DNA from: Chrysophaeum taylorii | Taxonomy: Eukaryota > Sar > Pelagophyceae > Pelagomonadales > Pelagomonadaceae | Direction of reading: 5' to 3' | Length of the DNA stretch: 64,000 nt | Assembly (NCBI GenBank): GCA_029834535.1 | Contig: JAQMWT010000324.1 | Coordinates: 1-64,000, forward strand | Shown here: positions 1 through 64,000 of the stretch, in pieces | How positions within the stretch are numbered: position 1 is the stretch's first letter | Layout: each line of letters opens with the position of its first letter | Notes under the pieces: generated by a model | Told to the model about the DNA's origin: nothing | What the model saw: only the letters and a program-made list of their open reading frames with translations | Database searches by the model: none | Program-made: the position numbers and the translations under genes

Positions 1-67
1 GAGGAAGCTATGACACTTACCCTGCACCACGTCCCCATTATAGTTCTCATCCCCATTTCAGTTCTCA
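1..67 (+). repeat. 5' LTR, 3' portion
   Basis: The block starting GAGGAAGCTATGACACTTAC is repeated near 4008 and ends in TTCTCA at base 67, matching the end of the right copy at 4077. The terminal CA dinucleotide is typical of LTRs. The remainder of this LTR lies before base 1. Confidence 0.75.
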
Positions 68-80
68 TGGTACCAGGTGC
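68..80 (+). promoter_or_regulatory. Primer-binding site, tRNA-iMet type
   Basis: TGGTACCAGGTGC follows the LTR end with no gap. It matches the first nine positions of the usual copia PBS (TGGTATCAGAGC) with one C/T change. In this family the site primes minus-strand cDNA synthesis from the 3' end of initiator tRNA. Its position fixes the LTR boundary at base 67. Confidence 0.7.
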
Positions 81-1317
81 TCGTTCACGATCGAGCCTGT
101 GCTTGCGACTTCGTGGCGACTCCTCCTCGGCTTCAGTTCATTGCTACGTGTTCGGTTCGTTGTCGTCTATCATGTCCTCGATCGAAATTCAAGCTAGCAA
201 GCTTTCGCACAAAACCTTGATGCCTTCAGCGGTGAGCGACATTTTTTTTTTCCACCCATGGCCACGTCGTCTCGCGAACATGATCATCTCTACCGGCGAT
301 CACATTATCTCGACCAACGATCCTTGGACTAGCATCTCAGCATCTCGCTGCTCTGCAGAAGCATCTCGCTGCTCTGAAGACTTTCGCGTCAAGCAACAAC
401 GTTGATATCCATGAAAACCGCGACATGAACTTCACGCGAACAACATGACAACCGCGACATGAATTGCGACTTTCAAGCGCATCACCGATGTCTACATGGG
501 CCGTGGGGATCGCGTAGCGAACTTCCTCAACAAGTTCATCATCGGAGTATACAAGTTGCTCGGCATTGTACCTATCACCGGAGTTCAAGTTGCTCGGCAT
601 TGTACCTGATCCGACGTACCCTCGAGTGTGTCCTCGCATTTGACTACGTGCATCGTGCTTCAAGCCTTACTGGCTTTGTTTTATCGTCTCGCGTTTCGTA
701 CCGACGACTGTGGTTGTACCCTTGAGAAGTTCAACAACAATCAATTTAGATGGCATGCACAACCACTTCCGCCGCGCTATCCGCCGCGTCGTCAGCCACG
801 ACTTCAGACTCTTCCAACTGACCTACCCTAGACGCTCCCCTTTCCCACAACCTGGCTCTACGATTCCGACGCACTACCCAATGTCATTTGGCGGCTGCAA
901 GGATCACTTTAAGAGGGACTGCCGCACGTTTCAAAGTTCCTAGCTATTCCACGACAACGCTACCCACCATCGCCGTTCTTCTCAACAGCGCAACACTTCC
1001 AATGACTCCAAAACACAACAACACCAACCCAAACCCACCACCACTAACACTACCTTTTCTGCTCCTATGCCTACTCCCACCTTGACTGATTCTAGTTCCA
1101 CTCCGCCGCTTTTCTTAATACCACCATCTATTCCACCTTCACCGCCTTAAACGGCCACCCACCGTCTCACATCCCCCTCCCGATACTCTGTCTCATATAA
1201 TCAAGATATTAAGTCAGCAGTGTACCGCCGAATGTCTGATGCAAGCACATCAACAACCCCATCCCACGGAAGCCCCTCGTTTTGTTTTTATCCCATTGCA
1301 CAGGCGCCCTTCGTTCT

Positions 1318-1537
1318 GTATTTTCCTCTTTCGTTGCTCCACCCCTCGTTCTGTATTTTCACTCGTTGTTGCTCCTCTCGTTGCTCCCCTCCTCGTTCTG
1401 TATTTCGCCTATTCGTTGCTCCACTCCCCGTTGTGCATTTTCAGCTATTCGTTGATCCACTCCCCGTTCTACATTTTCTGCTATTCGTTGATCCACTCCC
1501 CGTTGTGCATTTTCACCTATTCGTTGATCCACTCCTC
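1318..1537 (+). repeat. 36-bp tandem repeat inside the retrotransposon
   Basis: About six imperfect copies of a unit of the form CCGTTSTRCATTTTC..CTATTCGTTGATCCACTCC. The last three copies are nearly identical at 36 bp and the earlier ones are more diverged. No coding role is seen; it lies between the gag remnant and the RT fragment. Confidence 0.8.
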
Positions 1538-1803
1538 ACATTGTGATTGTCGGTTTTGGTAAAACCAGCGAATCACGTTCCATCGCGCATTTCACCTGCC
1601 ACAACTAAGCTGTGCCTGTCAATTTTTCGCGTGCGCAGTTTTCGTGCTTCCTATGTGGTTGGATCGCTCATCTTCGGGATCCTGGACAGACGCTTCTTTG
1701 CTGTGTGATTTGTGGTTCTCCTTCACGCACTATCGCTTTTCGCCGCTTTTCTGACCTTTAAAATTCGGTTTTGCTATCGACGTGAATTCCGTGCTCAGCA
1801 CCC

Positions 1804-1868
1804 GCGACGCTATCTGCAATGTTCTTACGTGCCACTGCGACGCTATCTGCAACGTTCTTACGTGCCAC
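1804..1868 (+). repeat. 33-bp direct duplication
   Basis: GCGACGCTATCTGCAAYGTT followed by CTTACGTGCCA occurs twice in succession with one difference. This is a local slippage-type duplication in the retrotransposon interior. A second duplication of about 43 bp (CAAAGTCGAGCCAAMCRGAG) lies near 2630-2705. Confidence 0.75.
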
Positions 1869-3000
1869 AGCTGTTTTGCCATTGTCGCCAACTTCTACCG
1901 CAGTCTATTCGAGTATGACGAGCGAAGCTCGCCGCTTGCTCCTCCAACGTTGGCCCATATGGCAACTTCGTTCTTGCGAATGCGAAAACGGGCCACTTTC
2001 TTATCTGCCACCGCAGGCTGGCATACAGCAGGACGCGGTCGTGCCCATGGCAACTTGCTCGCGCCACAACAACCAAACACCCAACGTTCGCATCAACCCT
2101 GTTTACGCCTGTTTTGGATTCTGTCGACTCCGACCATCGTCATACCCTGGTCACCATGCAACCTATCTGCCCAAAGGCCATGTTCTCATCAGACGTCTGG
2201 TACACCGCCATCATATGTACCAGCTTGTGTTTCCGCTTTCTTTGCCCCGCTGCGATCCTCAGTGGCAACAATCGTCTAACGCACGTCATCCCAGGTACTT
2301 TTGTCGCTATTGTTCTTCAGACCTCGATTTTGCTGACAGTTTCACTTACCCGATTTCCTGCAATGTCAACCACCGAAGGAACTTCAACGTTGTTCTGACT
2401 TTCTCGAATCACGCTTCCAAGCTCTCGTCTATTGTTGCCCGATTGTCACCTGTTCTTCCGCTGTTCTTCCGCTGTTGCCCCCTTGTCCGCTGTTGCCCCC
2501 TTGCCCCCTGTGTTTGATGAGAATGCGCCGGTTTCACTGGGACTGATCACCCCATCACGTGAACCGACCATTCTACGAGCTCATGAACTCCGACGAACCA
2601 AAGAGAGAAAACAAAAAAAAAGTGCACAACAAAGTCGAGCCAACCAGAGCCGACAAAACAACAAGCATGCAAAACAAAGTCGAGCCAAACGGAGCCGACC
2701 GCGCAAAGTCGACAAAAAAGCGCACATTATTCAGAAACAAATGGAGAACCAACTCAAACCCTCAATACTGGCGTTTTATCACGCACTGTCGATTCTGTGT
2801 CATCTTGTCATTCCCTTCAATTCTGTGTCATCTTGTCCTTCCCTGTACGTTAATTATTCTAGCTTTCGTTTGTTAGTTCATTATGTCTTCCTTCCCCTCT
2901 GTCTCGCCCAGCCCATCCAAATCCTGCACGTCGGTTACAAGTCCTTGCCACAGAATATCATTCCCTCGGTCAGGTCGGTTGCTCGGATGTTGTTTGCGTT

Positions 3001-3320
3001 CCTTCTACTTTTTCTGGCACCATCTGCCCTTTGAAGTGGGTCCACCGCACGAAGTATGAATCTGGCCGCTTCAAATCGTACACTGCTCATCTCGTTGTCC
3101 GCGGTTACACCCAGGTTCACGGCATTGCTTACCACGACACGTACCGTCCTGTAGATGTCATCTCTGCTTTCATACAAGCCCCTGTCTGGCGTTGCTGTTC
3201 GCGACTGGGATTTGCATAAGTTGGATGTCAGCTCCGAGCTCCCATTGACGAAGAAGACATCTATGTCTGGCCACCCGCAGGTTATGCTCCTCGCCAACCC
3301 ACCGATGGTTTAAAAATAAT
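3001..3320 (+). pseudogene. Copia reverse transcriptase fragment (frameshifted)
   Basis: The segment KWVHRTKYESGRFKSYTAHL followed by VVRGYTQVHGIAYHDTYRPV matches the N-terminal part of copia RT (the KWVFKVK..YKARLVAKGFTQ..G.DY..TFSPV pattern). Next come VISAFIQA and, in other frames, DLHKLDVSS and then IDEEDIYVWPPAGYAPR, corresponding to the region normally read as DVKSAFL...EIYM.QPPGF. At least two frame changes and several stops are present, so this is a pseudogene fragment. Confidence 0.8.
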
Positions 3321-3439
3321 CATTTACACGCTCCGTCGCTCTTGGTATGGTTGCAAACAAGCTTGTCGCAATTGGTGGCTTTATTTGGAACGCTTCCTTC
3401 TCAATGATTGTGGCTTCGTCCGCGGATCTGGTGACACTT

Positions 3440-3814
3440 GCCATTACAAGCTCGTGCTCAATTCTACCGTACTTACTTGCTCGCTCTTCTTTTGAAGCTG
3501 AATTGCTTGCTCTTTACGCTGCCACTGCTGAGCTCTCTTGGCTTCTCAAACTTTTTGATGACTTCGATCTCCCTCGTCACACGGTCCCAATGTATGTCGA
3601 TAATAGCACCACCGTCACCCAAGTCCGTCTCCAATGTCTCACGCGCCGCACCCGCCATATTGATATTCGCTTTTACAGCACCGCCGAATATCATCGCAAC
3701 CACATCATTGATCTCGAACACATCACCCGCCTTGACAACCTTAGCGATATCTTCACCCGCCGTACGGAAGCTCCTTCCTTCCTCCGGCTTCGTGCTCGTT
3801 ACCTCACCTCGTGA
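3440..3814 (+). pseudogene. Copia RNase H fragment
   Basis: In one frame, SSFEAELLALYAATAELSWL, then MYVDNSTTVTQV, then RTRHIDIRFYSTAEYH and LDNLSDIFTR match the C-terminal RNase H of Ty1/copia polyproteins (S.S.AEY.A......E..WL; DN..A..L; ..K.KHIDIR.HFIRE; ...DIFTK). It is the best-preserved part of the element. The RT palm expected upstream is missing. Confidence 0.8.
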
Positions 3815-4003
3815 CTTCGCCCGATATCTCATGTCTCTTTCTGCCACAATGCCTCTCCTGACGTCTGTCTTCCTTCAAGCTTCTCCTCTGTAAGCGTCTC
3901 ACTTACCCCATTTTCCTTCTTCCTTTTCTTTCTTTTCCAGCACCTGTGTGAGGACCTCACTTACCCCTATTTTTTCCTTCTCTTTCTTTTCCAGCACCTG
4001 TTG

Positions 4004-4077
4004 TGTGAGGAAGCTATGACACTTACCCCTGCACCACGTCCCCATTATAGTTCTCACATCCCCATTTTCAGTTCTCA
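4004..4077 (+). repeat. 3' LTR (at least its 3' portion)
   Basis: This copy matches bases 1-67 and ends in TTCTCA at 4077. A start at TGTGAG (4004) would give a short inverted pair with the CTCACA that spans the end. The LTR may be longer, because the upstream pyrimidine-rich block TTCCTTCT.TTCTTTTCCAGCACCTG is itself duplicated (about 3905-3955 and 3962-4003). The polypurine tract was not identified. Confidence 0.6.
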
Positions 4078-4926
4078 CACATCCAGAGAGGCCGCGTCGA
4101 CCTTGGTCAATATTTCAAGGAGGTCGTCGTGGATGCGGCCGTTGGTCGCGACGAGCTCGCGCGTCGCAGCGGTAGAAGGCCGGCCCCGGGCGTCGGTGAC
4201 CCTGCCCCCCGCCTCGCGGACCAGGAGGGCGCCCGCCGCCGTATCCCAGGGGGCGAGGTCCGGCTCGAAATAGGCTGCACCCCGGCCGTCGGCGACGTAG
4301 GCAAGCATGAGGGCCGCGGAGCCCAAAAGTCGGAGGGTACGCACCCTCGGCGCGAGGGCAGCGATCCCCCGGAGCGAGGGGGCGAGCGATAAGGGGTTGG
4401 GGGGCGCTCCGGCGAAGACGATCGCGTCCTCTAAACGTTCGGCGGCAGAAACCGCGAGCGGTCGTCGGTTTTTTCGTGGCCCGCTGGTCACCGTCGCGCC
4501 GCGACCCCTGGCGCCGGCAAACAGCTCGTCGCGAAAAGGGTCATAAACGACGCCGGCCAAGGTTTCGCCCTCGCGCGCGTAGGCGATCGACACGACGCTC
4601 AGCGGTAACCCGTCCACGAAATTCGTCGTGCCGTCGATGGGGTCCACGACCCAGCAGTTGTCCAGGGGCTTCTCGACGCCACCTTCCTCCCCCAGGAAAT
4701 CGATCTCGGGACACCGCGACGCCAGCACCGACTGGATGAGGTCCTGGCTTGCGAGGTCCGTCGCCGTCAACAGGTCCTTCGCGTTCGCCTTCGTCGATGC
4801 GACGGCGCGCTGCTCGGGCCCGGCCTCCACGATCAACTGCCCGGCGGCGCGCGCGGCGGCCGAGGCGGCATCGACCACCGCCTCCAGCTGCATCGCTTCG
4901 CCGAGCATCAGCCACAGGAGCATCAT
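4075..4926 (-). CDS. Inositol monophosphatase-like phosphatase
   Basis: A 283-aa protein of the FIG/IMPase superfamily, of usual family length. These Mg2+-dependent enzymes hydrolyse inositol phosphates or related sugar and nucleotide phosphates. All metal-site motifs are visible: FLGEEGG (Glu), WVVDPIDGTTNF (motif A, two Asp and Thr) and APWDTAAGALL (motif B Asp). The upstream helix reads DLLTATDLASQD. The ATG at 4926 is chosen because family similarity begins just after it; the open frame runs on upstream without recognisable sequence. The N-terminus MMLLWLML is hydrophobic, so a targeting signal is possible. The TGA stop (4075-4077) is made of the last three bases of the adjacent retrotransposon LTR, so the native C-terminus may have been cut by the insertion. 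The exact substrate cannot be told. Confidence 0.88.
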   Translation of the reverse strand: MMLLWLMLGEAMQLEAVVDAASAAARAAGQLIVEAGPEQRAVASTKANAKDLLTATDLASQDLIQSVLASRCPEIDFLGEEGGVEKPLDNCWVVDPIDGTTNFVDGLPLSVVSIAYAREGETLAGVVYDPFRDELFAGARGRGATVTSGPRKNRRPLAVSAAERLEDAIVFAGAPPNPLSLAPSLRGIAALAPRVRTLRLLGSAALMLAYVADGRGAAYFEPDLAPWDTAAGALLVREAGGRVTDARGRPSTAATRELVATNGRIHDDLLEILTKVDAASLDV

Positions 4927-6757
4927 TGTTTTAAACAACGGACCGAACGGACGAAAACGAACAGCAACGTCCCTGTCGTATTGGTGGCGCGAGAACGACG
5001 ACGACGTTATGTGGGTGTAGTCCGCCACTTGAGCGTTGACATCATCCTCGGGATGGCAACGATTCCACTTGTGGGGCAAGCAGATGACGGCAGCCCGACG
5101 CCCGAGACTTGAATAACGAAATGTAGCCCCACCAATTGCGAATTGCAGAGCGATGGCGCAACACCTCGTGGGCGGGCTTTCGCAACGGTTGGCTTGGAGA
5201 CGCGGCAACCTTTCGACAGCAGAAAGGTTTGCGTTGTGCCGCTCGGCGACTTCAAACATCCGCAGGAGCTCGCCAACACGGCGTGGGTTCCAGTTTTGAA
5301 TTGAAACCGCGGGTGCTCGGGCCCTCGCTACGACGAGATGCGCCTCGACTCGCAGGTGGGGGAGTTTAAGCCACCACAGGATCTCGTTGTGGGCCTCGTC
5401 AACGGCGCCCGTAGAGTCGTTTGCCGTTCCTTCGCGCGCGGCTGAGCTCTCAAGGCGCAAAACATCGCGTCGGGCCCTTTCTTTTTTGAAAGATTCGGGC
5501 ATCAACGCTCCCCAGCCTGTTTTGACGCGATCGGCGACGCAGCAATGTCGCGGCTTTGCGCGCAAGACCTCGCCAGCGTATCGCGGGCAACGGCGAAAGT
5601 GGAGGCGTCAAGCCTTTTTGACGCGATCGCTATACAACTCGGTCTTGGATTGGTGAGTTCAGCTGGCATCAGCAGCAGCGTCGTGGCACCTCAGCTTTTC
5701 TACGCGATCGCCGTCTCCGCATGGTTGTGCCTGAGTTATCTCAACACGCAAGGCCTCGCGAAGCGGGGATCGAGGTGCAACAGCTCTTCTTCTTCTTCGA
5801 CGCGGTTTCTGATCGCGAGATTGCGAGTTTAATAACCCGCCCGCAGAGCTTCCCTAACGCGGCGCGAGCCTTTGCAACGGCCGGCGTCGAGGCGCCTCAG
5901 CTCTTTGGACGAATCGCGAGTGCCTCTGGGTATTGCGAGTTCAATACGCAGAAACTTGCAAGCACAGTGGAAAGCGGGCGCTATTTGACGCCCCGCGGCT
6001 TGGCGAGTTCAACGCGCTGGACCTCGGGCCTTCCTTCGCAACGCGGGCTTTTGAGGTTCGTCGTCTCTTGGTGCTATCCTCGACGTATTGCCCGTGTTTT
6101 GATCGCGTTCCATCGAATTTGCTGGACGAACGTCTCTTCGAGCACGCGGCGTCCTATAGCTCGAGAAACGACGCGACGTCGACGTGCCGCGATATCAAAG
6201 GTAGTGCAGACGAGAGGATTGGATCGCGAGCGGTTTTTCAGGCTTTGAGTTTCGGTTGCTGGATATGCTTGGTTGGAGTGTCGTACACTTGGGGTTCTTC
6301 GAGTGGGGCTGCCTATACGGGGAGCTGGACACTTATCTCGGTGCTACGAGGTCATATCACCACCATCCGCGTAGGAACCTCGCTCTTTAATATGTCGGTC
6401 ATACATACTTTTTCGAGCGAGCCCGGGTATAATAACCCGGATGGTCGGTTGGCTAACTCCGGGGAGGAACTCGAGCGACCGCTCTTAAAGAAAATCATTC
6501 TACCAATAGTCAAAAAAAGTATTAGGCACTGATAGACAACAGCCGCCACACTCCCATTTCTCGCGAAATGTAGTACCAACAGTAGTGTCTAGTAGTAGCA
6601 ACATAACCACGATGCGCTCTTTCGCCGCCGCCGTCGTCGATGCGAGAATCCAGGAAGAAGGCGAAGAAGAAGAAAAGCTCGTAGAAATAAAAAATTAATT
6701 AATTAAGTCACCCCCCCCCGTTAAAAGTTAAAGATAAATTAGTGTGAAATTATAAAA
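4927..6757. other. Intergenic region without a recognised gene
   Basis: Open frames here have no recognisable domain and overlap on both strands. Between about 5640 and 6020 the phrase GCGAGTTCAA and variants recur (5651, 5822, 5937, 6004) next to ACGCGATCGC-like and GACGCG blocks, which suggests an old, badly diverged tandem repeat. Bases 6690-6760 are AT-rich and probably hold the 3' untranslated or terminator region of the minus-strand gene ending at 6758. Confidence 0.5.
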
Positions 6758-9700
6758 TCATATGAGCGAGAGCTGAGAGTGACCTCGAGATAACCTCGGG
6801 TCGGAGGCTGCGGAGACGCCGTCATCATCCAGGGTCTGGCGGGTCAGGAAAACAGCGGGGTCTGGTTGGTTTTGGGGGTCCCTTCTGCCACCGGTCGAGC
6901 TGGGCGTCGGGGGCACGGGATTTTGCGAAACAAGAGGTAATGCGCGGGCATTATTGCCACTGTCGAAGGAGGAGTCGGAGTCTGAGTCTGAGTTTGAGTC
7001 TGAGTCTGAGAGCGCGGGCTTGGTGGTGCGACGAAAGGAGGCGACGATACGACCGGCGGACAGCAACCATCTGACGAGCGCGTGGCGAGCGGGCAGGAGC
7101 CATCGGACGACGTAGAGCGTCGCTAGGAGCGGGATGACCGCGAGGCCGAAAAGGGCGACGTTGGCAGCGTGCATCTTGACGACGTCGAGCTTGAGGAGCA
7201 GAAGAAGAAAGAAGGTGAGAGCCGCGGCGAGGTGTGCCGTGGAAGCGAGGAGATCGTCGTCGTCGAAGACGAAGGGCTTGAATTCGTTCTGGCACGCGGC
7301 AAAGAAGAGCGCGATGAGGAAGCCGACGACGAGCTGGATCGGGTTGCCGGCCTTGATGATGCTAATGACGCCCGTGAGGAGGACCTTGCTGATGGTCGCG
7401 ACGACCTCCCAATAGAAGCAGCGCGGGAGGTAGTCTTGCCAGAGCACGCGCCAGGCCCATATTCCTTCCGTTCTGATCGAGGACTCGCGACGTCGGAGCT
7501 GGCACGCCGAGTCGCTGCGGCGATCGTCGACCTCCTTGTAGTTGAAGTAGAGCGCGTTGCGCGCGCTGAAGAGAACGACGGCGTAGAGCGCGGGGACTCC
7601 AACCGGGTAGACGGCGATGGAGAGGAGGCCCCAGGTACGGATGACGCGTTTGTAGAGCTTGCCGTCGCACGAGACTCTGGGCGCGACGCGCAAAAAGGAG
7701 CGTTCCCCTTTGGCGGCGCCAAAGTCGTACGTGTTGCAGGAGAGAGTCTGGAAGGCGGCGAGCGAGGTCATCGGGAGCGTGAGGTGGACGACGAGCAACA
7801 TGAGCTGCGACGCGAGCTCTTTGTCGGATTGCGCGAGCTGGCCGCGGAGTCGCTTCTTGAAGCGCGTCAATAAGCAGAGCAAGACCAAGAGCGCGAAGGG
7901 CGTCAGGGTCGCGGCGAGGACGCCTCGGAGATAAAAGACCTGGTTGGAGACCGCGACGAGGCATCGGAGCGGAAGAACTCTCACGAACATGAAGCTGGAG
8001 GCGTCGGCGACGTACGAGGTGGCGATCGCGTACGCGTTCGGAAGCTCGAGATCGCCGACGGCGATCGGGAGGTTGGCGATGACCTGGTAGAACGACAGCA
8101 AGGCCTTGACCTTGACGATGACGCGCTGCGTTTTGACGAAGAGCGGAGCGCCCGCGAGCGTCGCGTCGTCGATGTCGACGCCGCGTGCTTGCTGCGCGAC
8201 GGCGACCAAGTCGGAGGACGCGCTGCCCGCGGCGACGGCAAAAGACGTGAACGTTATGGCCGCAAACGTCGAGAAGGTGATCCAAATCGCGAAGCATACG
8301 AGGAGGATAAAGAAAAGGACGTAGACGAAGATCGCCAGGAAGCGACCGCTCGCGCTGCAGCGAGCGCATCGGCGCGCGACGCCGTCGGCGTGATACCACC
8401 TAGCCCGACAAGCGGCGCACCGCGCGCCCGTGTAGCCTTCGCCGCACCCATCGAAGCCGGTCGTCTCGGGGCCGCCGCCGCCGGGGCAGGCGTCGCGGCT
8501 CAAACATTCGTAGACTCTGGGGGAGTCGACGGCAGGCCGCCACCAGCCTCCCTCGACCGCGAGAGTCTCGAGCGCTGTCCCCGCCTCGCAGACCATGCCG
8601 TTCGAGCAGCTCACGCAAGTGTCGACGTAGAGGTATTCGCCTTCCTCGCAAGGATCGCACCGGTCGGCCTCCTCGATTTCGTTCGAGGCGCAGCCCGCGA
8701 CCCTCACCGTCGCGGTGGTAGAGGTGTTGGCGAGCGACCCGACGGCCGTAAAGAGCTCGAGGCTCACGTTTTTGCCCGGCTTTGTCGTGATTTCCAGCGT
8801 CTCGAAGGTCGCGACGCCGTCCACGAATTGCGCGAGCGTGTTCGCGAGCCGGACGCTCGCGTCGTCGTCGTCGTCGTCGTCGTCCGAGGTCCGCGCTATC
8901 GCCGTCGCGCCCTCGAGCGGCGGCGCTCTTTGGCCGGTCTCGTCGACGAGCTCGACGCGCAGCGCTTGTCGCGGCGACCTTCCGCTGTCGGCAACGTACG
9001 AGCCGGGAACGAGGCGTATCGAACGCGGGGGCGTCGCGAGGTCGGGTCCGTACGCCGCTTGGTTTTCTTTCGACGCCCACGCGCCAAAAGGTGCGAGCCC
9101 GTCGTAGTAAACCGCTCCGCCGCCGCCGCCGGCTCGGTTCGCGATCGTCGTCGTCAGCGGCGGTTCCGAATCCAAGCTCAAGCGAATCGGCGGCGCGCGC
9201 GCGACGTTGTTGACCCCTTCTTCGAAGGCCGGCCCTTCGTAAAACCTCTCGCCAATTTTCACGCCGAAGCGACCGCCCCACCATTTGTCTCCGAGGAGAT
9301 CGACGGCGCGCACCTCGTAGTCCGCGTCGTCGGCTCGGAGACACGCGGTCTCCAAACGGACGGCCGCGGCGCGCGGCGTGGTCCGGTGGACCTCGGAATC
9401 ATCCAACGACGACGAGACGGCCACATACCTCTCGGCGGCGGCGACTGGGATGATGTCGTCGCGTGCGGGCCGATTGCCTCCGAAGCACGCGCACCCCGCG
9501 CACGACAGCGGGCCCCACGATCCCGTCAAGTCGGCTTCGATCTTGGAGCACGCGACCTGCCAGTAGTCGCAGGTGTACTCGAGGTTGAGGTACGGGATCG
9601 GAACGCACGCCGCCGTCGTGTTTGTCATGTCGGTCGCGATCGCCACGTCCCAGCACTCGCGGTGCACGAAGGTTACCGCAGAATCGCGCGCGTACACGGC

Positions 9701-12661
9701 GCCGCCCGACGCGGCCGCCGAGTTGCCGAAAAACGACGAATTCTCGACGGATACGGTCGCGTCGATCGCGGCCACCGCGCCGCCGGAAGCCGCCGCCGAG
9801 TTGTTCTGGAAGACGGTCGTCGTCAGAATGGTCGAAGTCCCGCCGTCGACCACCAGCGCGCCGCCGTGGCCTCGCGATGCCCGGTTGAACGCGAGGCGCG
9901 TCGATTCGAGCGCGAGGGTTTCGACGTTATCGAAGTATCCGAATCCGCCGTCGTCGGAAGCTAAATTCCTGGTCGCGACCGAGTCCGAAATCGTCGTCTC
10001 GCTCAGCGTCGACGCCGACACCCCGCCGCCGAGGTGCGCCGAGTTCGCCTCCCACAGAATCTCCGACGCCCCGAACCGCGACAGCGCGTCGACGAAGACG
10101 CCTCCGCCGCGGTTCGCACGGTTCGATCGAAACGCGACGCCGTGGACGAACGCCGTAGCTTCCGAGCTCACAAACAGCCCGCCGCCGTCTCGGAGTGCCT
10201 CGTTCGACTCGAACGCGGCGGCCACCAAAGACTCTTCTTCTTCGACGTCAGCAGCAGCAGCGGCGGCTTCTTCTTCTTCTTCTTCGTCCGGGAGGTCGAC
10301 GCGGACGGCGTGGACGCTCGCGGGCACGTCGACGAGGCCGGATTGGCGGGTATCGACGAGTTCCCATTCAAGATGGCCGCCGTTCCAGCCGCTCGAGGTG
10401 CCGGAGTAGGCGTGGACTCGACGCGATGCGGCGTTCGGGAGACACGCGGCGGTCTCGACGACGTGGCCTCCGACCGCCTCGAGCTCGACGACCTCGCTGG
10501 TCCCGGCCAGGACGGCGTCGAGGCCGTAGTGGTCGAAGGCAGGGTCGAGGGCGACGATCGCGGCGCGCGACTCGATCGCGACCGAGGAGGGCGAGGTGAA
10601 GTCGAGGGAGAGCGCGACAAACTGGCACGCGGCCGGCGAGACGAAGAGCCGCGCGGTGCTCCCCACCGCGGCCAGGGCGCCGCCGTATGCCGCGCTGTTG
10701 CCGACGAGCGGCGCGGCGCGAAGCGTGACGAGGGCGTCGCCGGCGTAGACGCCGCCGCCCGCGCCCAAAGGCGCCGAATTTCCGACAATCGCGCTCCCGG
10801 AGGCGACCCTCCCCTCGCAGCCGTCGCTGAGGTAGGCGCCGCCGCCGTCGCCCGCGGCCGCCGAGTTGTTCGCGAGCAGACTACCCCCGCTCAGAGAGAC
10901 CCGCGTCGACGACGACGCGAAGATGCCGCCGCCGTCGCCGCCCGCCCAGCAGTCGGTGACGACGAAATTGTTTCGCACAATTACGGATGAACCGATGGTG
11001 GCGGCGACGCCGCCGCCGCCGTCGACGCTCTCGCAGCCCGCGATCCGCCCTCCTCCCTCCAACACCACCGAGGCGTCGCTGAACGTGTATATTGCGCCGC
11101 CGTTTTGCGCCGAACTGCGGCTTATGGTAATCGCGCCGTCGACGTAGAGCGAGCTGGTGGCGAAGAGCAAAATGGCGCCGCCCGACTCGACGGCGTGGCA
11201 ATCGAGGATCCGGGAGTTTTCGAGGATTTCCGCGCGGACGCCCGCGAACAACAACAACCCAGCCCCTCCCAGCGTAGCGCTGCAGTTGCGGACTGTGGCG
11301 GCGCCGCGGATGACAACGATGGCGTCAAAAAAGGTCGCGACGCAGCCTCCGTTCTCCGACCGAGCGTTCTCGACGACCGCCTCGTCGGCGAGCGATAGAG
11401 ACGACGATTTCGCCGCGAAGATGCCGCCGCCCACCGTGCCCGCCGCGCTGTCCGCGATGCGCGCCTGCTCCCGCACCACAATATTCGTCCCCCTGTCGCT
11501 CCCGATGCCGCCTCCGTACTGCGCGGCGCTGCACAGCCGTAGCGAAGCGTGGCCCCTCACGTCTAGGGTCGCGTTCTCGTACGCGAAGACGCACCCGCCT
11601 TGGATCGACGCGCAGTTGAGGACTTGTGAAAACCCGGCGAGCGTCGCGTTGACGTCCGACATCACAAACACCCCGCCCCCCGCGACCTGCGCGTTCGAGT
11701 CCTCGATAATCACGTCGTCGCGTACGAGCAGCAACCCCGACCGCGTCACCGCGACGCCGCCGCCCATCGCCGCGACGCTTCGTCGGATTCGCGTCCGTCC
11801 GAGCAGCGCCACGTGGCTCCCGGGGAGCCCCAGAATCCCGCCTCCGAGCATAAACTCGGCGGCACAATCCGAGACCTCCACGTCGCGGAGCACCAGCGAC
11901 GCGGACCGCATTACCAACACGCACCCGCCCCCCAAATCGTCGCCGTAGCCTCCGACGATCGAGAGGCCCTCGACGCGCAGCGCCGACTCCTCTTCGAGCC
12001 GCAAGAGCCGTGTCGACGAAGACCCACGCAGCGTCGTGTTCCGAGCCCCGCCGCCCGCGACCATCGCCCGCGATCCGCCCGAAACGACGACCTCGCCGAT
12101 AGAGAGGTTCGCTTCGACGACGACGCCGACCGGCAACGACTCGCAGGCCGACCGCCGGTACTCGCCGAGGTAATCCCGAAGATCTGCTTCGGTCTCCACG
12201 TTAATAACAACAATCGTCGCGTTGTTGTTGTTGTTGTCGTTGCCTACTACTGCCAGTTTCTCGTCGTCGTCGTCGTATATCCAAGCGTCGAAGCACGCGT
12301 CGGGCCCGACCGGCGCCGCGAACGCCGTCGCGCACTCGCACTCCCCGCACTCGCACCCCGTCGAGGTCAGCCACTTGAACGGGTCCTCGAGGTCCCTGCA
12401 CAACACCTCGACCTCCCTGTTGATGTAGTCGCACGTCATGCCGCGGCACGGGCAACTCTCCGTCTCGTTCTCGGCAAGTTGCCGTCTGCTGCTGCCGACG
12501 AGTCCGCCGCACCCCTCGCGGCATTGCGGACACTCGCATTGCCAGGGGTCTCCCTGGACGAGCAGGCACACCAAAGGGGTGTCGCAGCTCAACCCTTGGC
12601 AGACATCCGTGCAAGGGGTGCCAGCTGCGATGCTGACGACGCCGAACAGTAGAGCCAGCAT
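6758..12661 (-). CDS. Giant beta-helix (Pmp-like) surface protein with Cys-rich stalk and 7TM-like C-terminus
   Basis: A single uninterrupted 1967-aa frame starting at ATG 12661. Residues 1-15 (MLALLFGVVSIAAG) form a signal peptide, followed by a Cys-rich segment to about residue 110. Residues about 150-1000 carry dozens of GGG(I/V)(F/A), GGA(I/V) and NSAA repeats of the right-handed parallel beta-helix/polymorphic membrane protein type. A Cys-rich EGF/GCC-like stalk (about 1318-1437, including CxxCxxGxY and YTGARCAAC) precedes a strongly hydrophobic helix from about 1440 and several more membrane segments to about 1850. The tail is acidic and Ser-rich with an SD repeat (nt 6965-7010). The topology suggests a large extracellular sensor or adhesin joined to a multi-pass membrane module; the ligand is unknown. 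Similar architectures occur in algae and oomycetes. Confidence 0.85.
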   Translation of the reverse strand: MLALLFGVVSIAAGTPCTDVCQGLSCDTPLVCLLVQGDPWQCECPQCREGCGGLVGSSRRQLAENETESCPCRGMTCDYINREVEVLCRDLEDPFKWLTSTGCECGECECATAFAAPVGPDACFDAWIYDDDDEKLAVVGNDNNNNNATIVVINVETEADLRDYLGEYRRSACESLPVGVVVEANLSIGEVVVSGGSRAMVAGGGARNTTLRGSSSTRLLRLEEESALRVEGLSIVGGYGDDLGGGCVLVMRSASLVLRDVEVSDCAAEFMLGGGILGLPGSHVALLGRTRIRRSVAAMGGGVAVTRSGLLLVRDDVIIEDSNAQVAGGGVFVMSDVNATLAGFSQVLNCASIQGGCVFAYENATLDVRGHASLRLCSAAQYGGGIGSDRGTNIVVREQARIADSAAGTVGGGIFAAKSSSLSLADEAVVENARSENGGCVATFFDAIVVIRGAATVRNCSATLGGAGLLLFAGVRAEILENSRILDCHAVESGGAILLFATSSLYVDGAITISRSSAQNGGAIYTFSDASVVLEGGGRIAGCESVDGGGGVAATIGSSVIVRNNFVVTDCWAGGDGGGIFASSSTRVSLSGGSLLANNSAAAGDGGGAYLSDGCEGRVASGSAIVGNSAPLGAGGGVYAGDALVTLRAAPLVGNSAAYGGALAAVGSTARLFVSPAACQFVALSLDFTSPSSVAIESRAAIVALDPAFDHYGLDAVLAGTSEVVELEAVGGHVVETAACLPNAASRRVHAYSGTSSGWNGGHLEWELVDTRQSGLVDVPASVHAVRVDLPDEEEEEEAAAAAADVEEEESLVAAAFESNEALRDGGGLFVSSEATAFVHGVAFRSNRANRGGGVFVDALSRFGASEILWEANSAHLGGGVSASTLSETTISDSVATRNLASDDGGFGYFDNVETLALESTRLAFNRASRGHGGALVVDGGTSTILTTTVFQNNSAAASGGAVAAIDATVSVENSSFFGNSAAASGGAVYARDSAVTFVHRECWDVAIATDMTNTTAACVPIPYLNLEYTCDYWQVACSKIEADLTGSWGPLSCAGCACFGGNRPARDDIIPVAAAERYVAVSSSLDDSEVHRTTPRAAAVRLETACLRADDADYEVRAVDLLGDKWWGGRFGVKIGERFYEGPAFEEGVNNVARAPPIRLSLDSEPPLTTTIANRAGGGGGAVYYDGLAPFGAWASKENQAAYGPDLATPPRSIRLVPGSYVADSGRSPRQALRVELVDETGQRAPPLEGATAIARTSDDDDDDDDASVRLANTLAQFVDGVATFETLEITTKPGKNVSLELFTAVGSLANTSTTATVRVAGCASNEIEEADRCDPCEEGEYLYVDTCVSCSNGMVCEAGTALETLAVEGGWWRPAVDSPRVYECLSRDACPGGGGPETTGFDGCGEGYTGARCAACRARWYHADGVARRCARCSASGRFLAIFVYVLFFILLVCFAIWITFSTFAAITFTSFAVAAGSASSDLVAVAQQARGVDIDDATLAGAPLFVKTQRVIVKVKALLSFYQVIANLPIAVGDLELPNAYAIATSYVADASSFMFVRVLPLRCLVAVSNQVFYLRGVLAATLTPFALLVLLCLLTRFKKRLRGQLAQSDKELASQLMLLVVHLTLPMTSLAAFQTLSCNTYDFGAAKGERSFLRVAPRVSCDGKLYKRVIRTWGLLSIAVYPVGVPALYAVVLFSARNALYFNYKEVDDRRSDSACQLRRRESSIRTEGIWAWRVLWQDYLPRCFYWEVVATISKVLLTGVISIIKAGNPIQLVVGFLIALFFAACQNEFKPFVFDDDDLLASTAHLAAALTFFLLLLLKLDVVKMHAANVALFGLAVIPLLATLYVVRWLLPARHALVRWLLSAGRIVASFRRTTKPALSDSDSNSDSDSDSSFDSGNNARALPLVSQNPVPPTPSSTGGRRDPQNQPDPAVFLTRQTLDDDGVSAASDPRLSRGHSQLSLI

Positions 12662-13730
12662 ATGAGGAATTGTGACGCGCTCCGAAGAAAGTTACAGGAT
12701 ACACCAGTACATCTTTTGGGAATGTTTTCAGGAATTCCGCAATCGAAAATATGTTCCGTTACAATTTTGATGACTTTCGGCGTTTTGGGGACGGCATTCA
12801 GTGGACGGAATGTCCCAAAATTCTTAATAATATCCACGCGACGCGCGCACCGCGGACATAACACACGTCGTCGTCGTCGTCGTCGTCGTAAGGATGCCAT
12901 CTTGGGCACGTGTTCCTTGCTTATGCCGCTATCGTGAGGACGCATGGGTGTCAGACGCGGGGTAGTCGTCCGAAGGCGGGGTTCGGGTGCCCGAAACTGG
13001 CGGGGTCCTTTAATATTCTTCTTCGGGCTATGTGGCCAAGTCGTCGTTGGTGGAATCGGGGATGTCAGGGTCGCGATCGGTGTGGTGTTTCGGAGGTGGG
13101 CTTCTTCTTCGAGAAGAAGCTTCTGGCTCTCGATCTGGTCTCACCCGACCGCCGTACGGCGCCACAGCCGCTCGTGGCCCGCTTCCAACTTTATATCATA
13201 GCTGCGCAGCCTTCGGCACCACTACCAAATTCGCCCTCCGAGTTCTCCGTCTCGTCATCTGCCTTGCGCCAGCATCTTCTTTCTCAACGCTGTCCTCCTT
13301 CGCACGTGTCGCGATTGGCTGCTGCGGCACCACTCACACCTTGTCGAGGCCGTTCTCCCATGCTCCGGCCGTCAAACTCGGCCGCCGATCTGCTGCCCAA
13401 ACGACGCACCGACATCTGAGCCCAAAAGCAGTTGGTAAACGAAATCACTTGAGCACCCATAATCTCGTGGCTCAGGCGACGACGCGCCGAAGACGCCGCA
13501 GGAACAACAACCAACGACTTGGCAGCCGGAGGACCGGAGCATTTTGGGACCCGCCAGCTCTTTCTTTCTTTCGCGTTCTTCAAAAAAAGAGCATTATAAT
13601 AATTAAAAGCATTATGATTATTTTTTTACTTATTTTTCGAGCATACGTACATTATACTATTTTGTACGCGATCAATAATTCGGGCATCGATATGGTGTGT
13701 TGAAGAGGTATCCTCTTCGAAGCGTTGCAG

Positions 13731-14025
13731 TTGGAAGCCGGAACGTTTGCAGCGGGACGCGGGGACGCAGAAGGAAAGGACGACGGTAACGACAAGGTGT
13801 TTGTCTTCTTTTTTAAAGGTCGACTGCTAAGAGGGGGGTGTGTGTGTGGTGCATGAAGGATGTGGGTGGTCAGTCAAATCGCGGTCTCCGCGCCGCATAT
13901 GGCGACAGGCGTCAAATCTCCCCCGACGCTCCTTGCAGCGCCCCTCGTCTCTTTCCCCATTGATTCTGATCCAGCGCGCGTGGGATCAGCCCCATGCACT
14001 GGGCTGGCAATAGATAGTTAGTTAG
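13731..14025 (+). repeat. Dispersed repeat, copy A (pair with 44657-44907)
   Basis: TTGGAAGCCGGAACGTTTGC, then GTCAAATCGCGGTCTCCGCG, CGCCGCAT(AT)GGCGACAGGC and a terminal ATAGATAGTTAGTTAG are shared with 44657-44907 in the same orientation. The copies differ by indels and substitutions. The core block GGTCGACTGCTAAGAGGGG inside this copy also appears at about 58465. No coding capacity or clear terminal repeats are seen. It is probably a non-autonomous element. Confidence 0.8.
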
Positions 14026-14540
14026 CCGGCTTCGAAGCGCTGGTGGAGCGGTAAAGTTGACGGTTTCTCCGGATCAGCCTGATGTCATTTCCGCTACTTA
14101 CTGCCGCAGTTGTGGTTCTCAACGACTCTGCACGTCATGGCCGTCTCTCCATACCTGCCAGCCCGATTCTTACCTTCCCAGACGTCTCTCGATGCACCCT
14201 CCTCCCATTTTAGCACTAGCATTTTAAAAAAGCCTAGGTGTTGTAAAACCGCCTGAGCCCTCGTCTCAGCAGCGGCCCGAACGAGACCCGGGTTCGTTCG
14301 GTTTTCGACCAACGTCGGCCGTTCCGACTCTCGGACGTTAGGCCGGCCCATAGGGACGGGCGCGCAAAAAAAATGTTCCGCCTTTCGTTTCCTGTTCGTA
14401 TCACGCTTTTCGTATCACGCGAGGATGTTCTTGCCGTGGGTTTTGTCCCAAGACGGGCACAGGCAATTTAGGACCCTCCCTGTTTATATCATCATCATAG
14501 CTCCTCCTTTGGGGCCGAGGTATTTCGGCGCGCTAACACT

Positions 14541-14586
14541 TCCCGAGCGAGCGAGCGAGCGAGCGAGCGAGCGAGCGAGCGAGCGA
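14541..14586 (+). repeat. CGAG microsatellite
   Basis: About eleven uninterrupted CGAG tetranucleotides. It encodes SERA-type runs in all frames, so the ORFs crossing it should not be trusted. Confidence 0.95.
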
Positions 14587-15471
14587 CGGGGGTGTCATAG
14601 CCGCCAGCGCTCGTGCGCGCTCTAAGGCAGACATCGTCTGGGCCGACAATGCTCGACGACACGGAGCACGCACCGTCGGTGCCGCAGGAGCATGCGGCAA
14701 GATTGCGTTGTTAAATAACAGTTTGGCCATTGCGGTGAAGAAGCAATCGCAGGCGTCAGCATCTTGATCGAGCCATTCGAACTATAGGTTTCACGACGAT
14801 CGCCTTTGCGCACACACCCATGCGCATGGCCAGGAACTATCCGCTTCTTCTTTTTTTGCGGTCTTCTACGATCGATCGATCGATCGATCGTGGGGACAAG
14901 AAAGTCGGCAGAGGCCTCTCTTAGTATATGTCCCGCGACGCGAGCGCGTGCTCTCCGAGCGACACCCAACGCGTGTTCGGAAAAGAAGATTTGGTTGAAG
15001 AGAGCGGCAGGAAGGTCGCCATTATTTGCTGGGCCCACAATGTCGACGTGCCCGAACTTCCTTCCTTCCGGCGCGACAGTTCGCCGCCATCCCGGTCGCC
15101 GCGGAGGCGCCACCTAAAATCGGAGTAGTAGTAGTAGTAGTAGTAAATGCACGCGAGGTGCGCGACGACAAAATAGAAAATCGCGTGCCCCCTCTCTCTG
15201 CGCGCCGGTGGTCTATTGCGCCGCCGCCGCCGCCGCCTATCCGCGCTCCGGTCGCCGTCGCGTCCCATCTCTCTGTCGACGACTGGCCGTCGTTCTTGCA
15301 CCCCGGTTCCAAAAACGACGACGCTAAAATCAACAACCACGATGATCGATCGGCATGCGTGTTTAAGTTTAACAGAACGAAAGGACCGGCAGGACGAGTG
15401 CCGACCCGTTATTATTATTATTATTATTAAAAAAAGCATAACACAAGAAGAGAGAAAAGAAGTACAACAAC

Positions 15472-16950
15472 CTACAAGAGGGAGCCCCCCTTGCCGGCCT
15501 CGCCCTCGAGCTTGGACATTTCCTTCATCATGTTCATGAGGTTTTGTGCTCCGCCCATTTGCTGGAGCATGCGGGGGTCCATCGCCTTGTGTAGCTGCTG
15601 CATGACGTTGTTCGGGTTGCGCTGCATTTGCTTGGCCATGTTCGCGTCGCCGCCCTTCATGAGGCCCGACTTGCCCATTTTTGAGACGACGCGCTCGAAT
15701 TGCTTGTGGCACTTGAGCAGCATGTGAACTTCGACGGGATGCGTCCCCGAACCTCGCGCGACGCGGTCGAGGCGGGAGGGACACTTGTCGAGATCGACGC
15801 GGCCGTCGAGCTCGTCGTCGGTCATCGAGTCCATCATGTACATGAAGCGCTTGAGTCTGTTGCCTCCCTGGTCTTCCCCCACGAGCTGGGGGATCCCCGG
15901 TATCATGGCCATCACCTTGTTTAGCGGACCGAGTTTCATCACGTTCTCGAACTGCTCGTACATATCGCGGAGCGTAAAAGTTCCCTTGGCAAACTTGTCC
16001 ATTTGGTCCTTGTTGTCGACGGTGTCCTTGATTTGCTCGACGAGGCCGCGCATGTCGCCCATCCCCAAAAGACGCGACACGAAGGACCGAGGATTAAAAG
16101 GCTCGAAGTCGTCGAAGTGTTCTCCCGACCCGAGAAAGACGACGGGGGCGCCCGTCGCCGCCACGGCCGAGAGCGCCCCGCCGCCTTTGGCATGACCGTC
16201 GAGCTTGGTGACAACCACCGACCCGATATCGACAGCTTCGTGGAAGGCTTTAGCTTGGTCGCCGACCGACTGTCCCTGAGTCGCGTCCAGCACGAACACG
16301 ACGTCGTCGGGTTCTACCGCGGCTCGAATCTCCTGCATCTCGTCGAAGAGCGCGCTTTCCTGGCGGTGGCGACCCGAGGTGTCGACGATGATGACTTCGT
16401 ACTTTTCGCGGCGGAATTGGCGAACGCCTTCCTCCGCGATCTTGACGGGGTCGGCCTCGCTGAAGCTTCCGTAAAACGGACACCGCAATTTGGTCGCGTT
16501 TTGCCGGAGCTGGTCGTAGGCGCCCGCGCGGAAGGTGTCGGCGCACACCATGCAGCACTTCCAGCCCTTTCGTTGATAATGGTGCGCAAACTTGGCGATA
16601 GTCGTCGTCTTGCCCGCGCCCTGCAACCCCACGAACATCACCACGTTACTCTTCGACTTTTTCATATCGTACGCCTTGGTCCCCGGGTCCAGCATCTTCG
16701 ACAACTCTTCCACGAACGCGCGCTGGATCGTCTTGCGCCGGTTCGTGCCCGCCGCTTCTTCCTCAAAGTTCAGACGCGTCTTTATGGCCTTCCGCAGCTC
16801 GCCGACGATCTTCACGTTCACGTCCGCCTCCAACAAAGCCCGCGCCACCTCCCCCAGCATGCGGTCGATCACCTCCTCGGACACCACCGTCACCGCCTGC
16901 ATCTTCTGCAGCGCGGCCGACAGCTTGTTCCCGAGTTCCGCGAGTACCAT
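15472..16950 (-). CDS. SRP54: Signal recognition particle 54 kDa subunit
   Basis: A 492-aa protein, the normal length for cytosolic SRP54, which binds signal peptides and SRP RNA and uses GTP to dock ribosomes at the ER. It begins MVLAELGNKLSAALQKMQ, the eukaryotic N-domain start, at ATG 16950. G-domain motifs are intact: GLQGAGKTTT (P-loop), DTFRAGAYDQLRQNA, DTSGRHRQ (usually DTAGR) and TKLDGHAKGGGALS. The linker FTLRDMYEQFENVMKLGPLN and the Met-rich M domain with NNVMQQLHKAMDPRMLQQMGG follow, ending GKGGSLL. The cytosolic form is favoured over plastid cpSRP54 because the N-domain and the LRDMYEQF region are of the eukaryotic type. No intron is needed. The PsbP-like gene lies immediately upstream on the same strand. 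Confidence 0.97.
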   Translation of the reverse strand: MVLAELGNKLSAALQKMQAVTVVSEEVIDRMLGEVARALLEADVNVKIVGELRKAIKTRLNFEEEAAGTNRRKTIQRAFVEELSKMLDPGTKAYDMKKSKSNVVMFVGLQGAGKTTTIAKFAHHYQRKGWKCCMVCADTFRAGAYDQLRQNATKLRCPFYGSFSEADPVKIAEEGVRQFRREKYEVIIVDTSGRHRQESALFDEMQEIRAAVEPDDVVFVLDATQGQSVGDQAKAFHEAVDIGSVVVTKLDGHAKGGGALSAVAATGAPVVFLGSGEHFDDFEPFNPRSFVSRLLGMGDMRGLVEQIKDTVDNKDQMDKFAKGTFTLRDMYEQFENVMKLGPLNKVMAMIPGIPQLVGEDQGGNRLKRFMYMMDSMTDDELDGRVDLDKCPSRLDRVARGSGTHPVEVHMLLKCHKQFERVVSKMGKSGLMKGGDANMAKQMQRNPNNVMQQLHKAMDPRMLQQMGGAQNLMNMMKEMSKLEGEAGKGGSLL

Positions 16951-17025
16951 GATGGAATGGATGGATGGATGATGATGATGATCTAGTAGGGTGGCTTGAA
17001 TTGAAGACGACCCTTATACCCTCCC

Positions 17026-17683
17026 TCAGTTCTTGTTCTTCCTCGACGAGTAGAGTCTGAATGAGTCCGCAGCAAGGTTAAGGGCGGGGGCTGCGTCGGG
17101 AAAATCGTCCAAACGCGCCTGCGCCGTGAGGATGTAGAGGCGGCCGTTGGCGACGGTGACGCGGGCGAGAAAGTGGGTGTCGCCTCTCGAGGAGGCGTTG
17201 GTGTACTCGAGCCGGTAGCTCCCATCGGGCAGGGCCCTCGCGTCGAGGAGGTCGGCGGCGGTGACGCCGTCTCGTGCCCGTTCGGCGGCGACCACCCTGG
17301 CGCCGACGTCGCCGGGCGAGCCAAAGTCCGCCAGGCTGGCCAACTTGACCGGATCCACGACGACGCCGATTTGGCGCTTGCCGTTCTTCACCAAAACCTC
17401 GTCGAGGTGGGTTTTGACTGGTTTTGGCTTGATCTCGAAGTCCGACGTGTACTCGAACTCAAAGTCCCGCGAGGAAAACTTGTTGGTGGTCGGGTTTGCG
17501 GCGATGGCGACCAATAGGCCTCGTCTCACCTGCGTGCTCAGCTGGAACGTCCGGTATTCTACAGCGTAGTTCGGTTCTCAAACTATACACAGTCATCACA
17601 GCACGCGCCTCGCTCCGAGCAACAACACACGCAGGATCTGGCGCTAGGCCTCTGACGACGACGGCGAGGAGGAGGAGAAACAT
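17026..17683 (-). CDS. PsbP-family thylakoid lumen protein (two-exon model)
   Basis: The mature part (17529 to 17026) reads as a PsbP domain: FEFEYTSDFEIKPKPVKTHL, VVVDPVKLASLADFGSPGDV, YRLEYTNASSRG, FLARVTVANGRLYILTAQA and a final DSFRLYSS. PsbP proteins stabilise the oxygen-evolving side of photosystem II or act as assembly factors. Just upstream in frame is QVRRGLLVAIAANP, a twin-arginine lumen-transfer signal. That frame is closed by a TGA near 17585. An ATG at 17683 opens a signal-peptide-like start MFLLLLAVVVRGLAPDPA in another frame, so I infer a short intron between about 17640 and 17560, giving an ER-type signal plus plastid leader as expected for a complex plastid. The exact splice sites are not resolved. 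The gene diverges from the large gene starting at 17762 across only 78 bp. Confidence 0.8.
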
Positions 17684-17761
17684 AATGAATAAACGCTAAC
17701 CCTTGGTGGGGGTGGTTTTTTGTCGTCATTATTACTATTAGACTTATCACGTACATATATT

Positions 17762-20700
17762 ATGGTGCGAGTCGTGCGGCTTCGCGTTTTGGGGTCGAGG
17801 GAGACGACGGTTTTGATCTCCTCCGAAACTCAAAAGTTTGGGAGTCTCCTCGAAGCGGCCACGCAGCTCGCATCGTCTCCGCGGGGGGTCTCGCTTTTGT
17901 GGCCGCAGTGCAGCGCGTTGACGGAGCTGGACTGGCAAGTTCTCATGGATTCGGAGGAGGCCTGGGAAAAGGTCGACCACACCGAGCTCATCGACGACGT
18001 GGCGTGGGAAGATGCAAGGACCGAGTGGGCAGAAACGACCGCCGCGCGCCGCAGAGGGCTCGTCCTCTCGAAGTTCGATTCTTTCGAGGCCGAGATCCGG
18101 AAGCCCGACCGCCGCGCTGATACTCTTGGTGACATCTGGAGCTTCGTCCACGACCAACAGAATCTCGAGGCTGGCATCCCGAACTCGCTCGTCGACGCGC
18201 TGGTCGCCGCCGTTGGCGTCGACGTCGACGCCATCCGAGTCCTCTGGAAACTGCTCGAGAACGAGACGGCGCGGCCGCGGATCCTCTCGGTAGCGCGGCC
18301 CGCACTCCTAAATGCCCTGCGGCGACACTGCACCGGAGAGAGTCGTTTCCTTGCCACGGGCTGTCTCGTCGCGTGCACGCTCCTCGTCGTCGGCGAGACA
18401 ACGTCCGACGACGACGACGATCGAGACGCGTCGCGACTGCTTCTCGCAGCAGAATTCGACGCCGAGTCCCGCGTAGAAACGCTAAGACTCGCCCTCCTCG
18501 GCACGTGGGTTATCTTGCAGCGCTCGGCACGGGCGCAGACGGACTTTTTGTGCGCGGGTGGGTTAGCTCGCCTCGCCAAGGTCGTCGACGACGCGTCGCC
18601 GAGTATTAAAAAATACGAATCCGTCTTGGCGCTCGCGACCGCCTGCGTCGAGCTCCTGGGGACATCCGCCGCCGCCGCCGCCGCATCCCGCGCCCACCTG
18701 GGGGCAGGCGCCGCGGTGCGGGCGTGCGTCGCGTTTGCCATTCGGTGCCTCGACGACTCTGCCGATGCTGCTCTCGTCGACGCGGCCGTTTCTGCCGCGA
18801 GCGCGGCTATCGGGCTGCGCGGCGGAAACGAGGAGGACGACGGGTGGAAGGCCGAATGCCGGCGCGTCCAACTCTACGAACTGATCTTGAGACTCGATGG
18901 TCCCGCGCTCGACCGGCTCCTGTGCGCGGCCGCGCGCGTCGCGAAAGACTACCTCCGGTCGTGCGACGTCGGCGTCGTGCTGAGGCACCTCGAGTCGCGC
19001 GACCGGAGCGCCGAGGCGCGCATGGCTTGCGGCCACATCGTGTTCGAGTACGTTTCTCACGGCGACGCCGCCGTGCTTTTAGAACCCGCGAACTTCACCA
19101 ACTTCGTAACGTTGCTCGTCGACGACTCGCTGCCCGTCGAGGCCCGCGCGAGTCTCGCGCCAGCCCTCTCGAGACTCTCGAAAATGCCCGGGTACCGCTG
19201 GTCGGCCGACCACGTCGGTCTCGTCCAGGCGCTGTGCCGGTCGGTCGCCATATCCCGGGAGACTCGCACCGTGCCCCGCGGAAATTTCTCCCACCAATCT
19301 CCCGCCACCGTCGTCCTCTGGCACGCCTTTCTCGCGCTTCTCCGCGGCAAGATTCCGCGCGTAGACGACTCGACGTTCGACGCCGTCGCAGAGGTCTTGC
19401 GGGTCGCCGCCCGCGACTGCCGCGACGAGCTCCACGCGGGCCTCGCGCACATGTCGGCGCTCTTGCTCTGGCGACTCTTCTCGAGCTTCCCGGCTCGAGC
19501 GGCGAGCTTGGCGAGCGGCAAAAGTCTCCAAGACTCGTTCGTCGAAGTCTTGATGCGCCACGGCCGCGACACCGACGCCCACCTGAGACGCCCGCGTCTC
19601 CTCGTCGTCGACGCAATCTGGCGCGTTCTTCCCAGCACCACTCCTGCACTTCGCATCGTGCTGCCGCTCGAGCGAATCGTCGGAGACGACGAGACTCCAC
19701 TCGGGGCAACGGCGGCGTGGCTTCTCTTTAGGCTCGCGGTCGAGTCCCCAAAGCACCTCGCCGCGCTCCGGCACCGCCGCGACGCCTCGCTCGTCGATAT
19801 CTTGCTGCTCGGGCTGCGACCGAACGTCGCACCAGAAGCGACGCGCGCCGCGCTCTTCGCGCTCGAGCGCGTCTCGACGCGCTCCGACCGCGACCGCGCC
19901 GCCGTCGCCGACGCGGCTGCCGCGCGCCTCGCCTACGTCGTGACAAAACTCCCCGATCATCATCTCCTCGATCTCGCGCTCCGCGTCGTCCTCAACGTCT
20001 CCACCACGCTTCGGGCGGCACCCACTCTCGCCGAGCACCTCCTCGACCCCCTCCTCAAACTCGCGAACGATCTCGCTCGGCCCGCGGCCCGCGCGCTCGC
20101 CGTCTCCGCCCTCTCGAACCTCGCGAGAAACCACGAGTGCCGCGCCGCGCTCTACCTTCGCTTGCTCGAGCGCGAAAACGCCAAGGCTTACGAACCGCGG
20201 CGAACCCATCATCATCATCATCATCATCATCGTCGTCGTCGTCAAAACCTGTGGCTCGACCTCGCGTCGCGGGCGGGCCACGATTCTCGCGCGACGCCGG
20301 AGCTGCTGCCGCCGACGCAGCGCTGGAAGAATAAGGAGGTCCCGTCCGACGGCGCCAAGCACTTCCAGGCGGCCATCCGCAAGTCGCTGCACTCGCTCTG
20401 GCACCACCACCACCACCCCGAGGAGGAAGACGATCGCGAGCCCGTAACGCCGGCGAAGCCCCCGAGGGGGAGGGGGAAGCGCGCGCCGCCGCCCCGCGCG
20501 CGAGTTCACAAGGCGGCGGCAAAGGCGGTTGCGACGACGACGGCGACCAAGGGCGTCCTGCCGTTCGGACCCCCCAGGAGTCCGGGGGGTGTCGCCGGTG
20601 TTGAACGACGAAGAGGGACCTCGTCGTCGTCGTCGTCGCCTTGGACGCCTCGATTCGAGGCGTGCGTGCTGTCGTCGGATGGGATGCTCAGGGCGATCGT

Positions 20701-22672
20701 GGCGCCGGGCGGCGGCGCGCGGAACACGTTCAAGATTCGGTGCAACACTGATGATGATGATGATACTTTGACGTACTCGAAACGAGTTGCCGCCGAAGAA
20801 GAGACGCAGTTCTGCCTCTTCAAGCGCGTCGAGGGCTCCAAGGTCGGCGAGCTCGTGCCGACCTTTGTCTTCCACAACAAAAAAGGGCTCGCACAAACAC
20901 CATCGATGAAGAAGAAGAAGAACGGCGAGTACCATTGCTTCTACGCGACGCGCGTCGCGCACGAGATTCTCGCTCCCAGCAAGTGGCCATCCTCGATCAT
21001 TCCCGACGACGAGTTTGACGACGAGGCGAGGCGATGGGATGGAGCCGAGGAAGCCCCGTTTTTTGCCACCGTCGCCAACCAGCAGCAGTCGTGGACGACA
21101 GCGGAGAAGGAATCGAGAAGAAGAAGAAGAAGAAGGTCGACGCCGCTCCAAGTGGTGATACCCAAGGTACCCTCGGGGTGGCGCCCCGCGAAGAGCCTCG
21201 AAGAGCCGCCGCCGGTCGTGCTCGCGAGGCGCGTCGAGGCGCCCGTCGCGCTGCGCGATGCGACGGCGCTTGCGGAGGAGGAATGGACCTTCCAGGTGTC
21301 GGTGTGGTCGTCGCGCGCCAAGGAGTCGTCGAACGGCTTCCTGGCCGCGCCGCGGATCGGCCGCAAGATGTTTGTGAGGGACTGGAACGAGCTGGAAAAG
21401 CGTCCGCGATTCGCCAACGGCTTGCTGTCCAAGTTGGGTGGAGGCAAGAACGGGCTATCGACGGAGACCGTCAGGTCCATATTCGTCGTCGCGTTGGCGC
21501 CTGCCTACGCGAGCGTCTTGTTTGCGCTGGATTTTTTTGTCGCCGAGGCGACCGCGAACCATCACCTCGACGCGGAATCGTTCGCGGCTTTTTGCGTCGC
21601 CGCCGGCCTCTGCGAGAAAGAGGCTGCCAGCAGGATCTTCGAGCAGTCGCAGCAAGCCGCCGCCGCGTTTGTTGCTGGTGGTCGGGACAACCTCGACGAC
21701 GACGTCGTCGACAGAGCGGCCGTCCTGGAGGCGCTGGTGCGCGTCCTCGACCTCAAACACGGCTTCGCGTCGAAGGTCGCGAGGGCCGCCGCCGCGGCGC
21801 AAGAGACGCCCGACGCTGCGGCGAGCATGTGCGACGCCGCGCTGCGGGGACCCCTCGAGCGCCTCAAGCGCGACCACCTCGACCGAATCTCCGAGGCTAC
21901 CGTGGATCCGGACGTCTGGCGCAAACGGCGCATGTACTTGGCTTCGGTCGACGCCGCGATCCGTCCGTTCGCGAAAGTCCTCCGAGCGCTCTGGATGGCC
22001 ATCGGGAAACCCAGCAAGCGACACACTCACCTTCGCGTCGACGAGTGGTTGAAATTTCTCGACGCCGCTGGTCTCCTGCACTCGGAGCTCTCTCGACGCG
22101 ACGCGAGACTAGTCTACTTCAGAAGCAAGACGGTCGCGACGGCGGAGGACGTGCCGAAGAGGAACCGCACGATGACGTACGCGAGCTTCCTGGAGGCCGT
22201 GTGCCGCGCCGCCGACAGGGTCCGCGTGCCGTCGCAATCGAGTCTCCGAGCAGTCAACGCGCGGGGCCTCGCCGATTTCTACGAAAAACTCGCCTTGGTA
22301 AACAGCAGGAGACCGACCGCCGACGACGAAAAAAGCGACGACAGGGCGTTGGATTTGGCGCAGGACGCGGCTCCGCCCGACACGCCGCTGGCTGCCAAGC
22401 TCGACCTTGTTTTGCCCTACATGATCCACTGCCTCGCCGCGGGTTCATCAGACGGCCGCTTCAAGGGTGGTAAAGTCGATTTGGTCGACTACCTGGATCC
22501 CGACCAGCAGCGCCGCTGGCTCCACCAGATAACATTCCCCTCCATCAAGCGCGCCCTCGTCGCCCACCGTCCAGGGATCCTGCACAATATCGCCAAACCC
22601 CCTCGAAACGACGACGACGACGACGACGACGACGAGGCTCGCCGTCGCGGCGCCAAGATTGTGAAAGATTGA
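17762..22672 (+). CDS. Large ARM/HEAT-like repeat protein with EF-hand-like C-terminus (unknown function)
   Basis: A single-exon 1636-aa protein. ATG 17762 (MVRVVRLRVLG) is preferred to the upstream non-ATG extension. Residues about 140-820 are Ala/Leu-rich helical pairs consistent with ARM/HEAT repeats. A His run of eight (nt about 20209-20232) and basic low-complexity linkers follow. A second folded region (about 960-1240) includes EWTFQVSVWSSRAKESSNGF and FVRDWNELEKRPRF. The C-terminal third (about 1240-1540) is helical with the spacing of degenerate EF-hand pairs (FFVAEATANHHLDAESFAAF and MTYASFLEAVC), but no canonical Ca2+ loop is present. Similar designs occur in axonemal proteins, though I cannot assign a function. 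Asp and His homopolymers match GAC/CAT repeats in the DNA. Confidence 0.75.
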   Translation: MVRVVRLRVLGSRETTVLISSETQKFGSLLEAATQLASSPRGVSLLWPQCSALTELDWQVLMDSEEAWEKVDHTELIDDVAWEDARTEWAETTAARRRGLVLSKFDSFEAEIRKPDRRADTLGDIWSFVHDQQNLEAGIPNSLVDALVAAVGVDVDAIRVLWKLLENETARPRILSVARPALLNALRRHCTGESRFLATGCLVACTLLVVGETTSDDDDDRDASRLLLAAEFDAESRVETLRLALLGTWVILQRSARAQTDFLCAGGLARLAKVVDDASPSIKKYESVLALATACVELLGTSAAAAAASRAHLGAGAAVRACVAFAIRCLDDSADAALVDAAVSAASAAIGLRGGNEEDDGWKAECRRVQLYELILRLDGPALDRLLCAAARVAKDYLRSCDVGVVLRHLESRDRSAEARMACGHIVFEYVSHGDAAVLLEPANFTNFVTLLVDDSLPVEARASLAPALSRLSKMPGYRWSADHVGLVQALCRSVAISRETRTVPRGNFSHQSPATVVLWHAFLALLRGKIPRVDDSTFDAVAEVLRVAARDCRDELHAGLAHMSALLLWRLFSSFPARAASLASGKSLQDSFVEVLMRHGRDTDAHLRRPRLLVVDAIWRVLPSTTPALRIVLPLERIVGDDETPLGATAAWLLFRLAVESPKHLAALRHRRDASLVDILLLGLRPNVAPEATRAALFALERVSTRSDRDRAAVADAAAARLAYVVTKLPDHHLLDLALRVVLNVSTTLRAAPTLAEHLLDPLLKLANDLARPAARALAVSALSNLARNHECRAALYLRLLERENAKAYEPRRTHHHHHHHHRRRRQNLWLDLASRAGHDSRATPELLPPTQRWKNKEVPSDGAKHFQAAIRKSLHSLWHHHHHPEEEDDREPVTPAKPPRGRGKRAPPPRARVHKAAAKAVATTTATKGVLPFGPPRSPGGVAGVERRRGTSSSSSSPWTPRFEACVLSSDGMLRAIVAPGGGARNTFKIRCNTDDDDDTLTYSKRVAAEEETQFCLFKRVEGSKVGELVPTFVFHNKKGLAQTPSMKKKKNGEYHCFYATRVAHEILAPSKWPSSIIPDDEFDDEARRWDGAEEAPFFATVANQQQSWTTAEKESRRRRRRRSTPLQVVIPKVPSGWRPAKSLEEPPPVVLARRVEAPVALRDATALAEEEWTFQVSVWSSRAKESSNGFLAAPRIGRKMFVRDWNELEKRPRFANGLLSKLGGGKNGLSTETVRSIFVVALAPAYASVLFALDFFVAEATANHHLDAESFAAFCVAAGLCEKEAASRIFEQSQQAAAAFVAGGRDNLDDDVVDRAAVLEALVRVLDLKHGFASKVARAAAAAQETPDAAASMCDAALRGPLERLKRDHLDRISEATVDPDVWRKRRMYLASVDAAIRPFAKVLRALWMAIGKPSKRHTHLRVDEWLKFLDAAGLLHSELSRRDARLVYFRSKTVATAEDVPKRNRTMTYASFLEAVCRAADRVRVPSQSSLRAVNARGLADFYEKLALVNSRRPTADDEKSDDRALDLAQDAAPPDTPLAAKLDLVLPYMIHCLAAGSSDGRFKGGKVDLVDYLDPDQQRRWLHQITFPSIKRALVAHRPGILHNIAKPPRNDDDDDDDDEARRRGAKIVKD

Positions 22673-22772
22673 TAATAATAATAAGTCTCGCCACGAGGTC
22701 ATTATTGCTATAGCTTCTTCCTGGTGATGAATACTACTTACTACACACTATGCGGCGGTTTGGTGGTGGCGG

Positions 22773-24107
22773 TTAGGTGGCGGCGGCGGCACCGTCGACG
22801 TCCCCCTCCGACAGGGTGTCATCGATGGTGGAAGCGTCGTCGTCGTCGTCGACGAGCGACGCCTCGAGGAGGCGGAGGTCGCCGGACTTTGGTTTGCGCG
22901 AGATAGCATAGGATCCGAAGAGGAGAGCGAGGTGGGCTAGGAGCACGACGGCAAAGACGAGGGCGGCGAGGCGAAAGAGGGAAACCGCGCCCTCGCGACA
23001 CGCGGGCCGCTCGCGGCGCCGCGCGCAGACGTACTGCCAGTACCATCCTCCCAGAGAGGCGCCGAGACCAGCGCCGAGGCAGGATCGGACGGCGTTTTGG
23101 ATAGTCTGGTAGGTGGCCTCGCGGCCGGGCGGTGCGAGGTCTGCTGCCTTGTCGACCGCTGCCGCGAACATCAGGCCAAAGGTGGGCCCGTGCAGCAGCT
23201 CGATAACGAGAATCCATCGGCGCGATTGGCGCTCCAAAAGCGTATACCCGTAGACGCGCGGGACGTAACACGCCAAAGCCAGGACGAAACTCGCCTCGTG
23301 GCCTATAGTCGCGAGGATTCGCTTCGCGGAGGCAAATATGGGGATCTCGATCGCCACCGTAGCAAGGACCGTCCAGCCGCACAAGGCGTACGAGCCGCCG
23401 AGGACTTCGACGATATACACGAACAACAAGCGTTCGACCAACCCCATTCCCGCCCCGATTACCGCGAGCTCGACGAAGAATACGACGGTGCGGAGCCGGA
23501 CGGGTCCTATCGGAAGAACGACCCGGGTCGTCGTCGTCGTCTTCGTTTCGGGGACGAGGCCCGCGATTATGGCTACGGAGATAATCGTGCACGCGACGAA
23601 GCACAAGAGGTTAACAAAAAAGGACCGCGTCAAGTCCGCCACGTAGCCCATCGCGACGTTCGACACGCCCCAGCTCACGGCGCTCCAGAGCCGGATTTCG
23701 CCAAAACGGGACTTTTCAGCTCCGAGGGCTTGGACGGCGTAGGCGTCGAGGACTCCAGAAGAAGCGAAGCACGCCGACGCCGCGGCTACGGCCCACAGCG
23801 AAAAGAACCCGCGAATGCCACCAAACGCATACAACGCCAACGTCAGGGCGCTCAAGCTCTGCGTGACGAGCGCCACTTTCTTCTTCGAGCTGCGGTCGGC
23901 TATGGCTCCCCAGGACGGCATCGCAACGGCGCGAATCAACGGCATCGACCCCGTGATCACCCCCACTTGAGCGGGCGTCAGCCCGACCGAATCGTAGAAA
24001 AGCGACGCGTACCGGCCCCACGAGCTCGGACCGACGGCCTGCCAGAAGTACAACACCTTGAGGCGACGGATTGTCCGTCGCTTCGCTTCTCGGACATCAT
24101 CGGACAT
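22773..24107 (-). CDS. Major facilitator superfamily transporter (MFS_1-like/MFSD6-like)
   Basis: A 444-aa, roughly 12-helix membrane protein starting at ATG 24107. The N-terminal helix pair FWQAVGPSSWGRYASLFYDS plus GLTPAQVGVITGSMPLIRAV, followed by WGAIADRSSKKK (the MFS loop 2-3 motif), is typical of the MFS_1-like family that contains NupG and MFSD6. RFGEIRLWSAVSWGVSNVAM matches the helix 4-5 signature of this family (R.WGS.GWG). The C-terminal half has the expected second bundle and an acidic cytosolic tail. The substrate cannot be told from sequence. It shares a 146-bp divergent promoter region with the CDPK gene. Confidence 0.9.
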   Translation of the reverse strand: MSDDVREAKRRTIRRLKVLYFWQAVGPSSWGRYASLFYDSVGLTPAQVGVITGSMPLIRAVAMPSWGAIADRSSKKKVALVTQSLSALTLALYAFGGIRGFFSLWAVAAASACFASSGVLDAYAVQALGAEKSRFGEIRLWSAVSWGVSNVAMGYVADLTRSFFVNLLCFVACTIISVAIIAGLVPETKTTTTTRVVLPIGPVRLRTVVFFVELAVIGAGMGLVERLLFVYIVEVLGGSYALCGWTVLATVAIEIPIFASAKRILATIGHEASFVLALACYVPRVYGYTLLERQSRRWILVIELLHGPTFGLMFAAAVDKAADLAPPGREATYQTIQNAVRSCLGAGLGASLGGWYWQYVCARRRERPACREGAVSLFRLAALVFAVVLLAHLALLFGSYAISRKPKSGDLRLLEASLVDDDDDASTIDDTLSEGDVDGAAAAT

Positions 24108-24253
24108 TTTTTTTTTTTCGGTCGCTCGCTCGGTTGCTCTTACTTACCCTTTTGAGATGTTTTGCTTACCCTACTACGACTATCGGGGCGGTTATTATTG
24201 GTTACGTCATAGCTCCTATAAAAAAGTCTGCTGCTGGTGCTGGTGCTCCAAGA
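24108..24253. promoter_or_regulatory. Divergent promoter region, MFS transporter and CDPK
   Basis: 146 bp separate the two start codons. It contains a T-run at 24107-24119, TTGGTTACGTCA near 24199 (a CRE/bZIP-like TTACGTCA) and an AT-rich CTATAAAAAAG about 30 bp before the CDPK ATG that could serve as a TATA element. The motif roles are inferred. Confidence 0.4.
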
Positions 24254-25819
24254 ATGGGCTGCAGGCCGTCGAAACAGTCGTCGGCCCCAGAGAAACAAGA
24301 GAAAAGCATTCGCGAGGTCGCGTCGCGGCCCAAGAAAAAGCAGCAGCAGGAAGGGCTGTTGCTGGACTTGAGGGAGGAGCTGGTGTGGGAGCGCCGCGGA
24401 CGGCGGTTCGAAGAGGTGTACGAGGGGCTGGGGTACCTCGGGTCGGGCGCCATGGGCACGGTGCAGGTCGTTCGCAAGCGACGCGACGCAAACCTGTCGG
24501 TGGGCCAAAATGCCGACAACGCGCATCGATACGCGGCAAAAGTCGTGGTATTCGAGGAAAAAGGACGGCGACCGCGGCGAATCTTCAAAGAGCGGCAAGC
24601 CGAGCTACGACACGAGATCGACGTCCTGCGTCGGGTCGACCACCCGCACATCGTGCATTTGAGGGAAGCATTTTGGGAGGACACGCGGCTGGTGCTGGTG
24701 ATGGAGCTGTGCGAGGGGACGGCTCTTTCGTCGCTCGCGGGGACGCTCGAGGAACCAACCGTCGCCTCGGTGGCCGCCCAACTGCTCCGCGCGCTGGCGT
24801 ACTTGCACGCGCGCGGCATCGTCCACCGGGATTTGAAGCTCGACAACGTCATGGCCACTCGAGAGGACGCTCGCGTGTCGGCGAAGCTCGTCGACTTTGG
24901 ACTCTCTAGGCGGACTTTGATCGAGGTGTGGTGTGTTGACCAGCAGTGGGAAACCAAAAAAGTCGCCGTCAAGGCCGCCGGGACCCTCTCGACGGCGGCG
25001 CCCGAGGTAGTCGCGGGCGGACCCTACTCGTCGTCGGCGGACGTGTGGTCGCTCGGCGCTTGCGTCTACAAGCTCGTGTGCTGCCGAGATCCATTCATCA
25101 TCGACGGAGTCGAGCCCATCGACCCTTCGATCGTAAGGCGCCTCCAAGCCGCGCAGATTCCGTGGGATCCCGCAACCCTCTGGCGCGCCAAGTCCAAGCC
25201 GTGTCGCGAATTCGTGTACAACTGCATGCGCGCCAAGGCGCCGACGAGATGGACCGCCGACGACGCCCTCAAGTTCGTCACGACCGACTGGCTCGAGGAC
25301 GACAGTCTACGCGAACCGGAACCCGCGCTGAGGACGCTCTACGCGACGCTCAAACGGTTTGCGAGCTACTCGGACCTCAAGCGCGCGGCTCTCGTCGTCG
25401 CCGCGCATCACGTCGACCATCGCCGAACGCTCGACCTGCGACGAACTTTCGAGGCTCTCGACGCCGACGATTCGGGGGTCGTCTCGGCGAACGAACTCCG
25501 GGCAGCCCTCGAGCACGTCACGGCGCCTTGCGAGATCGATATCCTCTTCGGACGTCTCGACTACGACCAATCGGGGTCCGTCCACTACCACGAGTTCCTC
25601 GCCGCCACCATCGAGGACGACCTCCTCGACGACGAAGTTCTCCGCGACGCATTCGACCGCATCGACGCCGACGACACCGGCACCATCACGCCCGCGAATC
25701 TCCGCGCAATTCTCGGCCGAGCGGCGACCGACGACCTCGTCGCGTCCATGATAGCCGACGGCGATTTAAGGAGAGACGGCGTCATCGATTTCGACGAGTT
25801 CTGCTCGCTCATGCGTTGA
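24254..25819 (+). CDS. Calcium-dependent protein kinase (CDPK), four EF-hands, myristoylation signal
   Basis: A 521-aa Ser/Thr kinase directly activated by Ca2+. ATG 24254 gives MGCRPSK, a textbook N-myristoylation site with a palmitoylatable Cys3; an upstream in-frame extension has no ATG. Kinase motifs: GYLGSGAMGTVQ (Gly loop), YAAKVVV (Lys), GIVHRDLKLDNVM (catalytic loop), KLVDFGLSRR (DFG), STAAPEVV (APE) and DVWSLGACVYKL. A junction helix leads to EF-hands with loops starting DADDSG, DYDQSG, DADDTG (Asn at the last position) and DLRRDG (Arg at position 3), so the last two are probably weaker. Expected location is the inner face of a membrane. It is single exon and divergent from the MFS transporter. 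Confidence 0.95.
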   Translation: MGCRPSKQSSAPEKQEKSIREVASRPKKKQQQEGLLLDLREELVWERRGRRFEEVYEGLGYLGSGAMGTVQVVRKRRDANLSVGQNADNAHRYAAKVVVFEEKGRRPRRIFKERQAELRHEIDVLRRVDHPHIVHLREAFWEDTRLVLVMELCEGTALSSLAGTLEEPTVASVAAQLLRALAYLHARGIVHRDLKLDNVMATREDARVSAKLVDFGLSRRTLIEVWCVDQQWETKKVAVKAAGTLSTAAPEVVAGGPYSSSADVWSLGACVYKLVCCRDPFIIDGVEPIDPSIVRRLQAAQIPWDPATLWRAKSKPCREFVYNCMRAKAPTRWTADDALKFVTTDWLEDDSLREPEPALRTLYATLKRFASYSDLKRAALVVAAHHVDHRRTLDLRRTFEALDADDSGVVSANELRAALEHVTAPCEIDILFGRLDYDQSGSVHYHEFLAATIEDDLLDDEVLRDAFDRIDADDTGTITPANLRAILGRAATDDLVASMIADGDLRRDGVIDFDEFCSLMR

Positions 25820-27815
25820 AATAAGAGCCCTGGGGCAGGAGAGGGATCCAACGTGCACAACAGCCGTGCAGCTGTCGGCGCGGCGTAGGTATCGATAGTC
25901 CCGCCAAGAAGGGTTCGAGGAGGTTTTGACATCTCCAGGCGCTGTCGCGTTACACATCGCGGCGCGTGCACTGTGCGCGAAACCATCGTACGTCAAGGTG
26001 AAGACAACACCACCGTGGAGAAAGATGGCGATGACCAGACTGGCGTAGGCTGCTCGCTTGGCTCGACCGCCGGAGACCGTCTCCGAGTGAAAACGTGAGA
26101 ACGAAGCGCACCGACGAGAGTCGACATCCTCAGAATCACTGCAGTTGTTGCGAGAGACGGGTGCTTTTATGTCGCACAACCAGAATTTTTTGTCGGCGGT
26201 CACCAACATCATCGTCTAAGTCGGAGCGCCGTCTTCGGGTCGTCGTCGTCGTCGTCGTCGTAAAGAAATCTTCTGCCTCGGCAACGGAAAAAAATATCTC
26301 GACTCTTTCCCGGCTTGGCGGTCACCCGTGTGAACTTATAAACCCCATTCGGCAAAGCACTTGTCGAGGCGTCGTCGCCTCATCACTCGCGCGGCGACGA
26401 GCTTTTACAACGGTAAAGGGCAAGTTGCCGCGTGCTGACTCTGCTTCGAGTGCGATATCGTTGCCGCGTCTTGAAATTGTAAAGAAAGAGAACGTCATCC
26501 TGCTTCGTCTAGTAACGTATGTTGACTTCCGACCTGTCGCCATGATATGGTCGATGCCGCCGTATACAGAAATATGGAAAAGAACCGATCGAGGACACTG
26601 CGCAACGCCGATAATTGAGTCGATCGAAGCGCCGAAAACGGAGTACTGCAGTTGTGTAAAGTGGGGGAGCCCTTGGATGAGGCGTATGAGTTTCGGTAGC
26701 ACGTTCGATAGCACTTGCTTCGCGCGAGACCCGCGGTCGAAAGCCGCGAAAAAAACAACGACCGCGTTTCCATACCATGCTCACGACGTTTTTTCAATAC
26801 CATCTTCGGGCAGAAGGTCGCATCGGCATCCGTCCAGGCTGAATGAAAGCCACACTGTGATTTGTGGTCGAGCTCGCGTGCTCGTCTTATGCCGGATATG
26901 ACCTACGCGCGCGTAACCTAGCGTCGCGATTCGCTTATAATAACTTTTTCAGCGAATCACAGCAGGTCTTTATCACACATCGCTCCATTGCATTTGCGAC
27001 AGTGGTGGAAACTTCAAGACGATCAATCCGCAGAGGAGCGACTACTTAACGGCGCGCGGCGGCGGCGGCGGCCGGTAAACGCGGCCGCGAAAAACCGAAT
27101 TTCGCGCTTGATATATATATAGAGAGAGGTGATACCGTGTCTGCTGCGAACCATCTCTGGATTCGTTGCGTCCGGTTGAGCCTAATGGCAGAAGCCGACA
27201 TGCGCGCGCCGCTTGCTCCAACTTGGAGTACGCAGACGTTTTGTCCGCCGCGTCCGACGGCGTCCCGGCAACGCGCGGTAGTTACCGTGCACGCCGCGGC
27301 AATATTTGCACCAGCGGAAGTCTTCATTCAGCTGGGAGTAGTCTCCTCGGCGTGTTGCAGACTGTCACTTGGCCTCGGAAGTCGCATCTGACTTTTGACC
27401 GACGCTGACGCTCGAATAATTATCGGTTGTGCTCTCCGTCATCCAAAATCCGACCTAACTTGAGGCGGGCGGGCCACAGTGATGTTGAAGAATTGGTCGG
27501 CCAAACACGAACGACGGCGGCTGCCAGCTCCCTCGTAGTCCACTACATCCTGCAGTTAGTTACATTCGCGTGCCGGTGTACCCCATGTGACGTCCGTCGG
27601 TCATCCCATATCAGCAGCCCGAACGCCGATGATAGTGTTCTCATCCATCCATCCATCCTCCCAATTAGGTAGGTAGAACGCTGTTTCAGTCGCAGCGGAG
27701 CAGTGTCCACCTCAGGTCCACGCTTCGCGCACAGTAGGCACTCCTGACAAGGCCACCACGACGTGTTGTTGAAAAAAAACGGATCCACAACGGATTCGGT
27801 GGTTGTTATCTTGCT
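25820..27815. other. Intergenic region with weak coding hints
   Basis: No gene is supported with confidence. On the minus strand (about 26100-25890) a hydrophobic stretch AAYASLVIAIFLHGGVVFTL and a following Cys-containing segment look like part of a membrane protein and loosely recall the 28460-29773 protein, but no start, splice sites or continuation could be assembled. Bases 27110-27128 hold a TATATATATAGAGAGAG run. Short GTCGTC and TCCATCCATCC microsatellites occur at about 26239 and 27643. Confidence 0.4.
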
Positions 27816-28442
27816 ATGTCGTCCAGGTCGTCGTCCAAGCAACGCGCGCGGCGCAAGGCTCGACCCGAAGTGTCGGCGACCGAACGCGAGGTGCGCGCGT
27901 TGATCGACCGGGTGCAAGCAACGCCACCCCCGCCGCCCAGTTCGAAGGAAGAAGAAGAAGGAGAAGACTTGGATGCGCGGGAGCAGCGATTGGACGAGGA
28001 GCGGGTGGCGCTCGAGCAGCAGATGGAGGTGATCAAGAGGCAGCGCGCGGCGTTGCATCTGCAGCGGCGCGAGCGCGAGTTGCGGGAGCGAGTGGCGGCG
28101 GGCGCGCGGGCCGAGGCGGCGCGGCGAGAGACGGAGGCGGAGAAACGGATCGCGGACTTGCGACTCGAGCTCGACCGCAGACAAAACTGCTGCGAGTCAC
28201 ACCGCGCCGACCTCAAGGCCAAGATGGAGCACTTGTGTCGCGAGTACGAGGAGACTGGGCGACAGGCCGACCAGCTCCGCGTCGATTTTGAGAGCGCGTG
28301 CTCCGCAATCGGGGCCGAGGTGGCCCAGGCTGCTGCCCTGCGCAAAAAGCAGGCCGAGCACGCGATTCGTGCTCAGCTCGAGCAGGAGGCGAGGGCCCTC
28401 GGTTTTAAAATTTCCCCGAGGCCCGAGCGACAGAAGTTGTAA
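27816..28442 (+). CDS. Coiled-coil protein of unknown function
   Basis: A 208-aa protein starting at ATG 27816 in a clean context. After a basic Ser-rich start and a Pro/Glu linker, residues about 48-195 are charged heptad-like sequence (REQRLDEERVALEQQMEVIK, ERELRERV, RIADLRLELDRR) consistent with a long coiled coil. The tail is basic. No catalytic motif is present. It could be a cytoskeletal or centrosomal component, but this is not supported further. It ends 17 bp from the convergent gene's stop at 28460. Confidence 0.7.
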   Translation: MSSRSSSKQRARRKARPEVSATEREVRALIDRVQATPPPPPSSKEEEEGEDLDAREQRLDEERVALEQQMEVIKRQRAALHLQRRERELRERVAAGARAEAARRETEAEKRIADLRLELDRRQNCCESHRADLKAKMEHLCREYEETGRQADQLRVDFESACSAIGAEVAQAAALRKKQAEHAIRAQLEQEARALGFKISPRPERQKL

Positions 28443-28459
28443 ACTCCTATTTACCTAAA

Positions 28460-29773
28460 CTATGCGAGGACGCACTCCTGGCGGAGGTTTTGGGCGGTGA
28501 TGGTGAGGGGTTTGGGGCGCGGCGAGGGGTCTCGTTCGATGAAAAAGGACTCGGGCTCGACAAACTGTGACCATCCCGAGTTTGATTCGGCGGTCGCGTC
28601 GGGTTTGTGGTCGGGCTGAGGAGCGTAGCCCGAGGAGGACGGGTCGGGTTGTTTATTCTCGGCGGCTGTGGTCGAGGGAGAGGTGGGGGACTCCTCGTCG
28701 GCGGCGAGCTTTTTCTCCCCGAGAGTGGTCGAAGAGGCGCGGCTCTTGCGACTGTTCGACGAGGAGTTCGAGGATGGTCTGAGTCTGTTGAAGCGCTCTT
28801 CGGGGACGAGCGACTTGAAGAAGGCCGAAATTCGTCGCGCGATTCGGTTGGGTACCATCGAAAAGACGATCACCCAGACGCCGATGTGGTACCAAAAGAC
28901 CCAGAGGATACGGAGGGGATAGGAAGCGGGCGCGCACGCGGGTTGTTCGCAGAGGAATTTTCCCGACGTCGAATTCCGAACGGCGGCGAGGACGCCGAAC
29001 GAAAAAACCAAACCCATGCACGCGCAGAGGGCGATGATGTGGGTGGTGAGGGTCTCGACCAGGCGCTTGTCGGCGGCGAGTTTTTCCGTTGGGAAGCGGG
29101 CGAAACGGTCGGCGATCGCGTTCTTCGCCGACAGCGCGTATCCGAATACGGCGAGGAAGAACAAAAGATCAATCAGCGCCGTTCCGACGTTGCGGATCGT
29201 GTTGGCCGCCGACAGCAGACAGGCTGGGCGGTCGCTTGGGGGGACGCTGAGGAGTTCCCACAGTGCGATCCCGCCCGAGAAAACGGTCGCGAAAGTCCCT
29301 CTGAAGAGAACGCGCATCGAATTCGGGATTCGCGGCGAAGGGCGGTCGATCAACTGTCCCAGGGCGTGCGTGTAGGAGTCGCCCACCTCGAACAACGCGA
29401 GTTCGGTGAGGACGCGGATCGAGACTTGCAAGCTCAGTCTAGGGCCGACGGAGAGAATGCGGTTGCCCCCCTGGATGTCAAGGGATGCCCCCCCGAGCGC
29501 GACAAAGCCAACCATCACCACGAACACGAGGCGTTGGTAGGGCTTGCCGTCGCGGCCGCACGCGTTTTTCCGCACGACAGCGTCGATGATAAACGCAGCG
29601 GCGACCATGATGTTGCATTCCGACGCAAATATGATGACGAGGTGCCAGGGCGAGACGAGGTCCCCCCAGGTCCGCGTGCACCGTTGGCCAGCCTTGAACC
29701 AGGGGCACGGCCTGTGGTGGATTGTCCATTCTTCCATGCACGGCCGTTGCTTCCACTCCTCCTCCGACGACAT
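28460..29773 (-). CDS. Multi-pass membrane protein, 7-8 helices (unknown family)
   Basis: A 437-aa protein with ATG at 29773 (MSSEEEWKQRPCMEEW); the longer frame starts at GTG and is rejected. Hydrophobic helices are visible at LVIIFASECNIMVAAAFIID, LVFVVMVGFVALGGA, a further set around VFSGGIALWELL, TALIDLLFFLAVFGYAL, IIALCACMGLVFSFGVL and LWVFWYHIGVWVIVFSM. The loop after the penultimate helix has two Cys (KFLCEQPACAP). The C-terminal 120 residues are hydrophilic, Ser/Pro-rich and probably cytosolic. The topology is receptor- or channel-like, but no family was recognised. It diverges from the sulfotransferase gene. Confidence 0.75.
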   Translation of the reverse strand: MSSEEEWKQRPCMEEWTIHHRPCPWFKAGQRCTRTWGDLVSPWHLVIIFASECNIMVAAAFIIDAVVRKNACGRDGKPYQRLVFVVMVGFVALGGASLDIQGGNRILSVGPRLSLQVSIRVLTELALFEVGDSYTHALGQLIDRPSPRIPNSMRVLFRGTFATVFSGGIALWELLSVPPSDRPACLLSAANTIRNVGTALIDLLFFLAVFGYALSAKNAIADRFARFPTEKLAADKRLVETLTTHIIALCACMGLVFSFGVLAAVRNSTSGKFLCEQPACAPASYPLRILWVFWYHIGVWVIVFSMVPNRIARRISAFFKSLVPEERFNRLRPSSNSSSNSRKSRASSTTLGEKKLAADEESPTSPSTTAAENKQPDPSSSGYAPQPDHKPDATAESNSGWSQFVEPESFFIERDPSPRPKPLTITAQNLRQECVLA

Positions 29774-29896
29774 ATTGTTGTTATCCGTATCCACCCATTA
29801 TAAATACAATTGCTGCTAGGAATGAATTTTTTCACCTGACGTGGAACCTCAGGGAATTTCGATCCTTCGGCGCATCACCTGTGGGGAGGGAGGTCT

Positions 29897-29925
29897 CTCC
29901 CTCCCTCCCTCCCTCCCTCCTCTCT
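29897..29925 (+). repeat. CTCC microsatellite in sulfotransferase leader
   Basis: About seven CTCC units 30-60 bp upstream of the sulfotransferase start codon, probably in its 5' untranslated region. Confidence 0.85.
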
Positions 29926-29955
29926 GGTCCGTTGGACGCGCCGTTGGACAGGCTG

Positions 29956-30987
29956 ATGTGGCTCCGCGACGCCATTTTCGGCGTCGACAAGAAGGCGGCG
30001 CCGCCGCCAGGAGGCTTGCTGACGATGCACCCCGAGTACGGCTACGCGTATCGCCTCGTCCACGGCATCGTGTACCCGCCGTTCGCCGAGGAGGCGGCGA
30101 TCGACGAGTTGCGGTCGCGCGACTGGAGCAGGCAGGGAGATGTCCTCGTCGCAACCTACCCGAAATGTGGAACCACATGGATGCAGCAGATCGTGCTCCT
30201 TCTCCTGGCGAATGGCGACGCCTCAAAAGTCCTAGATCCGATGGAGCAGGCGCCCTGGGTAGACCGCGAGGCGTCGCTTCGTCGTCGCAAAGGCGCGTCG
30301 ATCGATCCGGTCGTCGATGCCGAAGCCTCGCCAGATTTTTCGAATCGACGATGCTTCAAGACGCACGCTCCCTACCACTTGCTACCCTGCGCCGACGGCT
30401 TCTCCCGGGGCAAGATCATCGTAGTCGTGCGAAATCCGAAGGATGCGGCCGCATCCATGTACTCTCACTATCTCGGCCTTCCCCAGTTCCGCTACTCTGG
30501 GCCCTGGGACCATTTTTTCGACCTCTTCGTCAACGGCAACGTCGGCCACGGCGACTACTTCGATCACATCCTCGGCTGGCGCCGCGAGGCGTGCGCCCCG
30601 AACATTCTCTGGCTCTCGTTCGAGCAGACCGCGTCCGACGTCCGCGGTACCGCCGTCCAGGTTGCCGGTTTCCTTGGGATTGACCTCGACGACGCCGCCC
30701 TCGACAACGTCGTCCAGGCGGCCTCCTTCGATTCGATGAAGAAGGCGCACCAACTTCGCGTCCAGACGGGTGCCCAGCGGATGGGCTCCAAGTCCCATTT
30801 CCGCTCGGGAACCTCGGGGGGGTGGCGTTCTCGATTTACGGTCGCCCAGTCCGACCAGCTCGACGACATATTTCAAGCCAAAATGGAGAACTCCGACATC
30901 ATCACCGACTATGGCAAAGGGCTCCGTTTTCGAGGGACCGCCCGCATCCCTCCAGACGGCGATGACAATCAAAAGCCCGGCGCATGA
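29956..30987 (+). CDS. PAPS-dependent sulfotransferase (Sulfotransfer_1)
   Basis: A 343-aa enzyme that transfers sulfate from PAPS to an acceptor hydroxyl or amine. The start at ATG 29956 (MWLRDAIFGVDKK) is preferred because upstream sequence in frame is low complexity without ATG. The 5'-phosphosulfate loop YPKCGTTWMQQI, the catalytic His region CFKTHAPYHLLP, the 3'-phosphate motif IVVVRNPKDAAASMYSHY and the C-terminal PAPS motif FRSGTSGGWRSRFT (usually RKG..GDWK) are all present, in the order of cytosolic sulfotransferases. No signal peptide or membrane anchor is seen, so a soluble cytosolic enzyme is expected. The acceptor is unknown. Confidence 0.93.
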   Translation: MWLRDAIFGVDKKAAPPPGGLLTMHPEYGYAYRLVHGIVYPPFAEEAAIDELRSRDWSRQGDVLVATYPKCGTTWMQQIVLLLLANGDASKVLDPMEQAPWVDREASLRRRKGASIDPVVDAEASPDFSNRRCFKTHAPYHLLPCADGFSRGKIIVVVRNPKDAAASMYSHYLGLPQFRYSGPWDHFFDLFVNGNVGHGDYFDHILGWRREACAPNILWLSFEQTASDVRGTAVQVAGFLGIDLDDAALDNVVQAASFDSMKKAHQLRVQTGAQRMGSKSHFRSGTSGGWRSRFTVAQSDQLDDIFQAKMENSDIITDYGKGLRFRGTARIPPDGDDNQKPGA

Positions 30988-31286
30988 CGCTGCGCTTTTG
31001 CGTCGTCGTCGTCGTCGCATGTCTGGCGGCGGCGGCGACCATCGGATCGACCGACGCCTCGGAGGATAAGAAGAAGAAGAAGAAGAAGAAGGATAATTGT
31101 TTTTTATTTCTGTGCCGCGAGGAGGGCGAAGCGGCGTCTGCGGATCCATCCAGAGGAAATAAAGGTCGTCTCGCTCGTCGCCATCAACGGGCTGCTCGGT
31201 CGACTGAGACGCAAGATGTGCGTCTTCTATTAGGACGTCGCCGCGGCGACTGCAACAAGGGGACGCACTGCGGCAGTTGGTCTTGA
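30984..31286 (+). CDS. Small putative secreted protein or first exon
   Basis: The ATG overlaps the sulfotransferase stop (ATGA) in a different frame. The 100-aa product begins MTLRFCVVVVVACLAAAATI, a good signal peptide, then a run of lysines encoded by AAG repeats and a low-complexity tail with a few Cys. It could be a short secreted peptide, the first exon of a longer gene, or a chance frame over the sulfotransferase 3' UTR. No family match is evident. Confidence 0.35.
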   Translation: MTLRFCVVVVVACLAAAATIGSTDASEDKKKKKKKKDNCFLFLCREEGEAASADPSRGNKGRLARRHQRAARSTETQDVRLLLGRRRGDCNKGTHCGSWS

Positions 31287-31611
31287 AGGCCCTCTCACCT
31301 GGCTTTGCGCCGCGAAACCCCGATTCGACTTCAGCACCACCACCACCGGACGCGAGGAGGAGGCGTGCTTTTTGATATGATGCCTGCGCACTTAAAAATG
31401 CGGGTGTGGTGGTGGAATGGAAGACCGCGCGCGACTTGGGATATTAGAAAGAAAGCAAGAAAGAAAGATATCGAGGACGATGATGATCAGTTCAGATGAT
31501 GATGTCGCGAGACGAGATGAGATGATTGTTTTGTGTGCATCATCAAAGAAAGGTAAGGAAGGAAGAAATGAGAGAAAGGGAAAAAGGTTCGGCGTCGGAT
31601 CGCAAGATAGA

Positions 31612-33687
31612 TCACAAGGGCGAGTCTTCCGGGGATAGCTGCTTCGGGGAGAGGAGGGCGGCGTGGGCCGCCATCCACGGGTGGGTCTCCAAGGCCTCGC
31701 GCGCGGTGATTCTCTCTTTGGGGTCGGCTTGGAGCATCTTCGCGTCGATGAGGTCGCGGAGGGGCGGCGATGCCAGAATCCAGTCCGGCTCGTCGAGCTG
31801 AATCTTGCGGTCGAGAATGTTTCCGATGGTCTCGGACTTGGTGTCGCCGCCAAAGGGCTGACGGTTGAAGACGATGAGGAAGCCGATGACGCCGAGCGCC
31901 CAGACGTCCGCGGGAAACGAGGATCCCTTCTTGAGGTAAACTTCGGGCGCCATATATTCGATAGAACCGGCGGCTTTAGTGATGACTTCGTCGGGCTTGA
32001 GGATCTGCGAGATGGAGAAGTCGGCGAGGCGCAGCTTGGTGAGGTCGTCCTCGTCCTCCATCAGGATGTTGTCCGGCTTGAGGTCGCGGTGCGCGACGCC
32101 GAGATGGTGAAGGTAGGCGACCGCGCCGAGGATGACGGGAAAACAAATTTTGGCTTCGGCTTCGGTCGTGGGGTTGTCGGCGTGGAGACGCTCGGTCATG
32201 TACTTGGCGAGGTCGGTCTTCATGAGAGGCATGACCAGGTGCAGGTGCTTGCGGTCCTCGAACACGGCCAACAGCGGAAGGACGTTCCCGTGGCGCGCGA
32301 GGCGCATCACGGCAATTTCGCGACGGAACATCTCGCGCTCGTGCTTTGCGAGATCCTCGCCCTCCCGTTGCTGGCGTTTCTCGATGGATTTGATGGCGAC
32401 GCGCGACTTTGTCGCCTTGTCGGTCGCGACTCTGGCTATCGCGAACCGCCCCGACCCCAGCTCCTCCCCGAGATCGTAGTGCCGCCCGATGTCGAACGTG
32501 CCTTGTTTCTGCGAATTTTCCAGCGTGTCGCAGATCACGTCCATCCACGCGTCTCTGTCGGATTCAGAGGACGAGTAGAGCGAGTGCTGGCGCTGGCCGA
32601 GTCGTTCGCTATCCAAATGAACGATTCGGAATCCAAATTTGCCGTGAGGCGCGATCGACTCGGGCAGCTTCTCGACCTGACACCCCCCCAAAAAGATCAA
32701 TCCTCGCGGCTTGGAGTCCCCCTTGTGCGCAAAGTAGTACAAGCAGTTTCCCACCAACACGAAGTACCTCGTCGTGAGGTGCGAGGTCTTGTACCCGAGC
32801 TTGGAGAGGTGGCCTCGGCGCCTCGGCTCCTGCTCCGGTTCCTCGGGGAGCAGCAAATTCGGGGACTTGCTCCTCTTCATCGGCAGCATGTCGAGGTCCG
32901 AGCTCTCCTCGGACGTCTGCCGGCGGTTCCCGAGGGCGGGCTTGCGCGGACGCGCCGCGGCCCGAATCGCGCTCTCCAACACCTCCTCGACGAACTCGAG
33001 CGCCTGCGGAGCCGTCGTCTCGATCCAGGTCGAGAACTGCTCGTAAGACAGGCGCCCGTCCCTGTTGAGGTCGCACTTCTCGAACGCCTCCTCCACCAAG
33101 TCGTCGTTCGTGTTTTGGAATAGCCTATGCGTCGCGACGCCGATCGCGGGTCCCTCGCTCGACGCGGGTCCCTCGCTCGCCGCGGCGATCCGCGCCTCGC
33201 CCTCCTCCTCCTCGACCCTTACTCCGCCGCCAAACCGGTGGTCCCTCACCCCAAAGCTCGCCGACACGCGCTGCTGGGGCTTGTGGAGTCGGTCGCGCGG
33301 CACCATATTGATCATCTTCTGAAGTTCGCTCTTCGATACGTAGCCGTCTCTTTTTAAGTCGTAAATTTGAAATAAAAACTTTACTTTCTCCTCGCGAGTC
33401 CCGCGCGCAGACCGCGCCAGCCCGCTCACGAACTCCTCAAAGTCCAGGTTACCCGTCTGCTTGGTGTCGAACGCCGTAAACACCTGCTCGCCGTGCAACC
33501 CAGGAAACCCGCACACGTACTCCCCAAAGTGCTCGGGATCCACCGTCTTGTTCGGTGAACGCCGCGCGAGGTCCTGGAAGATCTGGTGCAGCAGCGCCAT
33601 CTCCGACGCGGAAAACCGGTCGCGGTACCGCGCAGGAATCCGCGACACCTCCCGGCTATTCAGGCTCGAGCTCTGGTGGTTCCCCAT
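31612..33687 (-). CDS. EF-hand / PH / Ser-Thr kinase fusion, N-myristoylated
   Basis: A 691-aa single-exon protein. ATG 33687 gives MGNHQSSSL, an N-myristoylation signal. Residues about 20-240 are a calcineurin-B/NCS-like EF-hand module with loops DTKQTGNLDFEE, DLKRDGYVSKSE and DLNRDGRLSYEQ (the last ends in Gln). Residues about 290-400 form a PH domain (RRGHLSKLGYKTSHLTTRYF ... DRDAWMDVI). Residues about 412-675 are a CAMK-type kinase: GEELGSGRFAIARV, VAIKSIEK, GVAHRDLKPDNILM, LADFSIS and MAPEVY. The DFG glycine is Ser, so the activation segment is atypical, while the metal-binding Asp remains. It probably acts as a Ca2+- and phosphoinositide-recruited membrane kinase; this is inferred from the domains. 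Confidence 0.92.
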   Translation of the reverse strand: MGNHQSSSLNSREVSRIPARYRDRFSASEMALLHQIFQDLARRSPNKTVDPEHFGEYVCGFPGLHGEQVFTAFDTKQTGNLDFEEFVSGLARSARGTREEKVKFLFQIYDLKRDGYVSKSELQKMINMVPRDRLHKPQQRVSASFGVRDHRFGGGVRVEEEEGEARIAAASEGPASSEGPAIGVATHRLFQNTNDDLVEEAFEKCDLNRDGRLSYEQFSTWIETTAPQALEFVEEVLESAIRAAARPRKPALGNRRQTSEESSDLDMLPMKRSKSPNLLLPEEPEQEPRRRGHLSKLGYKTSHLTTRYFVLVGNCLYYFAHKGDSKPRGLIFLGGCQVEKLPESIAPHGKFGFRIVHLDSERLGQRQHSLYSSSESDRDAWMDVICDTLENSQKQGTFDIGRHYDLGEELGSGRFAIARVATDKATKSRVAIKSIEKRQQREGEDLAKHEREMFRREIAVMRLARHGNVLPLLAVFEDRKHLHLVMPLMKTDLAKYMTERLHADNPTTEAEAKICFPVILGAVAYLHHLGVAHRDLKPDNILMEDEDDLTKLRLADFSISQILKPDEVITKAAGSIEYMAPEVYLKKGSSFPADVWALGVIGFLIVFNRQPFGGDTKSETIGNILDRKIQLDEPDWILASPPLRDLIDAKMLQADPKERITAREALETHPWMAAHAALLSPKQLSPEDSPL

Positions 33688-33879
33688 CACTCAACACCTC
33701 GCGGCGACCCCACCCACCCACGTGGATCTTCAACAAAACATCGACATGGAAATCAATTTCTTGCTTACATTGCATTGTAATTGCCCCCAGTTGTAATTTA
33801 ATTGCCCCCACATCTCATCTCATATCATCTCATCTCATCTGCGGATTTAATATCTCACTAAATAATCTTGACACTACAT

Positions 33880-34904
33880 CCTAACTACTAATCGACAGAT
33901 GTTTGTCTGTTTGTTTGTTTGTTTGTCTGTCTGTCTGTCCCTCGATTTAGGGTAAGGATCAGGTAGGCGCGAGAGTAAGGATCAGGTAGGCGCGAGAGCC
34001 AGACAGTGATCCTCCAAGCCGTCTATGGCGACCTCGCAGACTATTTCCACGAGCCGCGGCGGCTCTTTCAGCCAGCGCGCCATTCTCACGCCCCGTCGAA
34101 ACGATGTTGTCGATGCTGACAACGCGCGCATGACCGCGGCCTTTTTTTCCCGGAGACGAAGCGTCGGAGTTCTTTTCGGCCGACTAGGTTGGGTCGGAAG
34201 ACGACGCCTCGCTCTTTACAGTCGAGTTTTCAACTCCCTGACAGCCAACGGCATGCTGACTTTGATCGCGAGCTTAATGTCTTCGCAACCTCGACCCGTC
34301 GCACGGCCACTGCAACGGTACTAGATAAATGATCGATCGTGTCGTGTCACCGAGGCTCCTCCAACCTGTATCCCTTAAGGCCCGCCGACGCCAAACGATC
34401 ACCAAGAGCCAGGGCCAGACGCCCCGCGAGGTCGGCGTCCTCTCGCCCAAGCCCGTCTTCTGTCACGTCCAGCTCTACGTGGCTCTCTGTCGATCGGCAA
34501 CCCCGAGGATATCCTCTTCTGGGTCGACGACTCCACCCTACCCCACACGTGCTGCGCAATACCGATAAGCGCCCTTTCCGGCGTCTACACGCGCACTGTA
34601 GGTGAACTTACTGGGACCACGTGAACTTACTGGAACCAGGTGAACTTACGGAGGTTAGAGATTGGGATTAGGTGAACTTAGTGACCAGGTGAACTTACTG
34701 AGACCAAGTGCAAACTTACTGAGGCTTTTAGAATAAACTCAAAGCTTAGCGGCGTGTGCGGGTCAAAGCAGCTTATTGGCGGGGGTGACGGCGACGAGCT
34801 CGAAGGAAAGTGGATGTGAGCACGAGTGGGTTTACGCTGAATTTACTGGGGTTAGAGATTGGGACTAGGTGAACTTACTGGCGAACTTACTGGCCTGCAC
34901 TTGT
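33880..34904 (+). repeat. ~1 kb dispersed repeat, copy 1
   Basis: It begins CTAACTACTAATCGACAGATG followed by a (TTTG/TCTG)n tract, duplicated GTAAGGATCAGGTAGGCGCG, a ~400 bp conserved body (CACGCCCCGTCGAAACGATG and others) and a minisatellite of GTGAACTTACTGGGACCAG units. It ends CTGGCCTGCACTTGT. The whole is the reverse complement of 60364-61356 and 61357-62351. A frame of 99 aa (34025-34324) is partly shared by the copies but has no known domain. No transposase or RT is seen; likely non-autonomous or satellite-like. Confidence 0.85.
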
Positions 34905-37900
34905 GCTCTAATAATAAATGGCGGGCGGCGGCCCGTAGTGTAAGACGACGCTTTTCGTCGAGGTGGGTTTTTTGGAGTCGCTCTTTCGGGACGATTGGCC
35001 CTGGCAGGTGCCGCCGAAGCTGTCGTCGGGTTCGACGAATGGATGAGGTGGACAACTTGGCGCCGGGGACCGACGACTACTTCAAGGCCGTCGAGGAGCT
35101 GAAAAACGGATGCGCTGCTACCGTTCACGCGCTTGAGCTGGCGCCGCGCGTCAGCAGAAAGAGCTGCTGTAAGAAGGAGTGCATCTCTTCGCTATTCCGC
35201 GCGTCGAATTAAGACGACGTCGTCGCGTATCAAGGAAGCAGCTCGCACCTCGTCGCGTATCAAGGAAGCACCTCGCAGCTCGTCGCGTATCATGGAAGCA
35301 GCTCGCAGCTGGTCGCGTATCAAGGAAGCAGCTCGCACCTCGTCGCGTATCAAGGAAGCAGCTCGCAGCTCGTCGCGTATCAAGGAAGCGCTGTACTTCC
35401 TGGGCGCACGCGCCGCGGGTAAGCCACAATCGGGACGGTGGCGCGTCGAGAGCACGCACAGGGACTCTCGAAGAAAGATGCCGAATCGCAATTCGAGAAA
35501 CTTCCGGTCGAGTATCCGGTTGCTGTGCTCGCCGCCAAAGCTGCTTACCACATCATGCGCAGTGTGTCTCTGGTTGATGCTTTTTCCACGATGTTTTTAC
35601 CTCTTCGACCTCGGCGATTTTTGAGTTGGCGCGTTTTGACACGCGTATTTTTGCGTTCGGGGGGACGGGTCGACGGCGGCGTTTAGGATAACGCGATGAC
35701 ATCGTATGCTGTGGTGAGGGCCAAAGCAGCCACAGCAGGAAGATGCGCTGCGCTTCAATCAGGTAGCGCTAGAGCTCAGTTGTTTCGAGGAGCGGCGAAA
35801 GCCCGGCCGCGTTGCTTGTTTCAGAGATACGCGGTCTCGTGGATCTTGGCGGGGATGCGGGCGTCTCGATTATTTTCCTTTTGGGCGGCGAAGCGGAACC
35901 AGCTCGTGCCCGCTTCCAGCTGTCGCTGCTGAACCGGTCCGCTCGAAAGGCAGTTTGATCGTCGATGGCATCGTCGTAGATCGACTCAACCTAGGGCCCT
36001 GGTGTCGGTGGCAACGCGGGAAGGATGGAACACGAGGAAACCGGAGTCGGGGCGAAGTTGAGGTCTTCGCCGTAGGCGACTGCGACGGTGAGTGTGTTCT
36101 TCAAGGTAAGCAGAAGACCAAGTTATTCTCGTTGGGCACACGCGGATTTTCTCGACGAGTTGGTTGACCCAGTCCCGCGAAGAAATCAAAGGGCAGCGAC
36201 GCGGCGCCGCAATTCGCTGGCGGTTGTCCGTTCCGGATGTGACGGCGGCGCGACTGTCTGCGGAGGGGCGTGTTCAGATGTCTGCGGAGGTCGCCGGGGG
36301 TGCGAAGCCGGCTCCGAGTTTGACACAGAGTGCGCAACCCGGAAATTGGGTTCTCGCCTTGGCCCGCGATTCGCCGCGGAGAGAATCGGAGTCTATCGAA
36401 AGCGCTGACGATCAAGTAGCACACTGTTGACTCCCTGCTGTGCAGAAGATGATTTATGAAGGATATGTCCTGCACCGACTCGGTCTTGACAAGCAGAAGG
36501 TCTCGCTCATTATTGAGACCGCGGCGTCGTCGACGGCGGTCGGGATGCTGCCCTCGTTGAAGCTGCGCGCGTCGTCTTCTGGCAGCAAAGGCAACTTGAC
36601 CGTCGTGACGGAAGCAGGCTGCTCCAAGGCAGGCGCCGGCTGCGCCGCGGGAGCCGTGTCCGAAGACGGAGCCGGGTCAGCCTCGCCCGCAGAAGCCCGT
36701 ATCAGCCTCGCGCGCGGCTGCGCCGTGGGTCATCTGGCCGCAGTCGTTTGGCCACGACCTCCCTCGCTCGACAGCCGGAGGGCACGACAGCCGGAGCCCA
36801 ACCCGCGTGGAGCTTCGTCGTCGATCTGTCGCGAATTTGATCAATGCGACCCGGCAGAAGCCGGGTTGGCTGGCAAGCGGGGCTTGGCTGTCGGCAGGCT
36901 TGCCAGGATTCCCACTCCCCAAAAATGTTCCGTGCTCTCGGCGCGGGTTTGCTGATCGCTGCCCTCCCGGATAAAACAAACCTTTTTGACTTTTCTCCCC
37001 ACCATCCAGTCATCTTTCTTCATTAGATGAGCTGCTGCGTTGACTTCCCTATCTAGGCTAGATTTCGTCACCGACCAACGTTCGAGGCACAAAGCTGAAT
37101 GCTGTCGGCTCGTGGCGGGCGCTGTCTCTCGCATCCTTCGGCGCGGGAGCCGGGAGCGGCACGTAATCGAGCGAGCCGCCACATTGCAGCATCCCCCCGA
37201 CAAGCTCGGCGGCGAGCAATTTTTGCTTCGCTCGGGGCCTTTTCAAGACAAACGGCAGCTCGACTTCGCCCGTCGCCGGCACCGACATGATCGCAAGTCT
37301 CCGTCGCTGCCAGGACCCCCGCGAGGTCCACCGAGGGCTTGGCAACCCGCCGCACGGACTCTGGCCGTTCGCCACAGCTCTGCGATTCTGGATTCCTGGA
37401 GTTGCGAGTGTGGAGAAATTTTAAAAGAGCCGCGTTGTTGTAGGCACGATTGTTGCCGAGAATTTTAAGTCGCGCGACCGCTGCCTCAGATCGTGCAAGA
37501 CGGCCTCAATCTATTCCGGAGGGCCCGGGAGCGGCGGCATCACCACCGCTCCCCTTGAACAGCACTTTGCGTACTAAGACATCCTCTGCCATGGCCTCGT
37601 CGTCTCAGTACGCGGCGTGATAGAGCGTGCGAACGCTCTTCACCGACCATGGTCAGCAGCTCTTCAAATGTGTCAATCGCTCGCGATACCGAAGTCATTT
37701 GGACGTCCAGCGCTAGCGGTCTCCTCGCGCGCCTCTCGCTGGCGCACTCTGTCTCGAACCAGCCGCGTCTTGCAAGGCATCTTCTCGCCCGCGCGCCAAT
37801 GATCGCGCTGGTGAGTGGAATTTCGAGCTCGCTTGGCGTCTCGCCGCTTTTCGTCGTCTGCATGCTGGTGGTTGAGATGAAACCTCCGCTGGATCTACGG

Positions 37901-40900
37901 TGCGAAACTTTTTCCACAAATGCAATGAATCTTGTCGCGACGGAGGCCATCGCAGCCGACGGCAACGGCAACTCGAGTAGCGAAAATTCCCGCTCCGCTC
38001 AGAGAGCTTGACAACCCGGAGCGCGTGGCTTCGGACCGGATTCGTCGACGGAGGCGTGAGCCTTAGGTTATCTTGGGGCAGCGGCGCGATATCGAAGTCA
38101 AAAATTGGCTGCTGCTTGTTTTTTGCAAATAATAGCCGGCAGGACTTTGACGTCCTCGTGGGCCATCGACGCGGGCGAGCACAAGACCTTTGACTCCGAC
38201 GACCAGGTCTTCTCCAATGTTGAGTGTCGGTCGGACGCGCCGACCAAAATGACGGACGATAGGTCTTGAACTCGCGCGCCGTCTGGACGACGACGACGCC
38301 ACTCGCGCGCTTTTGGACTTGCATCTCGATGTTGATCTCGGCGACTGCTTCGAGCGCGTCGAAGCACAGATGCACCGTTTGCGGCCTGACGACTATATGA
38401 CCATAGCGCTGACACGCTGCAGCTTCGAGCGCGCGAAGCGATCGTGCTGCGCATAGCCCAAGCGGCGAGCTGCGACAGCAATCGCGAATGACAGCTGGGT
38501 TACGATGTTCGCCTCACGGCCCAGATTCGCAATCTCGCTCCGGTTCGAGCTCTCGAGAGCGAAACGCTCTTCGTCCTCATCCGCCACTTGTCGATCTTGG
38601 CCAGACGATGCCACGTCCTTCACCGCGAGTTTACGGCAGGGGGGACGCTGCTGCCAACGGTGTCACTGCCCGGCGCAACGAGGCCAGCATTGATGATGAT
38701 GCCGCGTGTGCTCATCGCATCGTTTGAAGCGCGAGCTAATGACGTGGCCGGTGCAGCGCTCCTGGACCAGGCATGGCTGTTGATCTGCTTGAATCGCACG
38801 CACGACGACACTTTTTACTACTCCAGCCTCCTCCTCGGGGAGGGCGAACGTCGCTTCCGTCCGCTTACGTCGCTTGGCAACGGAATCGAGTTTTGGCAAC
38901 TGCACGAAGCGGCCGTCAAGGAGGCGCTCGTATTTGCGGCACGCGCTGCGACATCATCGATGCTGACATCAACTTCATGTCGCAGCCGGTGATACCAGTC
39001 GATGTCCTGCAGCACCGCGGCGTCGATGGCGGGGTATGTACGATCGCTCTGGCCTGGACCTTCTCCCTAAATCTCCGTCCACCTCGGGCCTTAAGTAATG
39101 CCACCGAGTTCGCATGGTGTGCGTCGCGCTACATCTCGGAGGGGAGCTTGGAAACTCAGCAGCGTCCTCGAGTCAATCCGGAGGACGCTGCGGTCAATCC
39201 CGAAATCCCTCAAGACTCCTCGACTACGAGCCCATCAGGCCAGGGCGCCACTTGACAATTACGACGAGGACACGGAGGACAAAATCGATGAGGATGAGGA
39301 TAAACGAGAGCGCGAGGACGACAACGATGAAGTCACGCCTTCCAGCTGACGACGAACAGGAGCCGCCCGCGCCGCAATAACGACGCAGACAACGCCGAGG
39401 ACTCAAACGACAAGGATGCAACGATGCCGCCGGCCTTGAGAGCCAAACGCAAACGGGTGCATGACGAGGTCGAGACGCCGGTGGCTAACGAGGCCGATGC
39501 CGAGCGGCCGGGCCGGTCGACGAGCAAGAGGCAACTCGAGCACGAGCCGCCGAATGTTGACGACGACGACGACGACGGCTTGCACGCTCCACACGCTCTG
39601 CGCGCCCACCTCGCTGCATCTGCAACTGGCAGTCACGAGCCTGTGTTCGTCGACTCCGTGGCCTACACATCTGCAACACTCGCTGCTCTCCTCGGCGTAA
39701 TCGGGAAGCACGACGCAGCGGCCTCGCCAACAGCTTTTCCCCGTCGACCTCGCGCGAGTCGCCGAGGCCCTTGCGCAGGCCCTTCCCCCTCGACATGATT
39801 TACTGACTGAAATCAAGGAGGACTTTCATCCTGGTGCCTTGCGCTCGAGCTCATGCTGTTGGCAAAACAACGCGAAACCCACAACATCCCCGATCTGCGG
39901 CCCTTCGTTGCGGCCTTTTGTAGCTCGGAACTTTTCTCTCGACTGCCACACCGCGCTGGAATAAGCACCACCAAGACTTTGACCCTGTTGTTTAACCGTG
40001 GGACTGTTGTTGTTGGCTTTTCCTTGCTGCCTCTGATAGCAAAACAGTGTTTGAGCCGCGTTTTCATCGATCGATCGCGCCTCGACGACAACAAGATCGC
40101 CGCCGTCTTCGCCACCCCAGGCGACCCCAAAGGCGTCCTCGACCTGCCCGAAGGCCAAACGCTCGGAGAACGCAACTAGTACACGACGAATCAACCACCG
40201 CGCGCCTGATGGCGAGCGTTAAGTTGCCGAGCTCTTCCACCTCCGAGCGCGAGGAATGCAAGGGGGACCGTACCTCGTTCGCGAGCGCGCGATGCTCCGA
40301 ATGATAGCTTTGCGCTCCATGACGTTCCTCCGCGATTCCACGGCTTCTTGCGCGAGGCGTTGACACGGGCTGGTTTGCCCGCGCGTCGCCGTGTCCGCCG
40401 ATCCTCTACGTTTTATTGTTTGTCGTTTCATGGCCGAGCCTTTCCGTCGGCCGGCAATACTGAGCGACAAGCACACGGAGGCACTCACTCGGCGTGTCTT
40501 CCCGCACACCGATAAACATGGCGCTTTTGTTCCTCCGTGTGGACGCCCTGCCTGCCGGTGCTGCTCGTGCGCGTAAGGGTCGAAGCACTATGCGTCACCG
40601 TGACGTTGACTATCCGAGAACGAATGTCCACAGCGATGTGAAGTAACCAGCAGCTGCGAACTGCGAGTCCAAGCACCTCTGCCCCCGGACGATTGCTTTT
40701 TACGAAAATGTGCGAGCTCCTGTCGTATGCCACTTGTCCAGGTCCATCGTCGTCGCCGTTCGGTCGTTGGCTTCATCGGCTGGATAACAGCGATGGCGGG
40801 CCAATGGAGACCCCCCTGAAACGCGACCAGGTGGTCGCGAGGTACGAGCTGCCAGATGTTTGGGTGTTGGCAGTTGACGTGATTTGGTTCAGTGACTATA

Positions 40901-41640
40901 ACAACTCATTTGGCTAGGCTGGGCGAGGGGGGGGGGTCGCGAGGACAACGAGATACTGGGCGGGAGGGGTGGGGTTCCTGGCCACCTACGCCTACGCGCC
41001 TGTCTCTAGCCCTCGCTAGTCGCGAGGAGGTCTCATACGCGAGGGTAAACCTGCCTTGCTTGCCAGGCGCCCCGGTCTTCAGAGCTACCATTCTACGGAC
41101 CGCCGCTAAGTGAGGCTCGGCGGTTCTGTCGGGGGGGGAGCGCCTCTGAGAGCCTCGCGTTCTTCTCGGGCACGGGCGTTGAAGGCTCGGAGGATCAGAG
41201 GGAGCGCCGCCGCCGCAGAGAGATCACTGTGCCGTAGCCAAACGCGCGACTCCCAGCCGTAATACTTGAAGAAGTACCGAATGCGACCTGTTTTCGGCTC
41301 GGACCGCCTACTTTCTACATTTTTTTTGGGGGATGCGACGATCTGCCGCGATGCATGAGGGGCATGCATAGCGTCCAAGTGGGACATCGGCGAGCCCTGA
41401 GCACTCGAGGTGTGCACCCGTCGGGCTTCCTCGTGGTTACCGTCCGCACGCCAAAACCCTCCCTCCAGCCCCAAATGTTGATCTGTAGCTTGACGAGTAG
41501 ACGCTGTCTGGCGCTGGAATGCCAGTCGTCCCGGGGGTGGGGTCCGAGACCCCCAAGCGCCACTGACAAGCTCCAGGGGGGAGGTCGCCTACGACCTGGT
41601 CTAGAGGCCTGCGGCCGCAAACCCTCTAGCAACCACGCGA
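34905..41640. other. Decayed region: possible old coding matter, no intact gene
   Basis: No intact gene is supported. Several plus-strand segments read as plausible protein but change frame every 100-400 bp: 35440-35600 (KDAESQFEKLPVEYPVAVLA), 38260-38455 (LDLHLDVDLGDCFERVEAQM), 38530-38985 (LLDQAWLLICLNRTHDDTFY), 38940-39150 (VIPVDVLQHRGVDGGVCTIA) and 39850-40175 (NIPDLRPFVAAFCSSELFSR). I read these as one or more degraded large ORFs, most likely from a mobile element. The piece ending in QHRGVDGGVCTIA resembles the Cys-box of C48/Ulp1 proteases carried by some transposons, but with Gly at the catalytic Cys. Family assignment is uncertain. Confidence 0.35.
35217..35393 (+). repeat. 30-bp minisatellite, six units
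   Basis: Six tandem copies of CGTCGCGTATCAAGGAAGCA plus GCTCGCAGCT with a few substitutions. In one frame this reads SSRIKEAARS repeated six times, in phase with an open frame from 35133 to 35624. There are no spacers, so it is not a CRISPR array. Confidence 0.9.
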
Positions 41641-42186
41641 AAACTCGTTAATCACTCCACCAATTTTGGTTACAATTGGACCGTTGGATGAGGGCGAAGT
41701 CGATGGGGCGACACCAAAACTTCCACTTTTTTTGCCAGGGGCTTGCGGATACCACAAGCCACGGTCGCCGACACGACCAAGGACACCTCGGACAATTTCC
41801 CCGTATGGCCGGGGCAGCTAGTACTCCGAGTTGGACGAGGTTCGACGGGCTGATAGGAGTTCCTCGGCATGTGGGAAAACTCGAGATTTTGCTAGCGCCT
41901 CGAGAACCGGAGCAAAGGGGCAGCGCCGCTGGGTTGAGGGATGTGGACACGTTTGAAAGCCGCTGCACAAGGGCTAGCTTCGAGACAGACATCTATCTGG
42001 TCGACCTAGCGGGCCTGTCACCCCCGTAGACTTCGACGGCGTCCGCAGGCCCGTCATCATCGACGTCGAAGTCGACGTCTGCAGCGGCGGCCGCCTCGCG
42101 CTCGGCTCTTCACTTCTTCCAGCAGGGCTTTATGTCGAAATAGGTCTCACACCTGATGAGGCGGCTGGCGTCGCAAGCCTCCACGC

Positions 42187-43512
42187 CTACCGGAAGATCC
42201 ACACAGATGCAGCCGTTCTTGAATCGCGGCCAGGCGGCCAGGAGCTTCGCGTGGGCCGCGTCCTGCTTGGTGCGCTTCTGGGCGCGGTTCTCGGCGCGCT
42301 CGCGCTTGGTCTCGTCCTCCTAGCCTCCTGGGCTTTACGCTTGCGCAGGAGGTCCAAAAGCTCTGCCAAACCACTCCCGTCGGTGATCCGAACGTGGGAC
42401 ACGTTACTCTTACTGGTCGGCTTAGTCACCTCCAGGCCGCCCGCCTCCTTTGGGTTGACCTCACGCTCGGACTGCTGCTTGATGATGCACTGGGCCTGCT
42501 CGAGCTCGGACTCAAAGTACTCGACCGCGCGCTTGGGCATGCCCGCCGGTGACGTTTTGGTCAGGTCGACAAAGTCATTCTTGTCGACCGGCGGCGACAG
42601 CGAGTGCATGTCGAACTTGGACTGATCGACGTTGCCCGAGGTGAGTCTACTCGATCCCGACCGTGGAGGAGTTGACGCGGTCGGGTGGAGGGCTCCAATA
42701 ATATCTGCGGTGGATTCGACCGACATTACGCACGGCCAAATCTCGGATCTTGAGTTGGTTGGCGGTGTTACGATATCCTTCTTGTGAACGTTTTTCGCCT
42801 TGATATAGGCCTCGTGGAACTTTTTGTTGGACTGGTCCTGGGCCTCAGAGGAAGACCCACGTGTTGGATGGCTAATTGAAGAGGCGGATGCACCGGTCCA
42901 GGCACCACTTGACGACCCTGGGGTCTTTGCGGCTGGCGTGGTTATCCGAGAGGACGATGACGCGGGTCGGGGACTCCGCGCTGCGTGAACTCCTTGTCCA
43001 GCAGCTTCATCCGGTCGAGGGAGGACGCACCGGTCTGGACGCCGTACTCTGCGTTCGATAGGATTCGATAGGATGGCGTGTGAGCTGAACTTGAATTCCT
43101 CGCAGATCTTGTTCTCGAACACGGCGAGCTCGTCGTGGGCGAGGCTCTCCGTGATTGTCAGGCACGCGACAACAGACTGGAGGTCTGGTTGAAGCCAGCA
43201 CATCATGACAGTATTGCACTCGCGGTTGATGGTGGCCGCCGCGATGCGAAAGTTGTCGACGCAGGCCGCGTACTTCATCTTGATAGCCAAGTAAGATCGT
43301 GATCATGCAACTCCTCCTTGCTCATCTGTCTTGATGATCACGAGTACCTGACGGACAGCGTAGTCGGCTGGACGGACGCGCCTAATTTGCGGCTCATAAT
43401 GGCCAGGCGCTGCATATATCTCCACGTTAAAGGCTGAAGTGTCGTCCCAGGCATTGGGAACGACAGCAGAATTTGTCGACGGAAGGACCGTGTTCGACAA
43501 GCTCGTCATCAT
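42187..43512 (-). pseudogene. DDE-superfamily (pogo/jerky-like) transposase remnant
   Basis: On the minus strand around 42960-42800 the reading IVLSDNHASRKDPRVVKWCL, DRCIRLFN, a stop, PSNTWVFL, a stop, then in a neighbouring frame ALDQSNKKFHEAYIKAK matches the end of the DDE_1 catalytic core (the second Asp in a DNHxS context, then P.NT...LQPLDQ..NK.FK..Y). The long 367-aa frame at 42187-43290 carries the C-terminal part including KFHEAYIKAKNVHKKDIV. Upstream frames at 43303-43512 may hold the N-terminal part. In-frame stops and frame changes make it inactive. No terminal inverted repeats were found by eye. Confidence 0.55.
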
Positions 43513-44278
43513 TCACAGGCCGGGGATACGAGTCCCCATACGTCATGCTCAAGTTTCTGGGTTTTTGGCCGCTGAGATGTTCGTGGAATATCTGGGTACC
43601 TGGGTAATCTCAGGCCACGCGTGGGCGGGCCTTACATGCCGAGTACCTGTTGCCCAACCTGAGTCCCCATTATTGCGGTAGCACCGCCGGCGATGCCGCA
43701 AGTGGAGTAGACTAGTTCGATGACGTGCGTTGATGCTAGGGTCGTCAAACTTGTCCCAAGGCGCCGAACAGAACGGCATTGTGGCCGGCATGCGCGCCTG
43801 GCCCCGCGGCGAGCTCGTTGACGGCCTCCACGCGCCCCAGCATGGCAGCGTGCGGCGCAGCCTGCCAAACTGCACCTGACCTGAAACTCATTGAATCTAA
43901 GCACGACCAGGCGAGTTGATCAAACTCGTTTGAGACCCCCGGAACTCGTGAGTAAGCTCAGTCAGCGCTCTGGACTTGAAGAAGTCGCAAGCCCAAAATG
44001 AAAATCGCAACAAATCTGGTGCCCGGCGCTTCGAGAAACCGAGCGGCGTGCACCCATCGGAGGAAGCGATCAGCAGCGCGAGCACACAACACTATTGAGG
44101 CGCGGCAGAACAAGTTTGATACGCAGGGTAAAGAAAATGAAAAAAAAGTCTTTCGTTATGTTGATTTTGACACATCTGTCGAGCGTTGTACCCTGATCGC
44201 TGACTGCACGGTTGCGATGGAGGACGGTGCCTTCTGAACCTGCTCCTTGCGAAGGCATCCGTCCTCCCGGCGATAATA
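43513..44278. other. Stretch with no recognised feature
   Basis: Short overlapping frames on both strands, none with a recognisable motif. Confidence 0.4.
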
Positions 44279-44719
44279 ATGGTTGTAGCTTTGGTTGTTC
44301 TTCTCAGTGTTGTTGTTGTTGGCGTCGGGGCAGAGAGGAAGCAGGTGCACATCACGCTCGGGTCGGGTCCGGGCGAGATGATCGTGACGTGGGCGCTCCC
44401 CAGTCCCGCCGAGGATGCCCTCGAGGTGCTGATCGCGGGGGAGTGGACGAGGTTCCCGGCGTGGTCGGTAAAGCAATATTCGACAGCGTCCAATATGTCG
44501 CCGTTTATTCACCACGCGACCGTGCGGGGCCTCTTGGCGAATACGAGCTACGAGTACCGAATTTCATCATCATCATCATCATCATCCGAGTTGTCTTCGT
44601 ACGTGATGCGAACCCCCGACGGTTGGCACCTGTTCGCCCCCCCCCGGGCGGGCCGGTTGGAAGCCGGAACGTTCGCAGCGGGACGGGTTATGGTCGGGGG
44701 ACGCAGAAGGAAGCGTTAA
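44279..44719 (+). pseudogene. Truncated purple acid phosphatase N-terminal domain
   Basis: The ATG at 44279 opens a signal peptide (MVVALVVLLSVVVVGVGA), then ERKQVHITLGSGPGEMIVTW, SVKQYSTASN, IHHATVRGLLANTSYEYRIS and YVMRTPDG. This is the fibronectin-like N-domain pattern of plant/algal purple acid phosphatases (QVH.T......M.V.W; IH.A...GL...T.Y.YR). The metallophosphatase domain is absent. From 44657 the frame runs through the dispersed repeat and stops. Either the gene was cut by that repeat or the remaining exons are lost; no phosphatase motif (GDxGD, GNHE) is seen downstream. Confidence 0.6.
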
Positions 44720-44907
44720 CGACGAGATGGGTGTCAGTCAAATCGCGGTCTCCGCGCCGCATGGCGACAGGCGCCAAATCTCGCCCGGCGCTCCTTCTCC
44801 GCGCTGCTCGTCTCTCGACCCCGTGACTTCTGAGCCCACGCGCCACGGCGCTAGGATTAGCCTACGCACCGTGCACTGAGATGGCCGATAGGTAGTTAGT
44901 TAGTTAG
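44657..44907 (+). repeat. Dispersed repeat, copy B (pair with 13731-14025)
   Basis: Same order of blocks as copy A: TTGGAAGCCGGAACGTTCGC, GTCAAATCGCGGTCTCCGCG, GGCGACAGGCGCCAAATCTC and a terminal TAGGTAGTTAGTTAG. It lacks the GGTCGACTGCTAAG block of copy A. It interrupts the purple-acid-phosphatase-like frame and ends next to the stop codon of the channel gene at 44896. Confidence 0.8.
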
Positions 44908-46092
44908 GTAGGTCGAGCGTTGCCGAGGTACGTACGCCCCCGACCCGAGATCCATTCTACCCCAGAGGAGGTAGATGAGACATACGTGGTAAGCGAACCA
45001 GCCGAGGAAAACAAGACCGTAGACGACCTTGTCTACCCAAAGGTATGGGTGCTTCAACAGCACGCTGTCAAAAACATTGACTAAAACGAGGACGATGACA
45101 ATGAGGGCGCACGCCTGCGCGTGCATACTCAGATACGTCGCGTAGGGTAGCTTGGGCATGTTCGATGAGACACTTGTCGAGAACGAAATCGTCGTAAAGA
45201 GTACCGTGACGGTGGTAGCGAGACGGGTCGAGAATTGCTCAGGCTCGACGAGAACGAGCGCAAAAGCGACGGTTGCGATTAGCGACTCCATCATCAAAAT
45301 GGTGGTCACGTAGTAACGCGGCTCGCGCTTGACCTTAATGTGGAATTCGACGCGTGGTTTTGATTGCTGCCCAGGCTGTTGGTCGATCTTCGTTGGCAGC
45401 CCAAGATCGAACTCGGGGCCACAGGTAAGCCAAGGGTCGAATTCAAGGGCAGGGTCGAGTTCCAGGGTCCCGTTCTGGTGCTGCTCGACCATGGCATTGG
45501 ACGCCTCTTCGTTGTGCTCATAGTATGGTATCTTCTCATCTTGATCTTCGATGCACAAGCCGTCTGGGTCATCAAAGTTCCCCCCAATTTGGAGAAAGTA
45601 CTCTTTGCGAAAGGGGAGCTTGTTGAGCCGATAGTCGAGGACGAAATCATGATCATCAAACGGGAAGTCACGCAAATCGAATTGGTGTTCCAAAGTCATG
45701 GCGACCTGCTCCGTGTAACACCATGCTCCGAGGTGCGGTTTGTAGATAATTTCAGCCGGACTCGTTACATCGAGCGTGGCGATGCGATTCGCAACGGTCG
45801 GAATTGGAACGAAACGTTTAACGTCGATCGGTAGTTCATCCACATACCAGCGTGTCTGCTCTAAACTGTCCATTTGACTGTTGATGTCGTCGAGGTTGAC
45901 TTTGGTTTCCTCGACGTCAGTGTTGTCACAACCGGTGTAATCGACGAATTTCCTCGTGAGCTCTTCGCATTCGAAATAAACGAAATACCGCCAACGCAGA
46001 TCGAAGCTATTGGTGAGGGGATTAATACAACGCAAGTTTTTAATGCGAACGAAGAGGAGACATGGGCGGCGCTCTTCATCACGCTCTGCCAT
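44896..46092 (-). CDS. Cys-loop/pentameric ligand-gated ion channel-like protein
   Basis: A 398-aa protein from ATG 46092 (MAERDEERRPCLLF); the upstream extension starts at TTG. The extracellular-type domain has FDLRWRYFVYFECEE (loop D/strand region), WYVDELPIDVKRFVPIPTV and HQFDLRDFPFDDHDFVLDYR, the signature FPFD segment of the Cys-loop superfamily, here without the two Cys. An acidic insert of about 60 residues follows. Four hydrophobic helices then appear: YYVTTILMMESLIATVAFAL (M1), STRLATTVTVLFTTISFSTS (M2), YLSMHAQACALIVIVLVLVN (M3) and VVYGLVFLGWFAYHVCLIYL (M4). No N-terminal signal peptide is evident, so an upstream exon is possible. Ligand and ion selectivity are unknown. Confidence 0.82.
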   Translation of the reverse strand: MAERDEERRPCLLFVRIKNLRCINPLTNSFDLRWRYFVYFECEELTRKFVDYTGCDNTDVEETKVNLDDINSQMDSLEQTRWYVDELPIDVKRFVPIPTVANRIATLDVTSPAEIIYKPHLGAWCYTEQVAMTLEHQFDLRDFPFDDHDFVLDYRLNKLPFRKEYFLQIGGNFDDPDGLCIEDQDEKIPYYEHNEEASNAMVEQHQNGTLELDPALEFDPWLTCGPEFDLGLPTKIDQQPGQQSKPRVEFHIKVKREPRYYVTTILMMESLIATVAFALVLVEPEQFSTRLATTVTVLFTTISFSTSVSSNMPKLPYATYLSMHAQACALIVIVLVLVNVFDSVLLKHPYLWVDKVVYGLVFLGWFAYHVCLIYLLWGRMDLGSGAYVPRQRSTYLTN

Positions 46093-46189
46093 TGACCCGT
46101 ATTTCTCGTGCGGCTGCACGGTGTCAAGGATTGCCACACGACCTTTATGTGGACGCGGATGTTTCGGCACTTTTTGCGGCAATCTAGGG

Positions 46190-46602
46190 TCAGCTCGTGT
46201 CTAAACCCTACTGCCCTCCAGCTTATTGCCGCACTGGCTCTTGACGCCCGCTTGCGCACGTGTGGCGGCTACGCACGAATTTGCGTGGACGACGGCGTCA
46301 TCTCAGGTTCACCTCGTGATGTTGTCAACGTTCTCTTGCAGTACGCCCGCGACATCCAAGCTAGCGGCGAGGAGCTCCGCCTCGACAAGTGCGTGGCGTT
46401 CTGTCCGGCGCTTGGCATAGGTCTCCTCGATCACCCCGATGTCCAACACCACGTCCAAGCTGTGCCGGACGGCACCCGCTCTCTTGCTGGCGGGATTGCT
46501 GGAACCAGCGCCGCCGTGGGAAGCCAGCGTGGTACGGAGCTCAGCGCCGAAGCCCGTCCCGCGGGGTCTCGAGTGCTCGCGCGATGCAGCAACCGGATGT
46601 GA
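46190..46602 (+). pseudogene. Reverse transcriptase palm fragment (non-LTR-like), plus strand
   Basis: In one frame, TALQLIAALALDARLRTCGG, then YARICVDDGVISGSPRDVVN, LLQYARDIQ and LRLDKCVAFCP form an RT palm: the VDDG box with its flanking strands and the L..KC motif. It continues VPDGTRSLAGGIAGTSAAVG, comparable to the GIPVVACGLVTYGVPIGS segment encoded on the other strand nearby. The fragment ends at 46602. The N-terminal RT half is missing because the channel gene begins at 46092. Confidence 0.6.
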
Positions 46603-47332
46603 GGAGGTGGTGCCAACGGTGCGACTCGTTTCGTGTGCGATAAGAGGTGGCACCCAGGACCGAGGCGAGGCGGGGGAGGTAGCCAGGGACCTCGACGGCA
46701 CCCGTTGAATCGCGAAGGTCGACGAAACGCGGGAGGGCTTGGGCCGCCGTGCCGACGAAGACGACGGAGCTGAGATCGGCGCAGGAGCGAATGCCGCCAC
46801 ACCAATTTCGAGCGGGAAGGTGGAGGAGGAGGATGTTGGGAGATTCAAATGCCTGACGCGGGTCAGCGCCAAGTGCCGTGGCGACGAATTTGAGAACGGC
46901 ATCGTCGAAGCGGCGGAGCGCGCTCGAGGCATTGGCGAGGTAGTCCATGCGCGGGGCGATGCAGCAACGGCCCAAGGAGTACATGCAGTGGAGAGAGACG
47001 TTCTGGAGCTTGGTGCGAATGGTGTTCATGTAGCCAACCTGATCGTCAACCTCGCGTTGCAAGGTAGAGTCGACGTAGGCACCTCCGGCGTGTCCGGCGG
47101 AGCCGATGGGCACGCCGTAGGTAACGAGGCCGCAGGCGACAACGGGGATACCAACGTTCATCTCGTCGACGGTCCTCTCGCCAGCGAGTTCGCCTCCATG
47201 GGCGTCCGTCCTCGTTGACTCCACAGTCACGACACCCTTGCTCATACCCCAGCTCGAGCGTGCTCTAACCTCCCAGCGCGAAACAGCTCGGGCCACTGCA
47301 CTCCAGCGACTGGTGGCCACCTTTCCCATCAC
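46541..47332 (-). pseudogene. Reverse transcriptase thumb/connection fragment, minus strand
   Basis: The minus-strand frame contains GIPVVACGLVTYGVPIGSAG, REVDDQVGYMNTIRTKLQNV, LGRCCIAPRMDYLANASSAL, DPRQAFESPNILLLHLPARN and WCGGIRSCADLS. That is the post-palm region of non-LTR-like RTs common in protists (G..VLG.PIGS; R....PR..YL.R; LP...GG.GLRS). The frame is open but has no palm on its own strand. It faces the plus-strand palm fragment. Confidence 0.6.
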
Positions 47333-47559
47333 CGATGCTCGTCGGATAGCGGCGTCCGCATCCTTCTCGACTACCTTTATCAGCTCGTGGCCCAGCTCTT
47401 CCCTTCCAGTTTATTCCATACTGCTGCTGGGCCGAGACGTGCGCCCAATACTTCGGCTACCCTCTCCAGCTTGTTTGGGCCTCGTGGGTACTCGTATTCT
47501 GGGCACTGATGTCGTTCTTGACGTTCACGGCAAGGCAATCTTGCCCAACGCTACGACGT

Positions 47560-48060
47560 CCCGGACATCCTCACCACACTCGACTTAGAGCAACTCTTCG
47601 ACCTCAAAACCCTCGCGGGGCGTTCGCTCTATACCGCCCACGCCCCCCATCCTTCCCATCCGTCGCCTGTCGATCGGCGCGCAGCGCAAGTCCACTCCGA
47701 GTACCTCGCCCGTGCTCGCATCATCGTAGCCATCACCACCCAGCCTGGCGCGGCACCCCAGCCCGGCTTCCCGGACCCTGTCGAGCAGCGGCTACGGCAC
47801 CGTCGCCGGCCTCGTCTTTGGTGCCTTCGGTGAGGCCAGTGCGGCATGCCATGCCCTCGCTGAAACCTGCACAGAGCGCATCGCTACGCGGACCTGGGTG
47901 GAAAGTGGCTGTGCCAACTTCGCAGAGGCCACGGCGGCCCAAGCTCGCCGCATCTACCGCGAGTGAGGGGTCGCCAACGCCGTGGGCCGGGCGCGCTGTG
48001 CCCTCACCGCCCTCACCCTGGCCGCAAGCACCCAGCGGAACGTCACAGTTCGTCGCACAT
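47560..48060 (+). pseudogene. C-terminal retroelement polyprotein fragment, frameshifted
   Basis: Across changing frames the plus strand reads QRYDVPDILTTLDLEQLFDL, AAQVHSEYLARARIIVAITT, PDPVEQRLR, then AGLVFGAFGEASAACHALAE and FAEATAAQARRIYRE. The VFGAFGEAS segment is one I associate with the C-terminal part of the same protist retroelement polyproteins. At least two frame changes and an in-frame TGA are present. Confidence 0.45.
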
Positions 48061-48157
48061 ACGTCCGACGGCATCATGCGTGTGACCTCCGGGTGGAGCC
48101 CGCCCTGCCTTCGTCTGCCCCGCGGCTCGGCGATGATCCCGATTAGGCCCCGCCTTT

Positions 48158-48272
48158 AGGAAGCCCTCACATTTTTGCCCCGAACACCTGAACGGGAAGC
48201 CCTCAGATTTTTGCCCCGAACACCTGGACGGGAAGCCCTCACATTTTTGCCCCGAACACCTGAACGGGATAC
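48158..48272 (+). repeat. 36-bp tandem repeat, three units
   Basis: Three copies of GGAAGCCCTCACATTTTTGC followed by CCCGAACACCTGAACG, the middle with two substitutions. It lies just 3' of the retroelement fragment. Confidence 0.9.
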
Positions 48273-48345
48273 CCATTTCCGCCTTCCTCGCAGATCCTCA
48301 AGCGCCCCCCCCTCGTAGTCGTCGACTCTTACAAACCCTTGCACT
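48258..48345 (+). repeat. Direct repeat flanking the ROCO gene, left copy
   Basis: CCTGAACGGGATACCCATTT then CCGCCTTCC, CCTCAAGC and GTCGACTCTTA recur in order at about 57893-58045 on the far side of the large ROCO gene, in the same orientation. This is probably the 3' end of a retroelement family present on both sides. Confidence 0.65.
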
Positions 48346-48639
48346 CTTACCCTAGTAAAGTCATGCTTACCCGCCGTACTCCTGTTTTCCGAAAACGGTC
48401 GTACACGACTTTATTACCATAACCACATCTCGGCTCTGCCTCAAGAGCAGCAAGGAGCCAGAGTCTGTGTGGTAGTAAAGACCTCTCCCGGTTAGTCCTC
48501 AAGCGGCGTTCTACGGGTTGTTTCGGTCCGCGGTCGACGCCGGAAGCGAGATGGAGTTTCGTGCCGCCACAACCCTAGAGTCGGCTTATATCAAAAAACC
48601 TCGTTCGCAGCAGATTTGAATCGGAATCGTCGATAGATC

Positions 48640-49638
48640 ATGGACGTCATCGACAAGCTTCGGACTGTACAACCGCGACTCCGAGCTGGACGAAAAGAGC
48701 GGATTCCGCTCGAGCATCGCGCCGCGTCCCTCCACTTTCTACGCGACTGGTATTCGGCGCTCGAGAAGGAGCTTGGAGACGATGCAGCAAACAAGGTCGA
48801 TTCCTTCCAGATCGTCGGGGAGAAGAGCGTCGAGACGGACGAATGGTTCGCCGGATCTCCAGAGAAGAAGCTCCCGTCCGCGAAATCTCCGCCGTGGTCG
48901 ATCCGATTTCTGTCCGGCGGAACTGAGATAAGCCTCGTCGAGACTTTGCTTCTGGCGGCAGAAGTTACCGGGGATCGGTCCTTTACGCACGACGCCAACG
49001 GCCGGCCGTACTTTGGATCGACGACACACTTTTTGAGTCACACTTGGACCTCGAATTTTTCGACGATGCTCGCGGCCGTCGCTCAGCAGGATCCTCCCGA
49101 GGACAACTACTTTTGGGTCGACATGTTCTCCGTCGCGCAAAATGATTTGGTCCCTGGAGCCAAGGCCAATAAGAAGGAAGATCTCAAACGAATGGACGAG
49201 GGTTGGCCCATCCGGACGAGCGGCGCTACGTGGATGTTGGCCGAGCCGTGGAAGAAGCCGGCAGCTTTTGGGCGCGTGTGGTGCCTCAACGAGTGTTTCT
49301 TGACGGTGCAATGCGAGAACAAGTTCGAGTTAATCATGTCACCCATCGAGTCTCGGGACTTCGAGAAGTCCCTCGTCGAGTACTTCGACTCACTCGTGAA
49401 GGTCGTGTCTGAAATAGACTTGCAACGTGCCACGGCCACGAAGGAGAAGGACAAGACGCGTATTATCAAGGCCCTCCGGCAATCCGGCATTGGTTTCGTG
49501 AGGGTGAACCAAATCGTCATCGGCCAGTTGAGGGAATGGTTTGCGAAGACCGGAAGGGCTGCCCTCGACCGACTTCCGCCCGGGGAGCGAGAGGTTTCGC
49601 CGCTTATCAACGTGCTCGCGCTGTTGCTGATAGATCAG
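48640..49638 (+). other. Exon 1: TIR-like domain (SHxW...WCxxE type)
   Basis: 333 residues. THFLSHTW aligns with the first strand of TIR domains, [11 protein letters not shown] with the second, and [12 protein letters not shown] with the conserved S.WC..EL helix. A TIR NADase would need a catalytic Glu, and the Glu of CLNEC is a candidate. The domain is diverged and could instead be a scaffold. The exon ends LLLIDQ at a phase-0 donor, in register with the TPR exons. Confidence 0.6.
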
Positions 49639-52600
49639 GTCGGTAAGAGATGCACTCTGGCACACGCATTTCCGTGGATAACAAAATGACGTGTGCGCCG
49701 CCAACACGTAGGCGAAGCACGATGAAGCTCGTGGTCTCTTGGAAGGAGCGCTGGACGCTCGCACGAAGCAGTTCACTCCGGAACACGTTGCCACAGTTCT
49801 CTACAACCTTGCTGTGTTGTTAAGCAACCAGGTGAGCTGTTGAGCTTCCAAGTTGGCTGTTGAGGTTCCCAGGTGGCCCTGAGACGCGACACAGGGCAAG
49901 CTCGAAGAAGCCGAGCCGTTGTATCGCCGCGTCATCGAGATCTTCGAGGGAAATCTCGGCGGGGCTCACGCGTCATTGGCCATCGCGCTAGACAATCTTG
50001 GTAACTTGTTGCGCAACCAGGTTGGATTGTTGAGGTTCCAAGTGTCACTGAGACTCGACACAGGGTAAACACGACGAGGCCAGACCGCTCTACGAGCGCG
50101 CGCTCAAAGTCCGCCGGGAGACGCTCGGCGACAGCCACCCGGCTGTCGCTAAGTCACTAAGCAACCTCGGGGTGTTGTTGAGCCACCAGGTTGGCTGTTG
50201 AGTTTCCATGTGGTCCCGAGACGCGGCACAGGGCAAGCTCGAAGAAGCCGAGCCATTGTATCGCCGCGTCATCGAGATCCTCGAGGAATCATTCGGCGGG
50301 GCCCACCCGTCAGTGGCAACCGCACTCAACGAGCTTGGTAACTTGTTGCGCAACCAGGTGGGATTTTTGAGGTTCCAAGTGTCACTGAGACGCGACACAG
50401 GGTAAACACGACGAGGCCAGACCGCTCTACGAGCGCGCGCTCAAAGTCCGCCGGGAGACGCTTGGCGACAGCCACCCGGCTGTCGCCGAGTCGCTCAACA
50501 ACCTGGCTGGGTTGTTGAGCCACCAGGTTGGCTGTTGAGTTTCCATGTGGTCCTGAGACGCGGCACAGGGCAAGCTCGAAGAAGCCGAGCCGTTGTATCG
50601 CCGCGTCATCGAGATCCTCGAGGAATCATTCGGCGGGGTCCACCCGTCAGTGGCGACCGCACTCAACGAGCTTGGTAACTTGTTGCGCAACCAGGTTGGA
50701 TTGTTGAGGTTCCAAGTGTCACTGAGACGCGACACAGGGTAAACACGACGAGGCCAAACCGCTCTACGAGCGCGCGCTCAAAGTCCACCGGGAGACGCTT
50801 GGCGACAGCCACCCGGCTGTCGCCGAGTCGCTCAACAACCTGGCTGGGTTGTTGAGCCACCAGGTTGGCTGTTGAGTTTCCATGTGGTCCTGAGACGCGG
50901 CACAGGGCAAGCTCGAAGAAGCCGAGCCGTTGTATCGCCGCGTCATCGAGATCCTCGAGGAATCATTCGGCGGGGTCCACCCGTCAGTGGCGACCGCACT
51001 CAACGAGCTTGGTAACTTGTTGCGCAACCAGGTTGGATTGTTGAGGTTCCAAGTGTCACTGAGACGCGACACAGGGTAAACACGACGAGGCCAAACCGCT
51101 CTACGAGCGCGCGCTCAAAGTCCACCGGGAGACGCTTGGCGACAGCCACCCGGCTGTCGCCGAGTCGCTCAACAACCTGGCTGGGTTGTTGAGCCACCAG
51201 GTTGGCTGTTGAGTTTCCATGTGGTCCTGAGACGCGGCACAGGGCAAGCTCGAAGAAGCCAAGCCGTTGTATCGCCGCGTCATCGAGATCTTCGAGGGAA
51301 GTTTCGGCGGGGCTCACCTGTCAGTGGCCATCGCGCTAGACAGCCTTGGTAACTTGTTGTGCAACCAGGTTGGATTGTTGAGGTTCCAAGTGTCACTGAG
51401 ACGCGACACAGGGTAAACACGACGAGGCCGAGTCACTGTATCGCCGCGCCATCGAAATTGGCAAGGTCGCGCTTGGCGACGACCACCCGCTTCTCGCCCA
51501 ATGGCACAGCCACCTCGGTATGTTGTTGGCAGACCAGGTGGGTTCTTAAGGCTCCAAGCGGCCGTGAGACACGACGCAGGGCAGATACGACGAGGCTAAA
51601 CAGCTCCACGATCGCTCGCTCGAAATTTTCCAACAGGCGCCAGGCGTCGGCGACAGCCATCCGGTTGTCACAGCTCAGCTCAACAACATCGCTAATTTGT
51701 TCCAAACCCAGGTTTATTGTTGAGCTTCCTAGCGCCACTGAGAAGCGACGCAGGGGAAATACGACGAGGCGCTGAAGCTTCGCAAGCGCTGTCTCGAAAT
51801 AGTGAGGCAGACGCTGGGCGAAGAGCATCAGCAGTATGCTGTTTCGCTCAACGACTATGCTCTGTTGTTGAGCACGCAGGTGGATTGTTGAGGTTCCAGG
51901 AGATGGCCGTGAGACACGACGCAGGGCAAGCTCGAAGAGGCCGAGTCGTTGTATCGCCGCGCCATCGAGATCTACGAGAAAATATCTAGCGGGGCCCACC
52001 CGTCAATGGCCACCGCGCTCAACAATCTCGTTACGTTGTTGCGCAACCAGGTGCGGTTTTGAGCTTCATAGGTGGCACTGAGGCGCGACGCAGGGTAAAG
52101 ACGACGAGGCCAGGCCGCTCTACAATCGCTTGCTTGAAGTCCGCCAAGCGGTGCTTGAAGCCAGCTACCCGGCTGTCGCCGAGTCGTTTAAAAGCTTCGC
52201 CCTGTTGCTGAGCAATCAGGTGCGTTGTTGACTTCCCCTTTTGTCATGTGTTCTTTCATAACAATGTATGTATGTTTTGTGCTCAAACCAAACGGACTGT
52301 TTCCTGTGTGCTCATTTGCCTCGCTTGGTTGTTGAGCGCTTTTATTACATTTTAGCTTCAAGTGGCAATGAGTCGCGGAACAGGGCAATTATAAGGAGGC
52401 CGCGTTGCTCTACGATCGCTCTCTTAATATTCGCGGAGAGGCGCAATTGCGGGAATATCTTCATCAAGAGGTCTTCAAACAAGCTCTTCGTGGGGGCAGC
52501 TTACCATGGCGGCGTTCACGCCTGATGGTTGTTGGAGAGGGACGCGTGGGGAAAACTTGTCTCGTTCGGCATCTCAAAGGGGAAGACGTCGACTCGAATC

Positions 52601-55600
52601 AGCAGAGCACCTGTGGTGCTGACACGTCAGACGTTGTTGTGCCGGACTTTGTGGGGCTACGGGACCAGGGGATTGACCAAACTGCGCTTGAGACAAGAAA
52701 TGATTTGTGGTTGGCGCCTGATGAGGCAGGAACGGAAGCCAGCGCAGCTCTCGCCACTGGCCACTTGAATTATTACCCCAGCACCTCGAGTTCTAAAATA
52801 CCGCCATCACATCTGGAGTCGAAGGACAAGGAGGAAGACTCTACGTTATCTGCTGGGTTGATGGGATCTCGCACGGCTTCGGGTCTTCGTCAGGGTGCTG
52901 CAGCCATCGAAGCGGCCTCGAGGCCTGCCTCGCCTTCCTCAAACGACTCTCGACAGGATGTTGCCACCGATACTGGCACAAAGACCAAATTCGAACGCCA
53001 TCGGTTATCATCAAATACTGATGCATCCGGTAATGCAGGGTCCATGTTTCTGGGATCATGGACTGGAGATGTGAGGCCAGAGTACGACGAGGACGCGATT
53101 CTGCGCGGGTCTGACCATGCGCGCAAGCTTCGGATAAGCATCTGGGATTATGGCGGGTATAATTGGAGCGTAACTTCCCCAATGTGTGATTTCTACACAT
53201 TTATGTACTATTGTTGTGTCTCATCGATAAATTGTTTGTCTACCCTTCCCTGCTCACCAGCTTGAACTCAGGCAAGAAGTATTCCACGTTGTGCACAACA
53301 AGTTTCTCTCGCGAAAAGGAGTTTACCTCGTAGTTTTCAAGGTGATCGACTGGCTCGGTACGGAAAGCATCGGGGGTTTCGCCCGCGAGCAGCTTGTCTT
53401 TTGGCTTAATTCGATTTCGATTCATGCGAGTGGTGCACCGGTGCTCTTGGTCGGTACGTACTGCTGCGACTCTAAAGTCACGGATGCTGACCTCTCGAGG
53501 ATTTCGGGCGAGATGGATGATTTGGTTGCGAAAGCTAATTTGAAGAGTAGCCTGAAGCGCTGTGAGAAGACTGGTCGTGTGTTTTACGAGGTCGACAATC
53601 TACACATGAAGCAAGACAACCCTGTCTTCAGGGACCTGCGCATAGCAATTGAAGACGCGATCTGCAGCGACAGTGACCGGTACATCCACACAGAGGTGCC
53701 TCTCGCGTGGCTGCAAGTGTGTGACGAGCTGCAAAAGGCCCATGTCGAAGATGATCTATGTTTCGCTGGGATCGGCGCGTGTTTCGAGCTGCTGCAAAGT
53801 TGCTACAAGGGAATGGGGAAATCACTCGTTGACAAGGATGAAGTCTACAGCATGCTCTCGCTTTTTGATGAGCTCGGTGTTATGACATATTTTGGCTCGG
53901 ACTATGGCTCGTTGGCTGGTAGTGTCGTTATCTTGGACCCGCAATGGATTGTCGATATGTTCACTGCCGTGATCCGCAACTTCGAGTGGCACAGATTGCG
54001 GCGCGACGTCGCAGCTTGGCTAGGAGGGCTCGGAAAAAGCAATACATACGCGGCTTCCGTTGGTGAAGTGTTGTGGCACAACTTGACGCGAACCGGCATC
54101 CTGGATTACCGTCTCCTAGAACACCTCTGGCCAGACAACGAGTGTCATGCTGATGTCAAGCTGACACCCAAGGACGTGCGAGGCGCAGTGTTGGAGATCA
54201 TGCAGAGTCTTAAACTCGTGGTAAAGTGCGCCCCCATTGATGCCCTGAGCGACCCAGGGCTAAAGTCGGAGCTCGTCCCACAGTCACATAAAGCCAAGGT
54301 ACACTCTGCAGCAACACAAGACAAGTACTTGGTACCGAGCATGTTTGAACTCGAACCTTCACAAAGCCCCTTAACGAAAGACCATTATGACATGCAGGCG
54401 GCGCTTCAGTTCGAACATTATCTGCCCGACGCCCTCTTTAGCCGCTTGGTAGCATCGCTGATTCCAGATTGTGAACAAAAATTTGAAGAAGCTGTTGCAC
54501 CCGGGGACCTATTTCGGACGGCGGTGCGCCTCAGCTTTGACAACCGGTCCACGATAGTCACGCTCATGGAAGCACGTACAACGGGTGGACAGCAGAGTAT
54601 CTTCATTGGGGTGTGCTTTGAAGGGGACGAGGGCCACAAGGAAGGCTACAAAGCGAAGGGCGAAATGCTCGTGAGATGGGTGCGTGCAGCGCTTGACGGC
54701 GTTTTGGCGGCTTTCTATGCCGGTTCAGGAAGCTCAAAGTCCTCGTCGATTCCTCAAATCCTTGAATATGGATGCGTCGTGGACGTTGACGCGCCCTTTG
54801 CTGCTAATAATCTTATCGCCGATCAAAAGTCTTCTGTTTACTTGGGAGACAGCGATGGACGCCGCGCTGCTCCCCCTAGCGAGGAGTGTCGGGACGACAG
54901 GAGCATAGTGGACGAAATCAACATGCGAGAGTTGCGGTTGTGGCTCGAGGATGTGGTTGGCATCCCTTCGAAGAGTGCAGATGACGTAGTTGAAGCGATC
55001 TGGAAACATGATAGTTCCCTGTGTTCAATGGACGCCCTGCATGATCTTCACCTCGAGTGCTGTCGTCAAGAGCTGGACAGCTGCGACAACGACAGAGACG
55101 AGTGGTGGTGCCGAGAGCTATGCGACGCGCAAATCCAAAAGTACGTTCGAAGGAAAATTGGCACGGAGATTAGGTCATGGAACAAACGCGAGGTGCGCGT
55201 ACCAATTCTTGCGTTCCATGTCAAGTCAGGACATGACGATGTTGATTCCAAGATTCTCAAGACACAACGGGAAGCACTCGTGAAAGGATTACTGCAACAT
55301 TCCCGGGACGTACTTCGGCCGAAGCTGACCTTGGTAGATCTTAAAACTGGAATATCAATCGCCAACTTCCAGCATGCGCTCGACTGGCGGTCTCAGAATA
55401 AAGGGAAAGGAAACTTAGAATTAGTGCATATTGCCGCGCACAACTCTCGCGAGTCTAGCTTCTTCGATGACTTTCAGGTTAGGCACCTTCGTGAACTCGA
55501 GGTGAAGCCAAACTGCGTGATCCTCAACTCGTGTTCATCGTTCAAGGTCGGGGAGCGACTAATCCATACCGATTACCAAGAGTGCAAACACCGCTGGGTT

Positions 55601-57064
55601 GTGGCCTGGGACGCTGATGTGACGGTCGACGAAGCTGCAGCCTTTACCGAGGGATTTTACATGAGATTCGTAGGTAAGTATCCAAAGGATGATGATCTCC
55701 GGGATTCCACGAAGACAGGCCGCGGCTTTGCGACTGTTAACGCAAGTTACCGAATCAGCGACCCTGACAATCGATATGTCGCTTTATACTTCAGCGGCCT
55801 ACATTACATGAAGTCTGTGAAAATAAATCCACCCAAAGATGGAAAACCATATGGGAAAGTCGTCCTGCTCCACTGTCGCCTCAACGAGAGATTTCTCGTG
55901 TGGCAAGACACTGCACAGCCCAGCCCTTCACTCTCGCAGCACGAAGCCGGTTCATGCGCGATGACAACTGCGCGTTCGGTGCCTTCGGATGACTTCGTGC
56001 GACGGTTCACCCGCAGCGAAGATCTCGAACCAGGCCCGCAAGTCGAGCTGAAGCCGTACTACGCGCGCTTGTTTTTTGGTCTCGGGCCGTTGGAAAAATA
56101 CCATGGTCACCGACCTCCTTTGCCAGAGGCTGACGACTGGAAAAAGATGCCTCAGGACCACCCTCCAGTCCTCTGCGTGGTCACGACTGCTGATAGCGAG
56201 CATGAGGCCGTGTTGGCTCGCCTTGAACCGGCCTCTGGTCATGAAGTAGTGCTCCAAATCGTGTGCGAGTGCATGCCGATGCTTGTGGGAAAACTCGGCA
56301 ATTATGAGACCGCTCTGCTCCAGACGCACATGGGGACCAACAAAACACACAAAGCCCTAAGCCGGGTCCTACCACTTATGCCATCTGTGAGAGTTGTCAT
56401 GGCCATTGGGTTCGGCTACGGCTTACAGCCCGCTTTGGGGAATGCTCCTCGCAACGGGCACATGGTCGGTGATGTGATGGTGTCGGCCAAGTGCGTCGAC
56501 ATGGCGCACTACAAGGCGTCAGGCGAAGCGATCAAACCTCGCGGCAACATAACGTCCGTGATGGATACCATCGCGAATGTCATGACCAAACCTGTGAGAG
56601 ATGCGTGGACTCGGCATCTTGAGTGGGAAAGTGAGGAAAGACCGCGCCCGCCTAGAGTGTATTTCGGGACCTACCTGTCGTTGCCTGTTTTATTTGATAA
56701 CGCTGAACACGCTCATCCATTTGTCGAGGCGGTGAGTTATCTCAAGCCGATTGGCGGTGACATGGAGCTCTTTCAAATAGTCGAGGCTGTCGACGAGCTC
56801 GAGCACCAAAAAATAGCCTGGCTTGCGATCAAATCGATTTCCGACTTTGGTGGCTTAATAAAGAAAACCAAGGACGGTCAACCACTGGCTGCTGCAACGG
56901 CCGCTGATTTTGCCAGATTTTTCTTGTCGATTCCGGGCGTGCTCGATCGACTCCTCGGTTCTCAACCGCCAGGTCTACCGGCGTCAGATCAAGAACCCCT
57001 GCCGGAACAGAGCCTCCACGGATCGAGACTTGACCGACCTCAAGTTCGCGCTGTTCGTCGGTGA
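48640..57064 (+). CDS. NLR-like ROCO protein: TIR-like / TPR / Roc-COR / CHAT / PNP nucleosidase
   Basis: I reconstruct 18 exons: 48640-49638, 49712-49831, 49895-50020, 50064-50189, 50232-50357, 50401-50526, 50569-50694, 50738-50863, 50906-51031, 51075-51200, 51243-51368, 51412-51537, 51580-51711, 51754-51879, 51925-52050, 52094-52219, 52384-53156, 53272-57064. That is 7455 nt, 2484 aa, all GT-AG. Domains: TIR-like (FLSHTW 131-136, YFWVD to 161, RVWCLNE 212-218); 15.5 kinesin-light-chain-type TPRs (about 334-985); Roc (P-loop GEGRVGKT 1014-1021; WDYGGQE, joined across the last intron; G4-like LLVGTYCCD); COR (about 1380-1700); a possible SAM-like helix set (about 1770-1815); CHAT (His1944, Cys1975); PNP/UDP phosphorylase-like (about 2185-2460; [15 protein letters not shown], Glu2386, Asp2412). 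I infer a cytosolic sensor-switch-effector protein. A 3' ankyrin segment follows in broken frames. A TATA-like TTATATCAAAAAA lies about 55 bp upstream. Confidence 0.85.
49712..52219 (+). repeat. One-exon-per-repeat TPR array, 15 exons
   Basis: Each exon encodes one kinesin-light-chain-type TPR starting GK.(D/E)EA..LY.R and ending NLL..Q: the first is 40 aa, one is 44 aa (51580-51711) and the rest are 42 aa. Introns within the array are 42-45 nt, apart from 63 nt after the first exon. All are phase 0 and begin GT(T/G)GG or similar. Five consecutive two-exon units starting at 49895, 50232, 50569, 50906 and 51243 are each exactly 337 bp including introns. Units 3 and 4 look identical, unit 2 nearly so, and units 1 and 5 are more diverged. 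Confidence 0.9.
52501..54100 (+). other. Roc-COR GTPase module
   Basis: [20 protein letters not shown] is the P-loop strand. A long Ser-rich insert separates it from [11 protein letters not shown], completed to [20 protein letters not shown] across the 115-nt intron (53157-53271), then [16 protein letters not shown] (G4 region) and the COR signature [15 protein letters not shown] sequence with [23 protein letters not shown] proteins use this pair as a dimerising GTPase switch. The Roc insert is unusually long (about 180 residues). Confidence 0.85.
55195..55800 (+). other. CHAT protease-like domain
   Basis: [16 protein letters not shown] supplies the His (codon 55439-55441) and [15 protein letters not shown] the Cys (codon 55532-55534), 31 residues apart. 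[20 protein letters not shown] then GFYMRFV and [11 protein letters not shown] follow, matching the CHAT order H, C, (V)..W...V.D..A..F...FY, ..A. CHAT domains are caspase-like Cys proteases used as effectors in bacterial and eukaryotic STAND proteins. The catalytic dyad appears intact. Confidence 0.75.
56160..56985 (+). other. PNP/UDP phosphorylase-like nucleosidase domain
   Basis: [73 protein letters not shown] and [13 protein letters not shown] follow the family order: N-terminal strand, G.G.G phosphate region, GDV.VS strand, D/E-M-E purine/ribose site, catalytic Asp in SD. Such domains end fungal, coral and bacterial STAND-type proteins, and some bacterial immune relatives cleave ATP. Glu2386 and Asp2412 are retained, so activity is plausible. 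Confidence 0.75.
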
Positions 57065-57629
57065 CATTGAGGGCGTCAGACAGATCCATAATCGGAAACG
57101 TGCTCTGCTCACGAAGTCGTTTAGCATAAAGCGCGAGGGAAAGTTCTTGAGAAAAATGCAAGCCATCCATTTTGCCAAGCTTGATTGGTGACCTCGTCAT
57201 GGTGCGATTCCTGGTCGAACATTGCGGTATTCCCCACAAGAACGCGATTCGTGGGGATACGCTGCTATCCATGTCGCGGCTTTCGAGGATCATCTTCCTG
57301 TTATCAGGTGCTTTATCGAGGAGCAAGAACAGTCCCCCAACATCCGCACGATACTGCAATCGAATGACCAGCTTGGGAAAACACCGCTCGCGGTCGCTGC
57401 GTGGAGTGGCTCGATCGAAGTCGTAAAATGGCTTTGCGCTTTATGCGACGTTGACCCCGATGCTGACCACGGCAGCGGGTTCAAGGCGCTTGACTACGCA
57501 ACCGACGCAGGTCCCGAAACACCCGACACGATTGACATCCAATGTTATCTTAAGAACCCACGGGATTCTAACGTGAAATCAACTAAACCCCGCGCCAAGA
57601 TAGCTCCTCTTTATTTGGAATTCGATTGA
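57010..57629 (+). pseudogene. Ankyrin-repeat tail in three broken frames
   Basis: [20 protein letters not shown] continues to MQAIHFAKL in one frame. IGDLVMVRFLVEHCGIPHK follows in a second, and RDSWGYAAIHVAAFEDHLPV with GKTPLAVAAWSGSIEVVKWL and FKALDYATDAG in a third, ending at a stop at 57629. Together these make about three to four ankyrin repeats that would follow the PNP domain. The frame switches (near 57000, 57180 and 57250) lack convincing splice sites, so I read this as a decaying or mis-sequenced C-terminus of the ROCO gene. Confidence 0.65.
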
Positions 57630-57892
57630 GGGCACGAGGTTGAATTTCTAACACCGCTACAGCGGTTGCAAGGAAGGACAGCATCCCCAAAGAACGCGGC
57701 GCAAACATCCCTCGAAAAAAACTCGTGCGCTTGATTTGTGGTCAAACCAGCGCAGCAACACGTATGTTTCTGGTGTGTCGCCTCGGCACAACCTCAATTT
57801 TTCTCATGCCCCTGAACTCAAACAACATCAAATTTCCTTATTGTCTTGCCCGAGAACTCATCGAAAACCTCTTGGACAGTTTCCCCAAACCC

Positions 57893-58045
57893 CTGAACGG
57901 GATACCCACTCCCGCCTTCCAGGCACATCCCATGTCTCCACACAATCCAAAGCCCCTCAAGCCACTCACCCTCCTCTTATTATTATTAGCAATCGACCTT
58001 CAAATTTCCTCTCGGACTCAACCCACATACTAGCAGTCGACTCTT
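57893..58045 (+). repeat. Direct repeat flanking the ROCO gene, right copy
   Basis: CCTGAACGGGATACCCACTC then CCGCCTTCC, CCCTCAAGCC and GCAGTCGACTCTTA repeat the order seen at 48258-48345, with an insertion of about 60 bp in this copy. No coding matter is seen between 57630 and 58137. Confidence 0.6.
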
Positions 58046-58164
58046 AAAACCGCATTTCCCATGTTTGACAACTTAACCATTTTCGTTGGGAGCGGCGTTC
58101 CACGCAATTGAAGGTGATCACGATGTATTCGCTTTCCAGTGTTGTTGATAAAGGAAGCAACAAA

Positions 58165-58370
58165 CCCAGGGTTCGCGTTCGCTTCGAGTTCGAGTTTGCT
58201 ACTGGTTCGCGTTCGCTGCCGGTTCGCGTTCGATTAGTCGGTTCGCGTTCGCGGCGAGTTCGGGTTCGCTACGGGTTCACGTTTGCGGCGAGTTCGCGTT
58301 CGCTCGGGTTCGCGTTTGCGGCGAGTTCTCGTTCGCGGCGAGTTCGCGTTCGCTGCCTGCCCGCATTCGC
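58165..58370 (+). repeat. Left subterminal array (GTTCGCG motif)
   Basis: More than ten copies of (G)GTTCGCGTTCG, GAGTTCGCGTTCG and GAGTTCGGGTTCG at 10-20 bp spacing. The same motifs fill the right array. Confidence 0.85.
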
Positions 58371-58760
58371 GATTGTCTTCCCTCTGCACTAAGTCTTACT
58401 CACTTTTTGATAGTACAACTGCGTTGCCGCAGCCCGCAATTTGTGGACGAGGCAGTTTTGAAAGGTCGACTGCTAAGAGGGGAGGGGTTGGTTACAGAGT
58501 TAACTCTAAGGATAAGGCGGGGCTGGCGAAGAAGGAAGGGGGGGGGGATCAAAGCCGGAGCGTTGAGTGAGGCGAGAGCAGAGCGAGGGGAGGGGGGTTG
58601 GGAGTAAAGGGCGGGGGGGTAGTAGGGAGGGTGGTGGTGGTGAGAGAAGCTGCGGCATGTCCTATAGTCTTCGACGTTCCGAGACACGGCACCAGGAGTG
58701 CTTGCGAGAAGAACAAGGCGGTCATATATATCGTGTTGTTTTGATGCCTCTCGGTCGTCG

Positions 58761-59876
58761 TCAGAAGTCGTTGTCGTTCTCTTCCTCCGCATCTTCGCCG
58801 TCATCATCATCATCGACGTCAGTTTCTTCGCCTGGAAAATCATGATCGCCTAGTGTGTTTGGCGTCTTCTTGTAGATTTCCCACAAGCGGTCATAATCAA
58901 CGTCGCCATGCACGTACTTCCAGAAGGGGTAGTTGTGTTTGATGACGACAAACAAACCAAGAATTAATTATCGGCGATAGACTTGAAAACTGAGCGCGCT
59001 TTTCGTCAGTTTCCCAAATCGGAATACACGTTCCTCGTGCGCCTCAGTTTCAGTCGCGCTGCCTTTACTTTCGAACATGAGCGTCGCAGTCGGGTAATCT
59101 GCCCGGATCTTGGGATCAGCGTACATATGAAGCAGGTCCATCTCGCTTGCCTCGAATGCCATCTTCTTTGACGAAACGTGACCATTCTGTCCTGGGCATA
59201 GCGAGGAACTTCGCCTTCTGCGTTGTGTGCTTGCGAAGCACTCGCGGCCTTCGAGTTGTCGCTGTCGTCACCTAAATCTAGCAGATCGTCGTCGTCGTCG
59301 TCGTCGTTGTCGTCACTATGGCTCGTTTTGCGTCGCTTTATTGGGGAAGGCAGCGTTGGATCCGCTGCTTACATCAAGTCCAACGCGCGCGCTGCCTCTC
59401 TCCATGTACTGTCGAACCGAGTCTCTTGACTAAAGTAGCCTGCGCAACAGGGAGCACTTTTTCAATATTGATCGAAGGGCTCAGCATCATCAGGTTGCCG
59501 ACACCACCGTGCAGCGCCTCTCCGGTTCTTTTATGCAAATATCTCGAGCAGTTGAGACCAATCCATCGCATTCGCCCCATTCCACCTCATGGAACTTGCG
59601 CTTGTTCACGAGGCCCGTCTTGCGCATCGGTACCTGAAGTGTGTCTCGTTTAAGCTTGTTGAGTGGGCAGACGGTGAAGGCGCGAACCATATCGACGACG
59701 ACCGGGACGTCGCCTTCGGTTTGGAGTGTCAGCATATGCAGAGGCTTCATGAAGGCTTCCACTTGAGCACTACATCGCCAGTCTCTTGACGACATCGCAG
59801 GGACTCGGGGCTCTGATGGCGGATTCGAGCTGAATGATGATGGCTTAAATGGCTTCTCCTCGTCATCCTCGGACAC
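58761..59876 (-). pseudogene. hAT-family transposase, C-terminal half, broken frames
   Basis: Reading 5' to 3' on the minus strand: SSRDWRCSAQVEAFMKPLHM with LTLQTEGDVPVVVDMVRAFT (the W.....L.PF...T..LQ segment), then YLHKRTGEALHGGVGNLMML SPSINIEK in another frame, then MYADPKIRADYPTATLMFES and TETEAHEERVFRFGKLTKSA with FVVIKHNYPFWKYV. The ERVFRFGK block corresponds to the ERVFS.AG motif of the hAT dimerisation domain and the last block to the following helix. At least three frame breaks; an acidic Asp/Glu tail ends the frame. Confidence 0.6.
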
Positions 59877-59994
59877 GTCACAAGATTTTGTGGACGAAAA
59901 TTAGTATACCCCGTTGATACGTGCGACGTCACATAGTTACGGTGTTGAAAACGGCCATCGCTGCGTGTGTGCCTTCGAGTGCCTGCTGGCTGCG

Positions 59995-60165
59995 CGGTGA
60001 GTTCGCGTTCGCGACGGGTTCGCGTTCGCGGCGGTTCGGGTTCGCTACGGGTTCGCGTTCGGGGCGAGTTCGGGTTCGCTACTGGTTCGCGTTCGCGGCG
60101 AGTTCGCGTTCGCGCGCTGTTGGGATGCGAACCACAGCGAACGCGGACCGAGTTCGCGCGTCGAA
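59995..60165 (+). repeat. Right subterminal array (GTTCGCG motif)
   Basis: Repeated GAGTTCGCGTTCGCG, GGGTTCGCGTTCG and GGTTCGGGTTCGCTAC, mostly in the same orientation as the left array, with a few reversed copies (CGAACGCGAACC) at the outer edge. Confidence 0.85.
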
Positions 60166-60363
60166 CGCGAACCATGTCGTGGTTCGTTGCTTCCTTTAGT
60201 TGTTGATCGGCACTTACCATCACCAGGGTGCACTGGCGGCCCCATCCCATGCTCCCACGCTGGCACGCCTCCACCTTCACGCGCCATCTGCCTCAACTAC
60301 GGTCCCGATCACCTCAACTAAGTCCTCATCATGCGGAGGTAGTACTCTATAGAGTAATAAGTG

Positions 60364-61356
60364 ACAAGTGCAGGCCAGTAAGTTCACCTAGTCCCAATCT
60401 CTAACCCCAGTAAGTTCGGCGTAAACCCACTCGTGCTCACACCCACTCACCCCACTCTCCTTCGAGCTCGTCGCTCTCACCCCCGCCAATCTAAGCTGCG
60501 TTGATCCGCAGACGCCGCCAACCTTCGAGTTTACTCTAAAAGCCCCAGTAAGTTCACACTTGGTCTCAGTAAGTTCACCTGGTCACTAAGTTCACCTAGT
60601 CCCAATCTCAAACCCCAGTAAGTTCACCTGGTCCCAGTAAGTTCACCTACAGTGCGCGTGTAGACGCCGGGAGGGGGCTTATCGGTATTGCGCAGCACGT
60701 GTGGGGTAGGGTGGAGTCGTCGACTCAGAAGAGGATATCCTCGGGGTTGCCGATCGACAGAGAGCCACGTAGAGCTGGACGTGGCAGAAGACGGGCTTCG
60801 CCAAGAGGACGCCGACCTCGCGGGGCGTCTGGCCCTGGCTCTTGGTGATCGTTTGGCGTAGGCGGGCCTTAAGCGATACAGGTTGGAGGAGCCTCGGTGA
60901 CAACGACACGATCGATCATGTATCTGGTACCGTTGCAGTGGCCGTGCGACGGGTCGAGGTTGCGAAGACTTTAAGCTCGCGATCAAAGTCAGCATGCCGT
61001 TGGTTGTCAGGGAGTTGAAAACTCGACTGTAAAGAGCGAGGCGTCGGCTTCCGACCCAACCTAGTCGGCCGAAAAGAACTCCGACGCCTCGTCTTCGGGA
61101 AAAAAAGGCCGCGGTCATGCGCGCGTTGTCAGCATCGACAACATCGTTTCGACGGGGCGTGAGAATGGCGCGCTGAAAGAGCCGCCGCGGGTCGTGGAAA
61201 CAGTCTGCGAGGTCGCCGTAGACGGCTTCGAGGATCACTGTCTGGCTCTCGCGCCTACCTGATCCTTACTCTCGCGCCTACCTGATCCTTACCCTAAATC
61301 GAGGGACAGACAGACAAACAAACAGACAGACAAACATCTGTCGATTAGTAGTTAGG
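60364..61356 (-). repeat. ~1 kb dispersed repeat, copy 2
   Basis: It begins ACAAGTGCAGGCCAGTAAGT with the GTAAGTTCACCTGGTCCCA minisatellite, and continues through the conserved body to CTGTCGATTAGTAGTTAGGA. It is head-to-tail with copy 3. A 204-aa frame (60624-61238, minus) is the longest in any copy and has no known domain. Confidence 0.88.
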
Positions 61357-62351
61357 ACAAGTGCAGGCCAGTAAGTTCACCTACTCCCAATCTCTTACCC
61401 CAGTAAGTTCGGCGTAAACCCACTCGTGCGCACACCCACTCACCCCACTCTCCTTTGAGCTCGTCGCTCTCACCCCCGCCAATCCAAGCTGCTTTGATCC
61501 GCACGCGCCGCCAACCCTTGAGTTTACTCTAAACACCCCAGTAAGTTCACCTGGTCCCAGTTAGTTCACCTGGGCACTCAGCTCACCTAGTCCCAATCTC
61601 TAACCCCAGTAAATCCACCTGGTCCCAGTAAGTTCACCTACAGTGCGCGTGTAGACGCCGTGAGGGGGCTTATCGGTATTGCGCAGCACGTGTGGGGTAG
61701 GGTGGAGTCGTCGACCCAGAAGAGCAAATCCTCGGGGTTGCCGATCGACAGAGAGCCACGTACAGCTGGACGTGACAGAAGACGGGCTTGGGCAAGAGGA
61801 CGCCGACCTCGCGGGGCGTCTGGCCCTGGCTCTTGTTGATCGCTTGGCGTCGGCGGGCCTTACGGGATACAGGTTGGAGGAGCCTCGGTGACAACGACAC
61901 GATCGATCATGTATCTGGTACCGTTGCAGTGGCCGTGCGATGGGTCGAGGTTGCGAAGACTTTAACCTCGCGATCAAAGTCAGCATGCCGTTGGTTGTCA
62001 GGGAGTTGAAAACTCGACTATAAAGAGCGAGGCGTCGTCTTCCGACCCAGCCTAGTCAGCCGAAAAGAACTCCGACGCCTCGTCTCCGGGAAAAAAAGGC
62101 CGCGGTCATGCGCGCGTTGTCAGCATCGACAACATTGTTTCGACGGGGCGTGAGAATGGCGCGCTGAAAGAGCCGCCTCGGCTCGTGGAAATAGTCTGCG
62201 AGGTCGCCGTAGACGGCTTGGAGGATCACTGTCTGGCTCTCGCGCCTACCTGATCCTTACTCTCGCGCCTACCTGATCCTTACCCTAAATAGAGGGACAA
62301 ACAGACAGACAAACAGACAAACAGACAAACATCTGTCGATTAGTAGTTAGG
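61357..62351 (-). repeat. ~1 kb dispersed repeat, copy 3
   Basis: Immediately follows copy 2 in the same orientation and is very similar to it, with point changes and a shorter frame. It ends CTGTCGATTAGTAGTTAGGA. Confidence 0.88.
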
Positions 62352-62352
62352 A

Positions 62353-63258
62353 ACACAGGGGTATTATAGCCCCGTGCACTCGCGCACACCAGGACCGGCA
62401 TTCCTACCCTCACCTTTTGGTTATGGGCCCTTAAAGCGCTCGAGGTGGATCGCGCGTTCGAATCCGCTCCACCGCTGCGTCGCAAGGAGTGTGTGAGTGT
62501 CTACGAAGCAGTTGCCGTCGCCAACTGCTGGAGCCCCATCGTCTAGCACAAACACTAGACCCCCCTCATCTGGGCGCTTTCACTTACCAGGACCGGGTGT
62601 TCATCTCCGACGCAGATGTTCATCTTAAGCAGATGGCGTCGTCGTCTGCTGGGTGGGTCCCCATCGTCTCGCATACACATACATGCTTGACTCGCCCCAG
62701 ATGTTCACGTTTCAGTATGATGGGGAAGCACAGGGGTATATATAGCCCCGTGCACTCGCGCACACCAGGACCGGCATTCCTACCCTCACCTTTTGGTTAT
62801 GGGCCCTTAAAGCGCTCGAGGTGGATCGCGCGTTCGAATCCGCCCCACCGCTGCGCCGCAAGGAGTGTGTGAGTGGCTTCGACGCAGTTGCCATTGCCAA
62901 CTGCTGGAGCCCCATCGTCTAGCACAAACACTAGACCCTCCTCATCTGGGCGCTTTCACTTACCAGGACCGGGTGTTCATCTCCGACGCAGATGTTCATC
63001 TTAAGCAGATGGCGTCGTCGTCTGCTGGGTCCCCATCGTCTCGCATACACATACATGGACCGGGTGTTCATCTCCGACGCAGATGTTCATCTTAAGCAGA
63101 TGGCGTCGTCGTCTGCTGGGTCCCCACCGTTTCGCATACACATACATGCTTGACTCGCCCCAGATGTTCACGTTTCACTATGATGGGGAAGCACAGGGGT
63201 ATATATAGCCCCGGGCACTCACACACACCAGGACCGGCATTCCTACCCTCACCTTTTG
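62353..63258 (+). repeat. SINE-like tandem repeat, two and a fraction units
   Basis: Unit A 62353-62728 (376 bp), unit B 62729-63191 (463 bp, containing an internal duplication of about 87 bp) and a truncated unit C 63192-63258. Each starts CACAGGGGTATWATAGCCCC. Full units contain TGGTTATGGGC and, about 28 bp later, GTTCGAATCC, resembling the A and B boxes of a tRNA-type Pol III promoter. No good cloverleaf could be folded by eye, so a tRNA gene is not called. Confidence 0.7.
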
Positions 63259-63264
63259 AGGAAG

Positions 63265-63440
63265 ACAAGTGCAGGCCAGTAAGTTCACCTAGTCCCTATC
63301 TCTAACCCCAGTAAGTTCATCTGGCTCGTGGGCCTACTTGATCCTTACCCTAAATCGGGGGTCAGACAAAGAGACAGACAGACAGACAAACATCAGTCGA
63401 CATATAAAGACAGACAAACATCTGTCGATTAGTAGTTAAG
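63265..63440 (-). repeat. ~1 kb dispersed repeat, copy 4 (internally deleted)
   Basis: Both ends are present (ACAAGTGCAGGCCAGTAAGT ... CTGTCGATTAGTAGTTAAG) but about 820 bp of the interior is missing. It joins the minisatellite end to the TGATCCTTACCCTAAATCG and CAGACAGACA tract. Confidence 0.85.
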
Positions 63441-63682
63441 AAGAAGAAGATTACGGTCCGGCGAAGGATCTCTGTCGGCCGACCAGAGGACGGGCTTCGA
63501 CTGGCCGTTTGGGACTCGGCGCGCGAAACTTACATTTTGGCTTCGAGAACGAGGACAAAATACTATCGCGAGGGACAAGGTAGTTTGGGCAAAAGACCCC
63601 GCGAGTAGCGTGGTGGCCGAGAAGATTGAGCGCCGACGCGGAGCTACCCTGGGAGTTCGTTCGCACCAAGAAGATCTAGACC

Positions 63683-64000
63683 ATGGCCGATCATATCGGA
63701 TTGGGAGAGATATTTAAGGTCTCCAACAAAGGGGATGGGTCCTATTTTAAAGGCGAGAGGAATCATGATGACGAGCTACTGTTCGAGCATTCACTTAGGA
63801 AATCATGGAAACCGGGTACTCACAAATACTCGGAAACCATCAAAACCCCATCGGACAAGGAAATCAACTACATCGAAGTTGTCGACAATTGGAAAGACGG
63901 AACGAACGGAGAGAGGGACGTAACTGTGACGGCCAAGACTGAGGTCCGCGTGACGATTACGGGGGTCTTTGGGCGCGGAGTCAACTGGGACATCCGAGTT
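63683..64000 (+). CDS. Partial CDS, MBF2-like domain (5' part only)
   Basis: An open frame of 106 codons from ATG 63683 that runs off the window end. The product begins MADHIGLGEIFKVSNKGDGS and includes KEINYIEVVDNWKDGTNGER and VRVTITGVFGRGVNWDIRV. The pattern I.YI.V.D...DGT.G......V.V.I...FGRG..W.I.V resembles the C-terminal beta-rich part of MBF2/salivary secreted peptides of arthropods. There is no signal peptide. Codon use is less GC-rich than the core genes. The assignment is tentative, and a generic beta-sandwich protein is possible. Confidence 0.6.
   Translation, partial: MADHIGLGEIFKVSNKGDGSYFKGERNHDDELLFEHSLRKSWKPGTHKYSETIKTPSDKEINYIEVVDNWKDGTNGERDVTVTAKTEVRVTITGVFGRGVNWDIRV

Follow-up and report, generated by a model that had tools for sequence, protein, structure and literature searches.

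Does a single algal gene couple a ROCO GTPase to both a repeat sensor and effector enzymes, in a layout of the type found in NLR receptors? The switch of NLRs is usually an ATPase, and to our knowledge the ancestral role of the ROCO proteins (LRRK2 family) is not settled. The question is raised by a locus in a stretch of 64,000 nucleotides (hereafter the window) from Chrysophaeum taylorii (Pelagophyceae), an origin in line with the algal one given in the initial annotation. That annotation, made from the sequence, proposed that TIR-like, TPR, Roc-COR, CHAT and PNP-type domains are joined in one reconstructed chain acting as an immune or cell-death receptor.

Structure of the gene

We rebuilt the gene model independently and obtained 18 exons, from an ATG at 48640 to a stop codon at 57064, encoding 2484 residues with no internal stop, which agrees with the proposed chain. 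All introns (17/17) have GT and AG boundaries; 16 of the 17 are in phase 0, and 13 have a length of 42-45 nt. The same exon logic of splicing is found in a GenBank-named copy on another contig of the same genome, C555 (CTAYLR_004038, P0001). The features of the locus are as follows.

48640..49638, + strand: exon 1, N-terminal domain, residues 1-333, open ATG frame, TIR/HET-like by motif only
49712..52219, + strand: exons 2-16, 15 TPR units, one unit per phase-0 exon (40-44 residues), with introns of 42-63 nt between them
52384..53156, + strand: exon 17, with the start of a TPR unit (14 residues), a conserved pre-Roc segment (10 residues), the Roc P-loop GEGRVGKT, an insert and WDYGG; Roc over cut-off
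53272..54280, + strand: first part of exon 18, end of Roc (QE, VGTYCCD) and candidate COR-A, 86% and 61% to two paralogues
54923..55100, + strand: SAM-like helical stretch between COR and CHAT, identified by eye
55265..55909, + strand: candidate CHAT caspase-like domain, His in VHIAAH (residues 1939-1944), Cys in ILNSCSS (1971-1977)
56177..56902, + strand: PNP/nucleosidase domain, Glu in GGDMELF (2382-2388), Asp in SISDFGG (2409-2415)
56957..57064, + strand: C-terminal tail of the open frame, up to the stop codon, unmatched in the paralogue (the match stops at residue 1228 of 1263)
57021..57629, + strand: ankyrin repeats after the PNP domain, in frames 0, 1 and 0 (PNP in frame 2); Ank_2 E 1.3e-16 on 57192-57629, segments before 57192 by eye

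The TPR array was recognized by the TPR_12 profile in the one exon scanned (33.7 bits, cut-off 30.1). It is partly composed of near-identical 337-bp exon pairs, TPR exons two apart being 98-100% identical in 4 of 12 comparisons, and identity to the paralogue forms a mosaic along the gene. By analogy, such exon repeats and mosaic identity may be read as in fast-changing receptor genes.

One gene or two

The N-terminal domain has four other copies on contig C609 (83-88%) and a partial one on C555 (71%). Roc appears to be missing from these five loci: among the 67 Roc matches listed none is on C609 or C555, and in the four C609 genes the final exons on the TPR side showed no Roc within the 1000 bases inspected. 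The annotated C555 protein, of 273 residues, ends after the TPRs. Conversely, ROCO-CHAT modules, with or without PNP, are found downstream of other modules elsewhere in the genome. The locus might thus hold two genes, or yield separate transcripts, one for an N-terminal domain-TPR protein like the C609 copies and the other for a ROCO-CHAT-PNP protein. Exon 17 argues against that reading, since the Roc P-loop shares a single open frame with the beginning of a TPR unit, behind a TPR-type acceptor. Moreover, its first Met (at RLM) sits within the pre-Roc segment common to all three loci compared, namely the window gene and two paralogues that differ in what lies upstream (C324:99.4 kb has a 4-helix-like stretch there, C165 has WD40 repeats). 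A ROCO gene of its own would therefore either lack conserved residues or require a further upstream exon. We consider the two-gene reading rather improbable. An assembly chimera at the TPR/Roc junction, conceivable in a repeat-rich locus, is very unlikely: the contig is 165,927 bp long in a published long-read contig set, and the junction is in frame with a matching acceptor.

The preferred reading is thus that of a single gene, and the open, spliceable model supports the placement of the TPRs, Roc-COR and the candidate CHAT and PNP effectors on one chain. As no ROCO was detected at the other loci with the N-terminal domain, the window gene appears to combine two types of modules that otherwise occur apart, and any present function of the joined gene is presumptive.

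The switch region

Roc (PF08477) scored 35.8 bits in the exon-17 frame, over the cut-off of 27. It has a P-loop segment (15 residues) and VGTYCCD, and its P-loop, switch II and G4-like motifs are present (22 residues given). After Roc, COR-A was matched at E 7.6e-7 with 29.6 bits, below the curated cut-off of 35.3. In the genome search the window gene scored 25.3 bits for COR-A, with two of the six matches passing the cut-off (on C529 and C322), and COR-B was detected in a paralogue only (E 0.046). Thus, the Roc half of the predicted Roc-COR stands, whereas the COR assignment is supported but weaker. Five window pieces scanned for STAND ATPases of the NACHT or NB-ARC types gave no match at E<=1; such domains were found on other frames of the genome. 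No Pfam family was found for the segment at 54890-55300.

The N-terminal domain

This domain harbours FLSHTW (131-136), an 11-residue motif (157-167) and RVWCLNE (212-218), whose WCLNE resembles what we take to be the WCL-x-E motif of plant TIRs. Its Ka/Ks values with the four C609 copies are 0.28-0.39. The TIR profile gave no match to it, and the HET profile remained under its cut-off (E 0.13-0.15); a genome-wide HET search (E<=1) yielded no match, the control being likewise silent. An AlphaFold2 model computed with five relatives was discarded as uninformative (mean pLDDT 45). These scans did not confirm the TIR-like label or support the NADase activity that it implied, and we describe the domain as probably TIR/HET-like on account of its motifs. 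HET domains have been proposed to be related to TIR in the excerpts of PMC4986451.

Candidate effector domains

The PNP-type domain was confirmed. Scanned alone, it matched PNP_UDP_1 (PF01048) over the cut-off (26.0 and 25.1 bits, respectively; E 7.2e-6), the score being 21.3 bits, under the cut-off, when the whole exon-18 frame was scanned, and all six aligned relatives matched the profile at E<=1. Glu2386 (MEL) and Asp2412 (SDFGG), presumably nucleoside-site residues, are retained as initially proposed, and Ka/Ks for this domain is 0.24 (0.16-0.33). PADLOC gave a single weak match within the PNP part (PDC-M60C, E 0.002).

For CHAT, the proposed intact His/Cys pair was borne out, whereas a direct Pfam match was not obtained: PF12770 gave no match to the window piece up to E 10, and one of three relatives matched at E 0.067. 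All three aligned ROCO-CHATs retain the His and Cys motifs. Alignment by hhalign with CHATs of the same genome gave 94.5% over 86 columns, pairing VHIAAH and ILNSCSS with VLHFAMH and VFLNCCES, compared with 0.1, 0.1 and 0.3% for three unrelated control pairs. That value was obtained with alignment A7, from which the poor member L038 had been removed; A6, which includes it, gave 92.0% over 51 columns and was set aside. The CHAT assignment is thus supported but weaker. Ka/Ks for CHAT is 0.46. A single-sequence AlphaFold model of CHAT-PNP was discarded as uninformative (mean pLDDT 36). A gasdermin-like CHAT substrate was sought at E<=0.1 with no match, in a weak search whose control matched in 1 of 14 genomes and in none over the cut-off.

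The enzyme-like domains might instead have scaffolding or metabolic roles, within a ROCO protein involved in stress or development: CHAT could be a pseudoprotease, and PNP could sense nucleosides or act as an MTA/SAH nucleosidase. CHAT is indeed divergent, without a Pfam match, the PNP_UDP domains of Podospora NLRs are predicted to be MTA/SAH nucleosidases in the excerpts of PMC4986451, and the responses of brown-algal ROCOs extend to other stresses (PMC11378527, in excerpt). However, the His, Cys, Glu and Asp motifs are kept, and CHAT and PNP also sit on NACHT/STAND frames in the same genome; we deem such roles unlikely.

Paralogues and possible decay

The ROC-COR-CHAT-PNP arrangement is repeated at C324:99960-103526 (69%), downstream of the 4-helix-like stretch, and the C165 locus encodes NACHT-WD40 followed by ROC-COR-CHAT. 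Since it lies behind three different upstream modules, ROC-COR-CHAT looks like a cassette docked onto each of them. PNP is also found in a PNP-NPHP3_N frame on C28 and in a 3017-residue PNP-LRR-kinase-NACHT-ANK frame, and CHAT in a CHAT-nSTAND1/NACHT frame at C84. Over 1209 codons, pairwise Ka/Ks is 0.43 (bootstrap 0.36-0.50): selection is purifying.

The ankyrin tail might be a broken former C-terminus or result from assembly indels. Among trial GT-AG introns of 35-160 nt whose donors lie at 56930-57062, none reads through from PNP to the ankyrins: four entered part of the frame-1 segment via non-consensus sites but did not stay in the ankyrin frame, and none reached the main ankyrin frame, so that such an intron was rejected. 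These ankyrin-like segments in three successive frames would fit a once-functional chain that is now a pseudogene, as would other, disrupted PNP copies on C324 (two frames at 92.1-93.0 kb and at 104.6-105.4 kb, a TAG being present in one). Against decay, the 2484 codons are open, GT-AG boundaries are found at all 17 introns, the catalytic motifs are retained and Ka/Ks is well below 1 for PNP and CHAT, although, being pairwise, this is compatible with recent loss. Overall, we regard decay as a minor possibility relative to an intact gene.

Protein-database searches returned no relative at E<=1e-3, either for exon 18 (7993 candidates sharing most words scored, lengths about 695-2210) or for the whole model, of which residues 973-2484 were scored (7980 candidates of length about 1366-4347), and no annotated GenBank version of the window gene was found among these candidates. 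With two short patterns each, which distant relatives may escape, no relatives were confirmed for PNP and ROC-COR in prokaryote genomes or for PNP, the N-terminal domain and CHAT in viral contigs. PDB sequence searches with the PNP and CHAT queries gave no match, those with the PNP and N-terminal domain profiles only weak, chance-like ones (E 0.22 to 0.97), and no NCBIfam family was matched.

Comparison with known systems

In agreement with the initial claim that no described ROCO protein bears all these domains, our literature search found no paper that uses ROCO together with the phrase "CHAT domain". Among papers with both ROCO and nucleoside phosphorylase, PMC7159879 and PMC8195603 name ROCO a single time in the excerpts, among their references, and the others were set aside as irrelevant by their titles.

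The LRR-ROC-COR proteins of brown algae, whose one-repeat exons are shuffled and which are proposed immune receptors (Teng et al. 2024, PMC11378527), are likewise stramenopile ROCOs with one sensor repeat per exon. COR was detected by HMM in only 18 of 111 of them, inserts within Roc were reported, and group 3 has a C-terminal peptidase domain (PMC11378527). However, LRR-ROC-COR is reported as their sole arrangement, and the terms CHAT, PNP and phosphorylase do not occur in the main text of that paper, whereas the window gene has the N-terminal domain and TPRs upstream and CHAT and PNP downstream. The TPR-ROCO-TIR protein of Chondrus crispus named in the same paper shares TPR and ROCO in one chain, but, compared by description only, TIR is written last and CHAT and PNP are unmentioned.

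Other likenesses are drawn from excerpts of the papers cited. Fungal and animal PNP_UDP NLRs (PNP-NACHT with TPR, ANK or WD40; PMC4986451) similarly join a PNP effector, repeats and an NTPase switch through combinatorial domain assortment, but with an ATPase switch and an N-terminal effector instead of a ROCO GTPase and a C-terminal one. Bacterial AP-GTPase-COR conflict proteins (PMC8195603, PMC7159879) combine a Roc-COR switch, repeats and variable effectors, and systems of this class include PNPase, TIR and caspase effectors; they are prokaryotic, GT4 is the effector named on LRR-GTPase-COR, and the excerpts describe no CHAT, PNP and COR chain. Detocs (PMC11249213) shares only a PNP domain as candidate nucleotide-cleaving effector: it is described in excerpt as a three-gene defensive two-component cassette, without ROCO, TPR array or CHAT, and the window gene, a single eukaryotic chain, does not belong to it. 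CHAT proteases joined to TPR or NLR sensors are found in Craspase TPR-CHAT (PMC9729208) and fungal CHAT NLRs (PMC12881547), with Roc-COR and PNP absent from the excerpted descriptions; a fungal gasdermin is activated by a TPR-bearing CHAT protease (PMC12881547, in excerpt).

Proposed function

A repeat sensor, a nucleotide switch and effectors (TPR, Roc and PNP/CHAT) lie in one chain, which is the NLR-type layout; the likeness is one of operation, not of family membership. This layout, and the recurrence of these effectors on NACHT/STAND frames in the genome, are consistent with the proposed immune or cell-death receptor, a TIR NADase part being unsupported. We lean towards a single chimeric gene for an intracellular receptor that is NLR-like but has a ROCO GTPase instead of the NACHT/NB-ARC ATPase. 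Beyond gene structure, we infer the biochemical and immune steps from sequence. The TPR array, remade by exon duplication, would sense a ligand, upon which Roc-COR would alter its nucleotide state or dimer arrangement. This change would switch on the C-terminal effectors, the CHAT cysteine protease and the PNP-type enzyme, the latter cleaving the base off an adenine nucleotide or nucleoside. As a result, the cell would shut down or die. A third effector, or an adaptor, may be provided by the N-terminal domain, which is probably TIR/HET-like.

More tentatively, the ROC-COR-CHAT cassette, with or without PNP, may be an exchangeable signalling-and-killing unit moved between sensors (the TPR array, NACHT-WD40 and another ROCO-CHAT with an MLKL-like 4-helix stretch), with ROCO as an NLR-type switch and with a protease and a nucleotide-depleting enzyme in one receptor. 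If true, Roc-COR as an immune switch would become directly testable through the GTP dependence of protease or nucleosidase activity, candidate nucleotide-cleaving PNP effectors would extend to a photosynthetic stramenopile, and one receptor would bear two effector enzymes. ROCO would then be wired to known immune effectors in one chain, in a genome that may use ROCO in place of or alongside NACHT modules.

Gene structure

The initial annotation had proposed one chain of 2484 residues, and an independent reconstruction yielded the same protein, with an ATG at 48640, 18 exons and a stop codon at 57064 (forward strand). Introns are bounded by GT...AG in 17 of 17 cases, with sizes of 42-45 nt for 13 and phase 0 for 16 of them. 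Exon 18, which encodes the end of Roc, COR-A, CHAT and PNP, lies within a 1277-aa stop-to-stop frame, with 51 and 72 stops in its two alternative frames. The TPR array (exons 2-16) is partly built of near-identical 337-bp exon pairs, and comparison of exons two apart gave 98-100% identity in 4 of 12 cases and 38-92% in the others, indicating that part of the array was recently copied.

Exon 17 connects the TPR array with the GTPase. Its start is TPR-exon-like (acceptor ...CAG, followed by GGC AAT TAT AAG GAG GCC), and it stays open, without a stop, through a pre-Roc segment into the Roc P-loop. This segment recurs at C324:99.4 kb, on the contig of the window, and on contig C165 as REFHRKFLCQALDRASVPWRRARLMVVGQGRVGKT. 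Because the first methionine of exon 17 falls within this conserved segment, a ROCO gene standing on its own would be deprived of conserved residues unless it had a further upstream exon.

The search for relatives covered a genome of 70.8 Mb in 697 contigs, in which the window forms bases 1-64000 of contig C324; the published assembly is described, in passages of PMC10366177, as 71 Mbp in 702 contigs, made from long reads and accompanied by RNA-seq. A profile search with the N-terminal domain (NTD, exon 1) retrieved the annotated protein P0001 (CTAYLR_004038, Chrysophaeum taylorii), which is the same reading as the NTD copy on contig C555 and follows the exon logic of the window gene. In four genes of contig C609, the last TPR-side exons continue into an Ala-rich tail, whose stop codon is visible in two of the four 1000-base stretches. 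The genome has 67 Roc matches, all of them on contigs other than C609 and C555, which indicates that two separately occurring module types are joined in the window gene. The C609 genes form a tandem NTD-TPR cluster (C609:20854-40587) with NTDs 83-88% identical and differing TPR numbers, flanked on either side by frames that look retroelement-like by eye.

Other features in and near the window are as follows.
44899-46200 and L023:4539-5882 (L023 is a piece of the same contig), both reverse strand: related frames, ligand-gated-channel-like by eye, with no family over cut-off in a Pfam scan
58150-60200: GTTCGCGTTCG-type repeats of low complexity, noted by eye both in the sequence and in its translated frames

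Domain assignments

Roc and TPR_12 exceed their Pfam cut-offs (35.8 bits vs 27 and 33.7 bits vs 30.1, respectively), and COR-A is under its own (29.6 bits vs 35.3). PNP scored 21.3 bits in the whole exon and 26.0 bits as a separate piece (cut-off 25.1); both of its motifs are kept, confirming the retained Glu and Asp noted initially, and six of six PNP relatives match the profile. In a PNP copy at C324:64118-64981 (L023:118-981), the GGDMEL motif has Gly where Glu is otherwise conserved.

The proposed CHAT domain with a His/Cys pair was upheld in part. The Pfam CHAT scan gave no match in the window piece and one at E 0.067 among three relatives, but when a profile of three ROCO-CHATs was aligned to four CHATs of this genome, the match reached 94.5% over 86 columns and paired His with His and Cys with Cys, compared with 0.1, 0.1 and 0.3% for three unrelated control pairs. 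Three of these four genomic CHATs score over the Pfam cut-off (C25, E 4.5e-43; C84, E 1.0e-6; C658, E 4.5e-5), and the fourth, in the first ROCO of C324, is 0.6 bit under it (E 4.8e-5). The CHAT of the window gene is divergent. CHAT matches of equal score occur at C25:69915-70691 and C521:69905-70681, as do MLKL_N matches of equal score at about 18.6 kb on each contig; the two are probably a duplicated contig or a haplotype pair.

The 333-aa NTD harbours motifs, including RVWCLNE, that we take to resemble three HET/TIR blocks, but its E values against the HET profile are 0.13-0.15; the domain is called TIR/HET-like on its motifs, a label that is unproven. HET has been proposed to be TIR-related, and homologues from stramenopiles have been described (passages of PMC4986451).

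Relatives in the genome

A genome search with exon 18 gave 19 matches, counting the window itself, and ROC-COR-CHAT-PNP occurs in two places, the window and C324:99960-103526 (69%). Upstream of the latter lie another ROCO, a CHAT and a helical stretch resembling MLKL_N (E 3.2e-5 for the fragment, under cut-off). In L026:2159-9589 (C324:96159-103589), consecutive long frames run from ROCO-CHAT through the MLKL_N-like stretch to the second ROCO-CHAT-PNP. At C165:43531-49218 (pieces L047/L048), one 1298-aa frame combines NACHT, WD40 and a Roc P-loop, with ROC-COR (59%) and CHAT (37%) downstream in other frames; the exon 18 search gave no PNP match at this locus. The unity of both loci is presumed from order and strand. 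The C165 locus displays two switch domains within one apparent gene.

The same domains recur in other settings. A single 3017-aa open frame at C324:74830-83880 (L024:830-9880) has MBF2-like, PNP, LRR, protein kinase, NACHT and ankyrin matches, of which PNP, LRR and NACHT are under Pfam cut-offs in one scan (PNP and NACHT narrowly) and NACHT passes in another; on these matches, we read it as a putative giant PNP-NLR with a kinase. PNP is accompanied by LRR on C398 and by an NPHP3_N-type ATPase in a 1855-aa frame on C28 (L046, C28:10024-10893; 35% identity to the window PNP), and CHAT is found together with nSTAND1/NACHT on C84. At E<=0.1 the genome has 20 MLKL_N-like stretches, one of which shares a 3406-aa frame with NACHT on C309.

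Evolution of the modules

Between the window gene and its C324:100-kb paralogue, Ka/Ks is 0.43 (bootstrap 0.36-0.50; 1209 codons), with 0.38 for ROC-end/COR-A, 0.46 for CHAT and 0.24 for PNP. Identity between the two is a mosaic: at the nucleotide level it is 95-97% across the initial 150 residues of exon 18 and 62-72% across PNP, where third positions are at 35-50%. The closest relative of the 102-kb PNP is the 75-kb PNP (81%), the window PNP being at 61%. The modules therefore have apparently separate histories, which seem to fit exchange or gene conversion.

Proposed working and known systems

In the families concerned, TPR arrays are established as ligand- or partner-binding modules, Roc-COR as a dimer switch that depends on nucleotide, and CHAT as a caspase-like protease. 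Sensing by the TPR array would alter the state of Roc-COR, which in turn would activate CHAT and PNP. The PNP effector of Detocs converts ATP to adenine and ribose-5'-triphosphate (passages of PMC11249213).

For brown-algal ROCOs, passages of PMC11378527 report LRR-ROC-COR as the sole arrangement, with one LRR per exon and proposed immune roles, and mention a TPR-ROCO-TIR protein in Chondrus. AP-GTPase-COR conflict systems are known from bacteria (passages of PMC8195603 and PMC7159879). The words caspase, CHAT, TIR, TPR and phosphorylase are all absent from a review of Roco proteins (PMC6337361). In open PMC papers, ROCO was not found with the phrase 'CHAT domain', although prokaryotic ROCO-CHAT fusions may exist; titles among those listed for Roc-COR, chat and protease mostly name LRRK1 or LRRK2, and nothing relevant to ROCO with nucleoside phosphorylase appeared in titles or passages. 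These searches agree with the initial remark that no described protein was known to place all of these domains on a ROCO core.

The divergent CHAT, the unproven NTD and an ankyrin tail broken by shifting frames (57021-57629) weaken our reading of the gene. It consists of known parts in a combination for which we found no description in open PMC papers and, as far as predicted domains indicate, the genome employs the same parts on ROCO and on NACHT backbones.
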